Below the pieces are notes generated by a model. It made no database searches. It saw only the letters and a list, made by a program, of their open reading frames with translations, and had not been told where the DNA came from. Made by a program: the position numbers and the translations under genes. From Rhodoferax sp. TH121 (lineage in GTDB: Bacteria; Pseudomonadota; Gammaproteobacteria; Burkholderiales; Burkholderiaceae_C), in assembly GCF_002251855.1 (NCBI RefSeq), contig NZ_NOXW01000022.1:620001-684000 (forward strand): DNA of 64,000 nt, in the 5' to 3' direction. Below are positions 1 through 64,000 of this stretch, in pieces (within the stretch, counting starts at the first letter, position 1; each line of letters begins with the position of its first letter).

Positions 1-572
1 GGAATGCGGGTGCCGTAGTAAATGTCGTGCATGCCCTCCAGCCCGGGGTGTTGCAGGTGATTGACTTCCAGAATGATGTGGTCGGCCAGGTCCAGCCAGG
101 TTTTGTTGTTGCCCACCGACGACGAGGGGATCAGCCGCCCGTCGGGCAAGATGCCCGCCACTTCCACCACCGCCACCTTGAGCGGCCCCAGAAACCCGAA
201 CCACGCCAGCTGCGCCACGTGCGAGAGGTGGATGTCGGTGTACTGCATTTGCCCTGCGTTGATCTGCTTGCGCACGGTCGGGTCCGACTGGTAGGGCAGG
301 CGCATGGACACGCCATGGGCCTTGGCCAAAGCGCCGTCCAGCTCGGGGGCGGTGGAGGCGCCAGTCCACAGGCCGATCTGGAAGTCTTCGCCCGCCGCGT
401 GCAAGGCTTCCATGCGCCGGGCCAGCGCTTGGGGCACGGCTTTGGCGTGGCCCGAGCCGGTGAAGCCGCTCATACCCACATTGGCCCCGGCGGGGATGAG
501 GGCGGCGGCGGCCTCGGCCGACATGAGCTTGGCCTGGTAGGCGGGGTGTTGAATGCGGGGGGCCAAAGGCAT
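1..572 (-). CDS. Acetyl-CoA hydrolase / succinate:acetate CoA-transferase family protein, N-terminal part
   Basis: The N-terminal 190 residues are present and the rest runs off the window edge at base 1. The reading starts at ATG (570-572, minus strand), preceded by GGAG about ten bases upstream. The text resembles class I CoA-transferases of the AarC/Cat1/Ach1 type: a conserved 'MSGFTGSGHAKAVP' segment near residues 33-46, followed by an alternating beta-alpha pattern and 'SSSVGNNKTW'. Family members move CoA between acyl groups (acetyl-CoA/succinate) or hydrolyse acetyl-CoA in the cytoplasm. The catalytic glutamate lies in the missing C-terminal half, so the exact reaction cannot be judged. 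Confidence 0.85.
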   Translation of the reverse strand, partial: MPLAPRIQHPAYQAKLMSAEAAAALIPAGANVGMSGFTGSGHAKAVPQALARRMEALHAAGEDFQIGLWTGASTAPELDGALAKAHGVSMRLPYQSDPTVRKQINAGQMQYTDIHLSHVAQLAWFGFLGPLKVAVVEVAGILPDGRLIPSSSVGNNKTWLDLADHIILEVNHLQHPGLEGMHDIYYGTRI

Positions 573-697
573 GTCCAAAAAACTCCGGTGCTGTGGTGAG
601 GCGGGGCCAGGCGGAAGGCCGCGGTGCGGGCCATCTTACGTGGAGCTTGCGGGTTTACCCTTGGTTTTTTCTTGACTTAAGGCAAGCCAGAAGCAAA

Positions 698-719
698 AAG
701 GGCTCCCATGGGAGCCCTT
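698..719 (-). terminator. Rho-independent terminator of miaB
   Basis: A perfect inverted repeat (AAGGGCTCCC / GGGAGCCCTT around ATGG) lies 20 bases beyond the miaB stop. Read on the minus strand it is followed by a short T run. Confidence 0.85.
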
Positions 720-738
720 GGCTGAAAGCGAAGAACGT

Positions 739-2076
739 TCAAGCCACCGTCTCAGCGGTCAGCACTTCACCCCGCAGTGTGTAGCTGCGGGTCTCGGTAA
801 TCGTCACGTCCACCAGTTGACCCACCAGGCGCGGGTGCCCGGCAAAGTTCACCACGCGGTTGCACTCGGTGCGGCCCATCAGCTCGCCGTTGTCGCGCTT
901 GCTACTGCCTTCCACCAGAATGCGCTGCACCGTGCCCAGGCGCTGGTTGCTGATGGTGGCAATGTTCGCGTTGATGGCCGCTTGCAGCTCTTGCAGGCGT
1001 GCCAGCTTCACCTCGTGCGGGGTCTCGTCGTGCAGATTGGCTGCGGGCGTACCGGGGCGGGGGCTGAAGATGAAGCTGAAGGAGTTGTCAAAGCCGATGT
1101 CGTGGATGAGCTTCATCATCTTTGCAAAGTCCTCGTCCGTCTCACCGGGGAAGCCGACGATGAAGTCCGAGCTGATCGACATGTCGGGCCGGATGGCGCG
1201 CAGTTTGCGGATGGTGCTCTTGTATTCCATGGCGGTGTAGCCGCGCTTCATGGCCATGAGGATCTTGTCGCTGCCGTGCTGCACGGGCAGGTGCAGGTGG
1301 CTCACCAGTTTGGGCAGCTTTTCGTAGGCGGCAATCAGGCTGGGCGTGAACTCATTGGGATGGCTGGTGGTGTAACGGATGCGCTCGATGCCGGGGATGT
1401 CACTCACGTATTCCAGTAACGTGGCGAAGTCGGCCATCTCGCCGCCTTCGGTCAGGCGCGCGCGCCAGGCATTCACGTTCTGGCCCAGCAGGTTCACTTC
1501 CTTCACGCCCTGGTCGGCCAAGCCGGCAATCTCCACCAGCACGTCTTCAAACGGGCGGTTCACCTCTTCGCCGCGTGTATAGGGCACCACGCAGTAGCTG
1601 CAGTACTTGGAGCAGCCTTCCATGATGCTCACGAACGCGGAAGCGCCTTCCACCTTGGCGGGCGGCAGGTGGTCGAACTTCTCGATCTCGGGGAAGCTGA
1701 TATCTACCTGCGGCTTGTCCTTTTCGCGGCGCGCATTCAGTAGCTCGGGCAGGCGGTGCAGGGTTTGCGGGCCAAACACCACGTCCACATAGGGTGCGCG
1801 CTTGATGATCTCGGCGCCTTCCTGGCTGGCCACGCATCCGCCCACGCCGATTTGCACGCCCTTGGCCTTCAGGTGCTTGATGCGGCCCAGGTCGCTAAAG
1901 ACTTTTTCCTGTGCCTTTTCGCGCACCGAGCAGGTGTTGAAGAGGATCAGGTCGGCCTGCTCCACATCGTCGGTGGGCTCGTAACCCTGGGCGGCGCCCA
2001 GCACGTCGGCCATCTTGTCCGAGTCGTACTCGTTCATCTGGCAGCCGAAGGTTTTGATAAAGACTTTTTTGGACAT
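739..2076 (-). CDS. miaB: tRNA-2-methylthio-N6-dimethylallyladenosine synthase
   Basis: A radical-SAM methylthiotransferase that adds the methylthio group to i6A37 of tRNAs reading UNN codons. At 445 residues it is the normal length. The N-terminal UPF0004 domain has the three cluster cysteines Cys12 (FGCQMNEY), Cys49 (NTCSVRE) and Cys81 (GGCVAS). The radical-SAM motif CSKYCSYC is at 155-162, and a C-terminal TRAM region runs from about 380. The start is supported by AGGA upstream. Its leader holds one copy of the dispersed repeat (2095-2142). A clear terminator follows the stop. Confidence 0.97.
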
Positions 2077-2094
2077 GGAAAATCCTGAAGAAAA

Positions 2095-2142
2095 TGCTAT
2101 GAATACAGGAGCTGCTCGCGCAGTATTGGCGAGGGCTAGAGC
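2095..2142 (-). repeat. Dispersed repeat copy in the miaB leader
   Basis: Reverse orientation. It carries GAGCTGCTCGCGCAGTATT followed by GGGCTAGAG, matching the core shared with copies at 6405, 14860, 18575, 19353, 40169, 47521 and 62772. It sits between the small secreted protein gene and miaB. Confidence 0.7.
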
Positions 2143-2178
2143 CCTGAAGGACTCTTGAATAGATACGCCGGCTGCGGC

Positions 2179-2574
2179 TTACTGCGTGGAGTAAGCGGGC
2201 GCGATGGGCATGAGCTTGGCTTCCACCTCGGTCAGTACCCACACTTCGTGCAGCATGCCTTGGGGCTCCAGGAGGTACACCACGGGCAAGGTCTGGCCCA
2301 CCAGCGCGGCGGACATGGCCAGCATTCCGTTGGCGCCACGGACGCGGGCGCCGGGTGAGAGGCGCGCCACCTTATTGTTCAGGAGCACCTCGGGTGGCGC
2401 CACCACCTGCAGCGTACCGCGCAGGGCTTTGGGGGGGAATGTCCGAACCGCCACCACGGCCGTGCCAGTGCTATCGGTCAGCTGTTGGGTGGTGGGGCTG
2501 GTTTGCGCCATGCTGTCCAAGGGCAGGGCGACCAGCACAAAGATTGCGCCCAGGGCGCGGATGCAGCGGTTCAT
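2179..2574 (-). CDS. Small secreted protein of unknown function
   Basis: 131 residues. The first 24 form a clear Sec signal peptide (basic start, hydrophobic IFVLVALPL, cleavage after SMAQ-like text), so the mature protein is probably periplasmic and about 11 kDa. The mature part is rich in Val, Leu and Ala with no cysteine or recognisable catalytic motif. It contains 'LSPGARVRGANGMLAMSAALVGQTLPVVYLLEP' style beta-rich text. I do not recognise the family. It lies upstream of miaB on the same strand, separated by about 100 bases that hold a dispersed repeat, so co-transcription is possible but not shown. Confidence 0.75.
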   Translation of the reverse strand: MNRCIRALGAIFVLVALPLDSMAQTSPTTQQLTDSTGTAVVAVRTFPPKALRGTLQVVAPPEVLLNNKVARLSPGARVRGANGMLAMSAALVGQTLPVVYLLEPQGMLHEVWVLTEVEAKLMPIAPAYSTQ

Positions 2575-2636
2575 GGTGTGTATCCAGAGGCTGTGGAAGA
2601 AGCGGTGATTTTACCGACGCCGTGGCGGCACATAAG

Positions 2637-2666
2637 AAAAACCCGCAGGGCTTGCGCGCTGCGGGT
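2637..2666 (-). terminator. Terminator after tRNA-Met
   Basis: Stem ACCCGCAG (2641-2648) with CTGCGGGT (2659-2666); on the minus strand it is followed by TTTTCTTA. It lies 9 bases past the tRNA CCA end. Confidence 0.85.
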
Positions 2667-2674
2667 TCTCAATT

Positions 2675-2751
2675 TGGTGGTCGTAGGTGGACTTGAACCA
2701 CCGACATCAGCATTATGAATGCTGCGCTCTAACCAACTGAGCTATACGACC
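2675..2751 (-). tRNA. tRNA-Met (CAT), elongator type
   Basis: A cloverleaf of 77 bases with encoded CCA. The acceptor GGTCGTA pairs with TACGACC, the anticodon stem CAGCA/TGCTG encloses loop TTCATAA, and the T-loop is TTCAAGT. Anticodon CAT could also belong to a lysidine-modified tRNA-Ile. The D-arm (AGCTCAGTTGGTTAGAGC) and the anticodon arm resemble elongator tRNA-Met more closely. Confidence 0.93.
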
Positions 2752-2776
2752 GAAGCCCAGAATTATAGACCAAAAA

Positions 2777-3559
2777 TTATTGGTGGGTAAAGTGGGCGGC
2801 GCGCTTGTTCACAAACGCGTCCATGCCTTCCTTTTGGTCGGCCGTGGCAAACAAGGCATGGAACATGCGACGCTCAAAGGCAATGCCATCGGCCAGCGTG
2901 CCCTCAAAGGCGCGGTTCACGGCCTCCTTGGCGGCCATCGTGGCCACTTGCGAGAAGGCGCAAATCTGCAGCGCGGCGCCCAAGGCTTCGTCCTGCAGTT
3001 TGTCCAGCGGTACCACGCGGCTCACCAGCCCGGCGCGCTCGGCCTCGGTCGCATCCATCATGCGGCCGGTCAGCGCCAGATCCATGGCCTTGGCCTTGCC
3101 CACCGCGCGCGGCAGGCGCTGCGTGCCACCCGCGCCGGGGATGATGCCCAGCTTGATCTCGGGCTGGCCGAACTTGGCGTTGTCGGCGGCGATGATGAAG
3201 TCGCACATCATGGCCAGCTCGCAGCCGCCGCCCAGGGCAAAGCCACTGACCGCGGCGATGACCGGCTTGCGCACGCTGCGGATGGTTTCCCAGTTGCGGG
3301 TGATGAAGTCGCCTTTGTAGGCATCGGCAAAGCTGAACTTGGCCATGGCGGTGATGTCGGCGCCCGCGGCGAAGGCTTTTTCGCTGCCGGTGAGCACGAT
3401 GCAGCCAATGGCCGGGTCAGCGTCAAAGCCCTTGAGCGCGGCGCCCAGCTCGTCCATGAGCTGGTCGTTCAGTGCGTTCAGCGCCTTGGGGCGGTTGAGT
3501 GTGATGATGGCAACCTTGTCGCCTTCGATACGGGTGGTGATGCATTCGTAGCTCATCAT
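2777..3559 (-). CDS. Enoyl-CoA hydratase (crotonase family)
   Basis: About 260 residues, the usual length for short-chain enoyl-CoA hydratase, which adds water to trans-2-enoyl-CoA in fatty or aromatic acid beta-oxidation. The oxyanion-hole segment is 'AFAAGADI' (about 65) and the two catalytic glutamates are visible in '[11 protein letters not shown]' and '[19 protein letters not shown]'. The start could be either of two adjacent ATG codons (3559 or 3556). It is divergent from a PaaG-like gene 50 bases away, so the two probably share a control region and a pathway. PaaF-like and FadB1-like names are both possible. Confidence 0.92.
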
Positions 3560-3608
3560 GGGGTCTCCGGATTTTGATGATTGGCACTATAGCGAAGAGG
3601 GGTTGCAC

Positions 3609-4427
3609 ATGACTGACACCAGCACGACGTCCACACCCGAGCCTCTGGTTCTCTACGCCGAGCACGCCGCCGTGGCCCTGCTCACACTGAACCGCCCGGC
3701 CGCACTCAACGCGTTTACGCGCGAGATGCACCACGCGCTGTGGGCGGCGCTGGAGCGGGCCGAGGCCAACCCAGCCATCCGCGCGGTGGTGTTGACGGGG
3801 GCCGGGCGGGGCTTTTGCGCCGGGGCTGACCTGAATACCGGCGAGCTGGGACCGGATGCCCATCCTGCCGGGCGGCCAGATCCGGGGATAAGCATTGAGC
3901 AGGCCTTCAACCCGACCACGCGCCGTCTGCAAGCCTTGCGCCTGCCGACGGTGGCCGCGGTGAATGGCGTAGCGGCTGGAGCCGGCATGTCATTTGCGCT
4001 GGCGTGTGACATCGTGATTGCGGCGCCAGGGGCCAGCTTCATTCAGGCCTTCAGCAAGATTGGCCTGATTCCCGATGCGGGTAGCAGCTGGTTTTTGCCG
4101 CAGCGGCTGGGCATGGCGCGCGCCCTGGCGTTGGCCATGACGGGTGACAAGCTGATGGCGGCGCAGGCCAAGGAATGGGGGCTGGTGTGGGACGTGGCCG
4201 ACGACTGCGTGGCTGCGGCAATGGCCATGGCGCAGCGCTTGGCTGCGATGCCTACGCAGGCCTTGGTGACAACCCGCCAGCTGTTGCGCGATGGTGCCAG
4301 CCGTACCCTGCACCAGCAGCTGGATGCGGAGCGCGATGCCCAGAGTGCCATGGGGCAGACCGATGACTATGTGGAGGGGGTGCGGGCGTTTCGGGAGAAG
4401 CGCTCTCCCAAGTTCACTGGACGCTAG
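3609..4427 (+). CDS. paaG: PaaG-like enoyl-CoA isomerase/hydratase
   Basis: A crotonase-fold protein of 272 residues. The segment 'FSKIGLIPDAGSSWFLPQRLG' carries the aspartate in the place typical of PaaG, the isomerase that converts ring-1,2-epoxyphenylacetyl-CoA to the oxepin. The oxyanion-hole text is 'GRGFCAGADLNTGE'. The ATG at 3609 has AGAGGGG in front. An earlier in-frame codon at 3558 would run back into the divergent hydratase gene and is rejected. No other paa genes are in the window, so a broader delta3,delta2-enoyl-CoA isomerase role is possible. Confidence 0.85.
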   Translation: MTDTSTTSTPEPLVLYAEHAAVALLTLNRPAALNAFTREMHHALWAALERAEANPAIRAVVLTGAGRGFCAGADLNTGELGPDAHPAGRPDPGISIEQAFNPTTRRLQALRLPTVAAVNGVAAGAGMSFALACDIVIAAPGASFIQAFSKIGLIPDAGSSWFLPQRLGMARALALAMTGDKLMAAQAKEWGLVWDVADDCVAAAMAMAQRLAAMPTQALVTTRQLLRDGASRTLHQQLDAERDAQSAMGQTDDYVEGVRAFREKRSPKFTGR

Positions 4428-4453
4428 TTCCCGATTGCCAGCAGGGTGGGGGC

Positions 4454-4529
4454 GCCGAAGCGGGTTGGGCTGGGGCCCTCATACTGTCCTGCTGGCCACA
4501 AATCGGGCCCCAGCCCAACCCGCTTCGGC
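4454..4529. repeat. Perfect 25-bp inverted repeat between convergent genes
   Basis: Left arm 4454-4478 (begins GCCGAAGCGGGTTGGGCTGG) and right arm 4505-4529 are exact reverse complements over 25 bases with a 26-base spacer. It lies between the stops of the PaaG-like and M61 genes. The stem is far longer than needed for a terminator and no T run follows on either strand. Confidence 0.9.
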
Positions 4530-4564
4530 ATACGGTACGTGTAGGTCTGCGCTCCGGCCTTGCT

Positions 4565-6403
4565 TTAGGCCCCGTTCAGCCACTTGTTGGCAGCGGCAGC
4601 GTCGCGGATCGACAAGCGCACAGCCGTGCTGGGGGCGGGCATGGCGAGGGTCAGCGTCATCAAGCGCTTGTCGCGGGAGACCAGCGCGCTGACTTTCTTG
4701 GCTTTGCCGGTGTAGAGCGTCAAGTCGTCCAGCGCCTGCATGCGCCAAGGCTGGCCCTCCGTTTGTACGGCCAACCATTCATCGCCTGCGGCAAAGCCCG
4801 CTTTTTCGGCCACGCTACCGCGCAACACCTGTTGGACGAACAGGCCGCCGTTTTCTTTCACACGCAGGCCGAGTTGTTGGGCCACTTGGTCGGGTTCGCG
4901 GTTGACCTGCACGCCGTGCTGCTCCAGCAGCTCGGCCACGGGCAGCTCTTTGGTGTTGTGTACCCAGTGGGCGATTTCCTTGGCGTAGCTGCGGCCAGTC
5001 TGTTCCTGCAATACGGTCAGCAGGTCGGCCTCAGTCATGGGGCCGCCGGCGCAGCGGGCCCACAGGCCGCGCATCACGGCGTCCAGGCTGGTTTTGCCTT
5101 CCGCGCGCAGCGTGAGGTCCAGGCACAGGCCCACCAGCGAGCCTTTGGTGTAGTAGCTCACCGTGGCGTTGGCGGTGTTTTCGTCCTGGCGGTAGTACTT
5201 CACCCAGGCGTCAAAGCTGCTTTGCGCCACGCTTTGCACCAGGCGGCCGGGCGTCTGGTTCACCTGGTTGATGGTTTTGCTCAGCAGCTTGAGGTAGGTG
5301 GCGTTGTCGATGCGCGCGGCGCGGCGCAGCAGCAGGTCGTCGTAATAGCTGGTGAAACCCTCAAAGAACCACAGCAGCTGCGTGTAGTTTTCCTGCGTGT
5401 AGTCATAGCGGGCCAGCTCGGCCGGGCGCAGGCGCTTGACGTTCCAAGTGTGGAAGTACTCGTGGCTGATCAAGCCCAGCAATGTGGTGTAGCCCTCGGG
5501 CTGCTTGTGCGTGGTGGGGGCCAGTGTGGTGCGGGGCAGGCGCGGCAGGTCTTTGCGGGCGCAGATGAGGGCGGTGGAGTTCTTGTGCTCCAGGCCGCCA
5601 TAGCCGTCGTGCACAGCAGCCAGCATGAAGACGTAGTTTTTGAAAGGAATCGGGCTATGGCCCCCGTCCTTCTTGCGCGAGGCGCTCACTTTTTTGACAT
5701 CGGCAACCGCTTCCCCGTGCCAGAAGCGCAGTTCGGCCTCGCAGATGGCCTGGGTGTCGGACAGCAGCTGGGCGCCGTCAAAGCTGGGCGGGGCGCCTGC
5801 CACCACAAAGCGGTGGGGGATGCCACAGGCCACAAAGCTGCCGCTCCAGAAGGGGCCCAGTTCCACCGGGCAGTCCACCAGGGTGTCGTAGCTGTCGGCG
5901 CGGTAGAGGCCAAAGCCGGCCTTGTCGCATTTCACCGCCTCCAGCCCGGTGGCTACTTGCCAGCCCTTGGGGGCGCCGGCGGCGGCGATGGCCAGCGTGT
6001 GCGGGGTGTCGGCCAGCTCGGGCACTTGCAGGCACAGGCTGGTGCCGTTGAAGAAACCGCGTTGTGCGTCCAGCCACGCGGTGCGCACCGAGGCATCAAA
6101 CGCGTACACCTCGTACTGCACCTGCAGCGGCGTGCCAGGCGTGCACGCCACCTCCCACGTCGCCTTGTCATGCTGCTGCACGGCCACGCGCTTGGTGCCC
6201 TGGCGGGCGTCCAGCTTTTGCAGGTGCTTGGCAAATTCGCGCACCAGGTAGCTGCCCGGAATCCACACCGGCAGGCGCAGGGTTTGCTGCGCGGTGGGGG
6301 CGGGCACGGTCAGGGTGACGCGGAACAGGTGGGCCTGCACATCCAGCAGCTCCACCTGGTAGTGCACGGGGGCGGTGGTGTTCGTGGAGGTGCGAGATTT
6401 CAT
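4565..6403 (-). CDS. M61 family zinc metallopeptidase with PDZ domain
   Basis: 612 residues from ATG 6403. The zinc motif HEYFH is at 314-318 within 'ISHEYFHTWNVKRLRP', followed by 'WFFEGFTSYYDDLLLRR' supplying the third ligand glutamate, as in glycyl aminopeptidases of family M61. A PDZ-like segment ('NGGLFVQQVLRGSVAEKAGFAAGDEW') is near 490-570. No signal peptide is seen, so the protein is probably cytoplasmic. A start 8 codons upstream (6427) is open, but those codons are encoded by a dispersed repeat copy, so I prefer 6403. It is last in a minus-strand row with dsbC and a UbiH-family gene. Confidence 0.93.
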   Translation of the reverse strand: MKSRTSTNTTAPVHYQVELLDVQAHLFRVTLTVPAPTAQQTLRLPVWIPGSYLVREFAKHLQKLDARQGTKRVAVQQHDKATWEVACTPGTPLQVQYEVYAFDASVRTAWLDAQRGFFNGTSLCLQVPELADTPHTLAIAAAGAPKGWQVATGLEAVKCDKAGFGLYRADSYDTLVDCPVELGPFWSGSFVACGIPHRFVVAGAPPSFDGAQLLSDTQAICEAELRFWHGEAVADVKKVSASRKKDGGHSPIPFKNYVFMLAAVHDGYGGLEHKNSTALICARKDLPRLPRTTLAPTTHKQPEGYTTLLGLISHEYFHTWNVKRLRPAELARYDYTQENYTQLLWFFEGFTSYYDDLLLRRAARIDNATYLKLLSKTINQVNQTPGRLVQSVAQSSFDAWVKYYRQDENTANATVSYYTKGSLVGLCLDLTLRAEGKTSLDAVMRGLWARCAGGPMTEADLLTVLQEQTGRSYAKEIAHWVHNTKELPVAELLEQHGVQVNREPDQVAQQLGLRVKENGGLFVQQVLRGSVAEKAGFAAGDEWLAVQTEGQPWRMQALDDLTLYTGKAKKVSALVSRDKRLMTLTLAMPAPSTAVRLSIRDAAAANKWLNGA

Positions 6404-6404
6404 A

Positions 6405-6450
6405 TCAAATTGGCCTCTAGCCCGCATAAATTCTGCGCGAACAGCTATGA
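6405..6450 (+). repeat. Dispersed repeat copy upstream of the M61 gene
   Basis: Contains GGCCTCTAGCCCGCATAAAT then TCTGCGCGAACAGCTATGA, a full match to the family layout. It spans the region just before the peptidase start codon, and its GAGG on the minus strand may serve as that gene's ribosome binding site. Confidence 0.8.
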
Positions 6451-6475
6451 AAAAAGGAGTAAATGCAGGGCTGGA

Positions 6476-7207
6476 TCAGCCCTTGGCAGCCGCCAGGTGC
6501 TTCTCGATCTGCTGCGCGTCAATGGCGCCGGGCACGCGGTTGCCGTCCTGGAAGATCAAGGTGGGCGTGCCGTTGATGCGGTAGGTCTTGCCGAACTCCA
6601 CATTGCGCGCCAGCGGGCTCACGTCACACATGGCGGCAGCGGCCGGGGCGGCCTGGTCGCGCAGCATCCAGTCCTGCCAGGCGGTGACTTTGTCCTTGCT
6701 GCACCAGATGGCCTTGGATTTCTCAGTCGAGTCGGGGCCAAGGATGGGGTAGAGGAACATGTAGATGGTGACGTTGTCCACCTTCTGCAGATCGCGCTCG
6801 AAACGCTTGCAGTAGCCGCAATTGGGGTCTTCAAACACCGCCAGTTTGCGCTGGCCATTGCCGCGCACGATGGTGAAGGCGTCCTTGAAAGGCAGTTTGT
6901 CGAATTTGACCGCAGTGAGCTTGTTGATGCGCTCCTCGGTCAGGTTGCGCAATTCTTTGTCATTGGTGAGGATCAGGTTGCCCTGGAAGATGTGGTCACC
7001 CTTGGCGTCGCTGTAATAGATTTCAGCGCCGTTGACGCGGATTTCGTAGATGCCCGGGATGCTGGTTTTGCGGACCTCGTCAATATTCTTGAAGAGCTGG
7101 ATGCGCTTGCCCAGATTGCTGCGGATGGTGGCCTCTTGCGCATGTAGGCTGCTAGCCAGGGTACCAAGGGCCAGAACGGCAGCACAAACGGTGGTGGAAA
7201 GTTTCAC
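6476..7207 (-). CDS. dsbC: Thiol:disulfide interchange protein DsbC
   Basis: Periplasmic disulfide isomerase of 243 residues. It starts at a GTG (7205-7207); the first 23 residues form a signal peptide ending LHAQ. The N-terminal dimerisation domain (25-90) precedes a thioredoxin fold with the active site CGYC at 130-133 and a cis-Pro loop 'INGTPTLIF'. A second cysteine pair is present (IWCSKDK and AMCDVSP), as in DsbC. The open frame extends further upstream into the UbiH-family gene, but only the GTG start gives a signal peptide. It lies 28 bases downstream of that gene. Confidence 0.95.
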   Translation of the reverse strand: MKLSTTVCAAVLALGTLASSLHAQEATIRSNLGKRIQLFKNIDEVRKTSIPGIYEIRVNGAEIYYSDAKGDHIFQGNLILTNDKELRNLTEERINKLTAVKFDKLPFKDAFTIVRGNGQRKLAVFEDPNCGYCKRFERDLQKVDNVTIYMFLYPILGPDSTEKSKAIWCSKDKVTAWQDWMLRDQAAPAAAAMCDVSPLARNVEFGKTYRINGTPTLIFQDGNRVPGAIDAQQIEKHLAAAKG

Positions 7208-7235
7208 GGTGGGTATCTCTTGGAGAAGGAACAAG

Positions 7236-8354
7236 TTAGCGCTGGGTGCTGCCCATGGCGCGGCGGGCGACCCAGTGTTTGAGCAGGCCACTGGCGTTAA
7301 AGCCTTGCATGCCCCAGTTGCGCAGGCTGGCAGCAGCCGCATGGGGGTGGGAAAACAGCTGTTGCAGCGCGTCGCCCGTACCGCCGACCAAGGCAAAGTC
7401 AGCCTTGCGAGCGCGCTCGTAGCTGCGCAGCAATCTGGGGTCGGCCACGCTGCGCCAGTAGGGGCGGGTGTCCAGCACACGCACCAGTTCGGCCACATCG
7501 CCCAAGCCCAGGTTCAGGCCCTGGCCAGCCAGCGGGTGCACATTGTGGGCGGCGTCACCGGCCAGCACCCAAGCGCCAGTGGCCATCTGGCCGCTCCAGC
7601 GGCGGGCCAGCGCATGCTGCAGCGGCCACACTTTGCGTGCACTCTCCAGCGTCACGGTGCCCAAGGCATCGTGGCTGGCGGCTTGCAGGGCGGTGGTGAA
7701 CTCCATGTCGGGGGCGGCTTGCAGGGCGGTGGCCCGGTCTGGGGAGACTGACCACACCACAGCGCATAAGTTCCCATCGGCCCCGCCCATGGGCAGAAAG
7801 GCCAGGATCTCGCCGTTGGCAAACCACTGCCGTGCCACCTGACCGTGGCCCTGGGCGCAGCGCACGCGCGCAGCCAGAGCCCATTGCCCGTAGGCCGTCA
7901 CGTCAAAGTCAACGCCCAACTCTTCGCGCGTGCGGCTGGCCCGGCCTTCGCACACCACGGTGAGCGTGGCCTGGGGCGGGGCGTCTACCACGTCGATCAG
8001 GGGTTGAAAGCGCACCGCCTCGGCCAGTTGGGCCTCCAGCGCGGGCACGTCCACGATCCAATTGAGCGCTTCGCCGCCTTGTAGCGCAGCGTCAAACGCC
8101 ACTTCGCCCCCTTGATCGCCATGCACCTCCATGCGCATTACCGGCGTAGCCTGGGCTGTGTTGGGCCAGCAGCGCACGGCGTCGAGCAGTGCACGGGCCG
8201 GGTGGTTCAGCGCGTAGGCGCGCACATCCGACTCGGCCGGGGTGGAGGGGGCTGCGTAGAGCGCCACGCGCAGCCGTTTGGCGGCCAGATGCAAGGCCAG
8301 CGTGCGGCCCACAATGCCAGCGCCGCGGATGCCAATGTCGTAAGAAGAAGCCAT
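7236..8354 (-). CDS. UbiH/UbiF/VisC-family FAD monooxygenase
   Basis: 372 residues. The FAD Rossmann motif is GAGIVG at 11-16, and the second FAD motif characteristic of this family is 'GDAAHNVHPLAGQGLNLGLGD' beginning at Gly266. Members hydroxylate the ubiquinone ring at C5, C6 or C1. Which position this one attacks cannot be told from the sequence. The family member next to dsbC in beta-proteobacteria is usually annotated as a ubiquinone biosynthesis hydroxylase. It is the first gene of a minus-strand row with dsbC and the M61 peptidase, and is divergent from the MOSC gene. Confidence 0.9.
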   Translation of the reverse strand: MASSYDIGIRGAGIVGRTLALHLAAKRLRVALYAAPSTPAESDVRAYALNHPARALLDAVRCWPNTAQATPVMRMEVHGDQGGEVAFDAALQGGEALNWIVDVPALEAQLAEAVRFQPLIDVVDAPPQATLTVVCEGRASRTREELGVDFDVTAYGQWALAARVRCAQGHGQVARQWFANGEILAFLPMGGADGNLCAVVWSVSPDRATALQAAPDMEFTTALQAASHDALGTVTLESARKVWPLQHALARRWSGQMATGAWVLAGDAAHNVHPLAGQGLNLGLGDVAELVRVLDTRPYWRSVADPRLLRSYERARKADFALVGGTGDALQQLFSHPHAAAASLRNWGMQGFNASGLLKHWVARRAMGSTQR

Positions 8355-8412
8355 GCGGCCATTGTAGGAGGGCGGGTACCATGCCTCTTTGGTTGCAACA
8401 GGAAGACCCCCG

Positions 8413-9285
8413 ATGAGTGAAAGTGCCGGCGATGTGCAAGGGCAGATTGCCCAGTTGAGGATCTACCCCGTGAAGTCCTGCGCTGGCATTGCCGTGCAGG
8501 AGGCCGTGCTGCTGCACACGGGCCTGCAATGGGACCGCCACTGGATGGTGGTGGATGCTGAGGGCCTGTTTGTGAGCCAGCGCGAATGCGCGCGCATGGC
8601 ATTGATTCGCCCGCAGCTCGAGGCTGACAGCCTGCGGCTACAGGCGCCCGGCATGCCGGACTTGCGTGTGCCGTTTCAAGCCCCAGGCCCGACGTTGCGG
8701 GTGCAGGTGTGGGACGACGTGGTGATCGCGCTGGACATGGGGCACCAGGCCGCGCAGTGGTTGCAGACCTTTTTGGGGGCGCCCGCCGAGCGCCTGGTAC
8801 GTTTTGACCCGGCCGCACAGCGGGCTTGCAGCACCAAGTGGACCGGTGGTGTGGCCGCCAGCACCCAGTTTGCCGATGGCTACCCGGTGCTGGTGACGAC
8901 CGACAGTGCCATGGACGAACTCAACACCCGCCTGGCGGCCCAGGGCCATCCGTCGGTGGGCATGGAGCGCTTTCGGCCCAATGTGGTGCTCAGCGGCCTG
9001 CTGCCGCACGACGAAGACCACCTGGGGCCGCTGGAAGTCTGGGACAAGGGGGCAGCGGTGGCGGGCCTGCAGCTGGTCAAGCCTTGCGCGCGCTGCCCGA
9101 TTCCGAACATCGACCCCGCCACCGCCGTCAGCCACCCTGGCGTGGGCGATGCCCTGCAGGCCTATCGCCAGGATGCGCGGGTAAACGGTGCCATCACCTT
9201 CGGCATGAATGCCATCGTGACCCATGGCTCTGGCACGGTGTTGCGGGTGGGCCAGGCCGTGCAGGGCTGTTACGCGTTTGGCTGA
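8413..9285 (+). CDS. MOSC domain protein (YcbX/mARC-like)
   Basis: 290 residues with an N-terminal MOSC beta-barrel ('LRIYPVKSCAGIAVQEA...WDRHWMVVD') and a C-terminal MOSC domain. Cys225 and Cys228 in 'KPCARCPIPNID' are in the position where mARC/YcbX proteins bind molybdenum cofactor. Such proteins reduce N-hydroxylated compounds. No ferredoxin domain is fused at the C-terminus, unlike E. coli YcbX, so an external electron donor would be needed. The start at 8413 has AGGA upstream. The end overlaps the end of the convergent sensor gene by 16 bases. Confidence 0.88.
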   Translation: MSESAGDVQGQIAQLRIYPVKSCAGIAVQEAVLLHTGLQWDRHWMVVDAEGLFVSQRECARMALIRPQLEADSLRLQAPGMPDLRVPFQAPGPTLRVQVWDDVVIALDMGHQAAQWLQTFLGAPAERLVRFDPAAQRACSTKWTGGVAASTQFADGYPVLVTTDSAMDELNTRLAAQGHPSVGMERFRPNVVLSGLLPHDEDHLGPLEVWDKGAAVAGLQLVKPCARCPIPNIDPATAVSHPGVGDALQAYRQDARVNGAITFGMNAIVTHGSGTVLRVGQAVQGCYAFG

Positions 9286-11063
9286 GTTGGCAGCTCGCTG
9301 CTGACGCCCTGTATGGACGACAAGGGCGCCGGCAAGGTGGTGGCCGGTTCCAAAAAGCGGATGGGCCGACGGGTGCGCGGGGAAATGCCTTCCAGCACGT
9401 TGCCCAGCTCCTCCAAAATGGTTTCTTGCTGGGGTATCACTTCGCTGAGCAGCACACAGGCCACGTGGAATTGCAGTGTGACCTCGGGCTTGAGTCCGGG
9501 CAGCGGAATCAGCCCCGAGGCAATCAGTCGGACCATGCGTTCGGTCAGGGCTTGGCGGTCGTGCACGCCATCCAACACCAGGCCGAAGCGTGCGCTATCC
9601 AATCGTCCCGCCGGGTCCACATCGCGCAGCACGCGGTGCAGCTTGACGGCCGCGCGCAGCAGGCATTGTTCGGCCACGGCATCGCCATAGGAATCGCGCA
9701 GGAACTTGAAGTTCACGACATCGACCAGCACGATGGCGGAAGGATCCCCGTCATGCCGAGCCCGGGCTAGTGCGTGTTCCACTTGCTGCTGGAAGAGGGG
9801 TGCCGTCAGCAGTCCAGTGAGAGCGTCTTGTGTGGGCAGGGCTTTGGCGCGTTCTTCCGCCTCACGGCGTTCACGGATGCGGGTGTGCAGCGCCTGTTGC
9901 AGCAACGGCACCATCATGGCAATGGCGACGACAAGCAGGTAGCGGGTCTGCCACCAATCGGGCACGATAAACCAGAGCTGGAGCACCTGAAACAGCACCA
10001 CTACGCATTGCGGTAGGTATGCCATGAGCAACCATTTGCTAACAGCGTACCCACGTCGCCAAGTGAGTGTTGCAGTCAAGATGGTCAGCACGGGTCCTGC
10101 GAGCAAGTACACCGAATTGACATTCAACGCCAGCCGCCGGTCTATCGCAATTGACAGCAAAGCCACTGGCAACGAGGCCAAGCCAACGGCATAGACAATT
10201 TTTGCAAGTCGCGGAAAGCCGACGTCCAAAGACGCGATGTGGCGGACAAAAAGCAGCGTGCCACCGACCCCCAGAATAGGCAGTGCCATGTGGGCAAAGT
10301 TTGACCACAGGGGCGAGGTCGGCCACAACCATAACGCGGCCAAGCCGCTGATATTGGCAATGATGACCAGCACCAACGTTGCATAGGCGGTGTACCAACC
10401 GTCTGCGCTGTCTCGGCTTTGCAGGTAGTGGATAAAGCAGACGCCAATCAACATGATCAGCATGCCAATCAGCACACCCAGGCCCAGATTCTCGAACTCG
10501 CGCTGACGGTCGCGTTCAGCTTGGTTGGTCAATTGCAGCGGAAGTGCAATCGACTTGAAATTACGCACTTCCAAGTAGACCTCGTGAACCCCCTGTTCAG
10601 GCAAGGTGACGTCAAAGTCCGGGTAGAGCGATGGGTGATTCCATTGCGCGACTGCGATGGTGTCGCCAGCCACTTGTTTGCTCCAAGTGCCCTTGCCCTT
10701 GGGTTGGTAGAGTGCGGCGTAATCCAGGTAGGGCAGCGGCACATGCAGTGTCCATTCCGTAGGTCCGTCAGCCGCGCGCTCCATTCGCAGGCGCACCCAC
10801 AATGTGTGTCCTTCGCGCAGGGCAAACTCCTGATCTGCGGCGTGGGGTGCAAAGCCGGGCGACGGTAGCTTGCTGATGCCACCAATCCCGATGCTGGGCT
10901 CGCTTTCGATCAGCGCTGCCAAGGTGCCGCTGATTTGCAGGCTGGTGTGGCTGCCGTCCAGCTTGATCGGGGGCTCAACCTGGGCCTGCGCCATGCCTGC
11001 TGTCAGTCCCCACAGGAGCCAACAAAGCAGCAGGCAGCGGTGCACTGTAGTGGGCAAGTTCAT
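9270..11063 (-). CDS. 7TMR-DISM sensor with degenerate GGDEF domain (paralogue 2)
   Basis: 597 residues from ATG 11063, whose ATGA overlaps the stop of the upstream paralogue. Order: signal peptide (1-27, ending AQAQ), an extracytoplasmic 7TMR-DISMED2-type beta domain to about 190, seven hydrophobic segments (about 195-400), then a GGDEF-like domain starting 'PTQDALTGLLT'. The GGDEF motif itself reads DSARF ('GRLDSARFGLVL'), so the metal-binding and catalytic residues are missing and cyclic di-GMP synthesis is unlikely. The protein ends with a conserved tail 'GISPRTRRPIRFLEP' shared with its neighbour. Confidence 0.88.
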   Translation of the reverse strand: MNLPTTVHRCLLLCWLLWGLTAGMAQAQVEPPIKLDGSHTSLQISGTLAALIESEPSIGIGGISKLPSPGFAPHAADQEFALREGHTLWVRLRMERAADGPTEWTLHVPLPYLDYAALYQPKGKGTWSKQVAGDTIAVAQWNHPSLYPDFDVTLPEQGVHEVYLEVRNFKSIALPLQLTNQAERDRQREFENLGLGVLIGMLIMLIGVCFIHYLQSRDSADGWYTAYATLVLVIIANISGLAALWLWPTSPLWSNFAHMALPILGVGGTLLFVRHIASLDVGFPRLAKIVYAVGLASLPVALLSIAIDRRLALNVNSVYLLAGPVLTILTATLTWRRGYAVSKWLLMAYLPQCVVVLFQVLQLWFIVPDWWQTRYLLVVAIAMMVPLLQQALHTRIRERREAEERAKALPTQDALTGLLTAPLFQQQVEHALARARHDGDPSAIVLVDVVNFKFLRDSYGDAVAEQCLLRAAVKLHRVLRDVDPAGRLDSARFGLVLDGVHDRQALTERMVRLIASGLIPLPGLKPEVTLQFHVACVLLSEVIPQQETILEELGNVLEGISPRTRRPIRFLEPATTLPAPLSSIQGVSSELPTQPNA

Positions 11064-12826
11064 GGAGTTACCGGGGTGGGGCTCAAGGGCGCGGCCTGGG
11101 TGGGCACGGGCTCCAGAAAGCGGATGGGACGGCGCGTGCGCGGGGAGATTCCGGCCAGCACACCGGACAAATCCTCCAGCACCCGCTCGGGCGGCACCGG
11201 GTTGTCGTGCAGTAGCACACAGGCGGCCTGGAACTGCAGGGTCACCTCGGGCTCCAGGCCCTGTAGCGGGATCAGGCCCGAGGCCACCAGCTTGACCAGT
11301 CGCTCCGTCAGTGCCTGGCGCGAGGCCACGCCCTCCAACACCATGGCAAAACGCGCGGTATCGATGCGGGCCGCCGGATCCACATCGCGCAGGATGCGAT
11401 GCAGCTTGATCACGGCGCGCAGCATGCACTGCTCGGCCGTGGTGTCGCCCATGGTGGCGCGAATACGCTCCAGGTTGATCACACTGACGAGTACCAGCGC
11501 CACGGGCTCCCGGGTGTCAATGGCGCGCTGGTAGGCTTCTTCCACATGGCTTTGAAAAGCCTGGGCCGTGAGCAATCCAGTGAGCGCATCCTGCGTAGGC
11601 AACTGGCCAGCGCGCAACGCGACTTCTTTGCGGTCGTGGGTGGCGCGGCTCAGGGCGTACATCAGTGTTGGCACCGACAAGGCCACACTCAGCGACATGA
11701 AGTAACGCATTTCCCACCGGTTGGTAATCAGGTCAAAAGCCTCTGCCACCAGCCACATCAGGCACACGCATTGCGGCACGTAAGCCAGCATCAGCCAGGT
11801 CCCAATCGTCGAGCCGCCACGCCAGCTCATCACGGTGACCAGCAGACCCACGGTGGTGGCCGCCAAGAGGGCCGTGGTGCCAATCTGGTCGGCCACATCA
11901 CGTCCCAGCAGGACGTAACCCACCACTGCACCCAAGGTGCCCCAGGCGATCAGGACCAGGGTCTTGTCGTAGCGGTGAAAGTGGGTGGACAGTGCGTACA
12001 GCTTTCGCACAAACAACAGCGAGGTTCCCACAGTCAGCAGTGGCAAGATGCTGTTGGCGTAGTCTGCCCAAGTGGGCCAAGCGGTCCACAACACAGCATT
12101 GAGCACGCCATTCACCTGGGCGACGGACAGGGCCACCAGCAGGCCGTACCAGGCCGCCTTCAGGTCGAAGGGATTTTTGTGTTCGTAGTGGCGGATGACC
12201 GAGAGCGCCGCCAGGGTCAGCAGGGTGCCAATGACCAAGCCCAGGCCCACGCTCTCCAACTGGCGTTGACCCTCGCGCAGCGGCGCTGTCGTCAATCGCA
12301 CCGGCACACTTAGGGGCTTGAAATTGCGCACCTGCAGGTACAGATCTTGGGGCACGCCGCTGGGCAGGTCCAGCGTGAATTCAGGATACAGGCCGCGCTG
12401 GCCCCATTGCGCCTGGGCCAGCGTGTCCCCTGCGGATTGGACGGTCCAGTTTTTGCCGTCGGGGCGTTGGTAGAGCGTGACGGCATCCACATAGGGCGCG
12501 GGCACATTCAGCGTCCACTGGGTGGCGTTGCCAGCTGCCCGCACCACGCGCAAGTGCAGCCACAGGGTATTGCCGCTGTACAGGGCATGGCGGCTGCGTG
12601 CGGCGACCGGGGTGAAGGCCTGGGGTGTGCGTGCGACTTCGTCAATGCTGGCGCGAATGCCGCTTTCCAGCCAGGTGGCCACCTGGCCGGCCAGCTCCAA
12701 ACTGGTGGTGCCGTCGCCCAATACCAAGGTCTGGGGCAGAACCGGTGTAGCAGCCCAGACTGGCATACCAACCAGTCCCAAGCCTACTGCCCAGGCCAGC
12801 ATCCAGCGCAAAAGCAGGTATCGCAT
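11060..12826 (-). CDS. 7TMR-DISM sensor with degenerate GGDEF domain (paralogue 1)
   Basis: 588 residues, with the same architecture as the following gene: signal peptide to about 25, a periplasmic ligand-type domain with 'LWLHLRVVRAAGNATQWTLN', seven transmembrane helices, and a GGDEF-like domain after 'PTQDALTGLLTAQAF'. The signature is DTARF at 489-493 ('ARIDTARFAMVL') in place of GGDEF. The two genes are clear tandem duplicates joined by a 4-base ATGA overlap. The bases around the shared degenerate motif are intact codons, not frameshift damage. The likely role is signal binding rather than catalysis. Divergent from ychF, 31 bases away. Confidence 0.88.
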   Translation of the reverse strand: MRYLLLRWMLAWAVGLGLVGMPVWAATPVLPQTLVLGDGTTSLELAGQVATWLESGIRASIDEVARTPQAFTPVAARSRHALYSGNTLWLHLRVVRAAGNATQWTLNVPAPYVDAVTLYQRPDGKNWTVQSAGDTLAQAQWGQRGLYPEFTLDLPSGVPQDLYLQVRNFKPLSVPVRLTTAPLREGQRQLESVGLGLVIGTLLTLAALSVIRHYEHKNPFDLKAAWYGLLVALSVAQVNGVLNAVLWTAWPTWADYANSILPLLTVGTSLLFVRKLYALSTHFHRYDKTLVLIAWGTLGAVVGYVLLGRDVADQIGTTALLAATTVGLLVTVMSWRGGSTIGTWLMLAYVPQCVCLMWLVAEAFDLITNRWEMRYFMSLSVALSVPTLMYALSRATHDRKEVALRAGQLPTQDALTGLLTAQAFQSHVEEAYQRAIDTREPVALVLVSVINLERIRATMGDTTAEQCMLRAVIKLHRILRDVDPAARIDTARFAMVLEGVASRQALTERLVKLVASGLIPLQGLEPEVTLQFQAACVLLHDNPVPPERVLEDLSGVLAGISPRTRRPIRFLEPVPTQAAPLSPTPVTP

Positions 12827-12857
12827 ACACTTGGCACCCAGTTTTTAGAGGTTTGTT

Positions 12858-13949
12858 ATGAGTTTGAAGTGTGGCATTGTAGGCCTGCCCAACGTGGGCA
12901 AAAGTACCCTTTTTAACGCCTTGACCAAGGCCGGCATTGCTGCAGAAAACTACCCGTTTTGCACCATCGAGCCCAATGTGGGCGTGGTCGAAGTGCCGGA
13001 TCCGCGCCTGCAGCAGTTGGCCGACATCATCACCCCCGAGCGCATCGTTCCCGCGATTGTGGAGTTCGTCGACATCGCCGGTCTGGTGGCCGGCGCCAGC
13101 ACGGGAGAAGGCCTGGGCAACAAGTTTTTGGCGCATATCCGCGAGACCGATGCCACCATCAACGTGGTGCGCTGCTTTGAAGACGACAACGTGATCCACG
13201 TGGCCGGCAAGGTCGACCCGATTGCCGACATCGAAGTCATCCAGACCGAACTCTGCCTGGCCGACTTGGGGGCCGTGGAAAAAGCCCTGCACCGCGTGAC
13301 CAAACTGGCGCGCTCGGGCGACAAGGAGTCCGTCAAGCTGGTGGCGATTTTGGAGAAGTGCCAGGCTGCGCTGAACGAAGCCAAGCCCGTGCGCACGCTG
13401 GACTTCAGCAAGGAAGAGTTGCCCCTGCTCAAGCAGTTTTTCCTGATCACCGCCAAGCCCGCCATGTTTGTGGCCAACGTGTCCGAAGACGGCTTTGAGA
13501 ACAACCCCTTGCTGGATCGCCTGACCGCGTTTGCCAAGGCCCAAGGCGCACCCGTGGTAGCTATTTGCGCCAAGATGGAAGCCGAACTCTCGGAGATGGA
13601 CGACGCTGACCGCTTGGAATTTCTCAAGGAACTCGGCCAAAGCGAACCCGGCTTGAACCGCCTGATTCGCTCGGCGTACAGCTTGCTGGGCTTGCAGACC
13701 TACTTCACGGCGGGGGTCAAAGAAGTGCGCGCCTGGACCATCCATGTGGGCGATACCGGCCCGCAAGCGGCCGGCGTGATCCACACCGATTTCGAGAAGG
13801 GCTACATCCGTGCCCAGACCATCGCGTTTGACGACTTCATCGCCTTCAAGGGCGAGCAGGGTGCCAAAGATGCAGGCAAGATGCGCGCCGAAGGCAAGGA
13901 CTACGTCGTCAAGGACGGCGACGTGATGAACTTCCTGTTCAGCTCCTGA
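12858..13949 (+). CDS. ychF: Redox-regulated ATPase/GTPase YchF (EngD)
   Basis: 363 residues, the standard length. An Obg-type P-loop ATPase that associates with ribosomes and translation factors. The P-loop is '[14 protein letters not shown]' (8-21), followed by '[19 protein letters not shown]', a coiled-coil insertion (about 130-200) and a C-terminal TGS-like domain ending '[20 protein letters not shown]', typical of YchF. The ATG is preceded by AGAGG. Confidence 0.97.
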
Positions 13950-13965
13950 CGCTTCCCGCTTCCCT

Positions 13966-14862
13966 GTGACCCTGTCCTACGACTGGTTGGCCTTGGGGGC
14001 TGCGGCCTGCTGGGCCGTCACCGGGCTGCTGTCAGCACCACAAGCGCGCCATCTGGGCGCGTTTGCATTTACGCGCTGGCGCATGGGGCTGGTGTTCCTG
14101 ATGTTGTTGCCGCTCGTGGTGGCCAGCGGGGGCTGGCAAACGCTGTCATGGGCTTCGTTCGGGGTGCTCGCGTTCAGTGGCTTGATCGGCATTTTTGTGG
14201 GCGACACCGCACTGTTTGCCTCCATGAACCGGCTGGGACCCCGTCGCACGGGGGTGCTGTTTGCCACCCACGCCTGTTTCAGTGCGCTGCTGGGTTATGC
14301 CGTGCTGGACGAGCGCATGGGCGCCCAGGCCTTGTTGGGTGGCGCGCTGGTGGTGGGCGGTGTGATGATGGCCGTGGCCCTGGGCGCGCACAAAAACGAA
14401 TCGCATGCGTTGGAGGTCACGCGCGGCCATTGGCCGCTGGGTGTGGCGCTGGGCCTGCTGGCCGCGCTGTGCCAGGCCCTGGGCTCGCTGATCGCCAAGC
14501 CCATCATGGCTTCAGGGGTGGACCCGGTGACGGCCACCGTGGTGCGCGTGGGCGCAACCTGCGTGGCCCATCTGATGCTGCTTTGGGCGGGAGTGGGGGT
14601 GGCGCGCACGCAGAACGCCCTGTCTCTGCATGTGCTGGCATGGGTCGCCTTGAGCGGCATGATTGGCATGGGCTTGGGCATGAGCCTGATCCTGCTGGCA
14701 CTGCGCCATGGCGACGTGGGCATGGTGGGCATCCTCTCGTCGGTATCGCCGGTGCTGGTGCTACCGCTGTTGTGGTGGCATCTGGGGCGCCCGCCAGCGC
14801 GTGGGGCCTGGTGGGGTGCCGCCCTCACGGTATTCGGGACTTCACTTGTTTTGGTGCGGTAG
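13966..14862 (+). CDS. EamA/DMT-family permease
   Basis: 298 residues with about ten hydrophobic helices in two EamA repeats (1-140 and 150-298), the layout of drug/metabolite transporter superfamily exporters in the inner membrane. The substrate is unknown. The start codon is GTG 16 bases after the ychF stop, with no strong ribosome binding site, so translational coupling or a later start is possible. A dispersed repeat copy begins at the stop codon. Confidence 0.85.
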   Translation: MTLSYDWLALGAAACWAVTGLLSAPQARHLGAFAFTRWRMGLVFLMLLPLVVASGGWQTLSWASFGVLAFSGLIGIFVGDTALFASMNRLGPRRTGVLFATHACFSALLGYAVLDERMGAQALLGGALVVGGVMMAVALGAHKNESHALEVTRGHWPLGVALGLLAALCQALGSLIAKPIMASGVDPVTATVVRVGATCVAHLMLLWAGVGVARTQNALSLHVLAWVALSGMIGMGLGMSLILLALRHGDVGMVGILSSVSPVLVLPLLWWHLGRPPARGAWWGAALTVFGTSLVLVR

Positions 14863-14902
14863 CCCGCATGGATAATGCGCCAATAGCTCCTAAATATATA
14901 GC
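14860..14902 (+). repeat. Dispersed repeat copy
   Basis: TAGCCCGCATGGATAATGCG then CCAATAGCTCC...TATATAGC. It begins on the stop codon of the EamA gene and fills the gap to the convergent YqaA-type gene. Confidence 0.75.
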
Positions 14903-14920
14903 ATTGAATGCGGTATTTGA

Positions 14921-15394
14921 TTACCACAGGGTGGCAAGACTGCTCAACGCAGCTGTCATGAGCGTGTAGCGCGCCAGCTTGCCCACTGCCATGTAGGCTA
15001 CACAGGGCCAGAAGGGCAATTTCAGCCAGCCCGCCACCGCACATAAGGGGTCGCCCACCACAGGGAGCCACGCCAGCAGGCAGGCTTTGGGACCTAGTCG
15101 CTGCAGCCAGTCCAGCGCGCGCAGGTGGTGGCTGCTTTTTCCATAGTGATCGGCCACCCGGTGGGCGCCATACCCCATCCACCAGCTCACCGCGCCACCC
15201 AGGGTGTTGCCCACCGTGGCCACCAGGACCACGGGCCAAAACAACGCGGGGTTGAGTTGCACCAGCCCAAACACCACCGGCTCTGAGCCCATGGGCAACA
15301 GCGTGGCTGAAATAAAGGAGACCACGAACACCGTGCCCAGGCTGTACTCGGGCAGGGCGAGCAGGTGCAAAAGAGAGGGAATCCAGCGGTCCAT
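14921..15394 (-). CDS. YqaA/DedA-type VTT-domain membrane protein
   Basis: 157 residues from 'MDRWIPSLLHLL'. The open frame continues upstream, but that part (ending 15493) is unlike the family. Four or five hydrophobic stretches and the text 'LPMGSEPVVFGLVQLNP...TLGGAVSWWMGYGA' match the small DedA/SNARE-associated (VTT) proteins of the YqaA group, integral inner-membrane proteins of uncertain transport function. Convergent with the EamA gene; divergent from dusB. Confidence 0.85.
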   Translation of the reverse strand: MDRWIPSLLHLLALPEYSLGTVFVVSFISATLLPMGSEPVVFGLVQLNPALFWPVVLVATVGNTLGGAVSWWMGYGAHRVADHYGKSSHHLRALDWLQRLGPKACLLAWLPVVGDPLCAVAGWLKLPFWPCVAYMAVGKLARYTLMTAALSSLATLW

Positions 15395-15471
15395 GGCGAG
15401 CGCAGTATAGGGAGTGCGCCGATTCGTTGCGCTGCAGCAGGTGTATTTCAATTGCTGAAATTTTGGGCAGG

Positions 15472-15520
15472 TAGAATTGCCACCCGGCCCCAACGACCTG
15501 GGGCCCTTGTCTTTTTAGGC
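15472..15520 (+). promoter_or_regulatory. dusB-fis leader: -10-like box and hairpin with T run
   Basis: TAGAAT at 15472-15477 is a plausible -10 box. Just downstream GGCCCCA (15486-15492) and TGGGGCC (15499-15505) form a 7-bp stem followed by CTTGTCTTTTT, which looks like an intrinsic terminator placed before the dusB start. This suggests attenuation of the dusB-fis operon. Seen by eye only. Confidence 0.45.
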
Positions 15521-15543
15521 AACTCCCTTTTTACACACAGCCC

Positions 15544-16596
15544 ATGCACATCGGTCCGTTCGCTTTGGCGAATCACCTCTTTGTCGCGCCCATGGCAGGG
15601 GTGACCGACCGCCCCTTCCGGCAGCTGTGCAAGCGCCTGGGAGCGGGCTATGCAGTGAGCGAGATGGTGACCTCGCGCAAGGACTTGTGGAACAGCCTCA
15701 AAACCTCGCGCCGTGCCAACCATGAGGGCGAGCCGGGCCCGATTGCTGTACAGATCGCCGGCACCGAGGCAGCCATGATGGCCGAGGCTGCGGTCTACAA
15801 CATTGACCGCGGCGCACAGATCATCGACATCAACATGGGGTGCCCGGCCAAGAAGGTCTGCAACAAGTGGGCCGGTTCGGCGCTGATGCAGGACGAGCAA
15901 CTGGCCATCGAGATTGTGGAAGCCGTGGTGCAAGCCTGCGCGCCGCGCAATGTGCCCGTGACGCTGAAGATGCGCACCGGCTGGTGCCAGACCGAAAAGA
16001 ACGCCGTGGTGCTGGCGCGTGCCGCCGAGGCCGCAGGTGTACAGATGGTCACGGTGCACGGCCGCACGCGCGAGCAAGGCTACAAAGGCCATGCCGAATA
16101 CGACACCATTGCTGCAGTCAAGGCTGCGCTGACGATTCCGGTGGTGGCCAATGGCGATATCACCAGCCCCGAGAAGGCGCGCGAAGTGTTGGCCGCCACG
16201 GGAGCAGACGCCATCATGATTGGCCGCGCCGCCCAAGGCTACCCCTGGATCTTCCGCGAAGTGGCGCATTACCTGGCCACTGGCACGCACCTTGCACCGC
16301 CGCTGGTGAGTGAGGTCAAGCGTCTGCTCGTGGAGCATCTGCACGACCATTACAGCCTGTACGACGAATTCATCGGGGTGCGCTCGGCGCGCAAACACAT
16401 TGGCTGGTACCTGCGCGAACTGCCGGGTGGCGAGGAATTCCGCCAGCGCATGAATCTGCTCGAAGACAGCGTCTCGCAGGTGGCTGCGGTGGAAGAGTAT
16501 CTGGATCAATTGAATGAAAAAATGGACCGCATCCCAAGCAGGGAGCAGGCGTCCAGTCTTGCAAGGGGACATGACATGATGGAATTGGCAGCATGA
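15544..16596 (+). CDS. dusB: tRNA-dihydrouridine synthase B
   Basis: 350 residues, an FMN TIM-barrel enzyme that reduces U17 of tRNA to dihydrouridine. The N-terminus is 'APMAGVTDRPFRQLC', the catalytic cysteine is Cys100 in 'NMGCPAKKVCNKWAGSALM', and phosphate-binding text 'VVANGDITSPEKA' and 'GADAIMIGRAAQGYPWIF' follows. As in many proteobacteria it is the first gene of an operon with fis, joined by an ATGA overlap. A hairpin with a T run sits in its leader. Confidence 0.97.
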   Translation: MHIGPFALANHLFVAPMAGVTDRPFRQLCKRLGAGYAVSEMVTSRKDLWNSLKTSRRANHEGEPGPIAVQIAGTEAAMMAEAAVYNIDRGAQIIDINMGCPAKKVCNKWAGSALMQDEQLAIEIVEAVVQACAPRNVPVTLKMRTGWCQTEKNAVVLARAAEAAGVQMVTVHGRTREQGYKGHAEYDTIAAVKAALTIPVVANGDITSPEKAREVLAATGADAIMIGRAAQGYPWIFREVAHYLATGTHLAPPLVSEVKRLLVEHLHDHYSLYDEFIGVRSARKHIGWYLRELPGGEEFRQRMNLLEDSVSQVAAVEEYLDQLNEKMDRIPSREQASSLARGHDMMELAA

Positions 16597-16829
16597 GCAA
16601 GAAGCACATTGACGAGTGCGTGCGCGCGAGTCTGGAAGGTTATTTCGCAGACTTGGGTGGTACCGAGCCCGATGGCATGTATGACATGCTGGTACGCGCG
16701 GTGGAAAAACCCCTGCTCGAGGTGGTGATGGCGCAAGCCGACCACAACCAATCCAAGGCGGCCCAATGGCTGGGTTTGAACCGCAATACCTTGCGCAAAA
16801 AACTCGTCGAGCACAAGCTGCTCTCCTAA
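16593..16829 (+). CDS. fis: DNA-binding protein Fis
   Basis: 78 residues, somewhat shorter than the 98 of E. coli. A nucleoid-associated protein that bends DNA and modulates rRNA and other promoters. The C-terminal helix-turn-helix is well conserved ('[23 protein letters not shown]', about 48-70) and the N-terminal beta-hairpin arm is short, as in beta-proteobacterial Fis. Translationally coupled to dusB (ATG overlaps the dusB TGA). Confidence 0.95.
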
Positions 16830-16899
16830 GCGACACCGCCGGGCCCCGCCATGGCGTGGGGCTGGCAAACCGATTTTTAGTTTGACTCCTCCCCGTACC

Positions 16900-18510
16900 A
16901 TGAACGCACAAAAAACTGCTCTGCTGTCCGTGTCTGACAAGACCGGCATCGTCGAACTCGCCCAGGCTCTGCACGCCCAAGGCGTCAAGCTTCTGTCCAC
17001 CGGCGGCACCGCCAAGTTGCTGGCTGACAAAGGCTTGCCCGTGACCGAAGTAGCCGAGATGACTGGCTTCCCGGAGATGTTGGATGGCCGCGTGAAGACG
17101 CTGCACCCCCGCGTGCACGGTGGCCTGCTGGCACGCCGCGATTTCCCGACGCACATGGCAGCCCTTGCCGAGCATCAGATCAACACCATCGACTTCCTCG
17201 TGGTGAACCTGTACCCGTTTGAAGCCACCGTGGCCAAGCCCGGCTGCACGCTGGAAGACGCGATCGAGAACATCGATATCGGTGGCCCTGCCATGGTGCG
17301 CAGCGCTGCCAAGAATTGGAAAGACGTGGCGGTGCTGACCGACGCAGCACAGTATGAGGCCGTGATTGCAGAGCTGAAAGCCAATGGTGTGGTGAGCGAC
17401 AAGACCAAACTGGGCCTGTCCATCGCCGCCTTCAACCGCATCAGCCAGTACGACGGCGCCATCAGCGACTACCTGTCCGCTATCCAGATTGGTGACGACG
17501 TACCCGCCGGCGACAAGGCGCCGGTGCTGGACCTGTTCCCCGGCCAGAGCAACGGCCGCTTCGTCAAGGTGCAAGACCTGCGCTACGGCGAAAACAGCCA
17601 CCAGCAGGCCGCGTTGTACCGAGACCTGTATCCCGCGCCTGGCTCCCTGGTCACGGCCAAGCAGCTGCAGGGCAAGGAGTTGAGCTACAACAACATCGCC
17701 GATGCCGATGCCGCATGGGAATGCGTGAAGAGTTTTGATACGCCGGCTTGCGTGATCGTCAAGCACGCCAACCCCTGCGGTGTGGCCATCGGTGCCAACG
17801 CCTTGGAGTCTTACAGCAAGGCCTTCCAAACGGATCCCACCAGTGCCTTCGGCGGCATCATCGCGCTGAACTGCGAGTTGGACGAGTCAGCGGCTCAACA
17901 AATCTCCAAGCAGTTTGTGGAAGTGCTGATGGCGCCCAGCTTCACTCCGGCGGCGCTCGAAGTCTTCAAGTCCAAGGTCAACGTGCGTATCCTGCAGATC
18001 GACTTGCCAAAGGGTGGTACCACCGCATGGGATCAGGGCCGCAACCTCATGGACATGAAGCGCATCGGCTCTGGCATCCTGCTACAAACGGCTGATAACC
18101 ACGAGCTGGCACTGAGCGACCTCAAGGTGGTGACCACCAAGCAACCCACGGCTGAAGAACTCAACGACCTGCTGTTTGCCTGGACCGTGGCCAAGTACGT
18201 CAAGTCCAATGCCATCGTCTTCTGCAAGGGCGGCATGACCATGGGCGTGGGTGCGGGCCAGATGAGTCGCTTGGACTCGGCCCGCATAGCCTCCATCAAG
18301 GCCGGCCACGCCAACCTGTCGCTGGCCGGCACGGTGGTGGCCAGCGACGCGTTCTTCCCCTTCCGCGATGGATTGGATGTGGTGGTGGACCACGGTGCCA
18401 CCTGCGTCATCCAGCCCGGTGGTTCCATGCGCGACCAGGAAGTAATTGACGCGGCCAACGAGCGTGGCGTATCCATGGTGTTCAGCGGCGTGCGCCATTT
18501 CCGCCACTAA
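16900..18510 (+). CDS. purH: Bifunctional AICAR formyltransferase / IMP cyclohydrolase
   Basis: 536 residues. Performs the last two steps of IMP synthesis in the cytoplasm. The N-terminal MGS-like IMP cyclohydrolase domain covers about 1-150 ('[32 protein letters not shown]'), and the rest is AICAR transformylase with '[14 protein letters not shown]', the catalytic '[10 protein letters not shown]' and the C-terminal '[19 protein letters not shown]'. Start taken at ATG 16900; an in-frame TTG at 16882 is open but less likely. It follows fis by 70 bases and ends at a strong terminator. Confidence 0.97.
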
Positions 18511-18536
18511 GCTATTTGCCGAGCCACGCGCAATAC

Positions 18537-18556
18537 AAGCCGCCTTCGGGCGGCTT
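18537..18556 (+). terminator. purH terminator
   Basis: Stem AAGCCGCC / GGCGGCTT closed by a TTCG tetraloop, followed by CTTT, 26 bases past the purH stop. Confidence 0.9.
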
Positions 18557-18574
18557 CTTTGTGCAAAGTTGTCT

Positions 18575-18619
18575 TCTAGCCCGCATGCAATGTGCGCCAG
18601 TAGCTATGTATTACGTAGC
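18575..18619 (+). repeat. Dispersed repeat copy
   Basis: TCTAGCCCGCATGCAATGTG then CGCCAGTAGCTATGTATTACGTAGC. The terminal GTAGC...GTAGC halves differ from other copies only at a few bases. It lies between purH and gmhA. Confidence 0.8.
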
Positions 18620-18702
18620 AAGTCCTGCGTTGCAAAAGGCTCTGTGGGGGCTTGTTCTGGTGAAGTACCGCCGCCGCCAGGGATTGGGCGAAAATCGCCC
18701 CC

Positions 18703-19296
18703 ATGCAACACCACATCACCTCCAGCCTGCAAGAAGCCCACTCCGCTCTGACCAACCTGCTCGCCAACCGGGCAGCCTTGGCCACCATCGAGCAGGCGGC
18801 GCAACTGCTGATCGCCACCTTTGAAAACCAGGGCCGGGTGTATTCCTGTGGCAACGGTGGATCGATGTGCGATGCCATGCACTTCGCCGAGGAGCTGACT
18901 GGCCGTTACCGCAAAGACCGCAAATCACTGGGCGCCACTGCCATCAGCGACGCCGGCCACCTGACCTGCGTGGGCAATGACCACGGTTACGAACAGGTGT
19001 TTGCCCGCTACGTCGAAGGCCACGGCCGGGCTGGTGATTGCCTGGTGGCACTGAGCACTAGCGGCACCAGCAAGAACGTCATCAAGGCTGCCGAAGCCGC
19101 CAAGGCGATGGGCATGAAGGTCATCATCCTCAGCGGCAAGCGCAGCGAGAAGCTGGAGCCCCTGAGCGATGTCTACATCTGCACCCCCGGAGGCACCTAC
19201 GCCGACCGGGTGCAGGAGCTGCACATCAAGGTGTTGCACATCCTGATCGAGTTGATCGAGCGGCACTTCTTTCCCGCGAACTATGTGGGTGAGTGA
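18703..19296 (+). CDS. gmhA: Phosphoheptose isomerase
   Basis: 197 residues, a SIS-domain enzyme that converts sedoheptulose 7-phosphate to D-glycero-manno-heptose 7-phosphate for lipopolysaccharide core. The sequence 'SCGNGGSMCDAMHFAEELTGRYR' closely follows GmhA, as do 'STSGTSKNVIKAAEAAKAMGMKVI' and the C-terminal 'ELHIKVLHILIELIE' with zinc-binding His. One ligand-region residue differs from E. coli (GGSMCD against GGSHCD). The DiaA replication protein is a related alternative but fits less well. Confidence 0.9.
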   Translation: MQHHITSSLQEAHSALTNLLANRAALATIEQAAQLLIATFENQGRVYSCGNGGSMCDAMHFAEELTGRYRKDRKSLGATAISDAGHLTCVGNDHGYEQVFARYVEGHGRAGDCLVALSTSGTSKNVIKAAEAAKAMGMKVIILSGKRSEKLEPLSDVYICTPGGTYADRVQELHIKVLHILIELIERHFFPANYVGE

Positions 19297-19330
19297 TGTC
19301 CGCCAGTGATCAAATGCGCTGAAACATATG

Positions 19331-19361
19331 GGGGCTAGAGGTGAAATTGACCTCTAGCCCC
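19331..19361. repeat. 12-bp perfect hairpin between gmhA and hemL
   Basis: GGGGCTAGAGGT (19331-19342) and ACCTCTAGCCCC (19350-19361) are exact reverse complements around GAAATTG. It joins two opposed GGCTAGAGG modules of the dispersed repeat between convergent genes. It may act as a terminator for both, though a clear T run is missing. Confidence 0.8.
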
Positions 19362-19397
19362 TATGGGGTATGCGCTGACAGCTTCTATTTTGATAGC
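19353..19397 (+). repeat. Dispersed repeat copy overlapping the hemL 3' end
   Basis: TCTAGCCCCTATGGGGTATG then CGCTGACAGCTTCTATTTTGATAGC. The last 13 bases supply the hemL stop codon and its final codons. Confidence 0.8.
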
Positions 19398-20689
19398 AAC
19401 TTAAAGACCTCGCCTGCAGCCGCCACAGTTTCAGCGATGTCTGCATCGGTGTGTGCTGCGCTCATGAAGCCGGCCTCGTACAGCGCTGGGGCGATGTAGA
19501 TGCCGCGGTCAAGCAGGCCGTGGAACAGGGTGTTGAAGCGGGCGTTGTCCGTGGTCATCACTTTGGTGTAGTTCTGTGGCAAATCCTTGAACAGGAAGAA
19601 GCCGAACATCCCGCCCTCACTGTCACCACAGAAATCCACACCGGCCTTGTCAGCCTCGGCTTGCAAGCCACGGATCAGGCTCTGGGTCTTGCGGCCCAGG
19701 TCTTCGTAGAAACCGGGTTTGCCGATCTCCTTGAGGGTCGCCAAGCCGCAGGCCGTTGCCACCGGATTACCAGACAGGGTGCCGGCCTGGTAGACCGGCC
19801 CCAGTGGCGCGAGCTGCTCCATCACCGCGCGCTTGCCGCCAAAGGCCGCCAGCGGCATGCCGCCGCCAATCACCTTGCCCAGCACCGTCATGTCCGGCTC
19901 GAAACCGGGAATGCTGCGGGCGTACACGCTTTGCGCGCTGCCAAAGGCCACCCGCAAGCCGGTCATCACCTCGTCAAACACAAACAGCGCGCCGTAATGG
20001 GTGCACAGCTCGCGGCAGCGTTTCATGAATGGCACGCTGGCACGCACAAAGTTCATGTTGCCAGCGATCGGTTCGATCATCAGGCAGGCCAGTTCTTTGC
20101 CGTGCAGCGCAAAAGCCTCTTCAAGCTGCTGGAGGTTGTTGTACTCCAGCACCAGCGTGTGCTGTACCACTTCGGGGGGCACACCGGCGCTGGTGGGGTT
20201 GCCAAAGGTGGCCAGCCCCGAGCCAGCCTTTACCAGCAGCGCATCGGCATGGCCGTGGTAACAGCCCTCGAACTTCAAAATCTTGCTGCGGCCGGTGGCA
20301 CCACGCGCCAGACGGATGGCGCTCATGCCGGCCTCGGTACCACTGCTGACCAGACGCACCATGTCCATGCTGGGCACGCGCTCCAAAATGGCTTCGGCCA
20401 GCTCCACCTCGCGCTCGGTAGGGGCGCCGAAGGAGAAACCATCGATGGCCGCTTTCTGTACCGCCTCCAGCACAGCCGGGTGGCCATGGCCCAGGATCAT
20501 GGGGCCCCAGGAGCCGATGTAATCAATATGGCGCTTGCCATTGGCGTCCCAGAAGTAAGCGCCTTGGGCGCGCTGCACAAAGCGTGGTGTGCCGCCCACG
20601 GCTTTGAACGCGCGCACGGGCGAGTTCACTCCGCCAGGAATCACGCGCTTGGCGCGTTCGAACAGGGCTTGGTTGTGATCAATGGACAT
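19385..20689 (-). CDS. hemL: Glutamate-1-semialdehyde 2,1-aminomutase
   Basis: 434 residues, full length. A PLP enzyme giving 5-aminolevulinate for tetrapyrrole (heme) synthesis. N-terminal '[26 protein letters not shown]' and the PLP lysine Lys272 in '[17 protein letters not shown]' are diagnostic. It lies 18 bases downstream of thiD on the same strand, probably co-transcribed. The last codons and stop (KLLSK-stop) are written by a dispersed repeat copy. Confidence 0.97.
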
Positions 20690-20707
20690 ACGGAGGGCAA
20701 AGAGAGG

Positions 20708-21619
20708 TCAGTGGCGGGTGGCGTGTGGAGGCAGGTCGAAGTCCACATCGTCTGGTGTGTCTTCATCGTCGGATTCAGGATGGGCCCAGAACAGGCGGTC
20801 AGGAATGATCTGGCCCATGCCCGGCCGAAAGCCGCTCTCCAGGCAACGATCCAGGTAGCTCAGAGCTTCTGTGACGGCTTCGGTCAGTTCAGTGCCGCTG
20901 GCAATCAGGGCCGCCAGGGCGGCGGACAAGGTGTCACCCGCGCCGGTGAACACGGCTTCGAACCGCTCGAACTTCTCACTGCACAAAACTGCGGTGGGTG
21001 ACGCCAGAACGTTGTCGATGAACTGGTCTGGCAGGGGAATACCGGTGACCAGTGTGTAGGGCACACCAAAGGCATTGGCGGCTTTGGCAATGTCGCGCGC
21101 GCTCGGGCTTTTGTCGGAACTCCAGTCCGGCAGAAGCCAGCGCGAGAGTGTGCTGTGGTTTCCAACCAACACTGTGGTCTGGGGCAAAAGTAACTCTGTG
21201 CAAGCGTCCTGGTACAGGTCAATCTGGTCGTCCTGCCACCACGAGAGGTTGGGCATGTAGGCCACCAGTGGTACGTCGGCGTAGTCGGATGCGAGTTCGG
21301 CGATCGCGCTCAGGTTCTCGGGCGTTCCGACAAAGCCGACCTTGAAAACCTGGGCTGGCACATCCTCCAGAATTACCCGGGCCTGCTCGGTCACGGCTTC
21401 GTCGTCCAGAGGGAAGTGGTCCACGATTTCCGAGGTGTCTCGGGCGTAAACCCCGGTCACCACCGGCAATGCATGGGCGCCTACCGAGGCAATGGCGCTT
21501 AAGTCTGCCGAGGTGCCGCCGCCGCCGCTGGGGTCGTTGGCATTGAACGCCATAACGCAAGCCGAGGGGCCGTCATCGTCAATTTCTTCTTCGGGAGCGG
21601 GGGAGGGAGATGCCGACAT
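20708..21619 (-). CDS. thiD: Hydroxymethylpyrimidine/phosphomethylpyrimidine kinase family protein
   Basis: 303 residues of ribokinase (PfkB/ThiD) type. N-terminal 'FNANDPSGGGGTSADLSAIASVGAHALPVVTGV' is the ThiD substrate loop and 'VFTGAGDTLSAALAALIASG' holds the anion-hole GAGD with the catalytic aspartate. ThiD phosphorylates HMP and HMP-P for thiamine synthesis. The first 17 residues and the C-terminal tail are strongly acidic (EEEIDDD, ESDDEDTPDDVD), which is unusual for the family. Precedes hemL; divergent from rubredoxin. Confidence 0.85.
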   Translation of the reverse strand: MSASPSPAPEEEIDDDGPSACVMAFNANDPSGGGGTSADLSAIASVGAHALPVVTGVYARDTSEIVDHFPLDDEAVTEQARVILEDVPAQVFKVGFVGTPENLSAIAELASDYADVPLVAYMPNLSWWQDDQIDLYQDACTELLLPQTTVLVGNHSTLSRWLLPDWSSDKSPSARDIAKAANAFGVPYTLVTGIPLPDQFIDNVLASPTAVLCSEKFERFEAVFTGAGDTLSAALAALIASGTELTEAVTEALSYLDRCLESGFRPGMGQIIPDRLFWAHPESDDEDTPDDVDFDLPPHATRH

Positions 21620-21740
21620 CAGGGGTGCCTGTATTGGGGTTTGTCATCAGGCAGAATGGCGAACTTTCAGCGGGCGGCCCGCATTTTCGCAAGAGCTGCT
21701 CTATACAATCGTTGCATTCTATTCGAAGGCCCCTTAAGCT

Positions 21741-21914
21741 GTGACCGATACTAAAACTTGGATGTGCTTGATTTGCGGTTGGATTTATGACGAGGCTACC
21801 GGCGCGCCGGACCACGGCATTGCACCAGGTACCCTCTGGGCTGATGTGCCCATGAACTGGACCTGCCCTGAATGTGGTGCACGCAAAGAAGATTTTGAAA
21901 TGGTGCAGATCTGA
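21741..21914 (+). CDS. rubA: Rubredoxin
   Basis: 57 residues from a GTG start (VTDTKTWMCLICGWIYDEA...). The two iron-binding pairs are 'CLICG' at 9-13 and 'CPECG' near 42-46. 'APGTLWADVPMNWTCPECGARKEDFEMV' is standard rubredoxin. A one-iron electron carrier in the cytoplasm. It lies directly upstream of pilG (gap about 65 bases) and divergent from thiD. Confidence 0.95.
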   Translation: MTDTKTWMCLICGWIYDEATGAPDHGIAPGTLWADVPMNWTCPECGARKEDFEMVQI

Positions 21915-21979
21915 TGCTGCATCGCTGGTGCGGATTTGACCCATCCTGACCGTCCACGCTAGTACTGGAGCAACGTCCC

Positions 21980-22378
21980 TTGAGCACCACAGCACCCACC
22001 TTTAAAGTCCTGGTTATTGACGACAGCAACACCATTCGGCGTAGCGCGGAGATTTTTCTCAAGCAGGGTGGGCACGAAGTGATGCTGGCTGAGGATGGTT
22101 TCGATGCGCTGGCCAAAGTCAATGACTACCAGCCGCACCTGATTTTTTGCGACATCTTGATGCCCCGTCTGGACGGGTACCAGACTTGCGCCATCATCAA
22201 GCGCAATGCCAAGTTTTCCGGGGTCCCTGTGGTCATGTTGTCATCCAAGGATGGTGTCTTTGACAAGGCCCGTGGCCGCATGGTCGGCGCCCAAGACTAC
22301 CTGACCAAACCGTTTACCAAAGACCAGTTGTTGCAAGCTGTGCAGCAATTTGGTGCCGTATTGCAAGGAGCTATGTGA
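21980..22378 (+). CDS. pilG: Twitching motility response regulator PilG
   Basis: 132 residues, a stand-alone CheY-like receiver. Acidic pair 'VIDDSNTIRRSAEIFL', phosphoacceptor in 'FCDILMPRLDGYQTC', and switch residues 'MLSSKDG' and 'YLTKPF'. It starts at TTG 21980, with GGAG nine bases upstream. First gene of the pil-chp row; its stop overlaps the pilH start (TGATG). In type IV pilus systems PilG receives phosphate from ChpA and promotes pilus extension. Confidence 0.9.
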   Translation: MSTTAPTFKVLVIDDSNTIRRSAEIFLKQGGHEVMLAEDGFDALAKVNDYQPHLIFCDILMPRLDGYQTCAIIKRNAKFSGVPVVMLSSKDGVFDKARGRMVGAQDYLTKPFTKDQLLQAVQQFGAVLQGAM

Positions 22379-22743
22379 TGGCTATCACCAAAGTACTGAT
22401 TGTTGATGACTCGAAAACAGAATTGTTGTTTTTGACCGAGTTGCTGCAAAAGAATGGTTTCACCGTGCGGTCTGCCGAGAATGCCGATGAGGCTTTCAAG
22501 CGTCTGTCTGAAGAGAAGCCGCATTTAATTTTGATGGATGTGGTGATGCCGGGCCAAAATGGTTTTCAGTTGACGCGCGCAATCAATCGCACGCCTGAAT
22601 ACTCTGAAATCCCCATCATCATGTGCACAAGCAAGAGCCTGGAGACGGATCGTGTATGGGGTATGCGCCAAGGGGCCAAGGACTACATCACCAAACCGGT
22701 TGATGCGGCTGAGTTGTTCGCAAAAATCAAGGCTTTGGACTGA
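22378..22743 (+). CDS. pilH: Twitching motility response regulator PilH
   Basis: 121 residues, a second single receiver domain: 'VLIVDDSKTELLFLTELLQKNGF', phosphoacceptor Asp in 'LILMDVVMPGQNGFQLTRAI', 'MCTSKSLETDRVWGMRQGAKDYITKPV' as in PilH. Probably a phosphate sink or a retraction-side regulator opposite PilG. The ATG overlaps the pilG TGA by one base, so translation is coupled. Confidence 0.9.
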   Translation: MAITKVLIVDDSKTELLFLTELLQKNGFTVRSAENADEAFKRLSEEKPHLILMDVVMPGQNGFQLTRAINRTPEYSEIPIIMCTSKSLETDRVWGMRQGAKDYITKPVDAAELFAKIKALD

Positions 22744-22755
22744 TCCACACCATCC

Positions 22756-23286
22756 ATGGCCAATAGAGAAGCACTTCGAGAACTCCAAGCCCGCTTGGCC
22801 AGCCGCCTGCAAGCGGCACGTGCAGAGGGTATGTCCGTTGCGTGGCTTGCCGTTCGTGCGGGCGGGCGCAACTACCTGTTTCCTTTGGGGCAGTCGGGTG
22901 AAATCGTTCCCTTGACGCAGTTGCAGGCAGTCCCCTACTCCTTGGATTGGTTCCGGGGCGTCGTCAACATCCGTGGTGGTTTGTTTGGCGTGGTTGATTT
23001 GGCGGGATTTATCGCCATCAGTGGCGGTGGAGTGCGTGAAGAGCCTGCCGTGGCAGAACCTAGCGTGGTAACCCTCAACGCCTTGTTGGAGGTTAACTGT
23101 GCGCTGCAGGTTGATGCCTTGTCCGGTTTGCGTGGGCCAGATGCTTTTGTCTCCTCCAAGCCCGCGCCTGGCGATGCGCCTGTCTACTTCGGCAACCAGT
23201 TTTTTGATGCCGCAGGCGATCAGTGGCAAGAAATCAATTTGCGTACCCTGTCCCAAACCCCCCAGTTTCTGAGCATCAGCGCTTAA
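22756..23286 (+). CDS. pilI: CheW-like adaptor PilI
   Basis: 176 residues with a CheW domain ('RNYLFPLGQSGEIVPLTQLQAVPYSLDWFRGVVNIRGGLFGVVDLAGFI'), the beta-barrel fold that links receptor PilJ to kinase ChpA. Twelve bases after pilH and 22 before pilJ, so surely part of the same transcript. The C-terminal third is less conserved. Confidence 0.9.
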   Translation: MANREALRELQARLASRLQAARAEGMSVAWLAVRAGGRNYLFPLGQSGEIVPLTQLQAVPYSLDWFRGVVNIRGGLFGVVDLAGFIAISGGGVREEPAVAEPSVVTLNALLEVNCALQVDALSGLRGPDAFVSSKPAPGDAPVYFGNQFFDAAGDQWQEINLRTLSQTPQFLSISA

Positions 23287-23308
23287 GTACCACCAGTAAG
23301 GTCCCATC

Positions 23309-25576
23309 ATGTCTGTTGTCGATCAATTGAAAAACCTGTTCTCCAAAAAGCCGCAGGAGTCCGAGTTGGATTCGCGCTTGAGTCTGGCTATGCCCGATGC
23401 GACCGTGGATGCAGTGGGGCAAGAGACGTTGCAAGAGTCCCAGAACGCGCCTTTGCAGGCCGCTGTGGCGCCAGCGGATGCTGGTAGCGAACCGGTAGTC
23501 AACGAAGGTGACTTGGTTTCAGTTCCTGGTCTGGGACGCCGGACGGTACAGCAACACCAACGGACTTTGTCTTTCCTGTTGGCTGGTGCCCTGTTGGTGC
23601 TGGCGGTGGTGGTGTTCATCGTTCTGAGCCAGTCGGACCGTGTGGCCCAGCAGCTGGGTGCCACTGGCCAGTCCTTGATGCAGTCACAACGCCTCGCCAA
23701 GTCCGTATCGCAGGCGGTGGTGGGTAGTGCCCAAGCGTTTCCGGACGTGTCTGAAAGTGCTGGTATCTTGGCGAAATCTGCCCGTGGTTTGCAGTCGGGC
23801 GATGCCGAAATGCGCATTAACGCCTTGGACGAAGAATATGCGCCGGAACTCGGCAAGGTGATTCCCTTGGTCGAGCGTGCAGAGAAGAACGCAAAGGCTG
23901 TGATGAGCCAACAGAAGATGCTGACGCAAATTGGCTCTGCGTTGCGCCTGATTAACCGTCAATCGTCCGACTTGCTGGAAATTGCGGAAACCGTGGCCTC
24001 CCTGAAACTGCAACAAAACGCGCCAGCCGTAGAAATTTCGGCGGTGGGGCAACTGGTGATGTTGACTCAGCGTATTGGTAAGTCGTCCAACGAATTCTTG
24101 ACGGCTGAAGGTGTGAGCCCCGAAGCGGTGTTCTTGCTTGGCAAGGACTTGAACACGTTCAAGGAAATTTCCGAAGCGCTCTTGTCTGGCAGTACCGAAT
24201 TGCGTCTGACCGCGACCAAAGATCCTGCCACGCGCGAGCAACTCGAAGCATTGATCAAGATGTACGAAGAAACCCGTGTTCAAGCTGGCGCTATTCTTGG
24301 CAACTTGCAAGGCTTGGTGTCGGCGCGTGAGGCGCAGGGCGCCATCATTGCAGACAGTGAGCCACTGCGCCGTAACCTTGAAGAGCTGCAGACCAAGCTG
24401 TCCAGCCAGGCCGGTATCGGTGGCGGTTCTTTGGCCATCATGGTTGCCGCAGCGGCTTTCGCGCTCTTGTGTGCAGGTGGCCTGTCGTATGTGCAGCTGC
24501 AGGACAGCCGCAAGCGTCAAGTTCTGGCTGAAGACCAACGGCTCGAAGCCGAGCGCCAGGAGCACGAAGCCAAACGCGTCAATGACGCTAACCAGGCTGC
24601 TATTTTGCGGTTGATGAACGAATTGCAGACAGTGGCTGAGGGTGATTTGACCCAAGAAGCCACGGTGACAGAAGACATTACTGGCGCTATTGCCGATTCG
24701 GTGAATTACACCGTGGAAGAGTTGCGCTCTCTGGTGTCCAACGTCCAAAACACGGCGGCCCGTGTGGCCCAAACCACTGCCGATGTGGATGCCACGTCTA
24801 CCGAGCTGCTTGCAGCCTCCAATGAGCAACTGCACGAGATTCGTGAAACCGGTAAGTCCGTGGTGGATATGGCGGGACGCATTAACGAAGTGTCTGCCCA
24901 AGCGCAAGAGTCTGCTGCGGTAGCCCGTCAGTCGCTGCAAGCTGCTGAGACCGGCCTGCAAGCGGTGCAGAATGCGATCGGTGGTATGAACTCCATCCGA
25001 GACCAGATCCAGGAAACCTCCAAGCGCATTAAGCGCCTCGGTGAGTCTTCACAGGAAATTGGTGAAATTACAGAGCTGATTTCGGACATTACCGAACAGA
25101 CCAACGTGCTGGCTTTGAATGCAGCCATTCAGGCGGCATCTGCGGGTGAAGCCGGTCGCGGCTTCTCGGTGGTGGCGGAAGAAGTGCAGCGTCTGGCGGA
25201 GCGTTCCGCCGATGCGACGCGCCAAATCGCGGCGCTGGTGAAGGCCATTCAGACGGATACGCAGGATGCCATCGGCGCTATGGAGCGCTCTACGCAGGGT
25301 GTGGTGGAGGGAGCCAAACTGTCTGACAACGCAGGTACTGCGCTGACCGAAATTGACCGCGTGTCCCGCCGTGTGGCCGATCTGATTGAGCAGATTTCGA
25401 ACTCTGCATCGCGTGAAGCCGGTTTGGCCAACGTGGTGGCGGATAACATCCAGCACATTTTTGCGGTAACTGAACAGACCGGAGAAGGTACACGCGCCAC
25501 GGCCAATCAGGTGCGTGAGCTGTCCCGTATGGCAGAAGAGCTGCGCCAGTCGGTATCCCGATTCAAGATCGCCTGA
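23309..25576 (+). CDS. pilJ: Type IV pilus methyl-accepting chemotaxis protein PilJ
   Basis: 755 residues. Order: a cytoplasmic N-terminal tail rich in Gln and Glu (1-88), TM1 about 90-112 ('LSFLLAGALLVLAVVVFIVLS'), a periplasmic domain with two PilJ-type helical repeats (each ending in 'QRIGKSSNEF' / 'QSLMQSQRLAKSV' text), TM2 about 372-395, a HAMP-like stretch, then a long signalling coiled coil with the conserved hairpin 'ISDITEQTNVLALNAAIQAASAGEAGRGFSVVAEEVQRLAERS'. It senses surface or pilus signals and controls ChpA. The N-terminal tail is longer than in the Pseudomonas protein. Confidence 0.93.
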   Translation: MSVVDQLKNLFSKKPQESELDSRLSLAMPDATVDAVGQETLQESQNAPLQAAVAPADAGSEPVVNEGDLVSVPGLGRRTVQQHQRTLSFLLAGALLVLAVVVFIVLSQSDRVAQQLGATGQSLMQSQRLAKSVSQAVVGSAQAFPDVSESAGILAKSARGLQSGDAEMRINALDEEYAPELGKVIPLVERAEKNAKAVMSQQKMLTQIGSALRLINRQSSDLLEIAETVASLKLQQNAPAVEISAVGQLVMLTQRIGKSSNEFLTAEGVSPEAVFLLGKDLNTFKEISEALLSGSTELRLTATKDPATREQLEALIKMYEETRVQAGAILGNLQGLVSAREAQGAIIADSEPLRRNLEELQTKLSSQAGIGGGSLAIMVAAAAFALLCAGGLSYVQLQDSRKRQVLAEDQRLEAERQEHEAKRVNDANQAAILRLMNELQTVAEGDLTQEATVTEDITGAIADSVNYTVEELRSLVSNVQNTAARVAQTTADVDATSTELLAASNEQLHEIRETGKSVVDMAGRINEVSAQAQESAAVARQSLQAAETGLQAVQNAIGGMNSIRDQIQETSKRIKRLGESSQEIGEITELISDITEQTNVLALNAAIQAASAGEAGRGFSVVAEEVQRLAERSADATRQIAALVKAIQTDTQDAIGAMERSTQGVVEGAKLSDNAGTALTEIDRVSRRVADLIEQISNSASREAGLANVVADNIQHIFAVTEQTGEGTRATANQVRELSRMAEELRQSVSRFKIA

Positions 25577-25629
25577 CCTCCATGTCACGCCTTCACCCCG
25601 CCCCGTGAGATCCAGGAGAGTCTGAACCC

Positions 25630-28600
25630 ATGTCATCGAACACAGCCGCTCCCGGCGACAACGAACTAGCGGTCAGCGATCTGGGCCCCTTGGCTTGGGT
25701 GTTGGACGAACTGCGCAAGTCTTTGGACGGTGCGACAAAAGCCATGCGGCGGTTTGTGCGCGATGCCGAATTGGCACGCGGTTCCGATTTGACAGAGCTC
25801 GATGCCAGCCACCTACGCATCGCACGCCAACAGCTGCATCAGGCGGTTGGTGCTTTGGAAATGGTAGGGCTGGTTGCCCCTGCAAAAATTCTTCGCTCCA
25901 TGGAATCGCTGGCACAAAAGTTTGTGCAGCGTCCGGAGTTATGCAGCGATGAGGCTGCCAATTGCATGGAAAGGGCGAGCTTCGCCCTAACGGAGTACCT
26001 GGATGGCGTCCTGAAAGGCAAGACGGCGTCATCGGTTGCGTTGTTTCCGCAATACAGGGCGTTGCAAGAGCTCGCGGGTGCCGACCGCATCCATCCTGCA
26101 GACCTGTGGCCGCCGGAGTGGCGGTGGTTGCCAGTGCCTGTACCTGCTTCTGTGGCGCCTCTAACGTACGGTCCAGATGTTCGGCGTGAAATGGATCATG
26201 GTGTATTGCGTTTGGTCAAATACGCAGACGTCGCGTCGGCCCGCCGCCTTCAAGACATTAGTTTGGGCTTGGCAGCGGGACGCTCTGACCTAGAGTCCCG
26301 CACATTCTGGATGGTCTGTGCGGCGTATTTCGAAAGCACTGCATTGGGATTGTTGGCGGGGGACATTTACAGCAAACGTGCTGCGTCGCGTATCCTGCAG
26401 CAGTATGTCAGCCTTGCTAAAGGTGACTCGGCGATTTCGGAGCGGCTGGCGCAAGATTTGGTTTTTTTCTGCTCGTTGGCCATGCCTTCGGCCGGTGTTC
26501 CTGCGCCTGTTTTGCACGTCGTAAAGACGGCCTATGGCTTGGCCCGCAGCAAACCAGTCGACTACGAAACCGAGCAATTTGGCCGGTTTGATCCTGCGCT
26601 TTTGGTTCTCGCACGCAAGCGTATTGCGACTGCGGCGGAGACGTGGTCTGCTTTGGCCGGGGGCGACACGAATCGGCTCAAAGTGGCGGGTGAGCAGTTC
26701 GCCGCTGTGGCGGAGACGGTCACTAAACTGCACGCGGAAAGTGGCGAGTTGGGAAAAGCCTTGGTACGCGCCATAGAGCTCACCATCCGGGCCGGCGCTG
26801 CACCGGCACCAGCAGTTGCCATGGAGGTGGCAACCTCTGTCTTGTACCTAGAGGCCGCCTACGAAGACCTGGATCCGACTGACAGCCAGATGGCGGAGCG
26901 CAGTGCACGGTTGGCGCAGCGTTTGGCTCATGTGACTTCGGGAGGCGAGCCCGAGCCGCTGGAATCTTGGATGGAAGAACTCTACCGCCGGGTGAGTGAT
27001 CGCCAAACCATGGGCAGTGTGGTTGACGAATTACGCACGACCCTTGGTGAGGTCGAGAAGTCGCTGGATCAGTTTTTCCGCAATCCACAGGACAAGGCGC
27101 CTTTGCGCGAAGTGCCTAGCCAGTTAGCCCAAATGCGCGGTGTTTTTTCGGTGCTGGGCTTGGATCAGCCTTCTATTGCTGCATTGCGCATGCGCTCCAG
27201 CGTTGAGCAATTCCTGGTGGACGACATAGATGAGGCCAGTGCACGAACTGGTATTTTTGAAAAGGTTGGCAATAGCTTGGGCGCGATGGGGTTCTTGATC
27301 GATATGCTGAGCTACCAGCGTTCGCTTGCGAAAACCTTGTTTGTGTATGACGAAGATTTGGCTGAGTTCCGTCCCTTGATGGGGCGTGAGCGAACAGAGT
27401 TGCAAGCGCAGGAAGAAGTGCCTGTCCATGCAGATAACGCCATACAAGACGATTTGGCGGCCTTGCAAATGGCCACAGCACAGCAGCCAACGCCGACATT
27501 GGCACCAGCACCTGTTGCTGCCGTTGTGGCGGAACCTGCTGCAGATCTGGATGCCGATGACGATACAGAGTTGCGCGATATCTTCTTAGATGAGGCGCGT
27601 GACGTTGTTCAGAACGGCTTGGCAGCGCTGCAGGCTTTGCGCTCAGAGCCTACCAACCTCGCCGACCAGACAACCTTGCGTCGTGCGTTCCATACGCTCA
27701 AAGGCAGTTCTCGGATGGTGGGGCTCAATGAGTTTGGAGAGGCTGCTTGGGCCTTTGAGCAATTGCTCAACACTTCATTGGCGGAGCAGCGCCCTGCTAC
27801 GGATGCATTGATGTCGGTCTCAGAGCAGGCTATGCAGGCCTTCGAGCGCTGGGTGGAAGACATTGCGGGTCATTCGAATACGCCTTGGAGTGCACAAGAC
27901 TTCCGCAAGACCGCGGACGCGCTGCGGTTGGATGGAGTGCACCTACCCTTACAAGGGCCCGGTGCGGCAGTGCATGAAGCCGCTATTGCGGTGCCAGAGT
28001 TGCAAAACGCTCCTCTTGTCGCTGCTCAGGAGGCGCCCCCAATCCCGGCGGAACCTCAGGCCGCGGTTGATTTCGCCTCTACGCAGATGTTCGGCGATCT
28101 GGAGCTGGACGCCCCTGCTGCTCCTGCACCGGTGGATTTTGCGTCCACCCAAATGTTCAATTTTGAGACCACGCAAGCACTCGAACCCGTCCGCCCCGAA
28201 GGCGATGGACCTCGTGCAAGTGCCACAGAAGTTACTGAAGTCGATTTGGGTGATTTCGATTTTGGGGATCTTGGCGTGGAAGTGCCCCACGAGGATGCAC
28301 CCGATACCGTGATCGCGGATATACCGGATGCCCCACCAGAGTCCACTGTTGTGTCACGCGTGGAGGCGGTGGAGCCCACGACTCTGATGGAGATCGTGGC
28401 CGAACCCGATGCAGAGGCCGCCAACGATGCGCCTGCCTCGGTGGCGGAAGCCCCCTTGTTGGATCCTGATGAAGGCATGAAGGTCATTGGACCTCTGCGC
28501 CTGAGTATCCCGCTGTACAACGTCTACTTGAACGAGGCCGACGAGTGGTCGCGTCGTTTGCAAACAGAACTGAGTGAATGGGCTTTGGAGTTACCGAAGA

Positions 28601-31362
28601 CGTTACCGGATTCGGTAATCGCCTTGGCGCATTCTTTGTTGGGCAGCTCTGCTACCGTCGGTTTTGTTGCGTTGTCAGACATGGCCCGCGCACTAGAGCA
28701 AGCTTTGCAGCACGTGCAATTGCACCGTCAGGGGACGGCTGAGCAGGCTTCAGTGTTCAACGACGCGGCCGAAGATATCCGACGCCTGTTGCACCAATTT
28801 GCAGCAGGGTTCCTGAAGGAGGCTGATGCCCGTGTGCTCGCTGAGTTGCAGACGATCACCGAAACAGAGTTCCCTGCGCCTTCATTGGACACGCCTCCCT
28901 TGGACGGCGCTGATGCAGCGATCTCCGAGTTTGAGGATAGCCTTCCCTCTGTGTCTTTCCTGGATACCGAACCGGAGCTCGCTGCTGCAACGATGGCCGT
29001 TGCTGCGCCCTTGGCGATTGCCGATGCCCAGGACGATGACATTGATGCAGAAGATCATTTGGATGATGATCTTTTGCCGATTTTTGAAGAAGAAGCCGCC
29101 GAGCTGATGCCCCAATTGGGTACGGCTTTGCGTCAATGGGTTGCCCAGCCGGAGCATATGGAGGCGCGCAACGAAATTCTGCGCTTATTGCACACGCTCA
29201 AAGGCAGTGCGCGTCTGGCGGGAGCGATGCGTTTGGGCGAAATGGCCCACCGCATGGAGTCGTCCATCGAGCAAATTGGCACGGAAGCGCTGCAGTCCGT
29301 TCAGTTGGAGCCTTTGCTTACCCGTTTTGACTCCCTGCAATCCGTGTTTGCGTCATTGGGGCAGGAGCCTGCGGACGTTGATGAGGTCGTGGCGCCCGCC
29401 GAAAAGTCCACGCCAGATACCCACGCTGCTGCACCCGCAGCAACGCCTTTGAGTGCGCGCCCGGTGATGCACGCGCCCCAAGTTGCGATGCCGCGACCTA
29501 GCGGCAACCAGTCCGTGCGTGTGCGCTCGCAGTTGTTGGACCGGCTCGTCAACCAGGCTGGTGAGGTCATGATTACCCGCTCGCGTATGGACGCGCGCCT
29601 CAATCAGTTGCGCTCCTCCCTCGGGGAGTTGGGTGGAAACTTGGACCGTTTGCGCCAACAGCTGCGCGACGTCGAGTTGCAGGCGGAGTCGCAAATGCAG
29701 TCGCGTTTGGCGCAAACCAAAGACTCTGCACAGGCATTCGATCCATTGGAGTTTGACCGTTTTACACGGGTGCAGGAGTTGACCCGCATGATGGCGGAGT
29801 CGGTGAACGACGTGGCCACCGTGCAGCGCAATTTGCAGCGCTCGGTGGAGGGTACGGAAGATGACCTGATTGCCCAGGGGCGACAGGCGCGAGAGTTGCA
29901 GCGGGATCTGCTGCGCACCCGCATGGTCGAGTTTGAAGGCATTTCGGACCGCCTGTATGGTGTGGTGCGGCAAGCCGCCAAGGATGCCGGCAAGCAGGTG
30001 AAGCTCGACATAACGGGTGGCTCCATCGAAATGGACCGTGGGGTGCTGGATCGTATGGCGCCTGCGTTTGAGCACTTACTGCGCAATGCGGTAGCCCATG
30101 GCATCGAGGCCTCGGACGTGCGTGTGGCTGCAGACAAACCGGCTGCGGGCAATATCGTGATCCACGTGCTGCAGGAAAGCAATGATGTTTCAGTGTCTTT
30201 CAGTGACGACGGTGGCGGTTTGCACCTAGACCGTATCCGTGCCAAGGCGATTGCCAATGGCGTAATCGAGGCGGATGCTGCCCTGAGCGATAACGACGCT
30301 GCCAACTTGATTTTTATGCCCGGTTTTTCAACGGCAGAGCAGATCACCGAACTGGCCGGACGTGGTATCGGTATGGATGTGGTCCGTTCAGAGGTGAACG
30401 CGCTGGGTGGTCGGATTGAGACCCAAACAGAGCCAGGCAAAGGGACTACCTTCAAGTTGGTGCTGCCATTGACGACAGCCGTTACCCAAGTGGTGATCTT
30501 GCGCATGGGCGAGTTCACGATCGGTGTGCCTGCCAACATCATGGAAACAGTGCTGCGCGTGCCCGCGGAACAGCTGGAGAAAGCGTATGCTGACCAGTCG
30601 TTTGACATGGCCGGTCAAGTGCTGCCTTTCTTCTGGGCTGGTGCATTGCTGCAAGTGTCAGCGCGTAGCCATGAACCCTCGAGCAAAACTTTGCCCGTTG
30701 CCATTTTCCGCAGTGCGGGACAACGCTTGGCGCTGCATGTTGACGAAGTGCTGGGTAACCGCGAAGTGGTGGTCAAAAACCTGGGGCCACAACTGGCGCG
30801 CCTGCCTGGTTTGGCCGGCATGTCGGTGCTGGCCTCTGGCGCCGTGGTGCTGATTTACAACCCGGTCGCACTGGCCGCAGTGTATGGTGATCTGGCGCGC
30901 TCGCTGGGGGCGTCAGACAACACGGCGGGCTTGTCTTCCGATGCCGCAGACCTTGCACCCAAGGTTGTCGAGCCTTCCAACCAGTTGCCCTTGGTGTTGG
31001 TGGTGGATGACTCGATCACCGTGCGCCGTGTGACCCAGCGTTTGCTTAAGCGCGAAGGCTATCGCGTGGCGCTGGCTAACGATGGCTTGCAGGCGCTAGA
31101 GCGCTTGCAGGAAGAGGTCCCCGCGGTCATCTTGTCCGACATTGAAATGCCGCGCATGGATGGTTTCGACTTGGCGCGCAACATCCGTGCAGACGAGCGC
31201 ACGCGTGCTGTGCCCATTATCATGATCACTTCGCGTATCGCGGAGAAACACCGCGAACATGCGCGCGAGCTCGGTGTGGACCACTACCTGGGCAAGCCTT
31301 ACTCGGAAGACGAGCTGCTGAGCTTGGTTCGCAGTTACTGCGGCGACGCAGTCGAGGCCTAA
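25630..31362 (+). CDS. pilL: Multi-Hpt CheA-type hybrid histidine kinase (ChpA/PilL)
   Basis: 1910 residues. Three segments have the Hpt pattern: His688 ('FHTLKGSSRMVGL'), His1001 ('AHSLLGSSATVGF') and His1188 ('LHTLKGSARLAGA'). A weaker first domain is around His70 ('LHQAVGALEMVG'), and another has Gln instead of His ('QLAQMRGVFSVLGL'). The Pro/Ala/Glu-rich linkers differ between domains. The kinase core follows: N-box His1482-Asn1486, F/G1 'SDDGGG' 1525-1530, G2 'GRGIGMDVV' 1578 on, then a CheW-like domain and a C-terminal receiver with Asp1793/Asp1794, phosphoacceptor Asp1837 and Lys1889. Central kinase of pilus chemosensing. Confidence 0.93.
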   Translation: MSSNTAAPGDNELAVSDLGPLAWVLDELRKSLDGATKAMRRFVRDAELARGSDLTELDASHLRIARQQLHQAVGALEMVGLVAPAKILRSMESLAQKFVQRPELCSDEAANCMERASFALTEYLDGVLKGKTASSVALFPQYRALQELAGADRIHPADLWPPEWRWLPVPVPASVAPLTYGPDVRREMDHGVLRLVKYADVASARRLQDISLGLAAGRSDLESRTFWMVCAAYFESTALGLLAGDIYSKRAASRILQQYVSLAKGDSAISERLAQDLVFFCSLAMPSAGVPAPVLHVVKTAYGLARSKPVDYETEQFGRFDPALLVLARKRIATAAETWSALAGGDTNRLKVAGEQFAAVAETVTKLHAESGELGKALVRAIELTIRAGAAPAPAVAMEVATSVLYLEAAYEDLDPTDSQMAERSARLAQRLAHVTSGGEPEPLESWMEELYRRVSDRQTMGSVVDELRTTLGEVEKSLDQFFRNPQDKAPLREVPSQLAQMRGVFSVLGLDQPSIAALRMRSSVEQFLVDDIDEASARTGIFEKVGNSLGAMGFLIDMLSYQRSLAKTLFVYDEDLAEFRPLMGRERTELQAQEEVPVHADNAIQDDLAALQMATAQQPTPTLAPAPVAAVVAEPAADLDADDDTELRDIFLDEARDVVQNGLAALQALRSEPTNLADQTTLRRAFHTLKGSSRMVGLNEFGEAAWAFEQLLNTSLAEQRPATDALMSVSEQAMQAFERWVEDIAGHSNTPWSAQDFRKTADALRLDGVHLPLQGPGAAVHEAAIAVPELQNAPLVAAQEAPPIPAEPQAAVDFASTQMFGDLELDAPAAPAPVDFASTQMFNFETTQALEPVRPEGDGPRASATEVTEVDLGDFDFGDLGVEVPHEDAPDTVIADIPDAPPESTVVSRVEAVEPTTLMEIVAEPDAEAANDAPASVAEAPLLDPDEGMKVIGPLRLSIPLYNVYLNEADEWSRRLQTELSEWALELPKTLPDSVIALAHSLLGSSATVGFVALSDMARALEQALQHVQLHRQGTAEQASVFNDAAEDIRRLLHQFAAGFLKEADARVLAELQTITETEFPAPSLDTPPLDGADAAISEFEDSLPSVSFLDTEPELAAATMAVAAPLAIADAQDDDIDAEDHLDDDLLPIFEEEAAELMPQLGTALRQWVAQPEHMEARNEILRLLHTLKGSARLAGAMRLGEMAHRMESSIEQIGTEALQSVQLEPLLTRFDSLQSVFASLGQEPADVDEVVAPAEKSTPDTHAAAPAATPLSARPVMHAPQVAMPRPSGNQSVRVRSQLLDRLVNQAGEVMITRSRMDARLNQLRSSLGELGGNLDRLRQQLRDVELQAESQMQSRLAQTKDSAQAFDPLEFDRFTRVQELTRMMAESVNDVATVQRNLQRSVEGTEDDLIAQGRQARELQRDLLRTRMVEFEGISDRLYGVVRQAAKDAGKQVKLDITGGSIEMDRGVLDRMAPAFEHLLRNAVAHGIEASDVRVAADKPAAGNIVIHVLQESNDVSVSFSDDGGGLHLDRIRAKAIANGVIEADAALSDNDAANLIFMPGFSTAEQITELAGRGIGMDVVRSEVNALGGRIETQTEPGKGTTFKLVLPLTTAVTQVVILRMGEFTIGVPANIMETVLRVPAEQLEKAYADQSFDMAGQVLPFFWAGALLQVSARSHEPSSKTLPVAIFRSAGQRLALHVDEVLGNREVVVKNLGPQLARLPGLAGMSVLASGAVVLIYNPVALAAVYGDLARSLGASDNTAGLSSDAADLAPKVVEPSNQLPLVLVVDDSITVRRVTQRLLKREGYRVALANDGLQALERLQEEVPAVILSDIEMPRMDGFDLARNIRADERTRAVPIIMITSRIAEKHREHARELGVDHYLGKPYSEDELLSLVRSYCGDAVEA

Positions 31363-32825
31363 GCCAGTTTTTTCACCACGCCATAGCGCAGCAGGGTGCG
31401 GGCCCTCGCCTTGGCGTGGTCCACGATGGGCAGGGGATAGTCCTTGCCTAATGTGAGCCCAGCCTCCGCCAGTTCCAGTGGTTTGGCGATCCAGGGAGCG
31501 TGTATCGCCTTGGGGCTTAGCTTGGCCAGCTGGGGCAGGTAGCGCCGGATGAACTTGCCTTCAGCGTCAAACTTTTCGCTCTGCGCAATCGGGTTAAAGA
31601 TACGGAAGTAAGGTTGTGCATCACAGCCACTGGAGCTCACCCATTGCCAGCCGCCGTTGTTGGCTGATAGATCAAAGTCATTGAGCGTTTGTGCAAAGTA
31701 GCGCTCGCCCCAGCGCCAATCCACACCCAAGTGCTTGACCAGAAAGCTGCCGGTCACCATCCGCAGGCGGTTGTGCATATAGCCGGTCTGGTTGAGTTGG
31801 GCCATGGCGGCGTCCACCAAGGGGTAGCCGGTCTGGCCTGCGCACCAGGCCGAAAACAAGGTCTCTGCCTGTGGTCCTTCTTCCCACGCAATCTGGTCGT
31901 ACTCGGGCTTGAATGCCGACGCGGCCACATGTGGAAAGTTGGCCAGAATCTGGGCATAAAAATCGCGCCACACCAACTCTCCCAGCCAGGTGGACGCGCC
32001 TTCATCTCCTTGCAAGTGCCGAGGGTAGGCCAGGTTCACCAACTGTCGGATGGAGACGGTGCCAAAGCGCAGGTGCACGCTCAGATAGCTGGGGCCTTTG
32101 ATTGCCGGGAAGTTGCGAGTTTGCTCGTAGCGCTCCATGCGTGTGGCAAAGTCACCCAACAGTTTTTGTGCTCCACCCTCACCCGTTGGAATCTTGAGCG
32201 CCTGCAGGTTGCTGGGTACAAAACCGATGTCCGTCAAATTTGGTACTGGCGTGCGGTAGGCCTCGGGCCGCGGTGCCAGCCGCTGGGGTGACGCGAGAGA
32301 AACATCAGGTGTTGGATGGAGCGCCAATCGGGCCAGCCAAGCGCGCATATACGGCGTAAAGACACCATACGGCTTGCCCATTTGGGTGAGTACTTCGCGC
32401 GCCTCAAAAATCACGTGGTCTTTATGCCGCAGCAACGCTTTGCCCGCATTTGCCAGTGTTCGTGCAACCGACTCATCCCTGGCGTTCGCCTGTGGTTCGT
32501 AGTCCTGTCCTGCAAACACGACTTGGACATCCAATGTCTGTGCAAGCCGGGGGATATCCTCTTCGGCCCGACCATGCACAACAATCAGCCCGGCATGCGG
32601 CTCTGTACTCAAGGCGCGCAGGCTGGCATCAACTTCGACCAGTGACTCGCGGATAAATTCAACCCGCCGATCTTGGCGCGGCAAGGGCGCCAAAATATCG
32701 GTGTCAAAGACAAAAGCGCAGTAAACGCGCTTGCACAACTGCAGCGCGGTGTTCAGTGCCGTGTTGTCGTATGTGCGCAGGTCGCGGCGAAACCAGACCA
32801 GGCCAGAGGCGTATTGTGTGTGCAT
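31359..32825 (-). CDS. phrB: Deoxyribodipyrimidine photolyase
   Basis: 488 residues from ATG 32825 ('MHTQYASGLVWFRRDLRTYDNTAL'). The N-terminal photolyase alpha/beta domain (1-130) binds an antenna. The FAD domain has 'WLGELVWRDFYAQIL', 'MHNRLRMVTGSFLVKHLGVDWRWGERYFAQTLNDFDLSANNGGWQW' and a C-terminal 'FNPIAQSEKFD'. These are class I CPD photolyase features, so it should repair cyclobutane dimers with blue light. The stop overlaps the stop of the kinase gene by four bases, leaving no room for a terminator. Divergent from yqgE. Confidence 0.96.
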   Translation of the reverse strand: MHTQYASGLVWFRRDLRTYDNTALNTALQLCKRVYCAFVFDTDILAPLPRQDRRVEFIRESLVEVDASLRALSTEPHAGLIVVHGRAEEDIPRLAQTLDVQVVFAGQDYEPQANARDESVARTLANAGKALLRHKDHVIFEAREVLTQMGKPYGVFTPYMRAWLARLALHPTPDVSLASPQRLAPRPEAYRTPVPNLTDIGFVPSNLQALKIPTGEGGAQKLLGDFATRMERYEQTRNFPAIKGPSYLSVHLRFGTVSIRQLVNLAYPRHLQGDEGASTWLGELVWRDFYAQILANFPHVAASAFKPEYDQIAWEEGPQAETLFSAWCAGQTGYPLVDAAMAQLNQTGYMHNRLRMVTGSFLVKHLGVDWRWGERYFAQTLNDFDLSANNGGWQWVSSSGCDAQPYFRIFNPIAQSEKFDAEGKFIRRYLPQLAKLSPKAIHAPWIAKPLELAEAGLTLGKDYPLPIVDHAKARARTLLRYGVVKKLA

Positions 32826-32846
32826 GCCACCCGTTAAAATCAATGT

Positions 32847-33449
32847 ATGTCCGGCGATTCTGCACCTATCAATCTCACCAACCACTTTTTGATTGCAATG
32901 CCCGGATTGGAAGATGCCCTTTTTTCCAAAAGCGTGGTTTACGTGTGTGAGCACAACAGCAAAGGTGCGTTGGGATTGGTGATCAACAAGCCGGCAGACA
33001 TGGACCTCAAGGCCTTGTTTGCAAAAATAGACCTGCCCCTGCAGCGCACAGACCTGCTGGCCAGTCAGGTGTTCCAGGGTGGGCCGGTGCAAACCGAACG
33101 TGGCTTTGTCTTGCACGAAAAAACCGAGGTCGCGGATGCGGGGGAAGCCAAGTCCTCACTGTATGCCTCTTCCATGACCATTCCCGGCGGGCTGGAAATG
33201 ACCACCTCCAAGGATGTTCTCGAAGCGATCGCCAGCGGCTCCGGGCCGGGGCGGGTGCTGGTGTCACTGGGGTACTCGGCCTGGGCTGGCGGGCAGTTGG
33301 AAACAGAGCTGGGTGAGAACAGTTGGATTACTGTCGATGCCGACCAAGCCATCATCTTTGACACACCGATCGAGCAGCGGTATGACAAAGCGCTGGCTTT
33401 GCTTGGCCTACAGGCCTGGATGATCTCTACCCAAGCGGGGCACGCATGA
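32847..33449 (+). CDS. YqgE/AlgH family protein
   Basis: 200 residues. 'LTNHFLIAMPGLEDALFSKSVVYVCEHNSKGALGLVINKP' and 'VFQGGPVQTERGFVLH' are the DUF179/AlgH signature. The family is cytoplasmic, and its biochemical role is not firmly known. It is almost always next to ruvX, as here, and its stop overlaps the ruvX ATG by four bases. Confidence 0.95.
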   Translation: MSGDSAPINLTNHFLIAMPGLEDALFSKSVVYVCEHNSKGALGLVINKPADMDLKALFAKIDLPLQRTDLLASQVFQGGPVQTERGFVLHEKTEVADAGEAKSSLYASSMTIPGGLEMTTSKDVLEAIASGSGPGRVLVSLGYSAWAGGQLETELGENSWITVDADQAIIFDTPIEQRYDKALALLGLQAWMISTQAGHA

Positions 33450-33859
33450 GCGCGCCGGCTGTGCTTGTGCCGGCCCACCTGACCACGTTTGTTGCTTTCG
33501 ATTTTGGCCTCAAGCGCACCGGTGTGGCAGTGGGTAACCGCTTGTTGAAAACCGCACAGCCCCAAGGCTCCATCCACGCGGAGGGCAGTGCCCGCTTTGA
33601 TGGCGTGGCCGCCAAACTCAAGGAGTGGCAGCCCGACGCCATTGTGATCGGCGTGCCCTACCACCCCGACGGCGCTGCCCACGAAAACACCACGCGTGCC
33701 AAAAAGTTTGGACGCCAGCTGCATGGCCGATTCGGTCTGCCCGTGTTTGAGGTGGATGAACGCTACAGCACCACCGAGGCGATCAGCTCGGGGGCTAAGG
33801 ACGCTGATGCAGCTTCGGCCTGCATCATCCTGGAACAATTTTTGAGGAGTTTGACGTGA
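33446..33859 (+). CDS. ruvX: Putative pre-16S rRNA nuclease / Holliday junction resolvase RuvX
   Basis: 137 residues, RNase-H fold. 'VAFDFGLKRTGVAVGN' supplies the first catalytic Asp, 'AIVIGVPYHPDG' the second strand, and 'DERYSTTEA' plus 'DADAASACIILEQFL' the C-terminal aspartates. YqgF/RuvX proteins process the 5' end of 16S rRNA; a resolvase role has also been proposed. Overlaps yqgE and pyrR by four bases at each end. Confidence 0.95.
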   Translation: MSAPAVLVPAHLTTFVAFDFGLKRTGVAVGNRLLKTAQPQGSIHAEGSARFDGVAAKLKEWQPDAIVIGVPYHPDGAAHENTTRAKKFGRQLHGRFGLPVFEVDERYSTTEAISSGAKDADAASACIILEQFLRSLT

Positions 33860-34353
33860 GTATCCTGGCATTAGATGCGGAAGCGCTGTACCGCGATCTG
33901 CTGCGCGGTGTGCGGCAGTTGTGCACGGCGGACACCCGCTTGGTGGGCATCACCTCTGGTGGTGCTTGGCTGGCGGAGCGCCTGCAGGCCGAATTGCAAC
34001 TGCCCGGCAAGGCTGGAACCATTTCATCGGCCATGCACCGCGACGACTTTGCGCAGCGCGGCCTGTCCTCGGGCGGGCAAACCCAGTTGCCTTTTGATGT
34101 GAATGATGCCCAAATCCTGCTGCTGGACGATGTGCTCTACACCGGCCGTACGCTGCGCGCGGTGATCAACGAACTGTTTGACTACGGCCGCCCGGCTTCG
34201 GTCCAGCTTGCGGTGCTGGTGGATCGCGGTGGCCGCCAGCTGCCCATCCAGGCGGACTATGCGGCGGCGCGCGTGAGTGTGGCGGCCAACCAGTCGCTGG
34301 CCCTGGCCCGTAGTGAATCCGGTACGTTCTCCTTCGATGTGCAGGAGGCCTGA
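33856..34353 (+). CDS. pyrR: Bifunctional pyr regulator / uracil phosphoribosyltransferase PyrR
   Basis: 165 residues from GTG overlapping the ruvX TGA. The PRPP-binding motif '[25 protein letters not shown]' is type I phosphoribosyltransferase, and '[17 protein letters not shown]' matches PyrR. It lies directly before pyrB. In Gram-positives PyrR binds pyr mRNA. Whether the beta-proteobacterial form does so is unclear, and I see no PyrR-binding attenuator in this tightly packed operon. Confidence 0.93.
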
Positions 34354-34354
34354 C

Positions 34355-35326
34355 ATGCTCTACAAACGTAACCCCCAACTCAACAAGCACGGCGAACTGG
34401 TGCACCTGCTGTCGGTCGAAGGCCTGCCCAAAAGCATCCTCACCCACATCCTGGACACCGCCTCCAACTTCGTATCCATCAACGACCGCGAAGTCAAGAA
34501 AGTGCCCCTGCTGCGCGGCAAGAGCGTGTTCAATCTGTTCTTCGAGAACAGCACCCGCACCCGCACCACCTTCGAGATTGCCGCCACGCGCCTCAGTGCC
34601 GATGTGATCAATCTTGACATCGCGCGCTCCAGCGCGTCCAAAGGCGAGTCGCTGCTCGACACCATTGCCAACCTCAGCGCCATGGCTGCCGACATGTTTG
34701 TGGTGCGCCACAGCGAGTCTGGCGCGCCTTACCTGATCGCGCAGCATGTGGCGCCCCATGTGCATGTGATCAATGCGGGCGATGGCCGTCACGCGCATCC
34801 CACCCAAGGTCTGCTGGACATGTACACCATCCGGCACTACAAGAAAGATTTTTCCAACCTCACAGTTGCCATCGTGGGCGATGTGCTGCACTCGCGCGTG
34901 GCGCGCTCCGACATCCATGCGCTCACTACCCTGGGCGCCGCAGAGGTGCGCGTGGTGGGCCCCAAGACCCTGGTGCCTTCTGACTTGGCAGGTATGGGCG
35001 TGCGTGTCTGTCACACGCTGGAAGAAGGCATCAAGGACTGCGACGTCGTCATCATGCTGCGCTTGCAGAACGAGCGCATGAGCGGCGCGCTGCTTCCGTC
35101 CACCCAAGAGTACTTCAAGAGCTTCGGCCTCACGCCCGAGAAGCTGCAATTGGCCAAGCCCGATGCCATCGTCATGCACCCGGGCCCCATCAACCGTGGC
35201 GTGGAGATTGACTCCGCCGTGGTGGACGGGCCGCAGAGCGTCATCCTGCCGCAGGTGACCTTTGGGATTGCCGTGCGCATGGCGGTGATGAGCATTGTGG
35301 CGGGCAACGACGCCGACGCGCGCTGA
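34355..35326 (+). CDS. pyrB: Aspartate carbamoyltransferase catalytic subunit
   Basis: 323 residues from ATG 34355, one base after the pyrR stop with GGAGG just upstream. First committed step of pyrimidine synthesis. The carbamoyl-phosphate loop is '[19 protein letters not shown]', with '[17 protein letters not shown]' and '[10 protein letters not shown]'. No pyrI gene follows. Instead a dead dihydroorotase homologue follows, as in the PyrB-PyrC' dodecamer of pseudomonads. Confidence 0.97.
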
Positions 35327-35340
35327 GAGAGGAAAACAAG

Positions 35341-36633
35341 ATGAACCTGTTGATTCAAGGCGGCCGTGTCGTGGACCCCGCCAGCGGCACAGACCGTGTG
35401 GCCGATGTGGCGATTGCCGATGGCCGCATTCTTGCCATAGGTGATACGCCCGCGGACTTTGTTGCCGAGCAAATCCTTGCCGCCCAGGGACTGGTCGTCG
35501 CACCGGGTCTGGTCGACCTGTGTGCCCGCCTGCGCGAGTCGGGCCATCCCAAGCCAGGTCAGCTCAGTAGTGAGCGCGCCGCCGCAGCGGCGGGCGGTGT
35601 GACCACGCTGGTGTGCCCGCCGGATACCAGCCCCGTGCTGGACGAAGCTGGTCTGGTGGAAATGTTGCACTACCGCACCCAATTGCAAGGTGGCCCGCGT
35701 GTGCTGCCTTTGGGTGCGCTCACGCGGGCGCTGGCGGGCGAGGTGCTCTCGCCCATGCAGCAGTTGGCCGATGCGGGCTGTGTGGGCTTTGGCCAGGCGG
35801 AGGTGCCGCTGGTCAACACCCAGGTGACCCAGCGTGCCTTGCAGTACGCCAGCAGCTTTGGCTACAGCGTCTGGTTGCGCCCACAGGAATACCACCTGGG
35901 CAAAGGCGTCGCCGCCAGCGGCCCGCTGGCCACGCGCATGGGCCTGGCAGGCGTGCCGGTGGCCGCAGAGACCATTGCCTTGCACACCATCTTCGAACTG
36001 GTGCGCTCCACCCGGGCGCGGGTCCACCTGTGCCGTATCAGCAGTGCGGCCGGTGTGGAACTGGTGCGCCAGGCCAAGGCCGAAGGCCTGCCTGTGACGT
36101 GTGATGTCAGCATCAACTCCTTGAACCTGACGGATGTCGACATCGGCTACTTTGACAGCCGCATGCGTGTGAACCCGCCGCTGCGCCAGCAGCGCGACCG
36201 CGACGCCCTGCGTGCAGGCTTGGCCGATGGCACCATCGACGCACTGGTCTCCGACCACACGCCGGTGGATGACGACGCCAAAACTTTGCCTTTTGCCGAG
36301 AGTGAACCCGGCGCGACAGGGCTGGAGCTGTTGCTGAGTTTGGCGCTCAAGTGGGCACAGGACAGCGGTTTGGGCCTGGACTATGCCCTGGCGGTGGTTA
36401 GCAGCCGTGCGGCACACGTCTTGGGTCGCGCGCCCGGTGCGTTGGCAGACAGCTTGGGCCGCCTGGCGGTGGGTGGTGTGGCCGATGTCTGCGTGTTCGA
36501 CCCCCAGGCCGCCTGGGTGGTGGAGCCTGCGGCCCTGCGCAGCCACGGGCGGCACACCCCCTTCAGCGGCTACGAGCTGCCGGGTTGCGTGCGCGCCACC
36601 GTGGTGGCCGGCCGTGTGGCCTTTTCGGCCTGA
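35341..36633 (+). CDS. pyrX: Non-catalytic dihydroorotase homologue (PyrC')
   Basis: 430 residues, amidohydrolase fold of class I dihydroorotase, 15 bases after pyrB. The metal-binding HxH of the 'D-x-H-x-H-L-R-E' motif reads Asp59-Leu-Cys61-Ala-Arg63-Leu-Arg. The later His of 'HxS' is Arg in 'HLCRISSAAG'. Only 'SDHTP' is kept. It therefore cannot bind the zinc pair normally and should be inactive, serving as a scaffold that assembles with PyrB. A true pyrC should exist elsewhere in the genome. Confidence 0.92.
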   Translation: MNLLIQGGRVVDPASGTDRVADVAIADGRILAIGDTPADFVAEQILAAQGLVVAPGLVDLCARLRESGHPKPGQLSSERAAAAAGGVTTLVCPPDTSPVLDEAGLVEMLHYRTQLQGGPRVLPLGALTRALAGEVLSPMQQLADAGCVGFGQAEVPLVNTQVTQRALQYASSFGYSVWLRPQEYHLGKGVAASGPLATRMGLAGVPVAAETIALHTIFELVRSTRARVHLCRISSAAGVELVRQAKAEGLPVTCDVSINSLNLTDVDIGYFDSRMRVNPPLRQQRDRDALRAGLADGTIDALVSDHTPVDDDAKTLPFAESEPGATGLELLLSLALKWAQDSGLGLDYALAVVSSRAAHVLGRAPGALADSLGRLAVGGVADVCVFDPQAAWVVEPAALRSHGRHTPFSGYELPGCVRATVVAGRVAFSA

Positions 36634-36637
36634 GCCC

Positions 36638-37378
36638 ATGGCCCGTTTCCAGGCCTGCTGGCGACTCTTGCGTGTGCTGGTCCATGTGCTGGCGGGCGCA
36701 TGGCGTATCCGCTGGGTGTTCCCGCGCCTTCCGCAAGCCGAGCGTGATGCACAAGTTCAGGCCTGGGCCCGCGAAATGCTTGCGCGACTAGCTATTAAAT
36801 TGGTAGTGAATGGCCAGCCCCCGGCAGTTGGGCCGGTGCTGCTGGTGGCCAACCATATCTCCTGGTTGGACATCGTGGTCATGCATGCGGCACGCCACTG
36901 CCGCTTCATTTCCAAGGCCTCGGTGCAGCATTGGCCTGTGGTGGGTACCTTGGCCAATGGTGCGGGCACACTCTACATTGAGCGCGAGTCCCGCCGCGAT
37001 GCCATGCGTGTGGTGCACCACATGGCCGAACGTCTGGCGGCTGGTGATGTGCTGGCCGTGTTTCCCGAGGGCACCACGGGCGATGGCACCACGGTGCGGC
37101 CCTTCCACGCCAACATGTTGCAGGCCGCCATTGCGGCCCAGGCGCCCGTGCAGCCGGTAGGCCTGCATTTTTGCGACAGCGCCACCGGGCAGCACAGTTT
37201 TGCCCCTTGCTACATTGGGGACGACAGTTTGCTCGACTCGCTCTGGCGCACACTCAAGACGGATAGCCTGCTGGCGGTGGTGAGTTTTGGCACTGCGCAA
37301 TTGCCACAGGGGCGCGACCGCCGCACCTGGGCGGCCGACCTGCACCAAGCCGTGGTGGATTTGCGCGCCGACCGTTAG
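36638..37378 (+). CDS. plsC: 1-acyl-sn-glycerol-3-phosphate acyltransferase (PlsC-type)
   Basis: 246 residues. The HX4D motif reads 'NHISWLD', the second acyl-phosphate motif 'FPEGTTGDG' and the third 'PVQPVGLHF'. An N-terminal hydrophobic stretch (about 10-30) anchors it at the inner membrane. Transfers a second acyl chain to make phosphatidic acid. Four bases after pyrC', so last in the yqgE-pyr operon. Residues 48-57 ('ARLAIKLVVN') are written by DNA resembling the dispersed repeat. Confidence 0.92.
   Translation: MARFQACWRLLRVLVHVLAGAWRIRWVFPRLPQAERDAQVQAWAREMLARLAIKLVVNGQPPAVGPVLLVANHISWLDIVVMHAARHCRFISKASVQHWPVVGTLANGAGTLYIERESRRDAMRVVHHMAERLAAGDVLAVFPEGTTGDGTTVRPFHANMLQAAIAAQAPVQPVGLHFCDSATGQHSFAPCYIGDDSLLDSLWRTLKTDSLLAVVSFGTAQLPQGRDRRTWAADLHQAVVDLRADR
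36781..36808 (+). repeat. Partial dispersed repeat copy inside plsC
   Basis: TGCGCGACTAGCTATTAAAT then TGGTAGTG. It matches the copy at 40169-40214 at about 23 of 28 positions. In frame within plsC. Confidence 0.5.
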
Positions 37379-37391
37379 CGGCGCGAAGCCT

Positions 37392-38462
37392 TCAGGCCGC
37401 CAGGCGGCTGAAGGTCACCACATGGTCCACCTGGGGGCGGATGCCTATTTTTTCGCCCAGCTTGTGGTCGTGGTGGCTGGGCACATGGGCCATCACTGTC
37501 AGGCCGCTATCGAGCCGCAATGTGTACAAAAACTCGGAGCCCCGAAACGACTTGCGCACAATCTCGGCTTTCACTGGGGCATCGTCGTCATGCACGATGT
37601 CATCGGCCCGCAACAGCACATCACACTCGCCCTGCGGGTAGGCGCTGGGCAGCGGGCATTCGCTCACATCCTGCAGCACGCCCAGCGGGGTGTGCACCAC
37701 TGGCGCGCCACCCTGCAGCGCAATCGTGGCCGGGGCAAACACGCCGTGGCCAATAAAGTCGGCCACAAAGCGGGTGGCGGGGCGGTGGTAGAGCGTGTAG
37801 GCATCATCCCACTGGTGCAGCGTGCCCTCGTGCATCACGCCGATCATGTCGCCAATGGCAAAGGCCTCCATCTGGTCGTGGGTGACAAACAGCGCCGTGG
37901 CCCCAGCAGTTTTGAGGATGCCGCGTACCTCGTGTGCCAAACGCTCGCGCAGGTCCACATCCAGGTTGGAAAACGGCTCGTCCAGCAGCAGCAATTGGGG
38001 CCGCGGCGCCAGTGCGCGGGCCAGCGCCACACGCTGCTGCTGCCCGCCTGACAACTCGTGCGGGTAACGCTGTTCCTGGCCCGACAGGCCCACCCATTCC
38101 AGCACCTCGGCCACACGGGCTGTGCGCTCGGCGACAGGCAGCTGGTGAATGCCAAAGCCCACGTTGCGGGCCACATCCAGGTGGGGGAACAGGGCGTAGT
38201 CCTGGAACACCATGCCAATGCGGCGCTCTTGGGCCGGCACACAGCCGTGGATCGAACTGACCATGGCCCCGCCGAGACGGATATGTCCACCGCTGGCGGG
38301 CTCCAGCCCGGCTACAGCTCTTAACAAGGTGGTCTTGCCGCAGCCAGAGGGGCCAATCAGTACCCCTATGTCTCCCGCTCGCAGACCCAAGGACGCGTTT
38401 TGCACTGCGGCCTGAGGCCGGCCTGGGTAATGCACCTGCAGCTGAGAGACTTCTAGAAACAT
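37392..38462 (-). CDS. fbpC: Ferric iron ABC transporter ATP-binding protein
   Basis: 356 residues from ATG 38462. Walker A 'GPSGCGKTT', Q-loop 'MVFQDYALFPHLDV', signature 'LSGGQQQRVALARAL', Walker B 'LLLLDEPFSNLD', then a C-terminal regulatory beta domain (about 240-356) as in FbpC. Powers uptake of Fe3+ from a periplasmic FbpA. It is encoded divergently from the permease; a binding protein gene is not in the window. The intergenic 69 bases contain a Fur-box-like sequence. Confidence 0.9.
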   Translation of the reverse strand: MFLEVSQLQVHYPGRPQAAVQNASLGLRAGDIGVLIGPSGCGKTTLLRAVAGLEPASGGHIRLGGAMVSSIHGCVPAQERRIGMVFQDYALFPHLDVARNVGFGIHQLPVAERTARVAEVLEWVGLSGQEQRYPHELSGGQQQRVALARALAPRPQLLLLDEPFSNLDVDLRERLAHEVRGILKTAGATALFVTHDQMEAFAIGDMIGVMHEGTLHQWDDAYTLYHRPATRFVADFIGHGVFAPATIALQGGAPVVHTPLGVLQDVSECPLPSAYPQGECDVLLRADDIVHDDDAPVKAEIVRKSFRGSEFLYTLRLDSGLTVMAHVPSHHDHKLGEKIGIRPQVDHVVTFSRLAA

Positions 38463-38474
38463 GCCGGGATTGTA

Positions 38475-38493
38475 GATACTTACAATTCTCATT
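38475..38493. promoter_or_regulatory. Possible Fur box between fbpC and fbpB
   Basis: GATACTTACAATTCTCATT agrees with the 19-base Fur consensus at about 12 positions and has the TTCTCATT half common in beta-proteobacterial Fur sites. It lies between the divergent iron-transport genes. Confidence 0.5.
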
Positions 38494-38531
38494 TAGCGCC
38501 CATCCACCTGCCTGCAACTTCCACATCCCTT

Positions 38532-40154
38532 ATGTCTGTCTCGCGCCTCACGCGCATCCCCTTGGCCTTGTTTGTTGTTGCGCTATTGCTGCCCGTGGTG
38601 GCGGTATTTTGCGCTTGGCTGCCCTGGGGTGAGTCGGGTGCGCAGTCGCTCCAAATCGTGCAGGAGATGGCACGTACCGTGCTGCCCGAATACGCCTGGA
38701 CCACCGTGCAGCTGTGCCTGATGGTGGGCTCGGGTGTGGTGCTGGTGGGCCTGGGCACGGCCGCTGCGGTCACACTGTTTGACTTTCCAGGGCGGCGGGT
38801 GTTTGAGTGGGCGCTGCTGCTACCCCTGGCCATGCCGGCCTATGTAGTGGCCTATGCCTATACCGACTTTCTGCAGTTTAGCGGCCCCCTGCAAACGGGC
38901 GTGCGTGCCTGGCTGCAAGTGGAGGGGCGGGTGTTCCCCGAGGTGCGCAGCGTGGTAGGCGCAGCCTGGGTGTTTACCTTTGTGCTCTACCCCTATGTCT
39001 ACCTGCTGGCGCGCACCGCCTTGTCAGAGCGGGCCAGCCATTTGATGGAGGCGGCCCGCCTCATGGGCGCCGGCCTGGGGCGACGCATGGCGGTGGTGGC
39101 GCTGCCGCTGGCGCGCCCGGCGGTGGCAGCTGGGGTGGCGCTGGCGCTGATGGAGGTGCTGGCCGATTTTGGGGTTTCCAGCTATTTTGGAATCCAGACC
39201 TTTACCGCCGGCATTTACAAGGCCTGGCTCGCCATGGACAACCGCATTGCCGCCGCCCAGCTGGCCACGCTGTTGCTGGGCTTGGTGGCGCTGCTGCTGT
39301 GGCTGGAACAGCGGGCCCAGGCGCGCATGCGTTTTGCCTCGGGCAAGGGCGCACGTGCCAATACCAGCGATGCCCAACCCGTGCATCTGGCGGGACACCG
39401 TGCCGCATGGGCCTGGCTGGTGTGTGCGTTGCCCATCCTCATGGGGTTTGTGCTGCCGGTGGTCTTTATGTTGCGCCCGCTGTGGGTGGAGCAAAACGAA
39501 CTTCCCTGGAGCCGCTTTGGCGAATGGGCACTGAACAGCGTGCGCCTGGCCGGTATCACCAGTGTGCTGGCGGTGGGCATTGCGTTGGCACTGGCCTATG
39601 GTGCGCGGCGCAGCAGCCATTGGGGCCCGCGCGTGGCGGCGCAGCTGGCGGGTTTGGGCTACGCCATTCCCGGCGCTGTGGTGGTCGTGGGCCTGTTGTT
39701 GCCGGTGGGCTGGGTGCAAGCCTGGCAACCCGAGTGGCAGGTGGGCTACTTCGTCACTGCCACGGCGCTGGGCATTGTCTGGGCCTACCTGGTGCGCTTT
39801 TGTGCGGTGGCGCTGCAGTCCTTGCAAAGCGGCTACGCGCGCATTCCGGTGAGCATGGACGACGCCGCCCGCATGCTGGGCACCAGCGACGCGGGTACCC
39901 TGGTGCGCGTGCATTGGCCGCTGTTGCGCCGATCCACCGCCGCAGCGGCACTGCTGGTGTTTGTGGACGTGATGAAAGAGCTGCCCGCCACGCTGGTGCT
40001 GCGCCCCTTCAACAGCGACACGCTGGCCGTGGTGGCCTACCAACTGGCCCGCGACGAGCGCTTGGGCGAAGCTGCCGTACCCAGTCTCGCGCTGGTGCTG
40101 GTAGGGCTGATTCCGGTGGTGATGCTGAGCCGGACCCTGCGCAGCAAGGTTTAA
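38532..40154 (+). CDS. fbpB: Ferric iron ABC transporter permease
   Basis: 540 residues, about twelve transmembrane helices in two fused permease halves. Each half has the EAA-type loop: 'EAARLMGAGLGRRMAVVALPLARPA' (about 175-200) and 'DDAARMLGTSDAGTLVRVHWPLLRR' (about 440-465). This double-length form is typical of FbpB/SfuB. It works with the divergent FbpC ATPase. Confidence 0.9.
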   Translation: MSVSRLTRIPLALFVVALLLPVVAVFCAWLPWGESGAQSLQIVQEMARTVLPEYAWTTVQLCLMVGSGVVLVGLGTAAAVTLFDFPGRRVFEWALLLPLAMPAYVVAYAYTDFLQFSGPLQTGVRAWLQVEGRVFPEVRSVVGAAWVFTFVLYPYVYLLARTALSERASHLMEAARLMGAGLGRRMAVVALPLARPAVAAGVALALMEVLADFGVSSYFGIQTFTAGIYKAWLAMDNRIAAAQLATLLLGLVALLLWLEQRAQARMRFASGKGARANTSDAQPVHLAGHRAAWAWLVCALPILMGFVLPVVFMLRPLWVEQNELPWSRFGEWALNSVRLAGITSVLAVGIALALAYGARRSSHWGPRVAAQLAGLGYAIPGAVVVVGLLLPVGWVQAWQPEWQVGYFVTATALGIVWAYLVRFCAVALQSLQSGYARIPVSMDDAARMLGTSDAGTLVRVHWPLLRRSTAAAALLVFVDVMKELPATLVLRPFNSDTLAVVAYQLARDERLGEAAVPSLALVLVGLIPVVMLSRTLRSKV

Positions 40155-40168
40155 GAGTCAAATAGTGC

Positions 40169-40214
40169 TTTAGCCCTCGTGGATACTGCGCGAGCAGCTA
40201 CTATATTGATAGTG
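40169..40214 (+). repeat. Dispersed repeat copy
   Basis: TTTAGCCCTCGTGGATACTG then CGCGAGCAGCTACTATATTGATAGTG, between fbpB and tRNA-Arg. Confidence 0.8.
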
Positions 40215-40226
40215 ATTTGAAGGGGC

Positions 40227-40301
40227 TGGTGCCCCCGACAGGAATCGAACCTGTATCTGTCCCTTAGGAGGGGACCGTTCTATCCATTGAACTACGGAGA
40301 C
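40227..40301 (-). tRNA. tRNA-Arg (CCT)
   Basis: 75 bases with encoded CCA. Acceptor GTCTCCG pairs with CGGGGGC (two G-T pairs), the anticodon stem GTCCC/GGGAC encloses CTCCTAA, and the T arm is ACAGG-TTCGATT-CCTGT. Confidence 0.95.
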
Positions 40302-40374
40302 CAGCGAGCCGGGATTGTAAGGGGGAGCTTCTGATCGGTTGGGGACAGCGCTGAAGGTCTGTCCCGCAAGGACA

Positions 40375-41589
40375 TTACTTGGTCAGGTGGCGCATCGCCT
40401 CTTCCAGGCCCTTGAGGGTAAGCGGGTACATCTTGTGCCCCACGATCTCCTGGATCACGCTGATGCTCTGGCGGTACTGCCACACGCCTTGCGGCTCGGG
40501 GTTGATCCATGCGAATTTGGGGAAGGCGTGCAGCAGGCGCTGCAGCCACTCGGCGCCGGCCTCTTCGTTGTTGTATTCCACGCTCCCGCCGGGCTGCAAG
40601 ATCTCATAGGGGCTCATGGTGGCGTCGCCCACAAAGATCAGCTTGTAGTCCTTGTTGTACTTGCGGATGATGTCCCAGGTCTCGAACTTCTCGGCAAAGC
40701 GGCGCCGGTTGTTCTTCCACATGAAGTCATAGACGCAGTTGTGGAAGTAATAGAACTCCAGGTGCTTGAACTCGGTCTTGGCCGCGCTAAACAGCTCTTC
40801 CACGCGTTGGATGTGCTCGTCCATGGTGCCGCCCACGTCCATCAGCAACAGCACCTTCACATTGTTGTGGCGCTCGGGCCGCATCTTGATGTCCAGGTAG
40901 CCCGCGTTGGCCGCCGTCTTGGCGATGGTGGCGTCCAGGTCCAGCTCGTCTTCATGGCCTTCGCGCGCAAACTTGCGCAGGCGGCGCAGCGCCACCTTGA
41001 TGTTGCGCGTGCCCAGCTCCTGGGTGTCGTCGTAGTCTTTGTAGGCGCGCTGGTCCCACACCTTCACGGCGCTCTTGTTGCGCCCTTTGTCCTGCCCGAT
41101 GCGGATGCCCTGCGGGTTTTGGCCGTAGGCACCAAAGGGTGAGGTGCCACCCGTGCCTATCCACTTGTTGCCGCCTTCGTGGCGTTCCTTCTGCTCTTCC
41201 AGACGCTTTTTCAGCGTCTCCATCAGCTCGTCCCAGCCCATCTTCTGCAGCTTGGCCTGCTCTTCAGGTGTGAGGAATTTCTCCAGGTTCTTGCGCAGCC
41301 AGTCGGCCGGAATCTCCTTGGTGAAGTCCGCAACCATCTCTACGCCCTTGAAGTAGGCGGCAAAGGCGCGGTCGAACTTGTCGTAGTGCTTCTCGTCCTT
41401 CACCAGCGCGGTGCGGCTCAGGTAGTAGAAGTCGTCAATGGAGTAGCCGCTGGGCTCAGGGGCATCCTCGGGCTGCGGCGTCTTGGGCCCCACCACGCCT
41501 TTTTGCAGCGCTTCGAGCAGGGTCAGGTATTCCTTGACCGAGACGGGCAGCTTGGCCGAGCGTAGGGTGTAGAAGAAGTCCAGCAGCAT
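40375..41589 (-). CDS. VWA domain (CoxE-like) protein
   Basis: 404 residues from 'MLLDFFYTLRSAKLP'. The C-terminal half is a von Willebrand A-type domain with a MIDAS-like 'LLLMDVGGTMDEH' in which the usual DxSxS is DxGxT, as in the CoxE group. Basic charged linker 150-210. MoxR-type ATPases and such VWA proteins work as pairs in complex maturation. The partner ATPase is encoded upstream on the same strand, separated by a GNAT gene and a small membrane protein. What they mature here is unknown. Confidence 0.9.
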   Translation of the reverse strand: MLLDFFYTLRSAKLPVSVKEYLTLLEALQKGVVGPKTPQPEDAPEPSGYSIDDFYYLSRTALVKDEKHYDKFDRAFAAYFKGVEMVADFTKEIPADWLRKNLEKFLTPEEQAKLQKMGWDELMETLKKRLEEQKERHEGGNKWIGTGGTSPFGAYGQNPQGIRIGQDKGRNKSAVKVWDQRAYKDYDDTQELGTRNIKVALRRLRKFAREGHEDELDLDATIAKTAANAGYLDIKMRPERHNNVKVLLLMDVGGTMDEHIQRVEELFSAAKTEFKHLEFYYFHNCVYDFMWKNNRRRFAEKFETWDIIRKYNKDYKLIFVGDATMSPYEILQPGGSVEYNNEEAGAEWLQRLLHAFPKFAWINPEPQGVWQYRQSISVIQEIVGHKMYPLTLKGLEEAMRHLTK

Positions 41590-41606
41590 GGCGTGTTCCT
41601 GGGGTG

Positions 41607-42203
41607 TCAGCCGCGCGGTTTGTCCAGCAAATACAACAGCTGGGCCTTGGCCTCGGGCCATTCGCCGCTGCGCATGCTGTACATCACGGTGTCGCGGATG
41701 GTGCCGTCGCGGCGCAGTGCGTGTCCACGGATCACGCCGTCTTTCTTGGCGCCCAGGCGTTCGATGGCGGCTTGGGATGCGAAGTTGAAGTTGTCGGTGC
41801 GCCAGCCCACCACATGGCAGCCCAGCGTCTCGAAGGCGTGGGTCATGAGCAACAGCTTCGCGGTGGTGTTGACGTGGCTGCGCTGGCTGCTTTGGGCATA
41901 CCAGGTGTAGCCAATCTCGACGCGTTTTACAGCGGGCAGGATGTCGTGGTAGCTGGAACTGCCGAGCACACGGCCGGTAGATTCCTCCAGCACGACGAAG
42001 GCAAAGCGGTTGCCCGCTTCGCGCATGGCCAGCGCGTCTTCGATGTACTTGCGCGTCTGTTCGGGTTCAGGCACCGAGGTGATGCGCAGGGTCCAGAGTT
42101 CGCCATCGGCAGCGGCGGTACGCAGCCCGGCTTCGTGTTCCAGGCCCAAGGGGGCCAGTTGTACGCCACGGGCGCAAAGTGTGACAGGTTCGACAAAGGC
42201 CAT
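41607..42203 (-). CDS. GNAT-family N-acetyltransferase
   Basis: 198 residues from ATG 42203. Layout of the RimJ/RimL-like GNAT3 group: 'VTLCARGVQLAPLGLEHEAGL', acetyl-CoA region 'VEIGYTWYAQSSQRSHVNTTAKLLLMTHAFETLGCHVVGWRTDNFNFASQAAIERLGAKKDGV'. The substrate may be an amine on a protein or small molecule; not determinable here. Embedded in the MoxR-VWA row. Confidence 0.9.
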   Translation of the reverse strand: MAFVEPVTLCARGVQLAPLGLEHEAGLRTAAADGELWTLRITSVPEPEQTRKYIEDALAMREAGNRFAFVVLEESTGRVLGSSSYHDILPAVKRVEIGYTWYAQSSQRSHVNTTAKLLLMTHAFETLGCHVVGWRTDNFNFASQAAIERLGAKKDGVIRGHALRRDGTIRDTVMYSMRSGEWPEAKAQLLYLLDKPRG

Positions 42204-42205
42204 GC

Positions 42206-42427
42206 TCAGTCTTTCTTGTCCTGTTTGCGGTTGCGCCAGCGGCGGGCCAGTTGCAGACCCAAGCCACCGCCCAAGCCCACCAATACGATGCCGCCAATGC
42301 TGGCTGCGCCGTAGCCGGGGGCGAACACATCCAGCCCCATCAGGCGTCCCGCCCAAAAGCCAATAAGCGCACCACCCACAAAGCCCACAGCGTCAGACAC
42401 GCCTTCGATGATTGGATCGTTGTTCAT
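42206..42427 (-). CDS. Small glycine-rich membrane protein
   Basis: 73 residues. Two hydrophobic glycine-rich segments ('AVGFVGGALIGFWAGRLMGL' and 'GAASIGGIVLVGLGGGLGLQLA') end in a basic tail RRWRNRKQDKKD. Two bases before the GNAT gene and ten after the MoxR gene, so translated from the same message. Function unknown; likely an inner-membrane helix pair. Confidence 0.8.
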   Translation of the reverse strand: MNNDPIIEGVSDAVGFVGGALIGFWAGRLMGLDVFAPGYGAASIGGIVLVGLGGGLGLQLARRWRNRKQDKKD

Positions 42428-42437
42428 GGGGTGTGGC

Positions 42438-43280
42438 TCAGCGGTTGTGGCGTTGCATAAACATCAGTTTTTCAAACAGGGTTACATCCTGCTCGTTCTT
42501 CAGCAGCGCGCCCACCAGGGGGGGCACAGCCATCTTGTCGTCCTTGCTTTGCAGTGCGTCGGCCGGAATGTCCTCGGCCATCAGCAGCTTGAGCCAGTCC
42601 AGCAGCTCGCTCGTAGAGGGTTTTTTCTTCAGGCCGGGCAGACCGCGCACTTCAAAAAAGGTCTTCATGGCAGCGCTGACCAGCTCTTTCTTGAGGCCGG
42701 GAAAGTGCACATCCACAATGCTCTGCATGGTGGCCGCATCGGGGAACTTGATGTAATGGAAGAAGCAACGGCGCAAAAAGGCGTCGGGCAGCTCCTTTTC
42801 GTTGTTGGAGGTGATGAACACCAGCGGGCGGTGTTTGGCCTTGATAAGTTCACGTGTCTCGTAGCAGTAGAACTCCATTCGGTCGATTTCGCGCAGCAAG
42901 TCGTTGGGGAATTCGATGTCGGCCTTGTCGATCTCGTCGATCAATAGCGCCACGGGTTTGTCAGCGGTAAAGGCCTGCCACAGCACGCCCTTGACGATGT
43001 AGTTGTGGATGTCCTTGACGCGTTCATCGCCCAGCTGGCTGTCGCGCAGACGACTCACCGCGTCATATTCATAGAGGCCCTGTTGCGCTTTGGTGGTGGA
43101 CTTGATGTGCCACTGCAGCAGGGGCATGTCCAGTGCCTGCGCCACTTCCTCGGCCAGCATCGTTTTTCCGGTGCCGGGCTCGCCTTTCACCAGCAGTGGG
43201 CGCTGCAGCGTGATGGCTGCGTTGACCGACAGCATCAGGTCCTGGGTGGCGACGTAGTTCTTGGTTCCGTGGAATTTCAT
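42438..43280 (-). CDS. MoxR-family AAA ATPase
   Basis: 280 residues from 'MKFHGTKNYVATQDL'. Walker A 'GEPGTGKTMLAEEVAQAL', Walker B 'ALLIDEIDKAD', sensor-1 'VFITSNNEKELPDAFLRRCFFHY'. MoxR ATPases act as chaperones with VWA proteins. First gene of the minus-strand row with the small membrane protein, GNAT and CoxE-like genes. Divergent from cytochrome c4. Confidence 0.93.
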   Translation of the reverse strand: MKFHGTKNYVATQDLMLSVNAAITLQRPLLVKGEPGTGKTMLAEEVAQALDMPLLQWHIKSTTKAQQGLYEYDAVSRLRDSQLGDERVKDIHNYIVKGVLWQAFTADKPVALLIDEIDKADIEFPNDLLREIDRMEFYCYETRELIKAKHRPLVFITSNNEKELPDAFLRRCFFHYIKFPDAATMQSIVDVHFPGLKKELVSAAMKTFFEVRGLPGLKKKPSTSELLDWLKLLMAEDIPADALQSKDDKMAVPPLVGALLKNEQDVTLFEKLMFMQRHNR

Positions 43281-43358
43281 GGCGTAGGCGAACAGGCAAG
43301 GGGTGGTCGGACCCAAGAAGGCTGAAAAAAGCCTGCCAAGGGCACGGGTGGCGGTCGA

Positions 43359-43385
43359 TATAATCGGCGTGCTGATTTATATCAA
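43359..43385 (+). promoter_or_regulatory. -10 box and FNR/Anr-like site before cytochrome c4
   Basis: TATAAT at 43359-43364 is followed by CTGAT-TTAT-ATCAA (43372-43385), which matches the FNR consensus TTGAT-N4-ATCAA at nine of ten positions. A site just downstream of the -10 box would repress under oxygen limitation. Confidence 0.5.
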
Positions 43386-43410
43386 TCACCGTCTGGATTG
43401 TCCCCGCAAA

Positions 43411-44076
43411 ATGAACAAATTCCTCTTGACCCTGTCCGCTGCGCTTGTCGCCTCTGTGACCGTTTTTTCCGCCCACGCCCAGGGCGTGCAAGGTGACATC
43501 AAGGCCGGTGAAAAGAAGAATGCCATGTGCATTGGCTGCCACGGCATCGTGGGTTACCAAGCCAGCTTTCCCGAAATCCACAAGGTTCCCAAGATCTCGG
43601 GCCAAGGCGGCAAGTACATTGCCACCGCCCTGAATGCGTACAAAACCGGTGAACGCAAACACGCCTCCATGCGCGGCATTGCGGCATCCCTGACCGACCA
43701 GGACATCGCCGATCTGGCCGCGTACTACGAAGCCAGCGGTGCCGTGGAAGGTGCCCAAGCACTGGGCAAAGCCCCCGAAGGCTCTGAAAAAGTGAATGCC
43801 TTGCTGACCAAGGGGGCCTGCGCCTCCTGCCACGGCGACTCCTTCAGCAAGCCCATTGACCCCAGCTACCCCAAGATCGCCGGCCAGCACAGCGACTACC
43901 TGTTTGTGGCGCTGAAGGCCTACAAGGTGGAAGGCAACGCACAGATCGGCCGCGGCAACGCCATCATGGGTGGTGTGGCCAAGCAGTTCACCAATGCGGA
44001 GCTCAAAGAGCTGTCCAACTATTTGGGCGCGCTGCCAACCGAACTCAAGGTCGTGCCGCAAAGCCGCTTCCGCTAA
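43411..44076 (+). CDS. Diheme cytochrome c4
   Basis: 221 residues with a signal peptide (1-23, SAHAQ) and two c-type heme motifs CIGCH (40-44) and CASCH (137-141) in two homologous halves, each with a distal Met ('RKHASMRGIAASL', 'NAIMGGVAKQF'). Periplasmic electron carrier from the bc1 complex to terminal oxidases. An FNR-like site lies upstream, and a strong bidirectional terminator follows. Confidence 0.95.
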   Translation: MNKFLLTLSAALVASVTVFSAHAQGVQGDIKAGEKKNAMCIGCHGIVGYQASFPEIHKVPKISGQGGKYIATALNAYKTGERKHASMRGIAASLTDQDIADLAAYYEASGAVEGAQALGKAPEGSEKVNALLTKGACASCHGDSFSKPIDPSYPKIAGQHSDYLFVALKAYKVEGNAQIGRGNAIMGGVAKQFTNAELKELSNYLGALPTELKVVPQSRFR

Positions 44077-44092
44077 GCCGCACGATTTCCCC

Positions 44093-44119
44093 AAAAAGCC
44101 GCTTTTGAGCGGCTTTTTT
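44093..44119. terminator. Bidirectional terminator between cytochrome c4 and the DUF1841 gene
   Basis: AAAAAGCCGC and GAGCGGCTTTTTT form a stem with A run before and T run after, between convergent genes. Confidence 0.9.
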
Positions 44120-44147
44120 GTTGCCAGCTGTGCGGCTTGTGGTTGAG

Positions 44148-44582
44148 CTAGTCTTTGGTGGCGTGGCGCTGCACGCAGGCGATGTAGGCATTGCCATCGG
44201 GTGGGCGCCCGGCGCGCTGGCTTTCCCAGAGCATGGTGCCCAGGCACTCCATAGCTTCATGGTGGGCCTGGTGCAGCGAATTGCGCTTGTGCGTGAGCAA
44301 TTCCACCGCCTGGCGGATGCCGCGCGGCTGGTCGATGCTGCACTGCTCGCTGATGGAGAGGTGCATGCTCAGGTGCAGGAACGGGTTGGTGCGGCCTTCG
44401 GTGGCCTCGTACATGGTGGCCAGCGCGGTGTCCACGTCGGCAAAGTCGGCGGCGTATTCCGGGTGCTCGTCCATCCACTGGGCTGCTATGGTTTCAATAG
44501 CTTCCAGCGCAACACCACTGCGGGCCTTGGCATAGGTAGAGCAGAAAAATCGACGTACGTCTTCTTGGGAGGGGCTGAACAT
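44148..44582 (-). CDS. DUF1841 family protein
   Basis: 144 residues from 'MFSPSQEDVRRFFCSTYAKARSG'. Contains 'NPFLHLSMHLSISEQCSIDQPRGIR' and 'HEAMECLGTMLWESQR', the DUF1841 pattern of beta-proteobacteria; soluble, function unknown. The upstream open codons are not like the family. Residues around 'ALEAIETIAAQ' are coded by DNA resembling the dispersed repeat. Confidence 0.88.
   Translation of the reverse strand: MFSPSQEDVRRFFCSTYAKARSGVALEAIETIAAQWMDEHPEYAADFADVDTALATMYEATEGRTNPFLHLSMHLSISEQCSIDQPRGIRQAVELLTHKRNSLHQAHHEAMECLGTMLWESQRAGRPPDGNAYIACVQRHATKD
44483..44510 (-). repeat. Possible degenerate repeat copy inside the DUF1841 gene
   Basis: On the minus strand GCGCTGGAAGCTATTGAAAC then CATAGCAGCC; shares the GCGC...AGCTAT...ATAGC spacing. 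Weak. Confidence 0.3.
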
Positions 44583-44647
44583 GCTGCCAAGGGTAGCACG
44601 CGCCTGCCAACCTTGGGGGAGGGGTAGGAGCGCGTACATTTCCACAC

Positions 44648-45403
44648 ATGACCTTGCCCCTGATTACCGATCCATTTTTCTACGCTGTGACGGTGCCCGC
44701 TGTACTACTACTGGGCATCAGCAAAAGCGGATTTGGTGCGGGCTTTGGCTCCTTGGCCGTGCCCATGATGGCGCTGGCGGTGAGCGTGCCCGAGGCGGCG
44801 GCGATTCTGATGCCCGTGCTTTTTTTGATGGATGTGCTGGGCATGGCGGCATTCCGCAAAGACTTTGATCTCAAACTCTTGAAGTTTCTGATTCCCTGCG
44901 GGCTGGTGGGTATTGCCATTGGAGCGCTGCTGTTCAAAGTGTTGAACCCGCACACCGTGGCCGCCATGGTGGGGGGCTGCACGCTGCTGTTTCTGGCGCA
45001 GCGCCTGCTGTTTCCGCCACGGCCAGATAGCCCGCCACCGCCGCGGTGGCTGGGTGCCATCCTCACGGCCACCTCGGGCTTTACCAGTTTTATTGCCCAC
45101 GCGGGTGGCCCGCCGATCAACGCCTATGTGATCCCGCTCAAGCTCAGCCCTATCAAGTTCACCGCCACCATGGCGTTTTTCTTTTTTGTGGTGAACCTGA
45201 GCAAGTGGATTCCCTACGGCATGTTGGGCTTGCTGGACCTGCGAAACATGGCCACCAGCTTGGTGCTGCTACCCCTGGCGCCGGTGGGTGTCTGGGTGGG
45301 CGTGCGCCTGGCGCGACGCATCAGCCAAGTGCTCTTCTACCGCTTTCTCTATGCAGGTATGTTCCTTACCGGCGTGAAGCTGCTGTGGGACGGGCTGGCG
45401 TGA
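44648..45403 (+). CDS. TauE/SafE-family permease
   Basis: 251 residues, seven or eight hydrophobic segments; 'GISKSGFGAGFGSLAVPMMAL' at the start and 'GFTSFIAHAGGPPINAYVIPLKLSP' in the second half are the two TauE/SafE repeats. Probably exports sulfite or an organosulfonate across the inner membrane. Divergent from the DUF1841 gene by 65 bases; no sulfur genes nearby to refine the substrate. Confidence 0.9.
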   Translation: MTLPLITDPFFYAVTVPAVLLLGISKSGFGAGFGSLAVPMMALAVSVPEAAAILMPVLFLMDVLGMAAFRKDFDLKLLKFLIPCGLVGIAIGALLFKVLNPHTVAAMVGGCTLLFLAQRLLFPPRPDSPPPPRWLGAILTATSGFTSFIAHAGGPPINAYVIPLKLSPIKFTATMAFFFFVVNLSKWIPYGMLGLLDLRNMATSLVLLPLAPVGVWVGVRLARRISQVLFYRFLYAGMFLTGVKLLWDGLA

Positions 45404-45421
45404 GCTGGCCGTCCATGGGGC

Positions 45422-46195
45422 TCAGTTGGACGCCCAGTAAGTGCTGGGGCCGGGTAGCGGGGTAGCCTCGTTGTCCAGCACCTTCATCCAGCGCATGCCG
45501 GTGTCGTGCATCCATGTTTGCAGGTGACTGCGGTAGGGCAGACTCATATCGATGTTGGCATCAGCACGCAGCATGAACGTGATGCCCATGGACTTGCCGC
45601 GAAACTTGTTGCCATGCACGTTGATTAGCACGGCATTGCGAGGAACATCCCCTCCATGCGGCGCCAAGGCGGCAAAGGTGGATTTCAACCATGGGTTGTT
45701 GCTGCTGGGCGCGTCATTCACAAGTTGCCGGAAGTTGGCGATGCTGTCACCCCGCGCGCAGACATACAGCATGGCGCTGGCAGTGAGACCAAAGTCATCC
45801 ACCAGACCTGCCGGGTTGTCCGTGGTGCAGGGCTGGTTCCCCCAGTTGATGGGCAGCGAGTTGGGAGTGAAGTGCAGCGTCATGGCAAACAGTGGACCAC
45901 CCTGGCGGTCCAGATTACGCAGGGTCAGGATCACGCGTGGCGTGCTGCCCGGGCCATCACTGCGTCCACCGGTGAGAGCGAGCGATTCTTCCTGTTTGCC
46001 GATCACCTCCCATTGGCCTTCGGGCAGGGGGATGGGTTTGGCAAACAGGCCCAATGCAATGCCGCTTGGCGAGAGCGTGCTGCCGACCTCAATCTTGTCA
46101 TAGGCCACTTGGGCGACGCTGGTGGTGCTGGTCGTCGTGGCCAACAGGCTGGCCAGAATGCACGCGGCAGTGCGTGCGTTTGTAGAAAAACGCAA
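45422..46195 (-). CDS. Secreted protein of unknown function
   Basis: 257 residues if started at TTG 46195, which has GGGAGA at good spacing. A start 22 codons upstream is also open but spoils the signal peptide. The TTG start gives a signal peptide 'LRFSTNARTAACILASLLATTTSTTSVAQ'. The mature part is beta-rich with 'GGPLFAMTLHFTPNSLPINWGNQPC' and two cysteines that may form a disulfide. Periplasmic. I do not recognise the family. Confidence 0.75.
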   Translation of the reverse strand: MRFSTNARTAACILASLLATTTSTTSVAQVAYDKIEVGSTLSPSGIALGLFAKPIPLPEGQWEVIGKQEESLALTGGRSDGPGSTPRVILTLRNLDRQGGPLFAMTLHFTPNSLPINWGNQPCTTDNPAGLVDDFGLTASAMLYVCARGDSIANFRQLVNDAPSSNNPWLKSTFAALAPHGGDVPRNAVLINVHGNKFRGKSMGITFMLRADANIDMSLPYRSHLQTWMHDTGMRWMKVLDNEATPLPGPSTYWASN

Positions 46196-46280
46196 AATTT
46201 GTCTCCCATATAAAGTCTGCTGCGATGCTAGCGGCTTGGGCTTGGTGACGCCATCCCCCACAAGAGTGATTCTGGCGACA

Positions 46281-48107
46281 TCAGGTGTCCCAGCCGTGGG
46301 GTCGGCGCTGGGCCTGTTCAGCGCGCTCCTGCGCCATCTGCTCTTCCAGTTGCTGGCGGCCCTGTTTGATCACGGCAATCAGCTTGGAGCTGTCTTTGTA
46401 GTGCGGGTGCAGCTTCTCGAACAGCTCCAGGTTGTGCTGGCGAAAGCGCATGGCGGTCTGGCGCGCCGCATGGGGCTCGTGGCCCAGCAGCTCCAGCACG
46501 CTGCGGGCGCTGCGCAGGCTGGACTCAAACAGTTCGCGCTCCACCCGCACCACGCCGCGGTCGCGCAGCTGGTTCCAGTGCGTCACGTCGCGCGCCCGCG
46601 CCACGATCTGCAGCTGCGGAAAATGCGCCTGCGCCAGGTCCACAATCTCTAGCGATTGCTCTACATCGTCCACCGCCACTACCAGCACCTTGGCCGTGGC
46701 TGCGCCCGCAGTGCGCAGCAGGTCCAGCCGCGTGGCGTCGCCATAGAACACACGGTAGCCAATGTTGCGCGCCACCTCGATCATTTCGGCGTCGTGGTCC
46801 AGCACGGTGGTGGCTATGCCTTCGGCCGTGAGCAGGCGGCCGACAATCTGACCGTAGCGGCCAAAGCCCGCAATCACGATGGGCGCCTCTTGCTGTTCCG
46901 AGATTTCTTCCATCGCAGGCACATCGCAGTTGGCGTAGCGCGGCAGCAGCAGCCGGTCCACCGCCACCAGAATCAGCGGGCTCAGCAGCATGGACACGGC
47001 CACTGCGCCAATCAGCAGCGAGGCGGTTTCGGCCGGGAATACTTTCGCACTGGCTGCGGCCTGAAACACCACAAACGCAAACTCGCCACCCTGCGCCAGC
47101 AGCAGCGTGAACACCGGGCGCTCCTGGAAGGGCAGTTCGATATGGCGCGCCAGTGCGTAGATCACCGCACCCTTGATGGACAGAAAGCCCAGCACCACCA
47201 GCGCCATCAGGCCGGGCGATTGCAGCAGCACGCCAAAGTCGATGCTCATGCCCACGGCAATGAAAAACAGGCCCAGCAGCAGACCCTTGAAGGGCTCGAT
47301 GTCGGTTTCCAGCTCGCGCCGGTATTCACTCTCGGCCAGCAGCACACCGGCCAGAAAGGCGCCCAGCGCCATGGAGAGGCCCACCAGCAGCATCAGCGCC
47401 GAAATGCCTACCACCAGCAGCAGCGCTGCGGCAGTAAAGATCTCAGGTGTCTTCGAGCGCGCAATCCAGCGCAGCAGCGGGCGAATGAGCAATCGCCCAC
47501 CGAGCACGATACCAGCAATGACAGCTATGATTTTGATAGCTGTTTGCGCATATTCCATGGGGGCTGAGGCCTCATTTGCCATTGAAACGACGCCCAGCAG
47601 CGGCAGCAGCGCCAGGATAGGGATGGCCGCCACGTCCTGGAACAGCAGGATGGAGAAGGCCGCCTGGCCACTGCGGGTGGGCAGCAGGTTGCGTTCGCCC
47701 ATCACCTGCAGTGCAATCGCAGTGCTGGAGAGGGCCAGACCCAGCGCGGCCACCACGGCCAGGCGCCAGTCCACGCCGCACGCTACCGCCGCCAGGGCCA
47801 GTACCAGCGCGCAGCCCAGCACCTGCAAACTGCCCCAGCCAAAGATGGAGCGGCGCAGATTCCAGAGGCGCTTGGGTTCCAGCTCCAGGCCCACCAGAAA
47901 CAGCATCAGCACCACGCCAAACTCGGCAAAGTGCAGGATGTCTTCCACATTGGTCACCAGGCCCAGGCCCCAAGGGCCGATGGCAATGCCCGCCGCCAGA
48001 TAGCCAATGATGGAGCCCAAGCCCAAGGCCTTGGAAAGCGGCACGGCAATCACCGCCGCGCTCAAATAGATAAAGCTGTTGATCAGCCAGGTGGGGGCGT
48101 GTTCCAT
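46281..48107 (-). CDS. kefB: Glutathione-regulated potassium/proton antiporter KefB-type
   Basis: 608 residues from ATG 48107. About twelve transmembrane helices of the CPA2 exchanger family ('HFAEFGVVLMLFLVGLELEPKRLW', 'MALGAFLAGVLLAESEYRRELETDIEPFKGLLLGLFFIAVGMSIDFG'), then an RCK/TrkA-N domain 'PIVIAGFGRYGQIVGRLLTAEGIATTVLDHD' (about 420 on). Effluxes K+ during electrophile stress. The loop after 'LLPLLG' is about six residues longer than in E. coli and is encoded by an in-frame dispersed repeat. kefF lies just upstream, its stop overlapping this start. Confidence 0.92.
   Translation of the reverse strand: MEHAPTWLINSFIYLSAAVIAVPLSKALGLGSIIGYLAAGIAIGPWGLGLVTNVEDILHFAEFGVVLMLFLVGLELEPKRLWNLRRSIFGWGSLQVLGCALVLALAAVACGVDWRLAVVAALGLALSSTAIALQVMGERNLLPTRSGQAAFSILLFQDVAAIPILALLPLLGVVSMANEASAPMEYAQTAIKIIAVIAGIVLGGRLLIRPLLRWIARSKTPEIFTAAALLLVVGISALMLLVGLSMALGAFLAGVLLAESEYRRELETDIEPFKGLLLGLFFIAVGMSIDFGVLLQSPGLMALVVLGFLSIKGAVIYALARHIELPFQERPVFTLLLAQGGEFAFVVFQAAASAKVFPAETASLLIGAVAVSMLLSPLILVAVDRLLLPRYANCDVPAMEEISEQQEAPIVIAGFGRYGQIVGRLLTAEGIATTVLDHDAEMIEVARNIGYRVFYGDATRLDLLRTAGAATAKVLVVAVDDVEQSLEIVDLAQAHFPQLQIVARARDVTHWNQLRDRGVVRVERELFESSLRSARSVLELLGHEPHAARQTAMRFRQHNLELFEKLHPHYKDSSKLIAVIKQGRQQLEEQMAQERAEQAQRRPHGWDT
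47521..47578. repeat. Full dispersed repeat copy inside kefB
   Basis: On the plus strand ACAGCTAT-GATTTTG-ATAGCTGT, then TTGCGCATATTCCATGGGGGCTGAGGCCTCATTTG. The GCAAATGAGGCCTCAGCC...TGCGCAAACAGCTATC layout on the minus strand aligns with the copy at 6405. In frame with kefB. Confidence 0.85.
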
Positions 48108-48760
48108 CAGGCGCTTGCCTCCACGGTGTGATGGGTGGGCCGGTCGGTGTCCGGCACCACGCATGCGGGGCAACTTTCCATGTCGTCCAGCTCGGGCCAC
48201 TGAGGGTAGCTGGCCAGACGATCGGCAAACATGGCCACGTGCGCGTCCACCTCGCTGCTGTCGACCCGGTGTGCACCGTGCAGGACCAAAGGTGGAAGAA
48301 AACGCATGCCACACAGGGCAGCGGTCTGTTCGTAAGGTGGCAGGAAGGCGTCGAAAAAATAGCGGTTGTAGCCTTGGGGGTGGTACGAATTCTCAGGCCC
48401 GCCGGTGGTGGCAACCAGCCAGAGGTCTTTGCCCTGCAGCGCATTGCCACCGCCGTAGGCCCAGCCGTGGGTCAGTACCTCGTCCAGCCAAAGCTTGAGC
48501 AGCGCGGGCATGGAGTACCACTGCACCGGGTGCAACAGCACCACCAGTTGCGCCGCTTGGAGCCGGGCCTGTTCAGCCGGCACGGCGATGCTGTAGTCGG
48601 GGTACTGTGCATAGAGGTCGCACACGGCGGCGGTGTCAGCGTTGCGCGCCGCCTGCAGCAAGCGGCGGTTGACGCGGGATTCGCGCCAGTTGGGGTGGGC
48701 AGCGACCAAGTAGATGGGGCTGGCAGTTGGGCTGGGCGGAGCTTGGTGTTCGGTGTCCAT
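48107..48760 (-). CDS. kefF: KefF-type NAD(P)H oxidoreductase
   Basis: 217 residues, flavodoxin-like fold. 'AAHPNWRESRVNRRLLQAA' (FMN phosphate loop), 'LLHPVQWYSMPALLKLWLDEVLTHGWAYG' is almost the KefF sequence, and 'ATTGGPENSYHPQGYNRYFFDAFLPP' follows. KefF is the ancillary protein and quinone reductase that activates KefB/KefC. Upstream of kefB with overlapping stop and start (TGATG). Confidence 0.92.
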   Translation of the reverse strand: MDTEHQAPPSPTASPIYLVAAHPNWRESRVNRRLLQAARNADTAAVCDLYAQYPDYSIAVPAEQARLQAAQLVVLLHPVQWYSMPALLKLWLDEVLTHGWAYGGGNALQGKDLWLVATTGGPENSYHPQGYNRYFFDAFLPPYEQTAALCGMRFLPPLVLHGAHRVDSSEVDAHVAMFADRLASYPQWPELDDMESCPACVVPDTDRPTHHTVEASA

Positions 48761-48801
48761 GCCGATAACATAGCGCAGTTCCACCTTCCAAGGAGTCGTG
48801 T

Positions 48802-49422
48802 ATGCCCGTGGTTGTTGTCGCAAATCCCAAAGGCGGAGTCGGAAAGTCCACCCTCTCCACCCAGATCGCGGGCTACTTTGCATCGCAGGGGCATGCGGTC
48901 ATGCTGGGCGACGCCGACCGGCAACAATCCTCCAGGCTCTGGCTGAGCCTGCGCCCCCCGGCCGCCCGGCCCATTGCCAGCTGGGATGTAGGTGACGACC
49001 AGATTGCCAAACCGCCCAAGGGCACCACCCACGTGGTGCTGGACACCCCGGCCGGTCTGCACGGCAAGCGCCTGAAAGAGGTGCTCAAACTCGCCGACAA
49101 GGTGGTCGTGCCGCTGCAGCCAAGTGTGTTCGACATTTTTGCCACGCGCGCTTTTCTGGACGAACTGGCCGGTAGTGCCCAGGCCGCCAGGACCCAAATC
49201 GGCATCGTGGGCATGCGTGTGGACGGGCGTACCCGCGCGGCAGACCAGTTGCACACCTTTGTGGACAGCCTGGGCCTGCCGGTACTGGGTTTTGTGCGCG
49301 ATACGCAAAACTACATCCAGCTCTCCGCCCGGGGCCTTACGGTGTTTGACGTGGCTCCGGGCCGGGTCGAGCGCGATTTGGTGCAGTGGCAGCCCATCTG
49401 TCGGTGGCTGGACGCGAAGTAA
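48802..49422 (+). CDS. ParA-family ATPase (orphan)
   Basis: 206 residues. A deviant Walker A 'KGGVGKST' at 10-17, 'GDADRQQSSRLWL' and 'HVVLDTPAGLHGKR' give a ParA/MipZ-type dimer-sandwich ATPase. Shorter than plasmid ParA and lacks an N-terminal DNA-binding part. No ParB or parS is visible next to it. It may position a cellular structure. Convergent or unrelated neighbours offer no partner. Confidence 0.88.
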   Translation: MPVVVVANPKGGVGKSTLSTQIAGYFASQGHAVMLGDADRQQSSRLWLSLRPPAARPIASWDVGDDQIAKPPKGTTHVVLDTPAGLHGKRLKEVLKLADKVVVPLQPSVFDIFATRAFLDELAGSAQAARTQIGIVGMRVDGRTRAADQLHTFVDSLGLPVLGFVRDTQNYIQLSARGLTVFDVAPGRVERDLVQWQPICRWLDAK

Positions 49423-49486
49423 GCGCCGCCCCCGTTTGTCACGCGGCGGACACGCCGGTGCGGTGCGGCTGACTACAGTGGTGTGC

Positions 49487-49942
49487 ATGAAAACTTTTGC
49501 CACCCTTGCCGAACTCTCCGCCCTGGTGGGCCAACAAGTGGCCGCCAGCGAATGGATCACCGTGACCCAGGACCACATCAACCTGTTTGCCCAAGCTACG
49601 GGTGACCACCAGTGGATCCATGTGGACGTGGAGCGTGCCAAAGCCGGTCCGTTTGGTGCACCCATCGCACACGGCTTTCTTACGCTCTCGCTGATTCCCC
49701 GTTTCTTTGAAAGTGCGCTTACTGTGACTGCGGTCCGTATGGGCGTGAACTATGGCCTCAACAAAGTGCGCTTTATCGCTCCGGTTCCCGTGAACAGCCG
49801 CCTGCGTGCGCAGTTGAAACTGCTGGCTAGTGACTCCATCGACAACGGCGGCGTGCAGCAGACCTGGGAGGTGAGCGTGGAGCGCGAAGGTGTGGCCAAG
49901 CCGGTTTGCGTGGCTGAATCGCTGGTACGCCAGTACCCTTAG
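49487..49942 (+). CDS. MaoC-like (R)-enoyl-CoA hydratase
   Basis: 151 residues, a single hot-dog domain with the hydratase 2 motif 'DHINLFAQATGDHQWIHVDVERAKAGPFGAPIAHGFLTLSL', where Asp and His are the catalytic pair. Hydrates trans-2-enoyl-CoA to the (R)-3-hydroxyacyl form, often feeding PHA synthesis. Its end overlaps the end of trmL by four bases. Confidence 0.92.
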   Translation: MKTFATLAELSALVGQQVAASEWITVTQDHINLFAQATGDHQWIHVDVERAKAGPFGAPIAHGFLTLSLIPRFFESALTVTAVRMGVNYGLNKVRFIAPVPVNSRLRAQLKLLASDSIDNGGVQQTWEVSVEREGVAKPVCVAESLVRQYP

Positions 49943-50412
49943 GCTGAAGGCTTGGCGAAGTTCTGCTGCCGCCAGGCTTCAAACACGGTAACCGCCACCG
50001 CGTTGGACAGGTTCAAGCTGCGCTGCCCCGCCAGCATGGGCAAGCGCAGGCTTCGTTCGCCGTCGAAGTGTGCACGCACCGTGTCGGAAATTCCCTTGGT
50101 TTCCGACCCAAACACCAGCCAGTCACCGGGCTGAAACGCCACCGCATAGGGGCTGCGCGTGCCACGTGTGGTCAGCGTGAACATGCGGTCGATGGCGGGC
50201 TGCTCGGTGTCCAGAAAGGTTTGCCAATCCGCGTGGCGCTTGAGCGCAGCGTACTCGTGGTAATCCAGCCCGGCGCGCCGCATGTGCTTGTCGTCCATGG
50301 AAAAACCCAGTGGTTCCACCAGGTGCAGCGTACAACCTGTGTTGGCCGCCAGGCGGATGACGTTGCCCGTGTTGGGGGGGATTTCAGGCTCGACAAGGAC
50401 GATATGGAACAT
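49939..50412 (-). CDS. trmL: tRNA (cytidine(34)-2'-O)-methyltransferase
   Basis: 157 residues, a minimal SPOUT enzyme acting on the wobble base of tRNA-Leu. 'LVEPEIPPNTGNVIRLAANTGC' at the N-terminus, 'LVFGSETKGIS' and 'LRLPMLAGQRSLNLSNAVAVTVFEAWRQ' are the three SPOUT motifs. Downstream of comF on the same strand. Confidence 0.96.
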   Translation of the reverse strand: MFHIVLVEPEIPPNTGNVIRLAANTGCTLHLVEPLGFSMDDKHMRRAGLDYHEYAALKRHADWQTFLDTEQPAIDRMFTLTTRGTRSPYAVAFQPGDWLVFGSETKGISDTVRAHFDGERSLRLPMLAGQRSLNLSNAVAVTVFEAWRQQNFAKPSA

Positions 50413-50443
50413 GGCCCATATTGTCGCGCGGCCGCGAGGCTAC

Positions 50444-51139
50444 TCATTCTGTTCGCGCAAACACCAGCACCGTGATGTGCGCCACACCCGCATGTCGCAA
50501 GGCGGTACAGGCCGCGTGCAACGAGGCGCCACTGGTCATCACATCGTCCACCAGCATTACGCGCCGGTCTCGCAACTCCGCCACGCGCAGCGGTTCCACT
50601 GCAAAAGCGCCTTGCACACTGCGCAGGCGTTCGTGGCGCGGCAGGCTGCTTTGGGGTGGTGTGTCACGCACACGGAGCAGCAGCTCGGTGTTCACTTTTC
50701 CGGGCGCCAGATGGCGCGCCAGTTCCAGTGCCTGGTTGAAGCCGCGGGTTCTCAGGCGTTCGGCCGAGAGGGGCAGGGGGAGCACCACATGTGCTGCCTC
50801 CAGCGCGGGCTCCACCCAGGGCGCGCTGCGCATGAGGGTGGCCAGGGTACGGGCCCAGGCCGGGTGTTCCTGGAATTTGAACTCCACCACCAAGCCAGAC
50901 CACGGGTAGGCGTAAGGCACGGCGGCTAGCGCAGCGTCCCACAGTGGGGGCGCTGTGATGCAGGCGCCGCAGCGTGGCATGCCCGCAGGCAAGGGCAGGG
51001 CACAGGTGGTGCAGCGATGCACGGGCTGTGCAAACTGGGCCACACAGTTTTCACACACGGCGTGGGCTGGCCATGCATGGCACACGGCGCACCGGCTGGG
51101 GACGTGCTGTGATACCCCCTGAAGCAGCTGGCGGAACAT
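50444..51139 (-). CDS. comF: ComF-family phosphoribosyltransferase-like protein
   Basis: 231 residues. The N-terminal cysteine pairs (CAVC, CENC, CTTC, CGAC) make a zinc-finger region, and the C-terminal PRPP-binding motif is 'VMLVDDVMTSGAS'. Involved in DNA uptake in competent bacteria. Divergent from the BioC-like gene, 39 bases away. Confidence 0.93.
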   Translation of the reverse strand: MFRQLLQGVSQHVPSRCAVCHAWPAHAVCENCVAQFAQPVHRCTTCALPLPAGMPRCGACITAPPLWDAALAAVPYAYPWSGLVVEFKFQEHPAWARTLATLMRSAPWVEPALEAAHVVLPLPLSAERLRTRGFNQALELARHLAPGKVNTELLLRVRDTPPQSSLPRHERLRSVQGAFAVEPLRVAELRDRRVMLVDDVMTSGASLHAACTALRHAGVAHITVLVFARTE

Positions 51140-51178
51140 GCAGGCAATATACTCGCCGACGCTTTACGCACCCACCCC

Positions 51179-52096
51179 ATGAGCACCCAGCGCCCTCCCA
51201 CTATTGACCCTGTTGCCGCTACCCGCTGGGCTACCTTGGCGCCGCAGCCGACTGAGTCGCCTTGGTTGCACGAAGAGGTGGCGCGCCGCATGGAGGAGCG
51301 CCTGCAGTGGATCGTGCAAAAACCCAGGCAGTGGGCGCACTGGGGTGCCCTGCGGGGCGGCCTGAAGGCCCATGGCTTGCTGAGCAAGCGTTACCCGAAT
51401 TCAGACTGTTTTGTGCTTGAAAGCACCGCAAGTCGTGCGCAAGCTGCTCGTAATTTGATAGCAAAGCCTTGGTGGAGTCCCCGTGGCTGGACAGGTCCGT
51501 GGGTGAAGTTTGAGGCGCCTGTGCAGCCGGTGCAGATGCTGTGGGCGAATATGGCCTTGCATACTGCGGCCGACCCCGAGGCGCTGATCGCCGAATGGCA
51601 CCGTCTTATCGCTGTTGATGGGTTTGCCATGTTTTCGTGCTTGGGCCCGGACACACTGCGTGAGTTGCGCGCTGTCTATGCGCGATTGGGGTGGCCGGTG
51701 GCGGGCCATGAGTTCACCGACATGCACGACTGGGGCGACATGCTGGTCCACGCCGGGTTTGCCGAACCCATCATGGATATGGAGCGCATTACTCTGACCT
51801 ATTCCACCCCCCAAAGTTTGCTGGCAGAGTTGCGTGGTCTGGGGCGCAACTTGCACCCCCAGCGTTTTCCGGGCCTGCGTTCACGCGCCTGGCTGGCGCG
51901 CCTGCATGCCGCCCTTGCGCAGGGGCTTGCTTCACCGGCGGGGGATGGGCGCCTGCAAGTGACCTTTGAAGTTGTCTACGGCCATGCCTTCAAGCCAGCG
52001 CCGCGCCTGAATGTCCAAGCCGAAACCACTGTGTCGCTGGAGCAAATGCGAGCAGTTCTCAAGCAGGGACCGACAGGCGCCAAAAGCGGCGCCTAA
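51179..52096 (+). CDS. BioC-like SAM methyltransferase with degenerate motif I
   Basis: 305 residues. It looks like the BioC family of Burkholderiales ('AATRWATLAPQPTESPWLHEEVARRMEERL', 'SCLGPDTLRELRAVYARLGWP', 'FTDMHDWGDMLVHAGFAEPIMDMERITLTY'). However, the glycine-rich SAM-binding motif I is missing: the expected place reads 'QWAHWGALRGGLKAHGLLSKRYP'. The role in pimeloyl-ACP synthesis is therefore doubtful. Residues around 'SRAQAARNLIAK' are coded by a possible repeat copy. Confidence 0.8.
   Translation: MSTQRPPTIDPVAATRWATLAPQPTESPWLHEEVARRMEERLQWIVQKPRQWAHWGALRGGLKAHGLLSKRYPNSDCFVLESTASRAQAARNLIAKPWWSPRGWTGPWVKFEAPVQPVQMLWANMALHTAADPEALIAEWHRLIAVDGFAMFSCLGPDTLRELRAVYARLGWPVAGHEFTDMHDWGDMLVHAGFAEPIMDMERITLTYSTPQSLLAELRGLGRNLHPQRFPGLRSRAWLARLHAALAQGLASPAGDGRLQVTFEVVYGHAFKPAPRLNVQAETTVSLEQMRAVLKQGPTGAKSGA
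51436..51462 (+). repeat. Partial dispersed repeat copy inside the BioC-like gene
   Basis: TGCGCAAGCTGCTCGTAATT then TGATAGC. Matches the core of the family; in frame. Confidence 0.45.
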
Positions 52097-52128
52097 GCAT
52101 TTACCCGAGGCTGGCGGTCTGCCTTTTT

Positions 52129-52223
52129 GAGACGTATCAATAGATTGTCTCGACTACAATGTTAGGAATAAGAGGTAATGGCATTTCCTCCTGCAGTCTC
52201 GTCCCGGCTCTGTAAAAGCCGGG
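52129..52223 (+). promoter_or_regulatory. Leader of the cox block: dyad and hairpin
   Basis: GAGAC (52129) and GTCTC (52147-52151) form a dyad just before a -10-like TACAAT. Further down CCCGGCT and AGCCGGG (52203-52223) make a 7-bp hairpin with a 7-base loop ahead of the DUF2244 gene. Seen by eye only. Confidence 0.4.
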
Positions 52224-52241
52224 CCTATTCGGGCAAGACGC

Positions 52242-52718
52242 ATGACGAATTTGGTTTTTCGCTTTGCGACGGTACAAGGGCGGCATGTTCAGTGGTCATT
52301 GCGGCGTAATTGTTCGGTTACTCCGTGGCAACTGGTCTGGCTGTATGTGTCACTGTGTGTGGTGTCGCTTGGAATTGGAATGTTTTTCTGGTTTCAGGGC
52401 GCTACGTTGGTGATCCCCTTTGCATCACTCGAGCTGGCCGCAGTGGGATTGGCGTTTTTGGTGTATGCCCGGCATGCTGCCGACGGCGAGCGTATTTCCC
52501 TGCGTGGGGGGCGCCTTGTTGTCGAATTGGAGTGTGCTGGCAAGCTGGAGCGCGCCGAGTTTTCAAGTGAATGGGTGAGGGTGGAGCCGCGTGCCGGTGA
52601 AGGTTCGTTAATCGAACTCTCGGGAAGCGGTCGATCCATCCAGGTTGGTCGGTTCGTCAGGCCAGAGTTGCGTCCGCTACTCGCCAAAGAGATCCGACTT
52701 GCGCTGCGTGCTGCCTGA
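52242..52718 (+). CDS. DUF2244 integral membrane protein
   Basis: 158 residues with two hydrophobic helices (about 30-80: 'LVWLYVSLCVVSLGIGMFFWF', 'ASLELAAVGLAFLVYARHAADGER'), then a soluble C-terminal domain. The family is found directly before coxB in many beta-proteobacteria, as here (58 bases). Role unknown; presumably oxidase assembly. Confidence 0.88.
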   Translation: MTNLVFRFATVQGRHVQWSLRRNCSVTPWQLVWLYVSLCVVSLGIGMFFWFQGATLVIPFASLELAAVGLAFLVYARHAADGERISLRGGRLVVELECAGKLERAEFSSEWVRVEPRAGEGSLIELSGSGRSIQVGRFVRPELRPLLAKEIRLALRAA

Positions 52719-52776
52719 CTGGCGGAATGCAGTGCCTGCGCATTTGGTTGTTTTGGGGCTTAGAAAAGTGAACACG

Positions 52777-53961
52777 ATGAAGAGCATATTGAACAAACTG
52801 GCTACCCCCTTGTTGGCGGTGGGCGCGTGGATTAGCACTGCGGTGTTGAGCTTGGCACACGCTGTCAATGACTTGCCTGGTGGGCCTGCAGTCAACCAAC
52901 TGAACCTGGCGCCAGCGGTGACCAAAATTGCCCAAGAGCAGCAGTGGTTGCACTGGTTCATGCTCATCGTGTGTTCGGTAATTTTCGTCGCCGTGTTCTC
53001 CGTGATGTTCTATTCCATCTGGAAACACCGCAAATCGCAGGGCTACAAGGCTGCCACCTTTCATGAGTCGGTGACGGTGGAAGTCATCTGGACCATTGTT
53101 CCCTTTGTCATTGTGATCTTGATGGCTTTGCCTGCCACCAAAGTGGTTGTTGCCATGAAGGACACAACCAACGCCGATCTGACCATCAAAGCCACCGGCA
53201 TGCAGTGGAAGTGGGGCTACGACTATCTCAAGGGTGAAGGCGAGGGCATTGGGTTTGTTTCCACATTGGACAGCGACCAGCGTGCCATGTCTGACGCTGG
53301 CGGCCCCCAAAAGGGTGAGTCCATCGACAACTACCTCCTCAAGGTAGACAACCCTCTGGTGGTGCCTGTGGACAAGAAGGTCCGCATCATTACCACCGCC
53401 AATGATGTGATCCACGCCTTCATGGTGCCTGCCTTCGGCATCAAGCAAGACGCAATCCCTGGTTTTGTGCGTGACACCTGGTTCCGTGCGGAGAAGGTGG
53501 GCGACTACTACGGCCAATGCGCAGAATTGTGCGGCAAGGAGCATGCTTACATGCCTATCCATGTGAAGGTGCTGTCTGCGGAAGATTACTCGGCTTGGGT
53601 GGCTGCTGAACAAAAGAAGATGGCGGCCAAGCTGGACGACCCCAGCAAGGTGTGGACTTTGGATGACATCTCCAAGCGCGGCGAAAAGGTCTATGCACAA
53701 AACTGTGCGGCTTGCCACCAAGCCAATGGCAAGGGCGCTGGCGCGATCAAAGCGGTAGACGGATCCCCCGTGGTGCTGGACGCTGACAAGAACAAGCAGA
53801 TTCTGGTGCTTCTGAATGGTCAAAACAACGGCGCCATGCCCGCGTGGAAGTCTTTGAGCGATACCGACATTGCTGCCGTGATCACGTATACCAAGAACAA
53901 CTGGTCCAACAAGACGGGTCAACTGGTGCAACCGGCCGATGTGCTGGCGCTGCGCAAGTAA
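52777..53961 (+). CDS. coxB: Cytochrome c oxidase subunit II, fused to cytochrome c
   Basis: 394 residues: signal peptide (1-29), two transmembrane helices (about 60-82 and 103-125), then the CuA domain with Cys248-x-x-x-Cys252-x-x-x-His256-x-x-Met259 ('CAELCGKEHAYM'). The C-terminal cytochrome c domain has the heme motif CAACH (310-314) and distal Met 'NGAMPAWKSL'. The fused heme domain marks a caa3-type oxidase. Starts the subunit operon before ctaD. Confidence 0.96.
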   Translation: MKSILNKLATPLLAVGAWISTAVLSLAHAVNDLPGGPAVNQLNLAPAVTKIAQEQQWLHWFMLIVCSVIFVAVFSVMFYSIWKHRKSQGYKAATFHESVTVEVIWTIVPFVIVILMALPATKVVVAMKDTTNADLTIKATGMQWKWGYDYLKGEGEGIGFVSTLDSDQRAMSDAGGPQKGESIDNYLLKVDNPLVVPVDKKVRIITTANDVIHAFMVPAFGIKQDAIPGFVRDTWFRAEKVGDYYGQCAELCGKEHAYMPIHVKVLSAEDYSAWVAAEQKKMAAKLDDPSKVWTLDDISKRGEKVYAQNCAACHQANGKGAGAIKAVDGSPVVLDADKNKQILVLLNGQNNGAMPAWKSLSDTDIAAVITYTKNNWSNKTGQLVQPADVLALRK

Positions 53962-54003
53962 TACACCCTCTACAGAACGCTAAGAATTGAGAAGGACATC
54001 AGA

Positions 54004-55620
54004 ATGAGCGCCGTACTAGACCACCACGACCACGCCCATGACGACCACCACCACGCCCCCACAGGCTGGCAGCGCTGGGTGTTTGCGACCAACCACAAAG
54101 ACATTGGTACCCTGTACCTGTTGTTCTCCTTCACCATGCTGATCATCGGTGGCATCTTGGCGCTGTTGATTCGCGCTGAGTTGTTCCAACCTGGTTTGCA
54201 ATTGGTGAACCCTGAGTTGTTCAATTCGCTGACCACCATGCACGGTCTGATCATGGTGTTCGGCGCCATCATGCCTGGCTTCGTCGGTTTTGCGAACTGG
54301 ATGATTCCTTTGCAAATTGGTGCAAGTGACATGGCTTTTGCCCGCATGAACAACTTCAGCTTTTGGCTGATGATTCCTGCGGCGCTGATGCTGGTTGCCT
54401 CGTTCTTTATGCCTGGTGGGGCCCCCGCCGCCGGCTGGACGCTCTATGCGCCCTTGACCCTGCAAATGGGACCCTCCATGGACGCTGGTATTTTTGCCAT
54501 GCACATCCTGGGCGCATCCTCCATCATGGGCTCGATCAACATCATCGTGACCATCCTCAACATGCGTGCCCCCGGCATGACACTGATGAAGATGCCCATG
54601 TTCTGCTGGACTTGGCTGATCACCGCCTACCTGCTGATCGCTGTGATGCCCGTGTTGGCGGGCGCCATCACCATGACGCTGACGGATCGCCACTTTGGCA
54701 CCAGCTTCTTCAACCCCGCTGGTGGCGGTGACCCCGTGATGTACCAGCACATCTTCTGGTTCTTCGGCCACCCCGAGGTGTACATCATGATCTTGCCGGC
54801 GTTTGGCATCGTGAGCCAGATCGTTCCCGCTTTTGCCCGCAAGAAGCTGTTCGGTTACGCCTCCATGGTGTACGCCACTTCGTCCATTGCCATCCTGTCC
54901 TTTATCGTGTGGGCGCACCACATGTTCACCACCGGCATGCCGGTGACGGGCCAGCTGTTCTTCATGTACGCGACCATGCTGATTGCCGTACCTACGGCCG
55001 TGAAGATCTTCAACTGGATCGCCACGATGTGGCAAGGCTCCATGACGTTCGAGACCCCCATGCTGTTTGCGGTGGGCTTTATCTTCGTGTTCACCATGGG
55101 TGGTTTCACTGGCTTGATTCTGGCCATGGCGCCTATCGACATCCAGTTGCAAGACACCTACTACGTGGTGGCCCACTTCCACTATGTGCTGGTAGCTGGT
55201 TCCTTGTATGCCATGTTTGCAGGTTTCTACTACTGGGCTCCTAAGTGGACCGGCATGATGATCAGCGAAACCCGCGGCAAGATCCACTTCTGGTGGTCGC
55301 TCATCGCATTCAACATCACATTCTTCCCGATGCACTTCTTGGGTCTTGCTGGCATGCCTCGCCGTTACGCTGACTATCCCATGCAGTTTGCAGATTTCAA
55401 TGCCATCGCTACGGTAGGTGCCTTCGCTTTCGGCTTGGCGCAGGTCTACTTCTTTGTATGGGTGGTGTTGCCTGCCATGATGGGCAAAGGCGAAAAAGCG
55501 CCCCAGAAGCCTTGGGAAGCTGCTGAAGGCCTGGAGTGGGAAGTGCCCTCGCCCGCGCCTTTCCATACCTTCGAAAACCCACCCAAGTTGGACGCTACAG
55601 CGACCAAGGTGATCGGCTAA
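54004..55620 (+). CDS. ctaD: Cytochrome c oxidase subunit I
   Basis: 538 residues, twelve transmembrane helices. Carries heme a, heme a3 and CuB: '[24 protein letters not shown]', the His-Tyr crosslink region '[18 protein letters not shown]', 'HHMFTTGMP' and '[24 protein letters not shown]'. The N-terminus has a His/Asp-rich stretch ('[13 protein letters not shown]'). Its TAA overlaps the next start (TAATG). Confidence 0.98.
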
Positions 55621-55733
55621 TGGCTACGCCGGAACAGAAGAAGGCCAATAGGCGCTTGGGGCTGATTCTGGCCTCGGTGGCGGCCATCTTTTTCATCGGC
55701 TTCATGGCACGTTTGGTTCTGCTGGGCAAATGA
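55620..55733 (+). CDS. Cytochrome oxidase small assembly protein
   Basis: 37 residues with one transmembrane helix (about 13-35, 'LGLILASVAAIFFIGFMARLVLL') after a basic start. It overlaps both the ctaD stop (TAATG) and the ctaG start (ATGA), so it is certainly translated as part of the operon. Small proteins of this kind occur in this position in Burkholderiales and are linked to oxidase assembly. Confidence 0.85.
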   Translation: MATPEQKKANRRLGLILASVAAIFFIGFMARLVLLGK

Positions 55734-56332
55734 GCATGGGACTCAAGCGCGAAAATTCCCGCATGTTGGGCAAGCTGGCGGTCATTACCGTTGGCATGTT
55801 CGCATTCGGCTACGCGCTGGTCCCTATCTACAAAACCATTTGTGAAATGACAGGCATCAACATTCTGGCTTTGGGTGAGCAAGTGCTGACCGGTCAGAAG
55901 GGGCAGGCTAGCAACACACAAGTGGATACCAGCCGCACCATCACGGTGGAATTTGATGCCAATGCGCGCGGACCATGGGAGTTCAAGCCTGCACAGCGTT
56001 CTTTGCAAGTGCATCCAGGTGAGTTGATGACGGTGGTGTACGAGTTTCAGAACGTGCAAAACCGGCGTATGTCGGCGCAAGCCATCCCAAGCTATGCCCC
56101 CATGCAGGCGTCTGCACACTTCAACAAGTTGGAGTGCTTTTGCTTTAACCAGTACACGCTGGAGCCTGGTGAAAAGAAATCATGGCCCGTGGTGTTTGTG
56201 ATTGATCCCAAGCTCTCCAAAGACGTGACCACCATCACGCTCTCGTACACTTTTTTTGAAGTGGGTGGCAAAACGCCTGCAGCCCCGGTGGCCAGTTTGA
56301 AAGCCGTGGCGGCAGAAAGTGCAGGCTCCTGA
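55730..56332 (+). CDS. ctaG: Cytochrome c oxidase assembly protein CtaG (Cox11)
   Basis: 200 residues. One N-terminal helix ('LAVITVGMFAFGYALVPIYKTICEMTGIN') and a periplasmic immunoglobulin-like domain with the copper motif 'NKLECFCFNQYTLEPGEKKSWPVVF'. Delivers copper to the CuB site of subunit I. Its last base overlaps the next ATG (TGATG). Confidence 0.96.
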   Translation: MSMGLKRENSRMLGKLAVITVGMFAFGYALVPIYKTICEMTGINILALGEQVLTGQKGQASNTQVDTSRTITVEFDANARGPWEFKPAQRSLQVHPGELMTVVYEFQNVQNRRMSAQAIPSYAPMQASAHFNKLECFCFNQYTLEPGEKKSWPVVFVIDPKLSKDVTTITLSYTFFEVGGKTPAAPVASLKAVAAESAGS

Positions 56333-56550
56333 TGCCACCGAATGTGGCAGGAACTGGGAGCGACAGGGCGTCGTTTCTGCGCAGCATCAAGTTGGTGGCT
56401 TGGTCATTTTTGGGTATTCGCAGCAACAAGGGTTACCGCGATGACCTGTCCAAGGTCAACCCCGTGCACGTGGTGCTGGTGGGTCTGATCGGTGCCTTGG
56501 TGCTGGTCATCGGTTTGATCAGTTTGGTGAAGTGGGTCGTTGCCTCTTAG
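56332..56550 (+). CDS. DUF2970 small membrane protein
   Basis: 72 residues with a C-terminal helix ('PVHVVLVGLIGALVLVIGLISLVKWVV') and 'KLVAWSFLGIRSNKGYRDDLSKVNP', the DUF2970 signature. Overlaps ctaG by one base; always within cox clusters. Confidence 0.9.
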   Translation: MPPNVAGTGSDRASFLRSIKLVAWSFLGIRSNKGYRDDLSKVNPVHVVLVGLIGALVLVIGLISLVKWVVAS

Positions 56551-56599
56551 GGTGGTGACGCATTTCTGAGATTTGGATTAGAGAAGGAATGGAGCAAAA

Positions 56600-57481
56600 A
56601 TGAGTTCAACAACACATGGTGGAACGCCGTACTACTTTGTACCCGGCCCTTCGCGCCACCCCGTGATGGCGGCAGCCGGCCTGTTCTTCGTGATTTTGGG
56701 TGCAGGCCAGTGGATCAATGGCGCAGACTGGGGTAAATATTCCTTGGCACTGGGCATGGTCTGGTGGCTGGCGGTGCTTTACCAGTGGTTCAGCGATGCC
56801 ATTACCGAGAGCGAAGGCGGTCAGTATGGCCGCAAGATCGACATCTCCTACCGCTGGAGCATGAGCTGGTTCATTTTCTCGGAAGTGATGTTCTTCGGTG
56901 CCTTCTTTACGGCATTGTGGTGGGCCCGCTCGCACTCGGTGCCTGCCCTGGGTAGCCTAGAAAATGCCTTGCTTTGGCCTGACTTCAAAGCCGTGTGGCC
57001 CAGCGTGGCTGCCGGTGTAACGGCTTCTCCCGCCGGTATCGTGGAACCCTTTACCACCATGGGTCCCTTCTGGTTGCCCACCATCAACACGGCCTTGTTG
57101 TTGACTTCCGGTGTCACGCTGACGATTGCCCACCACGCATTGGTGGATGGCAACCGGAGCAAAACCATTGCGTTCATGTGGGCCACCGTGCTGCTGGGTG
57201 TGACCTTCCTGTTTGTGCAAGGGTATGAGTATTACCACGCCTACACCGCCTACAACCTCAAGCTCAGTTCGGGTGTGTTTGGCTCCACTTTCTATATGCT
57301 GACCGGCTTCCACGGCTTCCACGTGTTGGTCGGCATGTTGATGCTCTTGTTCATCACCCTGCGCCTGCAAAAAGGCCACTTCACTTCCGAGCGTCACTTC
57401 GGCTTCGAAGGTGCAGCCTGGTACTGGCACTTTGTGGACGTGGTCTGGTTGGGCTTGTACGTGTTGGTGTACTGGCTGTAA
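56600..57481 (+). CDS. ctaE: Cytochrome c oxidase subunit III
   Basis: 293 residues, seven transmembrane helices. 'YRWSMSWFIFSEVMFFGAFFTALWWARS', 'HHALVDGNRSKTIAFMWATVLLGVTFLFVQGYEYYHAYTAYNLKLSSGVFGSTFYMLTGFHGFHVLVG' and the C-terminal 'WYWHFVDVVWLGLYVLVYWL' are diagnostic. AAGGA upstream of the start. A strong terminator follows. Confidence 0.98.
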   Translation: MSSTTHGGTPYYFVPGPSRHPVMAAAGLFFVILGAGQWINGADWGKYSLALGMVWWLAVLYQWFSDAITESEGGQYGRKIDISYRWSMSWFIFSEVMFFGAFFTALWWARSHSVPALGSLENALLWPDFKAVWPSVAAGVTASPAGIVEPFTTMGPFWLPTINTALLLTSGVTLTIAHHALVDGNRSKTIAFMWATVLLGVTFLFVQGYEYYHAYTAYNLKLSSGVFGSTFYMLTGFHGFHVLVGMLMLLFITLRLQKGHFTSERHFGFEGAAWYWHFVDVVWLGLYVLVYWL

Positions 57482-57499
57482 GCATTTGCGTCACACCCG

Positions 57500-57526
57500 A
57501 AAGGCACCGCTTGCGGTGCCTTTTTT
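57500..57526 (+). terminator. ctaE terminator
   Basis: AAGGCACCGC and GCGGTGCC with a TT loop region, followed by TTTTTT. Confidence 0.92.
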
Positions 57527-57562
57527 AATGGAGCGGTTGACCTCTTACCACTGTGCTGTGGC

Positions 57563-57784
57563 TTAACTGCCTTGCGGAATTCCCGTGGGGTGGATGTAGC
57601 CCAGTTTCCAAGCTAACAAGATGCACACAAACAGCAAGATGGAAAAGCCCACCCGCAAAGCCAGTGCCCTGGCCATGCCGCGGGATTTGTTGCCCTGCGT
57701 CTGTCCGCCACGCAGCATGAAGAACAGGGCAGCGCCCAGGCTGGCCAAAATAGCGAGGAAAGCGAGTGCGACAAGTAGGCTCAT
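57563..57784 (-). CDS. DUF2909 twin-transmembrane protein
   Basis: 73 residues with two helices ('LVALAFLAILASLGAALFFML' and 'LRVGFSILLFVCILLAWKLGYI') joined by a short basic loop. The only minus-strand gene in the cox block, starting 15 bases from the surf1 start. The family is found in this place in beta-proteobacteria. Confidence 0.88.
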   Translation of the reverse strand: MSLLVALAFLAILASLGAALFFMLRGGQTQGNKSRGMARALALRVGFSILLFVCILLAWKLGYIHPTGIPQGS

Positions 57785-57799
57785 GTGGGAGATTATCGC

Positions 57800-58540
57800 G
57801 TGAGCCTGCGTCGTGTGGTGGCGGCAGTGGCTGCCGTAGCCGCGGTCGTAGTGACCCTGTCGCTGGGGCGCTGGCAGCTGGATCGTGCCGCACAGAAAGA
57901 AGCGCTGGCCCAGTCGATTCAGACCCAAGGGCGCAAGCTTGCACTAACTGGAAGTGAAATTTTGCAGGCGAGCCCGCGCGATGCGCTGGTACACCGCACC
58001 GTTCGCCTACAGGGGCGTTGGCTCTCTGATCGCACCATTTACTTGGACAACCGGCAAATGCAGGGCCGGGTGGGGTTTTTTGTACTGACACCGTTGCAAC
58101 TGTCCGACAGCCCAGCAGTGGTCTTGGTGCAGCGGGGTTGGGCTCCACGGAATTTTGAAAACCGCAGCGCCTTGCCCGCAGTACAAACCCCCAGCGAATC
58201 CGTGGTGGTGGAGGGGCGTATGGCCCCGCCACCGTCCAAGCTTTACGAGCCCGGCACCTCAAGCACTGGCGCAATCCGGCAAAATCTCGACCTGACCCAG
58301 TTCCGCGAGGAAACGGGTCTGCCGCTTTTGACAGAACTGAGCGTGGTGCAGACTGGTGCTGCCAGTGACGGTCTGCTGCGAGAGTGGCCTGAAATCAACC
58401 TAGGCGTTGATAAACATTACGGTTATGCGGCGCAGTGGTTTGCTCTGGCGGCCCTGGTCGTGGTGCTGTACGCCTGGTTTCAGCTCCGCCCGCTTTTATT
58501 TGTTTCCAAGGATTCCCATGTCTCGCGCCAACCCGAATGA
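57800..58540 (+). CDS. SURF1-family oxidase assembly protein
   Basis: 246 residues from GTG 57800, preceded by GGGAG that lies next to the DUF2909 start codon on the other strand. Helices at both ends (about 5-25 and 215-235), with 'LSLGRWQLDRAAQKEAL', 'TIYLDNRQMQGRVGFFVLTPL' and 'VLVQRGWAPRN' between. Helps insert heme A. The end overlaps the following gene by 23 bases. Confidence 0.93.
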   Translation: MSLRRVVAAVAAVAAVVVTLSLGRWQLDRAAQKEALAQSIQTQGRKLALTGSEILQASPRDALVHRTVRLQGRWLSDRTIYLDNRQMQGRVGFFVLTPLQLSDSPAVVLVQRGWAPRNFENRSALPAVQTPSESVVVEGRMAPPPSKLYEPGTSSTGAIRQNLDLTQFREETGLPLLTELSVVQTGAASDGLLREWPEINLGVDKHYGYAAQWFALAALVVVLYAWFQLRPLLFVSKDSHVSRQPE

Positions 58541-59207
58541 TGACCACCCCCTCGGCTTGACCGTGCACTCTATGCCGGTGCCGGACCAGGGGCTGGCCCA
58601 GGCCGGCGCGCGCACCCGTCTGGGCCGCTGGAAGATGCTGATGGTCATGCTGGTGTGCGCGGCACCGGTCATTGCTTCGTATTTCACCTACTACGTGGTA
58701 CGACCCGAAGGGCGGCGCAACTTTGGTACGCTGGTGGAGCCGCAGCGCCCGCTGCCCGATGTGGTGGGCACCACGCTGGATGGCAAGTCTGTGAACCTGC
58801 GCAGCCTCAAGGGCCAATGGTTGTTCATGAGTGTGGCGGGGGCTGACTGCGATGCCGAGTGTGGCCAGCGCCTGTACCTGCAGCGCCAGCTGCGCGAAAG
58901 CCTGGGCAAAGAAAAAGACCGCCTGGACTGGGTCTGGTTGATCCAAGACAACCAGCCAGTTGCAGAGGCTTTGTTGCCCGCGCTGAAGGACGCCACGGTT
59001 ATCCGTGTGTCGGAAGCCGATCTGTCCGCATGGCTGGTGGCCCAAGAAGGCTCGGCCTTGTCGGACCACCTCTATGTCGTAGATCCGATTGGCAACCTGA
59101 TGCTGCGGTTCCCGCCCAAGCTGGACCCCGAAGGTGCGCTCAAAGCCAAGCGCGACCTGGACCGCCTGATGCGCGCGGCTGCCTTCTGGGACAAAGCCGG
59201 CCGTTAA
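58518..59207 (+). CDS. SCO-like thioredoxin-fold membrane protein
   Basis: 229 residues. One helix (about 40-62) and a periplasmic thioredoxin-like domain. It has a CxxxC pair ('GADCDAECGQ') in the position of the SCO copper motif, and keeps a C-terminal 'DHLYVVDPIGNLMLRF' that matches the SCO 'DHS...YDPQGNLRLF'. It may bind copper or reduce CuA cysteines; it lacks the proline before the usual CPDVC. Placed between surf1 and ctaA. Confidence 0.85.
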   Translation: MSRANPNDDHPLGLTVHSMPVPDQGLAQAGARTRLGRWKMLMVMLVCAAPVIASYFTYYVVRPEGRRNFGTLVEPQRPLPDVVGTTLDGKSVNLRSLKGQWLFMSVAGADCDAECGQRLYLQRQLRESLGKEKDRLDWVWLIQDNQPVAEALLPALKDATVIRVSEADLSAWLVAQEGSALSDHLYVVDPIGNLMLRFPPKLDPEGALKAKRDLDRLMRAAAFWDKAGR

Positions 59208-59221
59208 GTGCCGCACGCACG

Positions 59222-60340
59222 ATGTCGCCAGCCTTGTACGACCTGTCTCCTGTGTTGCGCCTGCTCTTGGTTGGCGGGGTGCTGACTGCGGTGCCACTGC
59301 TTTGGGTGCTGCTGCGCCACCGGCGTACCAGTCCCATGGGGCGTTATCAGGCCCTCACCGTCGTGACCCTGTTCTTGACCTTTGATCTGGTGCTGTTCGG
59401 TGCCTTCACGCGTCTCACCGACAGCGGTTTGGGCTGCCCTGACTGGCCCGGCTGTTACGGCAGTGCCAGCCCCTTGGGGGCCAAAGAGGCGATTGCCACG
59501 GCGCAAGCGGCCATGCCCACCGGCCCGGTGACCCACAGCAAAGCCTGGGTGGAGATGGTGCATCGCTACCTGGCTACGGGCGTGGGCGGATTGATTCTGG
59601 TGCTGGCGGTGTCTGCCTGGCTGGGTCGCAAAACCTACTTGAAACAATCCGGACTGGGGCCTTGGTTGCCCACCTTCACCCTGGTATGGGTGTGTGTGCA
59701 GGGGGCATTTGGCGCACTCACGGTGACCATGAAGCTGTTTCCGGCCATCGTGAGCCTGCACTTGCTGGGTGCCTATCTGCTGCTGGCACTGTTGACGGTG
59801 CAGGTGGTACGCAATGGCGGCATGGCAGCAGCGGTGCCGACCTGGGTCAAGCCTTGGGCGGTGGCTGCCTTGGCCATGCTGGTGCTGCAAGCCGCATCGG
59901 GCGCCTGGGTCAGCACCAATTACGCCGTACTCGCCTGTACCGAATTCCCCATGTGCCAAGGTAGCTGGTGGCCCGCCATGGACTTTGGCGGTGCGCTGGA
60001 ACTCTGGCGTCCGCTGGGCGTGGGCCACGACGGTGAGCACATCAGCTTCCAAGTTTTGACTGCGATTCACTTTACCCACCGCCTGCTGGCTGCGCTCACT
60101 GTGCTGGTGTTGGCCAGTCTGGCCTGGCGCTTGCGCAGTCTTGCCGCATTGCGCCAACCCTCGCGCTGGCTGGGCGCTTTGCTGCTCTTGCAGGTGGTCA
60201 CGGGCCTGAGCAATGTGGTGCTGGACTGGCCGCTGCTGGCGGCCGTCTTGCACACCGGGGGCGCTGGGGCTTTGTTGGTGACCTTGGTGTGGATCTTGGC
60301 TCTGACAGCCCAGCCCTCCTTGAACGGAAAAAAAGAATGA
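59222..60340 (+). CDS. ctaA: Heme A synthase
   Basis: 372 residues, eight transmembrane helices. '[21 protein letters not shown]' and '[12 protein letters not shown]', later '[12 protein letters not shown]' and '[11 protein letters not shown]' give the heme-ligand histidines. Converts heme O to heme A. The stop overlaps the ctaB start (ATGA). Confidence 0.97.
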
Positions 60341-61233
60341 CTGCGAACGCTTCCATGGCTGCGCCCTCGGTGCTGCGCCAATTTCATGCGCTGACCAAAC
60401 CCCGGGTGATTCAGCTGATCGTCTTCTGCGCCCTCATCGGCATGGTGCTGGCGGTGCCCGGCGTGCCCACGTTTCCTCAGATCGGCTTGGCCGCCATCGC
60501 CTGTGTCGGCATCTACCTGGTGGCTGGCGCGGCCGCTGCTTTCAACTGCATTGTCGAAAAAGGCATTGACGCCAAGATGAAACGCACCGCCTGGCGCCCC
60601 ACCGCGCGTGGCGAGCTCAGCGATGTGCAGACCCTCATCTTCTCGGCCCTGCTGTGCAGCGTGGGGTCAGTCATCCTCTATGTGTGGGTCAACCCGCTCA
60701 CCATGTGGCTCACCTTTGCCACTTTTGTGGGTTACGCCGTCATCTATACCGTGATCCTCAAACCACTGACACCCCAGAACATCGTCATCGGTGGTGCCTC
60801 GGGCGCCATGCCGCCCGTGCTGGGCTGGGCCGCCATGACGGGCGACGTGGGGCCCGAAGCGCTGATTCTGTTCCTCATCATCTTCTTGTGGACACCCCCG
60901 CACTTTTGGGCGCTGGCCCTCTACCGGGTGGAGGACTACCGCAAGTCCGGCCTGCCCATGCTGCCGGTCACCCATGGCAGCGAGTTCACACGCCTGCAAA
61001 TCCTGCTCTACACCTTCATCCTGGCTGCAGCCTGCGTGTTCCCCTTCGTCTATGGCATGAGTTCCTGGCTGTACCTTGTGGTGGCGCTGGTCTTGAGTGC
61101 TGGCTTCTGCTGGTATGCCGTGCGCTTGCTGCGCAACTACTCGGACGACCTCGCCCGGGCCACTTTTCGCTTCTCCCTCATCCACCTGAGCGTGTTATTT
61201 GCCGCTCTACTGGTGGACCATTACCTTCTGTGA
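60337..61233 (+). CDS. ctaB: Protoheme IX farnesyltransferase
   Basis: 298 residues, UbiA prenyltransferase family with nine helices. '[19 protein letters not shown]' is the first Asp-rich motif (with Glu in place of one Asp) and '[15 protein letters not shown]' the second. Adds the farnesyl group to heme B to give heme O. Confidence 0.97.
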
Positions 61234-61241
61234 GACCCGCC

Positions 61242-61853
61242 ATGAATAAACGTTCTGCTCTTAAATCCATAGCTGTCTGCGCAATATTCATGGGCGCTAT
61301 GACTATTTTGACGGCCTGTTCCGAGCAGAAACCCTCGTTTGCCTCGGTGGACGTGACCGGTGCCAACTACGCCAAGGACTTTGAGCTGACCGACCACAAC
61401 GGTCAGGTGCGTCATCTGACCGACTTCAAGGGCAAGGTGGTGGTGATGTTCTTTGGTTTCACCCAGTGCCCAGATGTGTGCCCGACCTCCATGGCCGAGT
61501 TGGCCGAGGTCAAGCAACTGCTGGGCAAAGACGGTGATCGCCTGCAAGGCCTGTTTGTGACTGTGGACCCCGAGCGCGACACCGCCGAGGTGCTGAAGGC
61601 CTATATGGGTAACTTCGACCCCACCTTTTTGGCCTTGTACACCACGCCCGAGAAGCTGGCCGCATTGGCCAAGGACTACAAGGTCTATTACAAAAAGGTG
61701 GAGGGCAAGACCCCCACCAGCTACACCATGGACCACTCGGCGGGCAGCTATATCTACGACCCGCAGGGCAATCTGCGCCTGTTTACGCGCTACGGCAGTG
61801 GGGCCAAGGTGCTGGCGTCCGACATCGCCCAGCTGCTCAAAAGCAGTTCCTGA
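61242..61853 (+). CDS. sco1: SCO1/SenC copper chaperone (lipoprotein)
   Basis: 203 residues. Lipoprotein signal with lipobox 'LTAC' (lipid Cys26), copper motif 'CPDVCP' (76-81) and distal His in 'MDHSAGSYIYDPQGN'. Delivers copper to CuA of subunit II. The signal peptide (residues 8-21) is encoded by a reverse copy of the dispersed repeat. Confidence 0.96.
   Translation: MNKRSALKSIAVCAIFMGAMTILTACSEQKPSFASVDVTGANYAKDFELTDHNGQVRHLTDFKGKVVVMFFGFTQCPDVCPTSMAELAEVKQLLGKDGDRLQGLFVTVDPERDTAEVLKAYMGNFDPTFLALYTTPEKLAALAKDYKVYYKKVEGKTPTSYTMDHSAGSYIYDPQGNLRLFTRYGSGAKVLASDIAQLLKSSS
61264..61304 (-). repeat. Dispersed repeat copy encoding the SCO1 signal peptide
   Basis: Reads AATCCATAGCTGTCTGCGC then AATATTCATGGGCGCTATG; about 29 of 39 bases match the copy in the Bug protein gene on the opposite strand. 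Confidence 0.65.
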
Positions 61854-62843
61854 TCAATCGATCTTGATGCCCTGGCTGGCTATGATGCCGCCCAGCAGCG
61901 CGGTGTCGGACTGCACGCGCAGGCGCAGGCCCTCCGCCGTGGTGCCCACCACGGTCCAACCCTGCTGAAACATCTTTTGGCGCATCTCGGGGCTGCGCGC
62001 AATCTCACTGAAGAGCGTGGCCAGCTTGGCCGCGGCCGCCGGGGGCAGGGTGTTGGGCGCGGCCACCGCGTTCCAGATCTCCAGGTTGAAGTTTTTCACA
62101 CCGGCTTCAGACAGGCTGGGAATCTCGGGCGCCAGCGGGCTGCGCACGCTGGCTGTGACGCCAATCGCTTTGAGCTTGCCGGCCTTGATTTGGGCATTGG
62201 CCAATGCCGGGGGCAGCAGGCTCAGGTGCAGGTCCCCGGCAATCATGGCGGTGGCCACCTGCGGGTAGCCGGGGTAGGGTACATGCACCGGGGCAATCTT
62301 GGCCTGTGACTTGAGCAGCTCCATGCCCAGGTGGCCCACGGTACCCATGCCCGGCGTGCCGTAGTTCCAGCGGTCACCGGCTGCGCGCGCGGCCTGCAAA
62401 AACTCGGAGGCGTTGTTGCCTGGGGCATTGACTGGCGCCGTCAGCACCAGGGGCGACACACCCAGCAGGCTCAGCGGCTGCAGGTCCTTGAGCGGGTCGT
62501 AGCTCAGCTTGGGGTTGAGCAGCTTGGCAATCGTCATGTTGCCGTTGATCATCAGACCGATGGTGTGGTTGTCGGTGGCCTTGGCCACTGCGTCCGCGGC
62601 AATATTGCCAGCCGCGCCCACCTTGTTGTCCACAATCACCGGCTGGCCCAGGGCCTTGGACAGCGGCTCGGCAAAGGCGCGGGCTGTCAGGTCGGGCGAG
62701 GAGCCGCCGGGAAAGCCCACGATGATGCGCAGCGGTTTGCTGGGCCAGGTTTCGGTTTTTGGTGCTTTTTGGGCCATAGCCCCCGTAGATAGTGCGCAAG
62801 CAGCTATCGAAAGTGTAGCAATGGTGAGCGCGCGGCGTTGCAT
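61854..62843 (-). CDS. Bug/TctC-family tripartite tricarboxylate transporter binding protein
   Basis: 329 residues: signal peptide (1-24, cleavage after GAMA) and a periplasmic venus flytrap domain with 'PSKPLRIIVGFPGGSSPDLTARAFAEPLSKALGQPVIVDNKVGAAGNIAADAVAKA', the Bug signature. Binds a small carboxylate for a TctAB permease not in the window. Residues 9-24 of the signal peptide are coded by a dispersed repeat copy. Confidence 0.94.
   Translation of the reverse strand: MQRRALTIATLSIAACALSTGAMAQKAPKTETWPSKPLRIIVGFPGGSSPDLTARAFAEPLSKALGQPVIVDNKVGAAGNIAADAVAKATDNHTIGLMINGNMTIAKLLNPKLSYDPLKDLQPLSLLGVSPLVLTAPVNAPGNNASEFLQAARAAGDRWNYGTPGMGTVGHLGMELLKSQAKIAPVHVPYPGYPQVATAMIAGDLHLSLLPPALANAQIKAGKLKAIGVTASVRSPLAPEIPSLSEAGVKNFNLEIWNAVAAPNTLPPAAAAKLATLFSEIARSPEMRQKMFQQGWTVVGTTAEGLRLRVQSDTALLGGIIASQGIKID
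62772..62819 (+). repeat. Dispersed repeat copy encoding the Bug protein signal peptide
   Basis: GGCCATAGCCCCCGTAGATA then GTGCGCAAGCAGCTATCGAAAGTGTAGC. Complete core; in frame on the minus strand. Confidence 0.85.
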
Positions 62844-62862
62844 GGTGTGGGTGTCTCCGAAA

Positions 62863-62899
62863 TAAAAATGCCCCTGCGACCGGGGCCAGCAGGGGCATT
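62863..62899 (-). terminator. rpoH terminator
   Basis: AATGCCCCTGC (62867-62877) and GCAGGGGCATT (62889-62899), followed on the minus strand by TTT. Confidence 0.92.
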
Positions 62900-62931
62900 G
62901 TCGCGCAAGCGCCGCAGCGCTTGGCGCGGGA

Positions 62932-63873
62932 TCAGGCGTAAGCCGCCAGCGCGGTCTTCATCTTCTTCATGGCTGCCACTTCGATCTGGCGGATGCGCTC
63001 GGCGCTCACGCCGTATTCGGCGGCCAGGTCATGGAGGGTCATGCCGCCACTGTTGTCGTCGTTCACCTTGAGCCAGCGCTCTTCCACGATGCGGCGGCTG
63101 CGCTCGTCCAGACTGGCCAGGGCGGTGGCAATGCCGTCGGTGGCCAACACATCGCGCTGGCGCGCTTCGATCATGGCCACGGGTTCGTGGGCGGTGTCGG
63201 TCAGGTAGGCGATGGGGCCAAAGGCGTCTTCGCCGTCGTCACCCGGGGTGGGGTCCAGCAACACGTCACCACCCGACAGGCGGGTTTCCATTTCCAGCAC
63301 GTCTTCGGGCTTCACGTTCAGCTCACGGGCCATCGCGTCCACCTGGGTAGGGTTCAGCGTGTCGCGGTGGGTGTCCAGATCGGCGGCCGCATCTTCGCCC
63401 TTGAAGCGCTGCTTCATGGAGCGCAGGTTGAAGAACAGCTTGCGCTGGGCTTTGGTCGTTGCAACCTTGACCATGCGCCAGTTCTTCAAGATGTACTCGT
63501 GAATCTCGGCCTTGATCCAGTGCAGCGCATAGCTCACCAGGCGCACGCCCTGGTCCGGGTCGAAGCGTTTGACGGCCTTCATCAGGCCCACATTGCCCTC
63601 TTGGATCAGGTCGCCGTGGGGCAAGCCGTAACCCAGGTATTGGCGTGACACGGACACCACCAAACGCAAGTGAGAGAGCACTAACTTACCGGCAGCTTCA
63701 AGGTCGTTGTCATTCTTGAACTTGCGCGCAAACTCCTGTTCTTCTTCCAGCGTGAGCATGGGCAGGCGGTTGGCGGCAGAAATATAGGCGTCCAGATTCC
63801 CCAGTGGCGGCACCAGCGACCACGGATTGGCCGGGGCCAGGGCAGTTTGGGGCATGGCAAGCAGTGTGGACAT
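62932..63873 (-). CDS. rpoH: RNA polymerase heat-shock sigma factor
   Basis: 313 residues. Region 2 'LVLSHLRLVVSVSRQYLGYGLPHGDLIQEGNVGLMKAVKRFDPDQGVRLVSYALHWIKAEIHEYIL', the RpoH box 'QRKLFFNLR' and region 4 'MTLHDLAAEYGVSAERIRQIEVAAMKKMK'. Directs transcription of heat-shock genes. It has a perfect AAGGAGG ribosome binding site, and a perfect CIRCE operator lies upstream. A terminator follows. Confidence 0.97.
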   Translation of the reverse strand: MSTLLAMPQTALAPANPWSLVPPLGNLDAYISAANRLPMLTLEEEQEFARKFKNDNDLEAAGKLVLSHLRLVVSVSRQYLGYGLPHGDLIQEGNVGLMKAVKRFDPDQGVRLVSYALHWIKAEIHEYILKNWRMVKVATTKAQRKLFFNLRSMKQRFKGEDAAADLDTHRDTLNPTQVDAMARELNVKPEDVLEMETRLSGGDVLLDPTPGDDGEDAFGPIAYLTDTAHEPVAMIEARQRDVLATDGIATALASLDERSRRIVEERWLKVNDDNSGGMTLHDLAAEYGVSAERIRQIEVAAMKKMKTALAAYA

Positions 63874-63902
63874 TCAGAACCTCCTTGTGTTCAGTCTTTA
63901 TA

Positions 63903-63929
63903 TTAGCACTCGTAAGAGTTGAGTGCTAA
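63903..63929. promoter_or_regulatory. CIRCE operator (HrcA site) before rpoH
   Basis: TTAGCACTC (63903-63911), nine-base spacer, GAGTGCTAA (63921-63929): exact match to the CIRCE consensus and spacing. A -10-like TAATAT overlaps one arm on the rpoH strand. Confidence 0.92.
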
Positions 63930-64000
63930 AGGGAAGTTCAATGACCCCAATAGGATTCGGATGAAGTTGTGTAAAGCCTCGGCCCCCACCGTTTTGGGCG

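Follow-up and report, generated by a model that had tools for sequence, protein, structure and literature searches.

A short dispersed DNA family in the putative signal peptide of a Rhodoferax Bug protein, and its recurrence in one reading frame among exported proteins of Comamonadaceae

How the same DNA can lie scattered between genes and also encode the beginning of an exported protein is the question raised by a Bug-type binding protein gene of Rhodoferax sp. TH121. Signal peptides evolve quickly, and their origins can seldom be traced. For a window of 64,000 nucleotides, the whole stretch of DNA analyzed here, the original prediction held that a dispersed repeat had become the signal peptide of this protein. 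We find it fairly probable that the signal-peptide part of the gene is occupied by a dispersed DNA family of Comamonadaceae, of ~47–50 bp, and that the family is kept there by the tolerance of signal peptides for it in one frame. The gene, its convergent neighbor and the copies within them are as follows.

61854..62843, minus strand: TctC/Bug solute-binding protein gene, 329 aa (PF03401, E 1.2e-51), start ATG at 62843
62771..62820, minus strand: family copy in the Bug gene; codons 8–24, IATLSIAACALSTGAMA, give the putative signal-peptide core and AxA site (consensus of the family on the plus strand)
61242..61853, plus strand: SCO1/SenC lipoprotein gene (PF02630, E 5.8e-45), ATG 61242 assigned by eye in the frame of a longer ORF
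61256..61299, plus strand: copy within the SCO1 signal peptide, in the frame used by the Bug copy and reading SALKSIAVCAIFMGA (profile match)

The Bug protein carries the TctC domain, and a simple heuristic identifies its N-terminus as a putative signal peptide. Minus-strand bases 62819–62772 translate to ATLSIAACALSTGAMA, codons 9–24 of the 329-codon ORF 62843–61854, which bears out both the claim of an in-frame copy within the first 24 codons and the translation given for it. The profile of the family matches this segment at 62771–62820 with E 2e-11, or at 62777–62820 with E 9e-12. Signal-peptide core and cleavage region are thus family DNA, as had been claimed, and they would form a working signal peptide; in the Bug gene the copy appears to have come second. 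That a mobile copy moved in and so became the signal peptide is less well supported: no empty site was found for the Bug copy, the seven window copies compared with near relatives lacked a copy-sized indel, and subfamily structure is weak. Nor is the case singular, the signal peptide of the neighboring SCO1 also holding a copy.

The family consensus is GGCCTCTAGCCCCCGTGGAATCTGCGCAAGCAGCTATTAAATTAATAGCA; profiles span 42–47 columns, or 50 in another build, and the information content is 54.7 bits over 62 columns. Allowing up to two mismatches to 19 fixed core bases, the genome (3.99 Mb, 22 contigs) holds 244 matches versus none for the reversed pattern. In the window, the core pattern has 7 matches versus none in 100 shuffles. 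A systematic sample of 1.264 Mb (the window plus 60 segments of 20 kb each) yielded 186 copies at E<0.01, the best E on reversed sequence being 0.71; extrapolation by proportion suggests ~590 copies in the whole genome. Twelve places in the window reach E<0.01, three of them weak (36768, 44484, and 51427). Besides the copies in the Bug and SCO1 genes, these profile matches are:

2095..2141, minus strand (consensus strand): family copy, intergenic
6415..6459, plus strand: family copy on the 5' side of gene 4565–6403 (minus), classed as intergenic
14860..14903, plus strand: family copy, intergenic
18575..18620, plus strand: family copy, intergenic
19352..19398, plus strand: family copy overlapping the 3' end of ORF 19385–20689 (minus)
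40168..40212, plus strand: family copy, intergenic
47524..47565, minus strand: family copy lying in frame within a Na/H exchanger gene (46281–48107, minus)

All four places to which the repeat had also been assigned (14860, 18575, 19353, and 40169) are real copies, but the description "between genes" does not hold for the third, which overlaps an ORF. The copies at 2095–2141, 6415–6459, 47524–47565, and 61256–61299 had been overlooked, the last, in the SCO1 signal peptide, being the most important. The protein with the copy at 47524–47565 has 608 aa, and the copy falls in its Na/H exchanger domain; at the orthologous site of L337 the motif is kept at equal length. Intergenic copies of this genome are found in convergent gaps in 26 of 87 cases, versus 65 of 500 gaps over 60 bp, and in divergent gaps in 5 of 87, versus 145 of 500. 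A known RNA family was rejected as the identity of the repeat, Rfam giving no match at E<=1 across window positions 60000–64000.

Within the bacterial family, the distribution of the repeat is patchy (49 of 150 genomes). Of 80 homologues of the Bug protein retrieved from named genomes, 19 have the motif at the signal peptide in the expected orientation (E<1e-4), and 5 others have it more weakly. Most carriers bear the label Rhodoferax or Curvibacter, and one is a Polaromonas. In Acidovorax, the signal peptides of the homologues are of the RRASLLIALAAASPWALAQ type and unrelated to the motif, although family matches occur elsewhere in the three Acidovorax genomes checked (312, 253, and 424). Two Ramlibacter genomes (L102 and L123) and L113 contain 0–3 family matches, like the control, and their Bug homologues begin with other N-termini, L102 with other codons as well; repeat-free orthologues encoding the same N-terminus with the same codons were thus not found among these family-poor genomes. 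On a tree of the mature Bug proteins the carrier label needs five changes, at least three of them on well-supported branches, which implies multiple gains or several losses.

The neighboring SCO1 gene offers a second case. Its N-terminus reads MNKR[SALKSIAVCAIFMGA]MTILTAC, with SALKSIAVCAIFMGA the part coded by the copy, and the motif is found in 30 of 56 SCO1 orthologues at E<0.01, from Rhodoferax, Curvibacter, Acidovorax, and Ottowia. The SCO1 signal peptides of the family-poor L102, L113, and L123 have 26 residues in a similar amino-acid pattern with other codons, so that the SCO1 signal peptide itself need not stem from the repeat; to judge from these sequences, the motif may overlie a pre-existing signal peptide. 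By-eye reading of ten SCO1 signal peptides from other members of the order gave lengths of 16–23 residues. Of nine Acidovorax SCO1 copies scored (L105, L107, and others), seven match a profile built from Acidovorax better than one from the own genome, as do several non-Acidovorax copies, which is no more than suggestive of homogenization or re-insertion. The SCO1 and Bug stop codons abut without a spacer (61853/61854). In L049 and L051 the two genes are separated by an 82 bp spacer with another family copy, absent from the own genome, and L050 has a spacer of another kind.

Codon usage follows the motif. In the Bug signal peptides of the 19 carriers, ATA makes up 22 of 28 Ile codons (79%), versus 3.3% in the mature parts, and in the SCO1 signal peptides of the 30 carriers 39 of 56 (70%), versus 2.3%, both sets of carriers having been picked by motif score, which biases the comparison. 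ATA and GCT codons are rare elsewhere. Non-carrier signal peptides are intermediate in ATA use (18% for Bug and 43% for SCO1), and perhaps include decayed copies in part. For SCO1, third-position agreement at codons for the same residue is 0.71 in the signal-peptide core and 0.63 in the mature part of carriers so chosen, versus 0.47 and 0.63 in non-carriers. The rare codons kept in carriers indicate that the DNA has been retained in addition to the peptide.

To cover other genomes, 400 kb each was sampled from one of the same genus (G125) and two of other genera (G146 and G035), which gave 41, 97, and 94 copies, respectively. Genes were called with a purpose-written codon-based caller and signal peptides with the simple heuristic, neither being a published tool. 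Across 2.464 Mb of the four genomes there are 418 copies, 232 intergenic and 186 in genes or open 5' extensions. Fourteen overlap heuristic signal peptides (7 in the own genome and 1, 4, and 2 in the other three), all at E 2e-5 or better:

Window (own genome): Bug (TctC) and SCO1
L046: DsbD (Pfam)
L038 and L203 (two genomes): GspD-type secretins (Pfam)
L147:3711: Peripla_BP_6 protein (Pfam)
L147:1786–2727: BPD_transp_2 permease (PF02653)
L153 (another genus): SCO1 (Pfam)
L184: heavy-metal-associated protein (Pfam)
L188: another TctC protein (Pfam), copy on the sense strand
L201: SBP_bac_11 protein (Pfam), copy on the sense strand
L186: large protein with Ig-like matches below threshold
L185 and L036: proteins without a Pfam match

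Beyond the window, most of these genes belong to exported or membrane families according to Pfam. The copy in the permease probably sits in a first membrane helix or anchor rather than in a cleaved signal peptide. When the 186 genic copies are placed randomly in coding DNA, 3.16 overlaps are expected versus the 14 observed (Poisson 6e-6), a count that includes orthologues and hence dependent cases; when all 418 copies are placed over all DNA, 6.05 are expected (P 3.9e-3). The weaker excess in the second comparison indicates that signal peptides are enriched relative to other coding DNA; copy density in signal peptides is not above that of spacers in three of the four genomes. A same-frame copy also forms part of a membrane stretch of DsbB (YALILVAISAALAGASG; L018:9898–9947, E 2e-7; Pfam DsbB E 2.4e-43).

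Of the 14 overlaps, 12 are antisense to the consensus in a single phase, the two on the sense strand being those of L188 and L201. The same antisense frame is used by 30 of 105 internal genic copies (Fisher 5.8e-5), although this excess is partly built in, as the heuristic demands hydrophobicity. The intergenic copies test the point independently: when 206 of them are read in all six frames, the antisense frame yields a strongly hydrophobic, uncharged core of 11 residues 34 times and the others 2, 0, 1, 0, and 0 times, and random intergenic 54-mers give an uncharged hydrophobic core in ~2%. This upholds the view that one frame of the repeat suits a signal peptide. The own genome (22 of 83) and G125 (7 of 17) show this tendency strongly, G146 (4 of 55) and G035 (1 of 51) weakly. 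Signal peptides accept nearly any short hydrophobic sequence with small residues at its end. One antisense frame of the family is usually open and reads (A)I..xIAACAxSTGAxx, which is short, Ala-rich, and hydrophobic with small residues at the end. We propose that copies coming to lie at a signal-peptide site in this frame would be kept by this tolerance of signal peptides. Substitutions losing the usual Arg would leave a working h-region and AxA site; a 13-residue core without a charged residue or His is found in 17 of 19 Bug carriers versus 17 of 100 intergenic copies (own genome and G125), a contrast that its P-value overstates, the rows being related. Recruitment of this kind appears to have happened in several genes for exported proteins.

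The copies could have reached their places by old insertion, or as a motif kept by drive or selection. A chance likeness of hydrophobic, Ala-rich codons to the profile is scarcely credible: weak same-strand matches do exist in Ala-rich genes (E 1e-3 to 1e-2), but the Bug copy reaches E 9e-12 and the 14 overlaps 2e-5 or better, where reversed controls give at best 0.05–6, and the rarity of ATA and GCT elsewhere argues against it as well; shuffle, reversed-pattern, and reversed-sequence controls led us to reject it. Descent of the family from an ancient signal peptide, for instance the one of SCO1, would fit the wide occurrence of the motif among SCO1 orthologues (30 of 56), yet we see no way in which a stretch of coding sequence could have given rise to hundreds of scattered copies, and SCO1 signal peptides of outgroups in the order are unlike the motif, which makes this descent very improbable. 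A REP- or MITE-like mobile element, old or inactive, which inserted into signal-peptide and other coding sequence and then decayed, we put at slightly below an even chance. The dispersed and patchy occurrence (49 of 150 genomes) and the many in-frame genic copies (186 of 418, 5' extensions included) are consistent with it, as is a copy (L209:2168–2208) ~340 bp from the matched domain of the single Y1_Tnp (RAYT-like) gene of the own genome. An in-frame copy in the linker of AcnA (L031:4811–4860) points the same way, the own linker having 57 residues versus mostly 40–46 in family-poor relatives; a clean insertion is undercut by linkers of 58, 52, and 56 residues in the family-poor L304, L314, and L316. 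A copy-and-paste element is expected to leave young, near-identical copies. However, among 159 own-genome copies the two most alike agree in 42 of 48 columns, about what column shuffles give (mean 41.2), and no empty site was found for the signal-peptide copies. The stem likewise lacks covariation, no pair exceeding the shuffle maximum in four copy sets, and a hairpin under selection was rejected for that reason.

A rather less probable, though possible, alternative is a DNA motif resembling an uptake sequence or bound by a protein, which biased recombination or selection keeps in place without any insertion and which signal peptides merely tolerate. Both the shuffle-like maximum identity and the stem without covariation agree with this. 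So does the comparison of 7 of the 12 window copies with up to three near relatives, in which no copy-sized indel was found, with unlike sequence within the kept core; at one orthologous site (L336) the copy had decayed. The preference of copies for convergent over divergent gaps, and the closer third-position agreement in the SCO1 core, also fit, but the carriers in the latter test had been chosen by motif score. To our knowledge, the information content of known uptake sequences lies far below the 54.7 bits over 62 columns of this motif. Identity variance, moreover, exceeds all 100 column shuffles in all four copy sets, only slightly in the own genome (10.4 versus 8.8) and likewise in G035 and G146, which implies some linkage, although unequal decay could cause such variance. 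Against a motif without insertion stand also the 82 bp copy-bearing spacer of L049 and L051 and the longer own AcnA linker, the latter countered by the family-poor linkers of 52–58 residues. Frame and gene-end bias are known for uptake sequences, as far as the accessible text goes (PMC2346458). Between these two readings, we lean slightly toward a family that inserted long ago and away from a motif of the uptake kind. A G/U-type glycosylase bearing a copy aligned with solved homologues to within a few residues; for a MacB/FtsX-like protein, the alignment did not cover its copy.

Repeat-coded signal peptides are known in kind. In the accessible part of Delihas 2007 (PMC2759123), RU-2 forms part of the predicted signal peptide of the Yersinia gene YPO1552, whose relatives have unrelated signal peptides. 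RU-2/YPAL and ERIC (RU-1) of enterobacteria are likewise small dispersed repeats with some frames open and in-frame gene fusions (PMC2759123 and PMC2229807, in the parts available), but measure 127–168 bp and concern single loci, in contrast to ~47–50 bp and repeated one-frame recruitment by conserved exported proteins here. In-frame repeats including the Rickettsia palindromic elements (RPE), which lie inside many conserved proteins, are reviewed in the available text of PMC2229807; RPE are palindromes of 105–146 bp, whereas this family has 42–50 profile columns, lacks a covarying stem, and is associated with signal peptides in particular. GTAG/CGTC REPs with their RAYTs are also short and numerous, biased to gene ends, and reported inside genes (accessible text of PMC3733652, in which none of the Comamonadaceae genus names tried was found), but stem covariation is absent here and the RAYT link consists of one Y1_Tnp hit with a copy ~340 bp away. 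The near-identical young copies or subfamilies of a MITE were not found among the own copies (maximum 42/48; variance 10.4 versus 8.8). Uptake sequences, on the available part of PMC2346458, share hundreds of copies, frame and gene-end bias, and weak subfamily structure with this family, which itself shows hundreds of copies, few subfamilies, and both biases; the motif here is longer and richer. The betaproteobacterial BRE is a repeat of Comamonadaceae with some copies in genes (PMC3110155, as far as available), but with ~90 bp, 69% GC, and at most 29 copies per genome it was rejected as the identity on length, G+C, and copy number, that is, by its description and not by consensus letters. In the literature searched, neither this family nor a single repeat that provides many signal peptides is described; as far as that literature shows, the family and its recurrent use in one frame are new.

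One motif has here been caught supplying the cores of putative signal peptides in unrelated proteins, namely Bug, SCO1, the secretin GspD, DsbD, and periplasmic binding proteins. A tentative and rather unlikely extension would be that the motif is held by a drive at the DNA level (uptake-like or by conversion), that one of its frames is a ready-made signal peptide so that genes for exported proteins come to harbor it, and that some of the N-termini exported across Comamonadaceae are set by this drive and not by selection on the proteins. The codons of motif-bearing signal peptides mark their DNA origin, and they make it possible to test how DNA that is neutral or driven turns into protein. The motif is also a warning that the 5' ends of genes bearing it get miscalled: the codon-based caller put the starts of both window genes, Bug and SCO1, after or inside the copy.
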